Of a stretch of DNA of 32,676 nt, positions 1 through 32,676 are shown one piece after another. The stretch spans positions 1 to 32,676 of the forward strand of contig CASDOM010000025.1 of the NCBI GenBank assembly GCA_949282435.1, read 5' to 3'. Source of the DNA: an uncultured Ureaplasma sp. GTDB lineage: Bacteria; Bacillota_I; Bacilli_A; Mycoplasmatales; Mycoplasmoidaceae. The notes under the pieces were generated by a model that saw only the letters and a list, made by a program, of their open reading frames with translations, searched no databases and was not told the DNA's origin. A program made the position numbers and the translations under genes. Each line of letters starts with the position of its first letter. Position 1 is the stretch's first letter.

Positions 1-508
<508 letters not shown>

Positions 509-543
509 AAATCTATATTTATAAAGATTATTTGTATAGTATT

Positions 544-560
544 TAGTTTTCAAAGAACTA
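544..560 (+). other. Hairpin in the 23S-5S spacer
   Basis: TAGTT (544-548) and AACTA (556-560) form a 5-bp stem around TTCAAAG in the short spacer between 23S and 5S rRNA. A TAGTTTTCAAAGAAC-type string is common in rrn spacers of Firmicutes (family knowledge). It may take part in rRNA processing, but that role is inference. Confidence 0.4.
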
Positions 561-568
561 TCTAATTG

Positions 569-676
<108 letters not shown>

Positions 677-691
677 TTTATTTAATTTATG

Positions 692-727
692 AAAACTCTA
701 ATTATTATTAAATGATTGGAGTTTTTT
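692..727 (+). terminator. Rho-independent terminator of the rRNA operon
   Basis: AAAACTCTAAT (692-702) pairs with ATTGGAGTTTT (715-725) as an 11-bp stem with one G-U pair and a 12-nt loop. It ends in a T run (722-727). It lies just after 5S rRNA and before the ribosomal protein operon, so it most likely ends rrn transcription. Confidence 0.85.
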
Positions 728-736
728 AATAATTTT

Positions 737-765
737 TTTATAAAATTACTTTTTTATTATATAAT
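737..765 (+). promoter_or_regulatory. Candidate promoter of the S10 superoperon
   Basis: A perfect -10 box, TATAAT, lies at 760-765. At 17-nt spacing the upstream hexamer is TTTATA (737-742), a weak match to TTGACA, as is common in AT-rich mollicute promoters. It follows the rRNA terminator and would give an mRNA leader of about 120 nt before rpsJ. The sequence is so AT-rich that chance TATAAT boxes occur; position and the preceding terminator are the main support. Confidence 0.5.
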
Positions 766-793
766 TTATAAGGTTTTTCTATTATTAAGATTG

Positions 794-884
794 CTAATAC
801 ACCAAAAAGAGTTGTCATAGGTATTAGGTAACTTGTTAATAGTAATTCTATGATTCGTAACAATCATCGTTACACAAAAGGAGG
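794..884 (+). promoter_or_regulatory. Structured 5' leader of the S10 operon with strong RBS
   Basis: The leader contains CTAATAC (794-800), complementary to GTATTAG (821-827). A second hairpin is ATGATT (850-855) with AATCAT (862-867). An alternative stem, GTAAC (857-861) with GTTAC (869-873), excludes the second hairpin. The ribosome binding site AAAGGAGG (877-884) follows immediately and serves rpsJ at 893. The arrangement could allow autogenous control of the operon, but no known leader class is recognised and that function is inference. Confidence 0.4.
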
Positions 885-892
885 CAACAAAA

Positions 893-1198
893 ATGAATCA
901 AGAATTAAGAATAAAACTTTATTCATATGATCATAAATTACTTGATCAATCTGTAAAAAAAATTATTGAGGTTGCTAAGTCAACTGGTGTTGAAGTTAAA
1001 GGACCTATTCCACTTCCAACAAAAACTGAAATATTTACTATTTTACGTTCACCACATGTTAATAAATCTAGTCGTGAACAATTTGAAAAAAGAACTCACA
1101 AACGTTTAATAATTTTATCAAACACAAATTCAGAAACTTTAGAAAAACTTAAACGTATTTCAATTCCTTCTGGTATTGAAATTAAAATTAAGTTATAA
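893..1198 (+). CDS. rpsJ: 30S ribosomal protein S10
   Basis: S10 (101 aa) is part of the 30S head and, in other bacteria, also joins antitermination complexes as NusE. The family motif is clear: GPIPLPT (residues about 37-43), then [20 protein letters not shown]. Length is typical. The ATG at 893 follows an excellent AAAGGAGG at 877-884. It is the first gene of the long S10-spc-alpha operon and is 20 nt from rplC. The preceding leader has hairpins that could regulate the operon. No oddity in the protein. Confidence 0.97.
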
Positions 1199-1218
1199 AA
1201 AGAAAGGTGCTATTAACA

Positions 1219-1941
1219 ATGAAATGTATTTTAGGTACAAAAATTGGGATGACACAAGTGTTTGATAGTAATGGTAATAAATTAGCTGTATCTGTTATTT
1301 ATGTTGAACCAAATCAAGTTGTTGGTGTGAAAACTAACAATAAAGATGGATATGATGCAATTCAAGTTGGTTATCATACTGTAAAAGATAATGCATTATC
1401 TAAACCATTATTAGGATTATTTAAAAAAGTTAAATCTGAATCTAAAAGATTTATCCGTGAATTTAGAGATATGTCTGGATATAATATTGGTGACAAAATT
1501 GATTGTTCAATTTTTCAAGTTGGAGAATTAGTAGATATTCAAGGAATTACAAAAGGACATGGTTTTACTGGTTCTATAAAACGTCATAATTTTAGTATGG
1601 GTCCTATGGGTCATGGTGCAGGTTACCCTCATCGTTATGTTGGTTCAATAGCTTTTGGTCGTGGTGGTAGTCAAGGACAAAGAGTTATTAAAGGTACTAA
1701 ATTACCAGGTCATTATGGTCATGAAACAGTTACTACAAAAAATTTAGTAATTGTAGATGTTCAATTAGAAAATAATTTAATATTAGTTAAAGGTGCAATA
1801 CCAGGTCCTAAAAATGGATTATTAAAAATAAAACAATCTGTTAATAAACCTAATGTTAAAGTTGATATTAAACTTGTTAATAATAATTTAAATGCAAATT
1901 CAAGCAAAACTGAAAATTTAGCTAATAATAGTGAGGAATAA
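1219..1941 (+). CDS. rplC: 50S ribosomal protein L3
   Basis: L3 is an early-assembly 50S protein that reaches towards the peptidyl-transferase centre. The N-terminus MKCILGTKIGMTQVF is the family start, so I prefer ATG 1219 over an in-frame GTG at 1207, which overlaps the AGAAAGG ribosome binding site (1201-1207). The central signature runs GHGFTGSIKRHNFSMGP followed by GHGAGYPHRYVGSIAFG. Length is 240 aa. The last 20 or so residues are Asn-rich and look like a low-complexity tail of the kind seen in mycoplasmas. It ends 2 nt before rplD. Confidence 0.96.
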   Translation: MKCILGTKIGMTQVFDSNGNKLAVSVIYVEPNQVVGVKTNNKDGYDAIQVGYHTVKDNALSKPLLGLFKKVKSESKRFIREFRDMSGYNIGDKIDCSIFQVGELVDIQGITKGHGFTGSIKRHNFSMGPMGHGAGYPHRYVGSIAFGRGGSQGQRVIKGTKLPGHYGHETVTTKNLVIVDVQLENNLILVKGAIPGPKNGLLKIKQSVNKPNVKVDIKLVNNNLNANSSKTENLANNSEE

Positions 1942-1943
1942 AG

Positions 1944-2597
1944 ATGAATACAAGTGTTAAATTATATGACATTAACGGAAAATCAACAAAAGAAATAAAA
2001 TTACCTGAAAATTTATTTGTTGAACAACCACATAAACAAGCTATCTTTGATTGTGTTATTGCTGAAAATGCTGCTCTAAGACAAGGTACACATTCTACTT
2101 TAACAAAAGGTGAAGTACGTGGTGGTGGTAAAAAACCATGACGTCAAAAACATACTGGTAGAGCAAGAACTGGTTCTATTCGTAATCCACAATGAACTGG
2201 TGGTGGTGTGGTTTTTGGACCTAAACCAAATAGAAATTATTTAAAAAAAGTTAATACTAAAGTTAGAATTCTTGCATTTAAATCAGTTTTATCATTAAAA
2301 TTATTATCAAATAATTTATTCGCAATGGAATCAACATCAGTTTTAAAAAAACCTTCAACAAAATTAATGAGTGATTTTATTAATAATGCAGGTTTAAATA
2401 ATAAAAAAGTTTTAATTATTTCTAATTCAAATGAAAATAACATTCAAAAATCAACTAACAATTTAGTTGATATTGAAACAAAATTATGAAATTCAGTTTC
2501 AGTTAAAGATGTATTGAATGCAAATGTATTAATTGTTTTTGAAGATGTATTTAGTATGTATAATGATCAATTTTCAAAAAAATTATCATTGAAATAG
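1944..2597 (+). CDS. rplD: 50S ribosomal protein L4
   Basis: L4 (217 aa) lines the peptide exit tunnel and in some bacteria represses its own operon. The conserved loop is visible as RQGTHSTLTKGEVRGGG, then GKKPW, then RQKHTGRARTGSIRNPQW; it inserts into the tunnel in other species. Three TGA codons (2139-2141, 2193-2195, 2487-2489) must be read as Trp to give the full protein. The first two fall at conserved Trp positions. Start ATG 1944 has GAGG upstream, inside the end of rplC. The C-terminal half is more divergent and Asn/Ser/Lys-rich. Confidence 0.95.
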
Positions 2598-2609
2598 TGA
2601 GGAATAAAT

Positions 2610-2954
2610 ATGCAATTATATGATATTATTTTAAGACCTTATTTAACTGAAAAAACTATTCAAGTAAGAACTGCTCATGAAAAAGAAGTAATTGCTTTTG
2701 TTGTTAATCCTAAAGCTAATAAACACGAAATTAAATCTGCATTTATTAGTATTTATAATGTAAAACCTGAAAAAATTAATGTTGTAAAACATAAACCTGT
2801 TGCTATCAAAACTGGTACTAGAGTTCCAGGTTTCTCTAAATTGACTAAAATTGCTTATGTAACATTACCAGTTGGGGTTAAAATTGCAGTAACTCAAGAA
2901 GAAATTGATGATGCAAAATCTGCTGCAAAAGAAACAAAAGAAAAAACAAAATAG
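2610..2954 (+). CDS. rplW: 50S ribosomal protein L23
   Basis: L23 (114 aa) sits at the tunnel exit and is the docking site for trigger factor and SRP in other bacteria. Family features are the N-terminal DIILRPYLTEKT, the FVVNPKANKHEIKSA segment and the basic loop KTGTRVPGFSKLTKIAYVTL. The C-terminal 15-20 residues (DDAKSAAKETKEKTK) form a charged tail beyond the usual end. GAGGA lies 5-10 nt before ATG 2610. It follows rplD by 12 nt. Confidence 0.96.
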   Translation: MQLYDIILRPYLTEKTIQVRTAHEKEVIAFVVNPKANKHEIKSAFISIYNVKPEKINVVKHKPVAIKTGTRVPGFSKLTKIAYVTLPVGVKIAVTQEEIDDAKSAAKETKEKTK

Positions 2955-2984
2955 TCGAAAAACTTAATATATAAAGGAGTATAT

Positions 2985-3824
2985 ATGGCTGTTAAAAAAA
3001 TTAAAAATCGTAGTAGCGGTAAACGTCAAACTGTAATGATTGATTATAAATCCGTATTAACTACAAATAAACCTGAAAAATCATTATTAGTAACTTTACA
3101 TGAAAATTCAGGTAGAAATAATCAAGGAAAAATTACTATTCGTCATCATGGTGGTGGACACAAAAGAAAATATCGTTTAATTGATTTTAAAAGAAATAAA
3201 GATGGTATCGAAGCTACTGTAAAATCAATTGAATATGATCCAAATAGAACTTGTTTTATTTCTTTAGTAGTTTATAAAGATGGTGAAAAAAGATACATTA
3301 TAAGTCCTAAAGGAATAAAAGTTGGTGATAAATTAATTTCTGGAAATAAAAATATTGATATTAAAGTGGGAAATACAACAATATTAGGAAATATCCCTGA
3401 AGGTACATTAGTTCATAACGTGGAGTTAATTCCTGGTCATGGTGGACAATTAGCTAGAAGTGCTGGTGCTTTTATTCAAATATTAGGTAGTGATGAAACT
3501 GGTAAATTTGTTGTATGTAAATTGATGAGTGGTGAAGTTAGAAAAATTTCTAAAGAATGTAGAGCAACAATTGGTGTTGTTTCTAATGATGATCATAATT
3601 TAGTAAATTTAGGTAAAGCTGGTCGTAGTCGTCATTTAGGTATTCGTCCTACTGTTCGTGGTTCAGCTATGAACCCTAATGATCACCCACATGGTGGTGG
3701 TGAAGGAAGACAACCAATTGGTAAAGATGCTCCTAGATCACCATGAGGTAAAAGATTGATGGGAGTTAAAACTCGCAACAAGAAAAAAGCCTCATCTAGT
3801 TTGATTATACGTCGTCGTAAATAA
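2985..3824 (+). CDS. rplB: 50S ribosomal protein L2
   Basis: L2 (279 aa, normal length) helps join the subunits and organises the peptidyl-transferase centre. Motifs include [19 protein letters not shown] near the N-terminus and [17 protein letters not shown] with the conserved His residues near the C-terminus. The SPWGKR segment needs TGA at 3744-3746 as Trp, which is the conserved residue in this family and good evidence for code 4. The protein ends with the basic stretch LIIRRRK. A strong AAAGGAG precedes ATG 2985. Confidence 0.97.
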
Positions 3825-3852
3825 TATTTTTGTATATGGAGAATAAAAAAAT

Positions 3853-4119
3853 ATGTCAAGAAGTTCAAAAAAAGGTGCATTTGTAGAAGCTAGTTTATTT
3901 AAAAAAGTAGAAGAAATGAATAAATCAGACAAAAAGAAACCTATAAAAACATGATCTCGTAAATCAACAATTTTCCCAGAATTTATTGGTAATACATTTG
4001 AAGTACATAATGGTAAACAATTTATTAAAGTGTTTGTAACTGAAGATATGGTTGGACATAAATTAGGTGAATTTGCTCCTACAAGATCATTTAAAAATCA
4101 TACTGAAGCAAAACGTTAA
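3853..4119 (+). CDS. rpsS: 30S ribosomal protein S19
   Basis: S19 (88 aa) binds 16S rRNA in the 30S head with S13. The reading frame needs one TGA (in [15 protein letters not shown]) as Trp. The signature [18 protein letters not shown] is complete. GGAG lies 9-13 nt upstream of ATG 3853. It sits between rplB and rplV, as in all S10 operons. Confidence 0.96.
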
Positions 4120-4138
4120 TATTTAAAAGGAAAATAAT

Positions 4139-4627
4139 ATGAAAACTACTGCAATCATTCGTAATGTCCATATATCTTCACGTAAGGGTAAGTTAGTTGT
4201 TGATTTAATTCGTGGAAAAAAAGTTAATGAAGCTTTAAGAATTTTAGATTCTACAAACAAAAAAGCAGCTCCAATTATCAAAAAATTATTAAATAGCGCT
4301 ATTTCAAATGCAATGAATAATCATGGAATGAACGGATCTTCTTTATATATATATGAAATTTTTGCTAATGAAGGTCCAACAATGAAAAGAATCATGGCAC
4401 GTGCTAAAGGTTCTGCTGATACTATATTTAAGCGTACAACTCATTTTCAAATTACATTAAGTGATGATATTAATGAACGTCAAAAAGATTTACAATTAAT
4501 TAAAGATAAAATCGCTAAAAGAGCAAGAAATAACTCTAAACGTGAAATTATAGATTCTAAAGATACTGCTAAAATAGAAACTAAAAAAACTGAAGTTAAA
4601 AAAAGTAAAAAACAAGGAGATAAATAA
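4139..4627 (+). CDS. rplV: 50S ribosomal protein L22 with C-terminal extension
   Basis: L22 lines the exit tunnel; its beta-hairpin is the classic site of macrolide-resistance changes. The core (residues about 1-110) is recognisable: RNVHISSRKGKLVVDLIRGK, then NNHGMNGSSLYIYEIFANEGPTMKR and RAKGSADTIFKRTTHFQI. The total of 162 aa exceeds the usual ~110. The extra ~50 residues are Lys/Glu/Asp-rich and probably disordered, as in several mycoplasmas. The stop overlaps the rpsC start by one base (TAATG), which suggests translational coupling. Confidence 0.95.
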   Translation: MKTTAIIRNVHISSRKGKLVVDLIRGKKVNEALRILDSTNKKAAPIIKKLLNSAISNAMNNHGMNGSSLYIYEIFANEGPTMKRIMARAKGSADTIFKRTTHFQITLSDDINERQKDLQLIKDKIAKRARNNSKREIIDSKDTAKIETKKTEVKKSKKQGDK

Positions 4628-5391
4628 TGGGCTCAAAAGTTAATCCTAATGGTTTAAGATTTGGAATCAATAAACAATGAAATTCACGTTGAATAGCAAA
4701 AAATAATATTCAAGCTGCACAATGAATTGTTGAAGAAGATAAAATTAGAACCACTTTAATTAATAAATATAAAAATGCTAAAATTGATCATATTGAAATT
4801 GAACGTATTCAAGGTGCAATAAATTTATTTATTCATTGTTCTCAACCTGGTGTAATTTTAGGTAATGAAAATAGTGAATTAAAAAACGTTACATTATTAA
4901 TTAATAAGATCGTTGGTAAAAATGTTAAAGTAAAAATTAATGTAATTCCATTAGAAAATTATGAATTAAGTGCAAGGTTAATTGCTAGAGAAATTGCTGA
5001 TGCAATTGAAAATAGAGTATCATTCCGTAATGCACAAAAAGCTGCAATTAGAAAAGTGTTAAAAGCGGGTGCTAAAGGAGTTAAAACACATGTATCTGGA
5101 CGTTTAGGTGGTGTGGAAATGGCAAGAGAAGAAGGTTATTCTGAAGGTGTTGTTACATTATCTACATTAAGATCAGATATTGATTACGCTTTAGAAGAAG
5201 CAAATACAACTTATGGAATTATTGGTGTAAAAGTTTGAATTAATAGAGGTGAAATTTTTTCTAAAACTCTAAATCCAAAAAATTCTTTCAATACTAAAAA
5301 ACCATTAAACAACCCTAAAGATAAGTCATCTAATTCATATACAAAAAAATCAACAAAACCAAAATCTGTATCAACAGAACAAGGAGAATAA
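4627..5391 (+). CDS. rpsC: 30S ribosomal protein S3
   Basis: S3 (254 aa) forms part of the mRNA entry channel. The N-terminus [17 protein letters not shown] is typical (MGQKVNPxGLRxG). A KH-domain region follows, and the signature [20 protein letters not shown] is clear. Four TGA codons encode Trp, including W in KVWINRGE. Residues after about 215 are Lys/Ser/Asn-rich with no recognised fold. ATG 4627 overlaps the rplV stop by one base, and its AAGGAG lies within rplV. Confidence 0.96.
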
Positions 5392-5394
5392 CTT

Positions 5395-5811
5395 ATGATG
5401 CAACCAAAAAGAGTGAAATATCGTAAACCTCATAAAGTAAGTTATGAAGGTAAGGCTAAAGGTAATAATTATATTGCTTTTGGTGATTATGGATTAATGG
5501 CCTGTGAAGGTGCATGAATTGATGAACGTCAATTAGAATCAGCTCGTATTGCTATATCTAAGAGATTAGGTAAAACAGGAAAAATGTGAATTAGAATATT
5601 CCCACATATGTCATTAACTAAAAAACCATTAGAAGTTCGTATGGGATCAGGTAAAGGTGCTCCTGATAAATGAGTAGCAGTTGTTAAGCAAGGTACAATT
5701 ATGTTTGAAATGTCTGGTGTAAGTGAAGAAATTTCAAGAAATGGTTTAAGAGCTGCAGCAAATAAATTACCTATTAAATGTAAAATTGTTAAAAAGGAGG
5801 CTAATTTATAA
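5395..5811 (+). CDS. rplP: 50S ribosomal protein L16
   Basis: L16 (138 aa) contacts the A-site tRNA region and central protuberance. The N-terminus [14 protein letters not shown] aligns with the family MLxPKRxKYRK, which favours ATG 5395 over the adjacent ATG 5398. Motifs are [20 protein letters not shown], the WIRIFPH segment, and [16 protein letters not shown]. All three Trp in these motifs are TGA. It follows rpsC by 3 nt with AAGGAG upstream, and its stop overlaps rpmC by one base. Confidence 0.96.
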
Positions 5812-6044
5812 TGAGCAGTGTTATTAAAGACCTTCGTACAAAAACAAATGAAGAATTAAATGATATTATTAAAAAATTAAAAACAAAATTATTAGAAATC
5901 AAATTCAGTATTTCTAATGGTGAAGAAGATAAAATTGAAAATGCATCAGAAATAAGAAAAACTATTGCAAGAGCATTAACAATCATTAATGAACGTGAAT
6001 TAAATAATGAAACAAAACACACTTCAACAAGTAAAGGAAAATAA
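5811..6044 (+). CDS. rpmC: 50S ribosomal protein L29
   Basis: L29 (77 aa) is a small helical protein at the tunnel exit next to L23. The sequence has the expected helical hairpin: [20 protein letters not shown] (about residues 6-25), then [17 protein letters not shown] (about 48-64), and a short charged tail. AAAGGAGG lies upstream within rplP. The ATG shares its A with the rplP stop, so the two are probably translationally coupled. Confidence 0.94.
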
Positions 6045-6046
6045 TT

Positions 6047-6304
6047 ATGGATACAAGAAATAGTAGAAAGGTATTAGTTGGTATTGTTACAAGTGACAAA
6101 ATGCAAAAAACTATTACTGTTAAAGTTGAAACAAAATTTAAACACCCATTATATAGAAAATTAGTTATTCATAATAAAAAATATCATGTTCATGATGGTG
6201 ATGAAATTGCCCATATTGGAGATAAAGTTGAAATAGTTGAAACTAGACCAATATCTAAAACTGTTAATTGAAGAATTTCTAAAATTATTGAAAAGGCGAA
6301 ATAA
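6047..6304 (+). CDS. rpsQ: 30S ribosomal protein S17
   Basis: S17 (85 aa) is a primary 16S rRNA binding protein with an OB fold. The frame shows [20 protein letters not shown], then [18 protein letters not shown] and [15 protein letters not shown], all family hallmarks. The Trp in VNWRI is TGA, so the gene would look truncated under the standard code. AAAGGA lies 8-13 nt upstream of ATG 6047, and the gap from rpmC is 2 nt. Confidence 0.96.
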
Positions 6305-6307
6305 ATT

Positions 6308-6676
6308 ATGATTCAAACATTATCTAGATTAATTGTTGCTGACAACACTGGAGCTAAAGAAGTAGGTGTTATTAAAGTTTTAGGTGGTACTAGAAAAAGA
6401 TATGCTAATGTTGGTGATATTGTTGTTGTAAGTGTTAAAAAAGCTCAACCAAGTGGAATGTTATCAAAAGGACAAGTTTGCAAAGCTGTAATTGTTAGAA
6501 CAAAAAAAGGTGTAAAACGTGTTTCTGGAAATACAATTAAATTTAATGAAAATGCATGTGTAATTATTAAAGATGATAAATCTCCTCGTGGTAGTCGTAT
6601 TTTTGGTCCAGTTTGTCGTGAATTAAAAGATAAGGGTTATACAAAGATTGTGTCTTTGGCCCCAGAAGTTCTTTAA
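6308..6676 (+). CDS. rplN: 50S ribosomal protein L14
   Basis: L14 (122 aa, exactly the usual length) sits on the subunit interface near the factor-binding site. The sequence is highly conserved: [18 protein letters not shown] at the N-terminus, [16 protein letters not shown], the family segment [11 protein letters not shown], and FGPVCRELK near the C-terminus. The RBS is only a modest AAAGG in the end of rpsQ. No Trp codon is needed. Confidence 0.97.
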
Positions 6677-6695
6677 TTATTAAGGAGAAGTTGTT

Positions 6696-7022
6696 ATGAA
6701 CCGTATTCAAAAAGGTGATACAGTAATTGTTATTTCAGGTAAATTTAAAAACAAAGATGGCACAGTTTTAGAAGTATTTCCAAAAGAACAAACTGCAATT
6801 GTTGAAGGAATTAATAAAATTAAAAAACATCAAAAACAAGATGCAACTCATGAACAATCAGGAATTATTGAAAAAGAAGCACCAATTAAATTATGTAAAT
6901 TAGCATTATTAGAGCAAAAAGGTAAAGACAAAGGAATTAAAACAAAAATTAAATTTGTTTTAAAAGATGGTAAAAAAATTCGTGTTTCAAAACGTAGTGG
7001 AAACGAAATTGTTAAAAAATAG
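6696..7022 (+). CDS. rplX: 50S ribosomal protein L24
   Basis: L24 (108 aa) starts 50S assembly. The KOW motif is at the N-terminus ([20 protein letters not shown], about residues 5-24), followed by [12 protein letters not shown]. The C-terminal part is basic and ends [21 protein letters not shown] lies 8-13 nt before ATG 6696. Placement between rplN and rplE is standard. Confidence 0.95.
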
Positions 7023-7041
7023 TTAGAAAGGAGTATAAAAT

Positions 7042-7596
7042 ATGGCATTTTTAAAAGAAAAATACAAAAAAGAAATTGCTCCTGATATGATGAAACAATT
7101 TAATTTATCATCAGTAATGCAAATTCCAAAAATTGAAAAAGTAGTTATTAATATGGGTATTGGTGATGCAGTTCATGATTCAAAAAATCTTGAATTAGCA
7201 ATTAAAGAACTTGAATTAATAACTGGTCAAAAACCTGTTGTTACAAAAGCTAAGAAATCTATTGCAACTTACAAAGTACGTCAAGGGCAAGGTATTGGTT
7301 GTAAAGTTACATTAAGAAATGAAAAAATGTGAGGGTTTATTGAAACATTATTTAATATAGCATTACCTAGAGTTCGTGATTTTAGAGGAATATCTAATAA
7401 ATCATTTGATGGAAGAGGAAACTATACATTAGGAATTAAGGAACAAATTATTTTTCCTCAAATAGTTTATGATAATGTAAAAAAAGTGCGTGGTTTTGAT
7501 GTAACTTTTGTTATTACTGGTGATGATGATAAAATGTCACGTTATTTATTAAAATCTTTAGGTGCACCTTTTCAAAAATTAAAGGAGGAAAAATAA
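7042..7596 (+). CDS. rplE: 50S ribosomal protein L5
   Basis: L5 (184 aa) binds 5S rRNA and contacts P-site tRNA. Motifs are [19 protein letters not shown], the [19 protein letters not shown] segment, [11 protein letters not shown] (Trp is TGA at 7330), and [20 protein letters not shown]. Length is standard. GAAAGGAG precedes ATG 7042. The AAAGGAGGA near its end (7581-7589) is the ribosome binding site for rpsN. Confidence 0.96.
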
Positions 7597-7599
7597 AAT

Positions 7600-7785
7600 A
7601 TGGCTAAAAAATCATTAATTGCAAAACAAAAACGTCATCCTAAATTTTCAACTAGAGCATATACTCGTTGTGAAAGATGTGGTAGAGTACACGCAGTTAA
7701 TCGTAAATATGGTATATGTCGTTTATGTTTTAGAGATTTAGCTTATAAAGGAGTAATTCCTGGAGTAAGAAAGGCTTCATGATAG
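7600..7785 (+). CDS. rpsN: 30S ribosomal protein S14, zinc-binding type
   Basis: This is the short zinc-ribbon S14 form (61 aa). Four Cys ligands are present: C24 and C27 in RCERC, and C40 and C43 in CRLC. The terminal motif GVRKASW is the family end, and its Trp61 is TGA (7780-7782), directly followed by TAG. The C+ type implies zinc dependence and is usual in Firmicutes and Mollicutes. The RBS AAAGGAGGA is in the end of rplE. Confidence 0.97.
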
Positions 7786-7795
7786 GAGAATAAAT

Positions 7796-8197
7796 ATGCA
7801 TTTAGATCCAATTTCAGAATTATTAACAAAAATGCGTAATGCTATAAAAGCTCATAAATCATCAGTAACTGTATCAACTACTAATATGAAAACTGCTATT
7901 TTAAATGTATTACGTGATGAAGGGTATATTTTAGATTTTAATATTAACAAATTAGAAAATAATAAAAGCGAAACTGTTATTAAATTAAAATACAATAAAA
8001 ATACTAAAGAAAGTTCTATTCATGGTTTACGTCAAATTTCAAAACCAGGATTAAGAATATATTCACCAGTAGAAAAATTACCAAAAGTTATTAATGGTTT
8101 AGGTGTTGCAATTATTTCTACTTCAAAAGGTATTTTAACTGATAAACAAGCACGTATTGCTAATGTTGGTGGCGAAGTAATTGCTTATGTTTGATAA
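7796..8197 (+). CDS. rpsH: 30S ribosomal protein S8
   Basis: S8 (133 aa) binds the central domain of 16S rRNA and represses the spc operon in E. coli. The N-terminus DPISELLTKMRNAIKAHK and the C-terminal signature STSKGILTDKQARIANVGGE are diagnostic. The last residue is Trp encoded by TGA (8192-8194) before TAA, matching the conserved terminal Trp of the family. TAGGAG precedes ATG 7796. I did not find an S8-binding mRNA hairpin by eye. Confidence 0.96.
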
Positions 8198-8212
8198 TTA
8201 GGAGAATTATAT

Positions 8213-8761
8213 ATGTCAAGAATTGGTAATAGAGTATTAAAAGTTCCAACTAATATAACAGTTGAAATTAAAAGCAATGAAGTAATTTTAAAATCTAATA
8301 ATAATGTTTTAGTTGTAAATTTTCCTACTAAATTAATTAAAGTTGAAAATAAAGACAATAATCTATATGTATCTAGATTAGATTCATCTAAAGAATCAAA
8401 TATGCACCAAGGAACTGTAAATGCAAATTTAGCTAATGCTTTAAAAGGTTTATCAGAAGGTTTTAAAAAATCATTAGAATTAAAAGGTGTTGGTTATAAA
8501 GCAAAATTAGAAGGTAACAAATTGAATTTATCACTTGGATTTAGTCATCCTGTATTAATTGATATTCCAACTGATATTAAAGTAGAATTACCTTCTCCAA
8601 CTGAAATCATTATATCTGGTGTTGATAAAATAAAAGTAGGACAATTTGCAGTTGATATAAGAAAATATAGAATGCCAGAACCATATAAAGGTAAAGGTGT
8701 GTTATATAAGGGTGAACAAATTGTGCGTAAAGTTGGTAAAACTGCTGATAAGAAGAAATAA
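8213..8761 (+). CDS. rplF: 50S ribosomal protein L6
   Basis: L6 (182 aa) lies near the sarcin-ricin loop and factor-binding site. The two-domain protein starts SRIGNRVLKVP and has ELKGVGYKAKLEGNKLNLSL in the second domain. It ends with the RNA-binding motif RMPEPYKGKGVLYKGEQIVR. TTAGGAG precedes ATG 8213. Length and placement are normal. Confidence 0.96.
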   Translation: MSRIGNRVLKVPTNITVEIKSNEVILKSNNNVLVVNFPTKLIKVENKDNNLYVSRLDSSKESNMHQGTVNANLANALKGLSEGFKKSLELKGVGYKAKLEGNKLNLSLGFSHPVLIDIPTDIKVELPSPTEIIISGVDKIKVGQFAVDIRKYRMPEPYKGKGVLYKGEQIVRKVGKTADKKK

Positions 8762-8779
8762 TTTAAGGAGATTTAGTTT

Positions 8780-9139
8780 ATGAAACGTATTAATTTTGAT
8801 AAAAAAGAACAACGTGGTTTACGTCATTGACGTACTGTTAAAAAGATTAGAAATATTGATAATGGTAAACCAAGATTATTAGTTACAAAAACAAACTCTC
8901 ATATTATTGCACAATTAATAGATGATTCTCAAAATAAAATTTTAGTATCAAGTAGTTCTATCCAATTAAAATTACCTAATGGTAATAAACAAAATTCAGA
9001 ATTAGTGGGAAAAGACATTGCTAAAAAAATCTTAAAATTAGGTATTAGTGAAATTAGTTTTGATAGAGGTGGATCTAAATACCATGGTAAAATAGCTTCA
9101 TTAGCAAATGCTGCAAGAGAATGTGGATTAAAATTTTAA
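8780..9139 (+). CDS. rplR: 50S ribosomal protein L18
   Basis: L18 (119 aa) binds 5S rRNA with L5. The start is chosen at ATG 8780, with AAGGAG 9-14 nt upstream. Key parts are [19 protein letters not shown] (Trp is TGA), the middle [13 protein letters not shown], and the C-terminal [20 protein letters not shown] followed by REXGL-type ending (RECGLKF). Length is typical. Confidence 0.95.
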
Positions 9140-9158
9140 ATTAAATAAAGGAATTATT

Positions 9159-9779
9159 ATGGAAAATACAAAAACTCAAAATATAGATAATACTCAAAAT
9201 TCAGTTGAACCTAATATTCAAAAGAATTTAAAAACTGAAAAAACATTAAACACATTCACTAAAGCTAATTTTAAAAAAACTTCTAATTATCAATCTGATG
9301 CAACTAATTCATTGGAAGAAAAAACTGTTGAAATAAAAAGAATTTCTAAAACTACAAAAGGCGGACGTGTAATGCGTTTTAGTGCATTAGTTGTGGTTGG
9401 TGATAAAAAAGGTACTGTTGGATTTGGTATGGGCAAATCTAACGAAGTTCCTGATGCAATTAAAAAAGCTGTAAAAAATGCTCATAACAATTTATTTAAA
9501 GTTAAAATGAATAAAAAAGGAACTGTTTATCATGAAATAATTGGTAAACATGGAGCATCAAAAATTATCATTAAACCTGCTCCTACTGGTAAGGGTTTAG
9601 TTGCTGGTGGTGCTTCTCGTGCTGTTATTGAATTAGCTGGTTTTCAAGACATATATAGTAAATCATTAGGTTCAAATACTAAAATTAATGTTATAAGAGC
9701 TACAATTAATGGTTTATTATCTCAATTAACTCCAACTGAAATTTGTAAAGCTCGTGGTAAAGAATTAAAAGATTTATAA
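9159..9779 (+). CDS. rpsE: 30S ribosomal protein S5 with N-terminal extension
   Basis: S5 (206 aa) shapes the mRNA entry and decoding region and is a site of spectinomycin resistance. The core starts near residue 52 ([20 protein letters not shown]). It continues with [20 protein letters not shown] and, near the C-terminus, [20 protein letters not shown] and [16 protein letters not shown]. The first ~50 residues are Asn/Thr/Lys-rich and absent from most S5 proteins; their role is unknown. AAAGGA precedes ATG 9159. The usual rpmD (L30) is missing downstream, where rplO starts after only 25 nt. Confidence 0.95.
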
Positions 9780-9804
9780 TATTGTAATAATAAGGAGATA
9801 AATT

Positions 9805-10260
9805 ATGGAATTACATACATTAGAATATATTCCTGGTTCAAGGGGACAAAAAAATAAACGTGTAGGTAGAGGACATGGTTCAGGAATGGGAAAAACTTCT
9901 ACTCGTGGTTCAAATGGTCAAAAATCACGTAAGTCTGGTCATACACGTCTTGGTTTTGAAGGTGGTCAAACACCTTTATATAGAAGATCTCCTAAAGTTG
10001 GTTTTAATAACATTAATTTTGCTAATGAATATAATGTAATAAATTTAAAAACTCTTGTTGACAAAAAAATCGAATCTGGTATTATTGATTTTGATAAAAT
10101 GATTGAATTAGGTTTAATCAAAAATAAAAAATTACCTGTAAAGATTATTGGTAACAGTGATAAATTGAATAAATCTATTACAATTAAAGCTCATAAATTT
10201 AGCGATGGAGCAATTAAAACATTAAATAATTTAAAAGTTAAATATGAAATTATTAATTAA
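9805..10260 (+). CDS. rplO: 50S ribosomal protein L15
   Basis: L15 (151 aa) is a late-assembly 50S protein. The glycine-rich basic N-terminus is diagnostic: GSRGQKNKRVGRGHGSGMGK, then TSTRGSNGQKSR and GFEGGQTPLYRR. The C-terminal half (KSITIKAHKFSDGAIKTLNN) is the usual mixed domain. AAGGAG precedes ATG 9805. It is followed by an AT-rich inverted repeat before secY. Confidence 0.96.
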   Translation: MELHTLEYIPGSRGQKNKRVGRGHGSGMGKTSTRGSNGQKSRKSGHTRLGFEGGQTPLYRRSPKVGFNNINFANEYNVINLKTLVDKKIESGIIDFDKMIELGLIKNKKLPVKIIGNSDKLNKSITIKAHKFSDGAIKTLNNLKVKYEIIN

Positions 10261-10264
10261 ATAG

Positions 10265-10297
10265 TTAATGTTTTTTTATTATAATAATTTACATTAA
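10265..10297 (+). promoter_or_regulatory. Inverted repeat and candidate -10 box before secY
   Basis: TTAATGT (10265-10271) is perfectly complementary to ACATTAA (10291-10297). The stem would enclose a TATAAT box (10280-10285) and end four bases before the secY start codon. No Shine-Dalgarno precedes secY. Two readings are possible: a secY promoter giving a very short leader (transcription start near 10292), or an RNA hairpin next to the start codon that modulates read-through from rplO. No clear -35 box is visible. Confidence 0.4.
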
Positions 10298-10301
10298 TAA
10301 A

Positions 10302-11714
10302 ATGAATAATCCTAAAAAAAAGAATAAGAATTTTATTGAATTATTAAATATTTTTAAAAATAAAAAAGTTATCATTGCAATAATGGTAACTTTTGGTATT
10401 TTAATTCTTTTTAGAATTATTTCTATTATTCCAATGCCTTTTATTGTTATTAGTAGTGAAAATTATGATTCTAATTCTTTTTTACAAATGATGAATTTAA
10501 TTGGTGGTGGTGGATTAACTAGAGTTAGTATTTTTGCGATTGCAGTTTCTCCATATATTACTGCTCAAATTTTAGTTCAACTTTTATCTACTGATCTTAT
10601 CCCCCCTCTTGCTCGTTTAACTAAAACTGGTGAAAGAGGAAGAAAAAAAATTGAAGTAATAACTAGAGTTATTACATTCCCGTTATCAGCTATTCAAGCA
10701 TATGCAATCTTAACTATGGCCACTAACAGTGATACTGGTTTTATTTCTTTTAGTTCATCATCTCCACTTGTTCAAAATAGTCCTTTATATTATTTTTTCT
10801 ATATTAGTTTAATGGTAGCTGGTACTTATATAGCAATTTTTTTAGGTGATATTATTACTAAAAGAGGTGTTGGTAATGGTATTACGTTAATAATTTTGGC
10901 TGGTATTGTTTCATCTCTATTTAGTTCCTTCCAAACTGTATATTACAATTTATTAAATATTAGTGCTCAAAATGCTCAATTAATATCTATAATTTCATTT
11001 GTTGCATATTTATGTTTTTATATTATTGTATTATTAACTGTAATTTTTATTAATAATTCTGTAAGAAAAGTACCTGTACAACAAGTTGGACAATCTATTG
11101 CAAAAAATCCTTATGAATTATCTTATTTACCTATTAAAATTAATCCATCTGGGGTAATTCCTGTCATTTTTGCTTCATCATTCATGACTATTCCTACTAC
11201 AATTGCCCAATTTTTGCCTTCTACGAGTGGTGCTGCCATATGAATTAATACTTATATATCTTTTGATTCAATAAGTGGTGTGATTATTTATTTTATATTA
11301 ATAATTTTATTTTCATTTTTTTACAGTTATATTCAATTAAATCCACAAAAACTTTCAGATGATTTTAAAAAGTCTGGTAGATTTATTCCTGGTGTTAAAG
11401 TAGGTGGTGAAACTGAAAGATATATTTCAAGAATTTTATTTAGAATTAATTGAATTGGTGGACCGTTTTTAGCTTTGATTGCAACATTGCCTTATGTTGT
11501 TTCTATCATAGTATCTTATACTTCAAATTTTGAAATTATAATTCCAAGTTATGCTATTTTAGGTGGCACCGGAATCGTTATTATGGTTTCTGCTACTTTA
11601 GATTTATGGTTATCAATTAAGTCTACTGCTACTACTGTTAATTATTCATATCAAAAAAAGAAAATTGAAAACACAATTAATAATTCTAATATTGATGAAA
11701 ATCAATTTTGATAA
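10302..11714 (+). CDS. secY: Protein translocase subunit SecY
   Basis: SecY (470 aa) is the channel of the Sec translocon, spanning the membrane ten times and working with SecE, SecG and SecA. Hydrophobic segments recur through the whole length. Family motifs include AVSPYITAQILVQLL, the cytoplasmic loop TKTGERGRKKIEV, KRGVGNGITLIILAGIVSS and SGVIPVIFASSFM. Trp codons at 11240, 11451 and 11709 are TGA; the last is followed at once by TAA. There is no recognisable RBS, unlike the upstream ribosomal genes. The short Asn/Lys-rich C-terminal tail is not conserved. Confidence 0.96.
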
Positions 11715-11759
11715 AATGAATAGTATGTTATTTGTAAACATATATTAAAGGAGAAAACA

Positions 11760-12395
11760 ATGAACATTATTTTATTAGGTGCACCTGGAAGTGGTAAGGG
11801 TAGTTTAGCTAATCAATTAATAAAAAAATTTAATTTAAAACATATTTCTACTGGTGATTTATTTAGACAAATCATTTCTCAAGAAAGCGAATTAGCTAAT
11901 CAAATTAAAGCAATTGTAGCAAGTGGTCAATATGTTCCAGATTCAATTACTAATAAGATTGCTATTGATGCAATTAATGAATCATTAATTGACCATTCTG
12001 GTTTTATTTTAGATGGTTACCCAAGAACAATTGATCAAGCTAATTACTTAAATTCATTAATTAATATTGATTATGTTTTTTATTTAAAAATAGATTTTAA
12101 TATTTTAATTGATAGAATTTGTTGTCGTAGAGTATGTACTAATTGTGGAGCAATCTATAATTTAAAATTAAATCCGAAGCCAAAAGTTGCTAATATATGT
12201 GATAATTGTAATTCTTTATTGACTCAAAGAAAAGATGATAATATTGATGTTGCTAAAAAAAGAATTGACATATATTTTGAACAAACTGAACCATTAATTG
12301 AATATTATAAAAATAACAATAAATTAATTGAAATTGATGCATCAAAAAATATTGATATAGTTTATCAAGAAGTTATTGATATTATTAAAAAATAA
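11760..12395 (+). CDS. adk: Adenylate kinase, zinc-lid type
   Basis: Adk (211 aa) interconverts AMP, ADP and ATP in the cytoplasm. Visible are the P-loop GAPGSGKGS (residues 7-15), the AMP-binding TGDLFR (31-36), DGYPRTIDQA (85-94) and RKDD in the lid (157-160). The lid has four Cys (C126, C129, C147, C150) in CTNC and CDNC, so it should bind zinc as in Gram-positive Adk. A good AAAGGAG precedes ATG 11760. A 6-bp hairpin (TATGTT 11724-11729 with AACATA 11737-11742) lies just upstream; its role is unknown. Confidence 0.96.
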   Translation: MNIILLGAPGSGKGSLANQLIKKFNLKHISTGDLFRQIISQESELANQIKAIVASGQYVPDSITNKIAIDAINESLIDHSGFILDGYPRTIDQANYLNSLINIDYVFYLKIDFNILIDRICCRRVCTNCGAIYNLKLNPKPKVANICDNCNSLLTQRKDDNIDVAKKRIDIYFEQTEPLIEYYKNNNKLIEIDASKNIDIVYQEVIDIIKK

Positions 12396-12411
12396 TATAT
12401 AATTAATTAGT
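12396..12411 (+). promoter_or_regulatory. Candidate promoter -10 region before map
   Basis: The 16-base string TATATAATTAATTAGT lies 11 nt before the map start codon and contains a perfect TATAAT (12398-12403). The identical 16 bases occur upstream of rpoB at 24660-24675. map has no Shine-Dalgarno, so a promoter here would make a nearly leaderless mRNA. No good -35 element is seen; AT-richness makes chance identity possible. Confidence 0.35.
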
Positions 12412-12422
12412 TAGAATCAATT

Positions 12423-13175
12423 ATGAATATAATTATTAAAACCAATAATGATATTAATAATATAAAGATAGCTGCTAGTATTTGAAAAAAAACTAAAAAA
12501 GAATTGCTTGCTATTATTAAAGCTGGAGTTTCATTAAATGAAATTGATGCATTTGCTAAAAATATAATTGAATCTAACAATGCTACGTGTGCTTTTTATG
12601 GTGCATATGGTTTTCCGAAACATATTTGTGTTTCTGTTAATGATTGTATTATTCACGGTGTGCCTAGTGATTATATCTTGCAAGATGGTGATTTAATCAC
12701 ATGTGACATCGGTGTTAATTATAATGGTTATATTTGTGATGCTGCTTTTAGTGTAGTTATTAATAATAACTTAGAAGCAGAAAGAATAAATAATGTTTGT
12801 AAAAGTTCTCTAAAAGAAGTATCAAAAATTTTAAAACCTGGTATTAGTAATATGGATATTGCAAAATTCATTGAAAAATATGTTACTAATAATGGTTATT
12901 ATATAATTCATGATTTTGCTGGTCATGGTTGTGGGTGTCAATTACATGAAGACCCTATAATTCCTAATTACTTTGATAAACGTTTTCCTGTTGTAAATTT
13001 AAAACCAAACATGGTTATTTGTATTGAACCAATGATACTAACTGATTCTAATGAATATTATATTGGTAACAATGGGTGAAATGTATTTAGCAAGAATAAA
13101 AAATTAACATGTCATTGAGAGGATATGTTTTTAATAACTGATACAGGTTGTGAAAATTTAACAAGTGATGATTAA
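12423..13175 (+). CDS. map: Methionine aminopeptidase, type I
   Basis: MetAP (250 aa) removes the initiator Met from new proteins using two metal ions. The five metal ligands can be placed: two Asp in TCDIGVNYNGYICDAAF, His in DFAGHGCGCQLHEDP, Glu in VICIEPMI, and Glu in CHWEDMFLIT. The GHGIGR motif is altered to GHGCGC, and HWED replaces the usual QFEH or QYEH around the last Glu. TGA encodes Trp near the N-terminus and twice near the C-terminus. No RBS precedes ATG 12423. The gene is followed by AT-rich DNA where infA is expected but absent. Confidence 0.94.
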
Positions 13176-13314
13176 TTTTTGTAATATTTAAAATTTTTAA
13201 TTTTTATTTCAAAATTTTTAATTTTATTTATTGATCTAAATAAGGTGAGTTAGTTAATAAGTAATTAACACAAAAATTAATATAAATGTTATGTTTTTAT
13301 CAAAGGAGAAAAAA
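13176..13314 (+). promoter_or_regulatory. map-rpmJ intergenic region: direct repeat and possible promoter
   Basis: This 139-nt gap is too short for infA, which normally lies here. It contains an imperfect direct repeat of AAAATTTTTAATTTTTATTT (13190-13209 and 13211-13229, the second one T shorter). TTGATC (13231-13236) with TTAATA (13254-13259) at 17-nt spacing could be a promoter for rpmJ onward. AAAGGAG (13302-13308) is the rpmJ RBS. The promoter call is weak. Confidence 0.35.
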
Positions 13315-13428
13315 ATGAAGGTTAGAGCATCTGTAAAACCGATTTGTAAAGATTGCAAAATTATTAAACGTCATGGTGTTGTAAGAGTTATTTGTAAAAT
13401 TAAAAAACATAAACAACGTCAAGGATAA
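13315..13428 (+). CDS. rpmJ: 50S ribosomal protein L36
   Basis: L36 is a 37-aa zinc-ribbon protein of the 50S subunit. The short frame starts [15 protein letters not shown] and ends KHKQRQG. Zinc ligands C11, C14, C27 and H32 are all present, so this is the zinc-binding form. A strong AAAGGAG precedes ATG 13315. It is 26 nt from rpsM. Gene order rpmJ-rpsM-rpsK-rpoA-rplQ is standard. Confidence 0.97.
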
Positions 13429-13453
13429 TTAAGAAAGGAACTATATTTATTTT

Positions 13454-13828
13454 ATGGCACGTATATTTGGTGTTGATATTCCGAATGATAAAAGAGTGGT
13501 TGTTTCATTAACATATGTATATGGAATTGGTCGTCCAACTGCTCAAAAAATATTACAAGAAGCTAAAATAAATGAAAACAAAAGAGTTAAAGATTTAAGT
13601 GAAGATGAACTAGTTGCTATTAGAAAAGCTGCTTCTAAATACACTATTGAAGGTGATTTAAGAAGAGAAATTGCAATGGACATTAAAAGATTAATGGAAA
13701 TTGGTTCATATCGTGGTCTTCGTCATCGTCGTGGTTTACCTGTTCGTGGTCAACGTACAAAAACTAATGCAAGAACACGTAAAGGTCCAAGAAAAACTGT
13801 TGCAAATAAAAAGATTGAATCTAAATAA
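13454..13828 (+). CDS. rpsM: 30S ribosomal protein S13
   Basis: S13 (124 aa) sits in the 30S head and contacts the 50S subunit and P-site tRNA. The sequence shows [20 protein letters not shown], a helix-two-turns-helix region, and the C-terminal signature [20 protein letters not shown] and [17 protein letters not shown] lies upstream with a rather long 14-nt spacing to ATG 13454. Length is normal. Confidence 0.96.
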
Positions 13829-13852
13829 TAAGCATTAGAAAGGAAAATAATT

Positions 13853-14218
13853 ATGGCAAAAAAGAAAAAATTAACCTTTACTAATGGTTGTGCTCATATT
13901 CATACTACACGTAATAATACAATTATTACAATTGCTGATGAACAAGGAAATGCAATTTCGTGAGCATCATCAGGTACCATTGGTTATAAAGGTTCAAAGA
14001 AAAAAACTCCATATTCAGCAGGATTAGCAGCTGAAAAAGCAGCAAAAGAAGCATTAGATATGGGTCTTAAAACTGTTAGTGTAAATGTTAATGGTACTGG
14101 TAGTGGTCGTGATACTGCGATAAGAAGTTTACAAGCAGTTGGATTAATTGTAACTAGAATTAATGATGTGACTCCAATCCCTCATAATGGTTGTCGTCCA
14201 CCAAAAAAACCTCGTTAA
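13853..14218 (+). CDS. rpsK: 30S ribosomal protein S11
   Basis: S11 (121 aa) lines the platform near the E site. Motifs are [40 protein letters not shown] (Trp is TGA), [13 protein letters not shown] and the C-terminal [14 protein letters not shown]. The ATG at 13853 has AGAAAGGA upstream. Because of the internal TGA the gene is missed if the standard code is used. Confidence 0.97.
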
Positions 14219-14242
14219 TAATTAAAAATAAATAGGAGCAAA

Positions 14243-15229
14243 ATGATGAAGAAATTTTCTAAATTTAAATTAAATGCTATTTCATCAAGTGATGATGGCA
14301 ATCAAGCTAAAATTCTTTTACAACCATTAGAAGATGGTTTTGGTATTACAATTGGAAATGCATTACGTCGTATATGTTTATCAAACATTCCTGGTGTTAG
14401 TGTTTTTGCGATTAAAATTCCTGGTATTACTCATGAATTTCAATCTATTGATGGTGTTTATGAAGATGTTTTACAAATTATTTTAAATTTAAAAAAACTT
14501 GTTATTAAAGGTGATCAAGATATTTTAAATGAAGATGAATTAGCATCAAAAAAAATTGAAGAATGACCTACATTAAAAATTAATGTAAACACTGCAGGTG
14601 AAATTACTGCTAATGATATTCAAACTCCTGCTGGTTTTAGTATTGTTAATAAAGATTTGCATATTGCTACATTAACTAAATCAATTGATTTTAGTATGGA
14701 AATATATGCTAATTGAGATAGAGGTTACAAAACTGCAGAAGAGAATAAAGAAAATATTAAATCATTATCAATTATTCCAACAGATTCAAATTTTTCACCA
14801 GTTTTAGCTTTTAATTTTAATGTTAAAAAAGTTAAAGTGTCAAAAAATGTTAATAGTGATTCTTTAGAATTAGATATTGCTACAAATGGTGCTATATCTG
14901 CTAATGACGCATTAGTTATAGCTGCTAAAATACTAGTTGGTCATTTAGAACCACTTATTAATTTAAATGAAACATTATCTAATTCATTAGAAGTTTTAGG
15001 TGATGACGTTGTTGATAATTCTAAAAAAACAATGTTTATTCCAATTGAGGATTTAGATTTAACAGTGCGTGCTTATAATGCTTTGCGTTTATCTGGAATT
15101 TTAACAACACATGAATTAATTGATAAAACTAGAGCTGAAGTAGCTAAAATTAAAAATTTAGGTCGTAAATCTGTTAATGAAATTATTCAAAAAATTCATG
15201 AACGTGGTTTAAAATTGCGTGATGAATAG
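14243..15229 (+). CDS. rpoA: RNA polymerase alpha subunit
   Basis: Alpha (up to 328 aa) dimerises to start RNA polymerase assembly. The N-terminal domain has [20 protein letters not shown] and the beta-contacting region [18 protein letters not shown] linker with two TGA Trp codons follows. The C-terminal domain (about 265-328) has [15 protein letters not shown], with the conserved Arg that contacts UP-element DNA, and [11 protein letters not shown]. Two ATGs lie in tandem (14243 and 14246); with AGGAG at 14234-14238 the second has better spacing, so the true start may be 14246. Confidence 0.96.
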
Positions 15230-15240
15230 AAAGGTAAATT

Positions 15241-15600
15241 ATGAGCTTTATTAATAAACTTGGTAAAACACGTGCTAAACGTAAAATGATAGTTCGTCAA
15301 CAAGTAACTGATGTTTTAGCATATGGACAAATTATTACAACTCACACAAAAGCTAAAGAAACTCAACGTCATGTTGATCGTATTATTACTTTAGCTAAAA
15401 AGAACACTTTAGCTTCAAGAAGAAGTGCTGCTGCAATTTTATTAAATAATCAAAAATATAATAAAGATGATTTATTAAAAAAATTATTTAATGAAATTGG
15501 ACCTAAATATATTAAACGTAATGGTGGTTATACAAGAGTTTTAAAATTAGGTCAACGTCGTGGTGATTCTACAGAAATGTCTGTTTTACAATTAGTTTAA
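15241..15600 (+). CDS. rplQ: 50S ribosomal protein L17
   Basis: L17 (119 aa) lies near the tunnel exit and is the last gene of the alpha operon. Family features are RAKRKMIVRQQVTDVLAYGQ, then IITTHTKAKETQRHVDRIITLAKK, and RNGGYTRVLKLGQRRGDSTEM near the C-terminus. GAAAGG precedes ATG 15241. A strong hairpin terminator follows 10 nt after the stop, so the ribosomal operon most likely ends here. Confidence 0.96.
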   Translation: MSFINKLGKTRAKRKMIVRQQVTDVLAYGQIITTHTKAKETQRHVDRIITLAKKNTLASRRSAAAILLNNQKYNKDDLLKKLFNEIGPKYIKRNGGYTRVLKLGQRRGDSTEMSVLQLV

Positions 15601-15610
15601 TTTATATTAG

Positions 15611-15637
15611 AGGTAGTTTGTTATAACTACCTTTTTT
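15611..15637 (+). terminator. Rho-independent terminator after rplQ
   Basis: AGGTAGTT (15611-15618) and AACTACCT (15625-15632) form a perfect 8-bp stem with a 6-nt loop, followed by a T run (15632-15637). It is one of the few stems in this region with several G-C pairs. It separates the ribosomal superoperon from the downstream metabolic cluster. Confidence 0.9.
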
Positions 15638-15661
15638 ATTTCTAATAAATTAAATATTTAT

Positions 15662-15667
15662 TATAAA
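15662..15667 (+). promoter_or_regulatory. Candidate -10 box of the cdd-pyk cluster
   Basis: TATAAA (15662-15667) lies 22 nt before the cdd start and after the rplQ terminator, so some promoter is required here if the cluster is transcribed separately. No convincing -35 box is seen. The leader would be about 14 nt with no Shine-Dalgarno. Confidence 0.35.
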
Positions 15668-15689
15668 ATAGTATTATTAATTACGTATT

Positions 15690-16076
15690 ATGTCAAAATT
15701 TGAAGAATTATTAAAATTAAGTAAAAATTCTATAGCAACATTCTCTAAATATAAAGTAGCATCTATAATTGAAACTGATAATGGTGTATATTCAGGGGTT
15801 AATATTGAACCTAGCGTTTTAAACTTAGGAATTTGTGCTGAAAGAAATGCATTATTTAACGCCTTAACAAACGGTTCTACATATATTAAAAAAATTTGGT
15901 TATTAACAAATTCTAAAATTAATTTTGGCACACCGTGTGGTGCTTGTAGACAATTGTTTATCGATTATATAAATGAAGATACAATCTTGTGCATTTATAA
16001 TTTAAAGGGTGAATTTATTGAATATAAATTTATAGATTTATTACCTTATTATTGATCTAAAAAGGAATTAAATTAA
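15690..16076 (+). CDS. cdd: Cytidine deaminase
   Basis: Cdd (128 aa) deaminates cytidine and deoxycytidine to uridine forms in pyrimidine salvage. The zinc and catalytic motifs are intact: CAERNALFNAL (Cys and the proton-shuttling Glu) and PCGACRQLF (two Cys). The substrate segment is seen as SGVNIEPSVLNLGICAE, a variant of the usual GxNIEN. TGA encodes a Trp six residues before the end. No RBS precedes ATG 15690. Its stop abuts the next ATG with no gap. Pyrimidine salvage genes beside phosphomutase genes are common in mollicutes. Confidence 0.93.
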
Positions 16077-17738
16077 ATGAACAAATTATATGAAGCATGA
16101 TTAAATAGTTCTAATGTCGATATGCATTGGAAAGAATCATTAAAAGCATTATCTAAAAATGATATTAATATTTTTTTTAGTGATAATAAAATCAAAATGG
16201 GTACTGCAGGTTACAGAGCTATTATTGGTCCGGGTAACTTTAATTTAAATGAATTTACTTATTATCAACTAACTGATGGATATGCAAAATGACTTAAACA
16301 TAAATATCCAAATAAAAAAATTAAAATTTTAATAGTACATGATAATAGAAAAAATGGTGATAAATATGCACACTTGTGTGCTAACGTGTTAATTAATAAT
16401 TATCATTTTGATGTTGTTTTAAATTTTGATAATCAATTATTACCAACTCCTATAGCTTCATATTTGGTTAAAAAATTTAATTATGATGGTTGTATAAATA
16501 TTACTGCATCACATAACCCAAAAGAATATAATGGTTTTAAATGTTATGACAATACTGGATGTCAATTATTACCTAATGATTGTGATTTTATTACAAACAA
16601 TATGATCGATTCATTTGATGTTTTAGATTGTGAAATAAATTTTAACCCAAATTCTTCTTTAAAATATATTACACAAAATCAAATTAATAATTATTTTAGT
16701 GATATATCAAAAGCTTTAAATAGTTTTAGTTATGATCAAAACAAAAGAATTAATTTAGTATATTCTTCAATGCATGGTACTGCTTCATTTTACATGTCTA
16801 AATTTTTATCAAGCTTAGGATTTAATTGCGTTGATGTTAAAGAACAAAATTATCCTGATCCAGAATTTACTAATACTCCTATTTGTAATCCAGAAAACCC
16901 TGAATCATTAAAATTAGCAATTTCTCTAGCTGATAAATTGAATATTAATATTGTCTTAGCTTCTGATCCTGATGCAGATAGATTAGCAATTGCAATTAAA
17001 AAAAATAATGAGTGAATATATTTAAATGGTAATCAAGCTGGTATTATTGAAACTTATTATAGATTGTTAAAGTTAAAAAATGATTCTAGATCAAAAGTAG
17101 TAATTTCTACATATATTTCTAATAATTTAATTGATAGAATTGTTGATGAATATAATGGTAGGGTAATTAGAACTGCAACTGGTTTTAAATGAATCGGAAA
17201 TGAAATCAATAAATTAGATCTAAATAAAGAAGTATATGTTAATGGTTTTGAAGAAGCAATAGGTGCTTTACCTGTTGATATTAATAGAGATAAAGATTCT
17301 TTTCAAACCGCACTTTTAATATTAAATATTATTAATTATTATTATGATAAAAATTGAGATTTAATAGATGTTTTAGAAAATGAGATTTATCCTAAATATG
17401 GATATTGATTTGGTAATACATATTCTTATATTATTGCGGGTAATGATTGAAAATTAAAAGCCCAAAATATGATGGAATTAATTTTAAATTATAAACAATC
17501 TTATGTTTTAAATAGAAAAGTTATTAACATTATGTACAATGATAATGCTAATTGCGTTGAAATGTTATTTGAAAATGATTCATGAGTTAAATTTAGAATT
17601 TCTGGGACTGAACCTAAATTTAAAATTTATGTAAATTTATACAATAATGATTCCAATAATAAATATAATATTAGTAAGAGTTTATTAGCAGAATCTAATG
17701 AACTTGTAAACTATTTTAAAAAATATTTATCATTATAA
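16077..17738 (+). CDS. Phosphomannomutase / phosphoglucomutase family enzyme
   Basis: This 553-aa protein belongs to the alpha-D-phosphohexomutase family, which moves phosphate between C1 and C6 of sugars or C1 and C5 of pentoses. Motifs are MGTAGYRAIIGPGNF (41-55), the catalytic phosphoserine in TASHNPKEYNG (Ser145), the metal loop SDPDADR (296-302) and the phosphate-binding SGTEPK (509-514). Length fits the manB/pgcA-like mutases of Mollicutes. Whether it acts on glucose, mannose or deoxyribose phosphate cannot be told from sequence; cdd next door suggests a possible nucleoside-salvage link. At least eight Trp codons are TGA and one is TGG. AAAGGA (within cdd) serves ATG 16077. Confidence 0.92.
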
Positions 17739-17741
17739 TTT

Positions 17742-18449
17742 ATGAATAAAAAAATCTTCATTAACCTTAAAACTAATAAAAATAGTGTTGAATTATTAAA
17801 TTATTTAACTGAAATTAATAATTTAAAAAATTTTAAATGTGTTTTATTTGTAAATTTTATGTATTTATTATTAGCTAAAAAATATTCTAATAATAATATT
17901 CAAATTGGTTCACAAAGTGGTTTTTGAATTGATAGTGGAAATTATACTTCTCAAGTAAGTTTAAAACAAATTAATGATGAAGGAATTAAGTGAGTTTTAT
18001 TAGGTCATTGTGAAGATGTTAAATATAATCATTTAACTCTTGAACAATTAAAATTGCAATTAGAAAAATCCATTGATTTAAATTATAATATTGTATTTTG
18101 TTTTGGTGAGTTAAATAAAATAGATAATTTTGGTGATCGTATAAATTATTTAATTAACTATTTAGAACAAATTAATATTTATAAATATTTAAATAATAAT
18201 TTTTATTTAGCATATGAACCAGTTTATTTAATTGGTGGAAAAGGTCAAATTAATATTAATGAAATAAGAGATATTGTTATTAATATTAAAAAATATTTTA
18301 TGAATAAATATAATTTAAATATTAATTTGATTTATGGTGGTAGTGTTAATAATACTAATATTGATAGTTTAAATAATATAAATGAATTAGATGGTTTTTT
18401 AATTGGTTCTTATGCTTGATCAATTGATAATTTAAAATTTATTAAATAA
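17742..18449 (+). CDS. tpiA: Triosephosphate isomerase, divergent
   Basis: TpiA interconverts dihydroxyacetone phosphate and glyceraldehyde 3-phosphate. Catalytic residues are present: N8 and K10 (INLKTN), H89 (LLGHCED) and E159 (AYEPV). YGGSV (198-202) is the phosphate-binding motif. Departures from consensus are GHSE changed to GHCE, the loop-6 WAIGTG changed to YLIGGK (162-167), and the final GGAS changed to GSYA. At 235 aa it is shorter than the usual ~250. TGA Trp codons occur at three places. There is no RBS; the start lies 3 nt after the mutase stop. Assignment is firm, but activity should be regarded as probable rather than certain. Confidence 0.9.
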
Positions 18450-18457
18450 AAAATTAT

Positions 18458-19957
18458 ATGAATAAAAAAGTTATTTTAGTTGTTTTAGATGGATTTGGTA
18501 TAGGTAAAAAAAACAAAAAAACTAATGCAATTTATGCTGCAAAAACACCTACATATGATATGTTGATAAAAAAATATAAATATGCAAAATTGTTTGCTTC
18601 TGGGAAACATGTTGGTGTTAATAAAAACCAATTTGGTAATTCAGAATTAGGTCATATGACAATAGGCAGTGGTCAAACAATTTGTAATATTAATCAATTT
18701 TTTTATGATTTGATAAAAAGCAATAAATTTAATGATTATTTAGCAAATTTAGAATGAATTAAAAAAATTATAAAAGATAAAAAAGTTCATTTATTTGGCA
18801 TGTATTCATCAGGAAAAATACATAGTGATAAATACGTTATTGATGCAATTATTAAATTTTTTGAATCTAAAAATGTTTGTGTTTATTTACATTTATTTAG
18901 TGACGGTCGTGATGTTGACAAATATACATTTTATAAAGATGTTAAAAAATTAACAAAAAAAATAAAATCTAGTACACATATTGCATCTATTGGTGGGCGT
19001 TATTATTATATGGATCGTGACAATAATTCTAATCTAACAAATAAAGCATATGATGCAATTATGCAAAAAATAATTTCAACTAAAAATGTTTTGGAATATA
19101 TTAAGGAATCATATAAAAAAAGTATTGATGATGAATTTATTATTCCTATTGGATTTAATGTCGAATGAAAAATTGCTCATAATGATAATTTATTATTTAT
19201 GAATTATCGCACAGATCGTATCACACAATTAATCAACAAATTTTTAAATACTAATAAATATAATATTGATAAAAAAATTCAATTTAATATTAATTTATAT
19301 TCAATTTGTGAATACACTAACACCCCCTCATTTGGTGTTATATATAACAAGCCAAATATAGATATTACATTAAATGAAATTTTAATTAATAACAATATTT
19401 CTCAATTAAGAATAAGTGAAAGTCAAAAGTTTGCTCATGTAACTTATTTTTTCGATTGTGGAAAGAATATTAAATCTTCAAATAAATCTGAAATTCTAAT
19501 TCCATCTATTAAGAATTCAACATATGATATATATCCATGTATGTCTGCAAATAAGATTACTAATAAATTGATTGAATTAGTTAATAATTATGATTTTATT
19601 TTAGTAAATTATCCTAATGCAGATATGGTAGGTCATACTGGTAATTTTAATGCAACAATAAAAGCTATTGAATGTATTGATTTACAGTTAAAGATTATTT
19701 ATAATATGTGTGTTAAAAACAATTGAAATTTAATTATTACTGCTGATCATGGCAACGCAGATTTTATGAAAAAAAATAATAAAAAAATCAAAACACACTC
19801 ATTATCTAAAGTACCCTTTATTCTTGTTTCATCAGAATATAAGTTAAATAAATTTAATGGTAGTTTACAAGATGTTGCACCAAGTATATTATTCATATAT
19901 AATATAAATTATTGTAAGATGGAAGGTAATTCATTAATTTGTAATAAACATGGCTAG
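18458..19957 (+). CDS. gpmI: 2,3-bisphosphoglycerate-independent phosphoglycerate mutase
   Basis: GpmI (499 aa) converts 3-phosphoglycerate to 2-phosphoglycerate using two Mn ions and a phosphoserine. Visible are the N-terminal VVLDGFGIG metal site, the catalytic Ser62 in GNSELGHMTIGSG, the substrate motifs LFSDGRDVD, GGRYYYMDRD and NYRTDR, then AHVTYFFDCGK, NYPNADMVGHTGN and the second metal motif ADHGNAD. Four Trp are TGA. Length is close to the usual ~510. No RBS precedes ATG 18458. Its last 8 nt overlap the start of the next gene, suggesting translational coupling. Confidence 0.95.
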
Positions 19958-21140
19958 CAATTTAAGTAATTATAGAAAAATAATTAAAAATAGTAATGTA
20001 AAAATTAAAAAAGAGTGAAAGATTAATAAAAATGTATATAAATTACTTTTACTTTCATTTCTTTTTGTTATTTATTTTTGAATGTTTATTAATTTATTAA
20101 TAATTCCTCAAGCACAATTTTCTACATCCTTTGTCAATATTACTGCATTTTATAAAGTAAAATTTTCTAGTGATTTTTCATCATATTCACTTTCATTAAC
20201 TACAAATGGTATTCTTTTGTTATTGAGTTGGATTTTGTTATTATTTTTTACAATTTTGTATGTTATAAAAAATAAAATAATTTTAAACAAAGAATATAAA
20301 TTTAGATCATTGCAAATTATTGCTTGAACTATATTTTTTTCAATGTTTTTTGTTTTATTTGTTCTTATTTTAATTTTCCCTAATTTATCTCATATTAGTA
20401 ACGTTTATTCTACTAATTATGCAATTGACACTGCCATTCAACAATCTATTAGTTTAAATAATGATAACCAAACTCTTATATCTGTATTTACTAAATATAA
20501 TTGATCATATGATCCGAATTGATCTTATAGTGAATTAGTAAATGGGTTATTATCACATAAAACAATATTAAATGGTTCTTATGTTTTATTTTCTGATGTA
20601 AATTCAACTTATGTAACTTTTAATTCATCTATAATTGCTATTTATGTATTTTTTTCAATTCCTGTATTGTTATTATTTGTTAATTACATTGTTAAATATT
20701 TTTATAACAATAAAATTAGTTTCCCAAATAAAGTTTCAATGGACAATGTAAAAAATTATTTAAATATTTACAAACAACACCGTATTGAAAAGAAACAAAT
20801 TAAACAAAATATGAAAAAATTAATAGATGAAGAAAATAAATTATTACAAAATTTATATGAAGTAGAAGATCCAAATATTAGTGAAAATGATCAAAATTTA
20901 GTTTCTAAAGAAAGTTTAGAAGAAAAAATTAATAAAAATAATGAATTAAAAAAAGAATTAGAAAATTTAGTAGTAAAAAAACAAGAATTAAAACAACAAT
21001 CATTAAATAAATCAAGAATTAAAAAGTTTATTAATAAATTACAAGATGGTAATGTTAATTTAAATAAAAATAAAAAGCAAGAAATTGCAGTTCCTGATAA
21101 AGAGCTTGAAGAAATCTTTAGAAGTTTAGATATTGATTAG
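19950..21140 (+). CDS. Unrecognised four-TM membrane protein with cytoplasmic coiled-coil domain
   Basis: I do not recognise this 396-aa protein. It begins with a basic segment (1-30), then hydrophobic helices at about 31-53, 83-107, 121-145 and 226-251. Polar loops lie at 54-82 and 146-225, the latter rich in Ser, Asn, Thr and Tyr. With the basic N-terminus inside, the loops would be outside the cell and the C-terminus inside. Residues about 275-365 are highly charged and Glu/Lys/Leu-rich, with coiled-coil character. The last residues are acidic. No enzyme motif is visible. The ATG overlaps gpmI by 8 nt and eno follows after 9 nt, so it is embedded in a glycolytic operon. Four of its Trp codons are TGA and one is TGG. 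A regulator, scaffold or transport accessory are only guesses. Confidence 0.85.
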
Positions 21141-21149
21141 TATTAAAAT

Positions 21150-22439
21150 ATGAAAATAACTGATTTAAAGGCTTATTTAGTATACGATTCAAGAGGTATA
21201 CCTACTGTTGCATGCAATGTATGTATAGATAATAATGTAAATGATATTGCGATGGTGCCAAGTGGTAATTCAACTGGTAGCAATGAAATGTTTGAATTAA
21301 GAGATAGATCTAAGGATTGATTTGGTTATGGTGTAAATAATGCAATTGATAACATTAATAATATTATTAAACCTAAATTAATTGGTTTAAATCCTTTAAA
21401 GCAATCTGAAATAGATAACATTATGATTAAATTGGATAATTCTTTTAATAAATCAAATTTAGGTTCAAATGCAATTTTAGCTGTTTCCATTGCTATTGCT
21501 AAAACTGTTGCTAAAGCATTAAATATCCCAATTTATAAATATATTAATAAATATTTATTTAATAACAAATTTAATTACAAGTACCCTTTTTGTTGTGTTA
21601 ATGTAATTAATGGTGGCAAACATGCTAATAACAATTTAGATTTTCAAGAGTTCATGTTTATACCATTAAAAGGTAAAAATATTGATGATCATTTGAAAAT
21701 TGCTGATGAATGTTTTTTGTCATTGCAAAACATCTTATATAAAAAGAATATTTCTATTGCTAAGGGTGATGAAGGTGGTTTTAGTATAAATGCAAATAAT
21801 TTATATGAAATCTTTGATTTATTAATAGAATCTATAAATAATGCAAATTATGTATGCGGTAAAGATGTTGGAATTGGTATTGATATTGCAGCATCACAAT
21901 TTTATAAAAATGGTAAATATAATTTAAAATGTTTTGATAAGTCTCTATCAGGAATGGAATTAATTGAATTTTATAATAAATTAATTTTGAAATATCCTAT
22001 TGTTTATATTGAAGATCCATTTTATGAGTCAGATTGAAATTCATTTATTACTTTTACTAAATTACATAATGATATATTAATAGTTGGAGACGATTTATAT
22101 TGTACTAATTCTAAATTATTAAATAAAGGTTATCAAATGAATGCTACTAATTCAATTATTATAAAATTAAACCAAATTGGAACATTAAGTGAATGTTTAG
22201 ATACAATTAATAATGCAATAAAATATAATATGAATTATATTATTAGTCATAGATCAGGAGATACTGAGGATAGTTTTATTGCTGATTTGGCAGTTGGTAC
22301 TAATGCGAAGTTAATTAAAACTGGTAGTATGGCTAGAAGTGAAAGATTAGCAAAATATAATAGATTGATTACTATTAATAATCTTTATGATAATTTATCA
22401 TCATATGATTGAAGAAAGATTTTAAAATCATGAGAATAG
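21150..22439 (+). CDS. eno: Enolase
   Basis: Enolase (429 aa) converts 2-phosphoglycerate to phosphoenolpyruvate. The active site appears complete: SRGIPTV (14-20), the mobile loop SGNSTG (38-43), catalytic Glu208 in KGDEGGF, metal ligands in GIDIAAS, YIEDPF and VGDDLYCTN, base Lys339 in [10 protein letters not shown], then [10 protein letters not shown] and Lys390 in [11 protein letters not shown]. The usual VPSGASTG is VPSGNSTG. Three TGA Trp codons include the penultimate residue. No RBS precedes ATG 21150. The 3' end overlaps pfkA by 10 nt. Confidence 0.95.
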
Positions 22440-23380
22440 GAATTTTAACTTCAGGTGGTGATTCTCCAGGGATGAATGCATCACTTTATTATTTAAAAAA
22501 ATATTTATATAAACATGAAATAATATTTTTCAAAAATGGCTTTTATGGTTTGTGTAATAATTTAATTATAAATAATGAATTAATTAATTCTAATATTATA
22601 TCTTCTAGTGGATCTATTATTGGAAGTAGTAGATATGTTGATTTTAAATCTAATATTGACCATGCGCTTAATGTTATTAAACAAAATAATATTGACATAA
22701 TTGTTGTTATTGGTGGCAATGGAAGTTTTTTAGGTGCAAAATTATTATTAGATAAAAATATTAAGGTTTATTTTATACCTGCAACTATTGATAATGATAT
22801 TCAATTTAGTCAATATTCAATTGGATATTTATCAGCTTTAAATGAAATAAACCATAACTTGTTAAAATTACACCAAACTTTTTCAACGCATTCTAATATA
22901 TGTTTTGTTGAAACAATGGGTCGTCACTGCTCACATTTATCATATGCCTCTTCATTAGGTTATGAAAATATGTTTGTAACAAATTTAGATCAAAAACTTT
23001 CAATTGATGATTTAGTTAATAAAACAATGAATTATTACCAAAAATATAATTATGGTTTAGGAATTATTAGTGAATATACATATAATGAAAATGAATTATC
23101 ATCTTTAATAAATAAAATAAAATCTAAATGTAATTGTGATGTTAAATATATAAAAATTGGTTATGTCCAACGTGGTGCAAATGTATGCTATAGTGACATT
23201 AAATTTTCTAATATGTTTGCATTTACTATACTTAAATTATTAAGTAGTAACATATTTAATGTATCACTATATATAAAAGATAATATTGTTAAATATAGTA
23301 AATTTAATGAATTAAAATCCATAAATGTATTAACAGATCTTGAAAAAGAAATTTTTAAATATGATGTTGACAAAAACTAA
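22430..23380 (+). CDS. pfkA: 6-phosphofructokinase family protein with altered active-site residues
   Basis: PfkA phosphorylates fructose 6-phosphate with ATP, the committed step of glycolysis. I start it at ATG 22430, giving [17 protein letters not shown]. The protein is 316 aa, near the usual 320. Conserved parts are GFYGL, SSRYVDF, the catalytic TIDND (119-123), ETMGRH (161-166) and GYVQRG (244-249). Compared by eye with E. coli PfkA, three ligands differ: Asp103 of GGDGS is Asn97 in GGNGS, Arg162 of SHQRI is Asn156 in THSNI, and Arg252 is Ile257. These normally bind Mg or fructose 6-phosphate. The gene overlaps eno by 10 nt and pyk by 20 nt. It may be impaired or of changed specificity. 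Confidence 0.88.
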   Translation: MRIGILTSGGDSPGMNASLYYLKKYLYKHEIIFFKNGFYGLCNNLIINNELINSNIISSSGSIIGSSRYVDFKSNIDHALNVIKQNNIDIIVVIGGNGSFLGAKLLLDKNIKVYFIPATIDNDIQFSQYSIGYLSALNEINHNLLKLHQTFSTHSNICFVETMGRHCSHLSYASSLGYENMFVTNLDQKLSIDDLVNKTMNYYQKYNYGLGIISEYTYNENELSSLINKIKSKCNCDVKYIKIGYVQRGANVCYSDIKFSNMFAFTILKLLSSNIFNVSLYIKDNIVKYSKFNELKSINVLTDLEKEIFKYDVDKN

Positions 23381-24623
23381 AAAAATAATCACTTATGGTC
23401 CTAGTATTAAAAAATTTTTAAATATTAGTTATAATAATATGCAAATAAATAATGATGTTATTAATGCATATAAAAAATTAATTAATACTGGTGTTGATTG
23501 TATTAGATTTAATTTATCTCATGATAATGTTGATAATTATTATGAAATAGTTCAGTTATTCAATCAATTAAATAAATATTTAGATTATAAAATATCACTA
23601 CTTTTTGATACTAAAGGACCCGAAATTAGAGTTGATAATATTCAATCTCAAAACATTAATGATAATAAAATTAGTTTAAACCAAAAAGTAATAATTAAAT
23701 GTTGTCAAAAAGATTTTGTAGGTAATAAATATGCTTTTAGTGTATCAAATATTACTAATGATTATTATTTAATTAATGATTTAGAATTAAATGATTTAAT
23801 TTATATAGACGATGGACATTTAATTCTAAAAGTTATTAATTTAGACAAAATTAAAAATGAAATTATTACTAATTGTGAAGTTTTATCATATACAATTCAA
23901 TCCAACAAAAGGGTTAATTTAGTAAATAAAAAATATCAATTACCATTTTTAAGCAAATATGATCAATATTGTATTAAAAAATGTGTTGAATGAAAAATTG
24001 ATTTTTTAGCATTATCTTTTGTTTCAAATCTTGATCATATTGTTCAGGTGAAAAATATTATTTCAAAAATTGATTCAAATAGTAATTTAAAAATTATTTC
24101 TAAAATTGAAAATTATGAATCAATAAATAATTTAAAAGAAATTATTTTGCATAGTGATGGGATAATGTGTGCAAGAGGAGATTTGTCATTACATTTAGGA
24201 TATGAGAAGGTTCCTTATTATGAAGATCTTATTGCAAGTGAATGTTCTAAATATAAAAAAATCTGTATTTTAGCAACCCAAGTTTTAGGATCTTTAGAGC
24301 ACAATTTATTACCAACACGGGCTGAAGTATATGATTGTTATAATGGAGTTAAATTAGGTTATGATGCAATAATGTTATCTAATGAAACTGCTATAGGATT
24401 AAATCCACTAAATGCAATTTTTGTAATGAATAAAATTATTTTAGAAGCAGAAAAAATTTATTTTAAAAAATTAAAACATTTAAATAAAAATTACAATAAT
24501 ATTATTTATTTAAATAATATTAAAAAAATTATAAAAAAACAAAATAAAAATAAAATAATGATTTATTCACATAATGACAACAATTGATTAACGTTATTAA
24601 AAAATGTTTATATAAAAAATTAA
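23361..24623 (+). CDS. pyk: Pyruvate kinase with shortened C-terminal domain
   Basis: Pyk makes pyruvate and ATP from phosphoenolpyruvate and ADP. Catalytic motifs are largely kept: IRFNLSHD, LFDTKGPEIR, IDFLALSFVS, ISKIENYES, IMCARGDLSLHLG and PTRAEVYD, then LSNETA. Departures include ITYGPS for the usual TIGPAS, ATQVLGSL for ATQMLESM, and SNETA for SGETA. Only about 57 residues follow EAE after the ETA motif, against roughly 110-120 in typical enzymes. The total is 420 aa. The allosteric C-terminal domain is thus about half size. ATG 23361 (or 23364) lies inside pfkA, 20 nt before its stop, with no RBS. Two TGA codons encode Trp. Confidence 0.9.
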
Positions 24624-24630
24624 TTGGTTC

Positions 24631-24658
24631 CAAAAGAATTAAAATTAATTAATTTTTG
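24631..24658 (+). terminator. Weak candidate terminator after pyk
   Basis: CAAAAGAATTAA (24631-24642) can pair with TTAATTTTTG (24649-24658) if GA is bulged, with a 6-nt loop. The stem is almost all A-T and the T run lies inside the 3' arm, so this is a poor Rho-independent terminator. It is the only candidate between pyk and rpoB. Confidence 0.25.
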
Positions 24659-24659
24659 T

Positions 24660-24675
24660 TATATAATTAATTAGT
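24660..24675 (+). promoter_or_regulatory. Candidate -10 region for rpoBC
   Basis: TATATAATTAATTAGT contains TATAAT (24662-24667) and is identical over 16 bases to the string before map (12396-12411). It would give an rpoB leader of about 75 nt containing TTAAC (24688-24692) complementary to GTTAA (24704-24708). No clear -35 hexamer is visible at 17 nt. GGGG (24737-24740) shortly before ATG 24750 is a possible RBS core. Confidence 0.45.
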
Positions 24676-24749
24676 ATTTTATATATTTAACCTAAACAAC
24701 TACGTTAAGTTATAAATAATTATTTCAATTTATATTTGGGGTTTAAGAT

Positions 24750-29012
<4,263 letters not shown>

Positions 29013-29035
29013 TGTGTTGATAGGTGGTATTTAAT

Positions 29036-32676
<3,641 letters not shown>

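Follow-up and report, generated by a model that had tools for sequence, protein, structure and literature searches.

A conserved C-terminal peptide on a four-TM membrane protein usually encoded beside gpmI in Ureaplasma and two related genera

Introduction

Why should a gene for a membrane protein without a name lie among the genes of lower glycolysis in the genome of a gut Ureaplasma, and which part of its product do the cells that keep it conserve? The gene, called X here, was found in a window of 32,676 nucleotides, the whole stretch of DNA that was analysed, from an assembly (G000) of 507,651 bases in 41 contigs that is 85% complete. A preliminary description of the sequence suggested that X might tether or regulate glycolysis at the membrane, or simply be a lineage-specific surface protein. 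Our data show that X is a real membrane-protein family without a name, centred on Ureaplasma (the genus of G000, g1) and two related genera (g8 and g9), and that its conserved feature is a C-terminal stretch of about 23 residues, which that description missed; the charged coiled coil that it described is not the conserved part.

Results

The reading frame of X contains five stops in translation table 11 and is open in the Mycoplasma code (code 4), in which the five TGA codons are read as Trp. As homologues match it over the whole length at 42-46% identity, and synonymous codon differences have accumulated in the C-terminal peptide, X is a real gene. Several earlier statements held: the code 4 frame and hydropathy agree with 396 residues and four hydrophobic helices, and both the 8-nt overlap with gpmI and the position 9 nt ahead of eno were confirmed, within a probable operon that includes glycolytic genes (Table 1). 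This operon, cdd to pyk, sits between rplQ and rpoB (gene names in the window were assigned by reading translations). A terminator-like site at 15609-15634 lies just past rplQ and ahead of the operon, and no further one was found on the + strand between it and rpoB. Because of this and the tight spacing of the genes, X is very probably co-transcribed with its glycolytic neighbours. Rfam models gave no match over 15500-24800.

Table 1. Features of the X locus (window coordinates) and of gene Y (coordinates in the loci named)
Feature	Position	Strand	Basis or remark
Probable operon cdd-pmm-tpiA-gpmI-X-eno-pfkA-pyk	15690..24623	+	tight spacing; no internal + strand terminator-like site
gpmI, usual upstream neighbour of X	18458..19957	+	8-nt overlap with X
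X, four-TM membrane protein, 396 aa, code 4	19950..21140	+	ORF, neighbour spacing, hydropathy
TM1, residues 34-52	20049..20105	+	hydropathy; AlphaFold helix 27-54
Predicted beta hairpin ahead of TM2, residues 68-83			both AlphaFold models
TM2, residues 88-106	20211..20267	+	hydropathy, AlphaFold
TM3, residues 124-142	20319..20375	+	hydropathy, AlphaFold
Large outer loop, helical, residues 143-225	20376..20624	+	both AlphaFold models
Second predicted hairpin, inside large outer loop, residues 211-224			both AlphaFold models
TM4, residues 226-244	20625..20681	+	hydropathy, AlphaFold
Coiled coil, two long charged cytoplasmic helices, residues 264-304 and 320-369	20739..21056	+	hydropathy, AlphaFold
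Conserved C-terminal motif, residues 373-395	21066..21134	+	alignment, profiles, codon comparison
eno, downstream neighbour of X in g1 and g8	21150..22439	+	9-nt gap after X
Gene Y, four-TM-like, 199-207 aa, without tail, between X and ileS	L069 5998-6615, L070 2855-3478, L108 7264-7863		three g9 genomes

No family could be named for X, as the preliminary description had said: none of the Pfam and NCBIfam models passes its cut-off with the window protein, and searches found no match among solved structures (A1 gave a single 9-residue match there, by chance). Scans of 14 relatives returned scattered weak hits, of which LMBR1, with 2.1e-5 in a single relative, was the best in Pfam. Searched at E up to 10, the window protein had no Pfam match to a KH or HD nuclease domain, and these were absent from the best 25 of 36 Pfam families in the 14 members; the NCBIfam RNase_Y model reached E 0.072 in one member, which is noise level. 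A division protein of the FtsL type was rejected at 12.1 bits against a cut-off of 42.45, and FtsL is single-pass. A literature search found no paper on gene X.

Orthologues of X were found in 18 genomes, namely 10/10 of the g1 genomes examined, 2/2 of g8 and 6/6 of g9. A search of 59 relatives recovered homologues, some complete and some partial, from g1 genomes and from the two g8 genomes, and reading the gpmI-eno gap in G001, G003 and G009, where nothing had matched before, revealed a four-TM protein of 281-295 aa. The C-terminal profile found the copies in G004, where the gene is located elsewhere, and in G108 of g9, and weakly those in G107 and G109 (g9); the full profile found that in G017. 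For the protein encoded 3' of gpmI in G034 and G026 (g9), profile comparison with the X family gave 7e-10, the best of eight block-shuffled controls being 3.5e-5. At their N-terminus these two orthologues (L109 6387-7520 and L110 1333-2550) have a repeat with many K-K-S-x-D-K-I units. Across the order, 32 genomes matched at E 0.1 or better, 16 of them X and the other 16 weak, and the C-terminal motif was absent from all five weak-match regions that were read. Gene Y, a small membrane gene of G107, G109 and G017 with no Pfam match in the scan of L069 and L070, and weak hits in G111, G094 and G066 were also considered; their homology to X is not established, since their profile E-values against the family as a whole, 1.1e-5 to 4e-4, do not clearly surpass those of the shuffled controls.

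The preliminary description asked whether X keeps its place between gpmI and eno in related genomes, and took relatives in which the gene is unlinked to glycolysis as evidence against its reading. The first half of this placement stood widely, as X lies immediately 3' of gpmI in 15 of the 18 genomes and in all three genera (G000, G001, G002, G003, G006, G007, G008, G009, G016, G025, G017, G107, G109, G034 and G026). The order gpmI-X-eno is complete on a single contig in seven (G000, G001, G003, G008, G009, G016, G025), and contig ends fit it in three more: in G007 a 3' piece of X adjoins eno at the end of another contig, and in G002 and G006 the contig stops at the expected place of eno. The second half did not hold in g9, where the gene after gpmI-X is not eno. 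There X is followed by Y and then ileS in G107, G109 and G017, and by a gene weakly matching map (an M24-peptidase-like protein) in G034 and G026. In the remaining three genomes X is away from gpmI; it follows rpoC and a 158-aa gene in G004, is flanked in G005 by one trmB-like and one S4-type gene, and lies between truA and ileS in G108 (neighbours in these three named by reading translations). Neither eno, gpmI nor pyk was found in G005, whose assembly is probably incomplete because pgk is present and rpoB stands at a contig end. Thus the link of X to glycolysis is common and not obligatory.

The pair tpiA-gpmI occurs without X in several other genera, and X may therefore have joined a pre-existing cluster. 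In a tree of 32 GpmI sequences g1 and g9 are joined (support 100/100) and g8 is placed elsewhere (89/94), which means that X is old with losses, or that X moved, or that gpmI moved.

Hydropathy gives four hydrophobic segments in all 18 X sequences (that of G007 is truncated at a contig end). Inner loops are basic and outer loops poor in K/R, the second outer loop holding 2 K/R in 83 residues, so that by the positive-inside rule both ends lie inside. Two AlphaFold runs of four sequences each gave the same arrangement: a TM helix, a hairpin, two more TM helices, a helical outer domain, a second hairpin, the last TM helix, the two long helices, a loose linker and a short terminal helix. Because mean pLDDT is 60 and pTM 0.35-0.38, the models were used for topology alone; pLDDT is about 82-90 across residues 151-200 and about 40-75 for the two long helices, which match the charged cytoplasmic coiled coil described earlier. 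Both models suggested an internal duplication (TM1-hairpin-TM2 against TM3-hairpin-TM4), which we rejected because the two halves, aligned with hhalign, reached just 37% probability across 26 columns. In four orthologues (G001, G003, G004, G009) the tail past TM4 has 40-53 residues, and in the rest of the family 126-194 (with G007 truncated), so members of the family can do without the coiled coil.

The conserved stretch forms the C-terminus itself. Mean pairwise identity of residues 373-395 is 0.55 over 91 pairs from 14 sequences, whereas nine other regions range from 0.18 to 0.26, with TM segments at 0.23-0.26 and outer loops at 0.18-0.19. The motif reads K-K-x-x-I-x-x-P-D-x-x-L-E-x-I-F-x-x-L-D-I/L, and in 15/15 sequences its core, with PD-x-x-L-E/D, stops 1-2 residues before the protein end; in G007 it was recognised by profile. 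A 9-row model of the peptide, searched against 95 genomes of the taxonomic family, marked a single strong place in 12/12 g1 and g8 genomes (E 7.6e-13 or better) and found G004, G007, G025 and, at 1.2e-7, G108, none of which was in the model; second matches in a few genomes (E 0.0145 to 0.74) were read as chance. A 15-row model, searched against 298 genomes of the order, picked out 16 at E 1.1e-9 or better, each with a single strong place, always the X gene, and 0.028 as the next best value; 15 of these 16 genomes were in the model, and G007 was not.

Among codons for the same residue of the peptide, 456/1202 pairs differ synonymously. This turnover, together with the persistence of the motif away from eno, argues for selection on the peptide and not on a DNA or RNA element. 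The motif is retained where X lies far from gpmI and eno (G004, G005, G108) and where the coiled coil is absent (G001, G003, G004, G009), which indicates that the peptide is selected on its own. A terminal helix was predicted with low confidence, at 383-392 in the first AlphaFold run and at 386-395 in the second. This peptide is what is new in our finding, and it can be tested.

Discussion

The membrane part and spacer of X drift while its terminal helix stays frozen, and this suggests an adaptor, anchored in the membrane, that docks a single conserved partner in the cytosol through its C-terminal helix; this is the reading that we favour, and we give it an even chance of being correct. The four TM helices, which leave both termini in the cytoplasm, would hold X in the cell membrane, and the cytoplasmic tail would act as a spacer of about 40 to about 190 residues, free to vary in length and sequence. 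The short helix-forming peptide at its end would then serve as the docking site, bringing the partner, presumably a soluble protein or complex, to the membrane; such a partner has to be conserved in g1, g8 and g9 alike. Against this reading, no partner was found, no GpmI or Eno signature of weight sets the genomes with X apart, pLDDT of the terminal helix is below 50, and the motif has decayed in G034 and G026, to ...EIDGFLDEIIGKDK / EIDGYLDQIIGKDK. Eukaryotic LD motifs of the paxillin type are helices with the pattern L-E/D-x-hydrophobic-hydrophobic-x-x-L. The L-E-x-I-F-x-x-L of X resembles this pattern, and the similarity to LD-type docking helices is one of resemblance only.

The restricted range of X, three genera, would also fit a lineage-specific envelope or surface protein that happens to lie in a strong operon, with its job outside the cell and its C-terminus serving assembly. 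The outer loops rank with the least conserved regions, as would suit surface-exposed parts, yet they are hardly more divergent than the TM segments, and it is the cytosolic end and not the outside that is under the strongest constraint. The surface protein of the preliminary description therefore accounts for the range and leaves the conserved cytosolic C-terminus unexplained, and we consider it rather unlikely.

The other earlier proposal, a tether or regulator of glycolysis, gains from the operon position and would take the form of a peptide that recruits lower glycolysis to the membrane by binding GpmI (or Eno, PfkA or Pyk), in the manner of red-cell band 3. The overlap of genes points to coupled expression, and the frequent order gpmI-X(-eno) favours the tether. 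However, X is unlinked in three genomes and lacks eno as next gene in g9, and X may simply have landed beside a tpiA-gpmI pair that exists without it elsewhere. Residue columns marking the genomes with X numbered one in GpmI (32 sequences) and two in Eno (19 sequences), none of weight. Because of the three unlinked genomes and the lack of a weighty signature we hold the tether to be unlikely.

Among known systems, band 3 and the degradosome scaffolds come closest. In red cells the cytoplasmic domain of band 3 (AE1) binds soluble proteins, glycolytic enzymes included, according to PMC8714990. Band 3 and X are both membrane proteins with a cytosolic part; in X the putative binding motif is C-terminal, and the likeness is one of proposed role. 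PMC3071783 describes RNase E of E. coli as holding enolase, and RNases J1/J2 and Y of B. subtilis as interacting with PNPase, phosphofructokinase and enolase. Unlike the degradosome scaffolds RNase E and RNase Y, X has no nuclease domain beyond noise in the Pfam and NCBIfam scans.

The conserved terminus could instead serve targeting or turnover, as a signal for quality control, targeting or degradation that some general factor (protease, chaperone or translocase) would read. Its place at the extreme C-terminus, independent of tail length, would suit this, but such a signal would be expected on more than one protein and the peptide was found once per genome, which makes this explanation very unlikely. 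That X is a channel or transporter subunit is highly improbable, since beyond its four TM helices this has only weak VIA-align matches of low-confidence models to connexins, claudin-4 and cytochrome oxidase subunits (connexin, claudin and COX III at Z 5.9-7.8), the best rows overall (Z 7.8 and 9.3) fall inside the noise range that the tool gives for helical models, Foldseek gave no match at E 0.001 or better, and the TM segments are just 0.23-0.26 identical.

For the membrane-anchored adaptor, gene order alone makes glycolytic enzymes the leading candidates as partner. They fit both conservation across genera and gene order, as many other proteins do. We think it unlikely that the peptide works as a dedicated tag by which GpmI, or some other enzyme of lower glycolysis, is fixed to the membrane; if true, X would be a bacterial membrane anchor of a glycolytic assembly in a near-minimal organism, and the spatial organisation of glycolysis in wall-less bacteria would become directly testable. 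X has survived genome reduction amid a core operon, and its 23-residue tail is frozen where the remainder drifts, an extreme contrast that points to an interaction apparently indispensable to these cells. As the peptide is short, soluble and present on one protein only, its partner can be searched for with a single pull-down.

Two further observations concern the genomes and the window. The classical GAPDH C-domain (PF02800) was searched for in six genomes, the window's own included, and found in none; four of the six carry pgk, and the GAPDH step in these genomes is likely served by another route. At the start of the window, positions 1-676 hold the 3' end of the 23S rRNA and the 5S rRNA, immediately 5' of the ribosomal protein operon.
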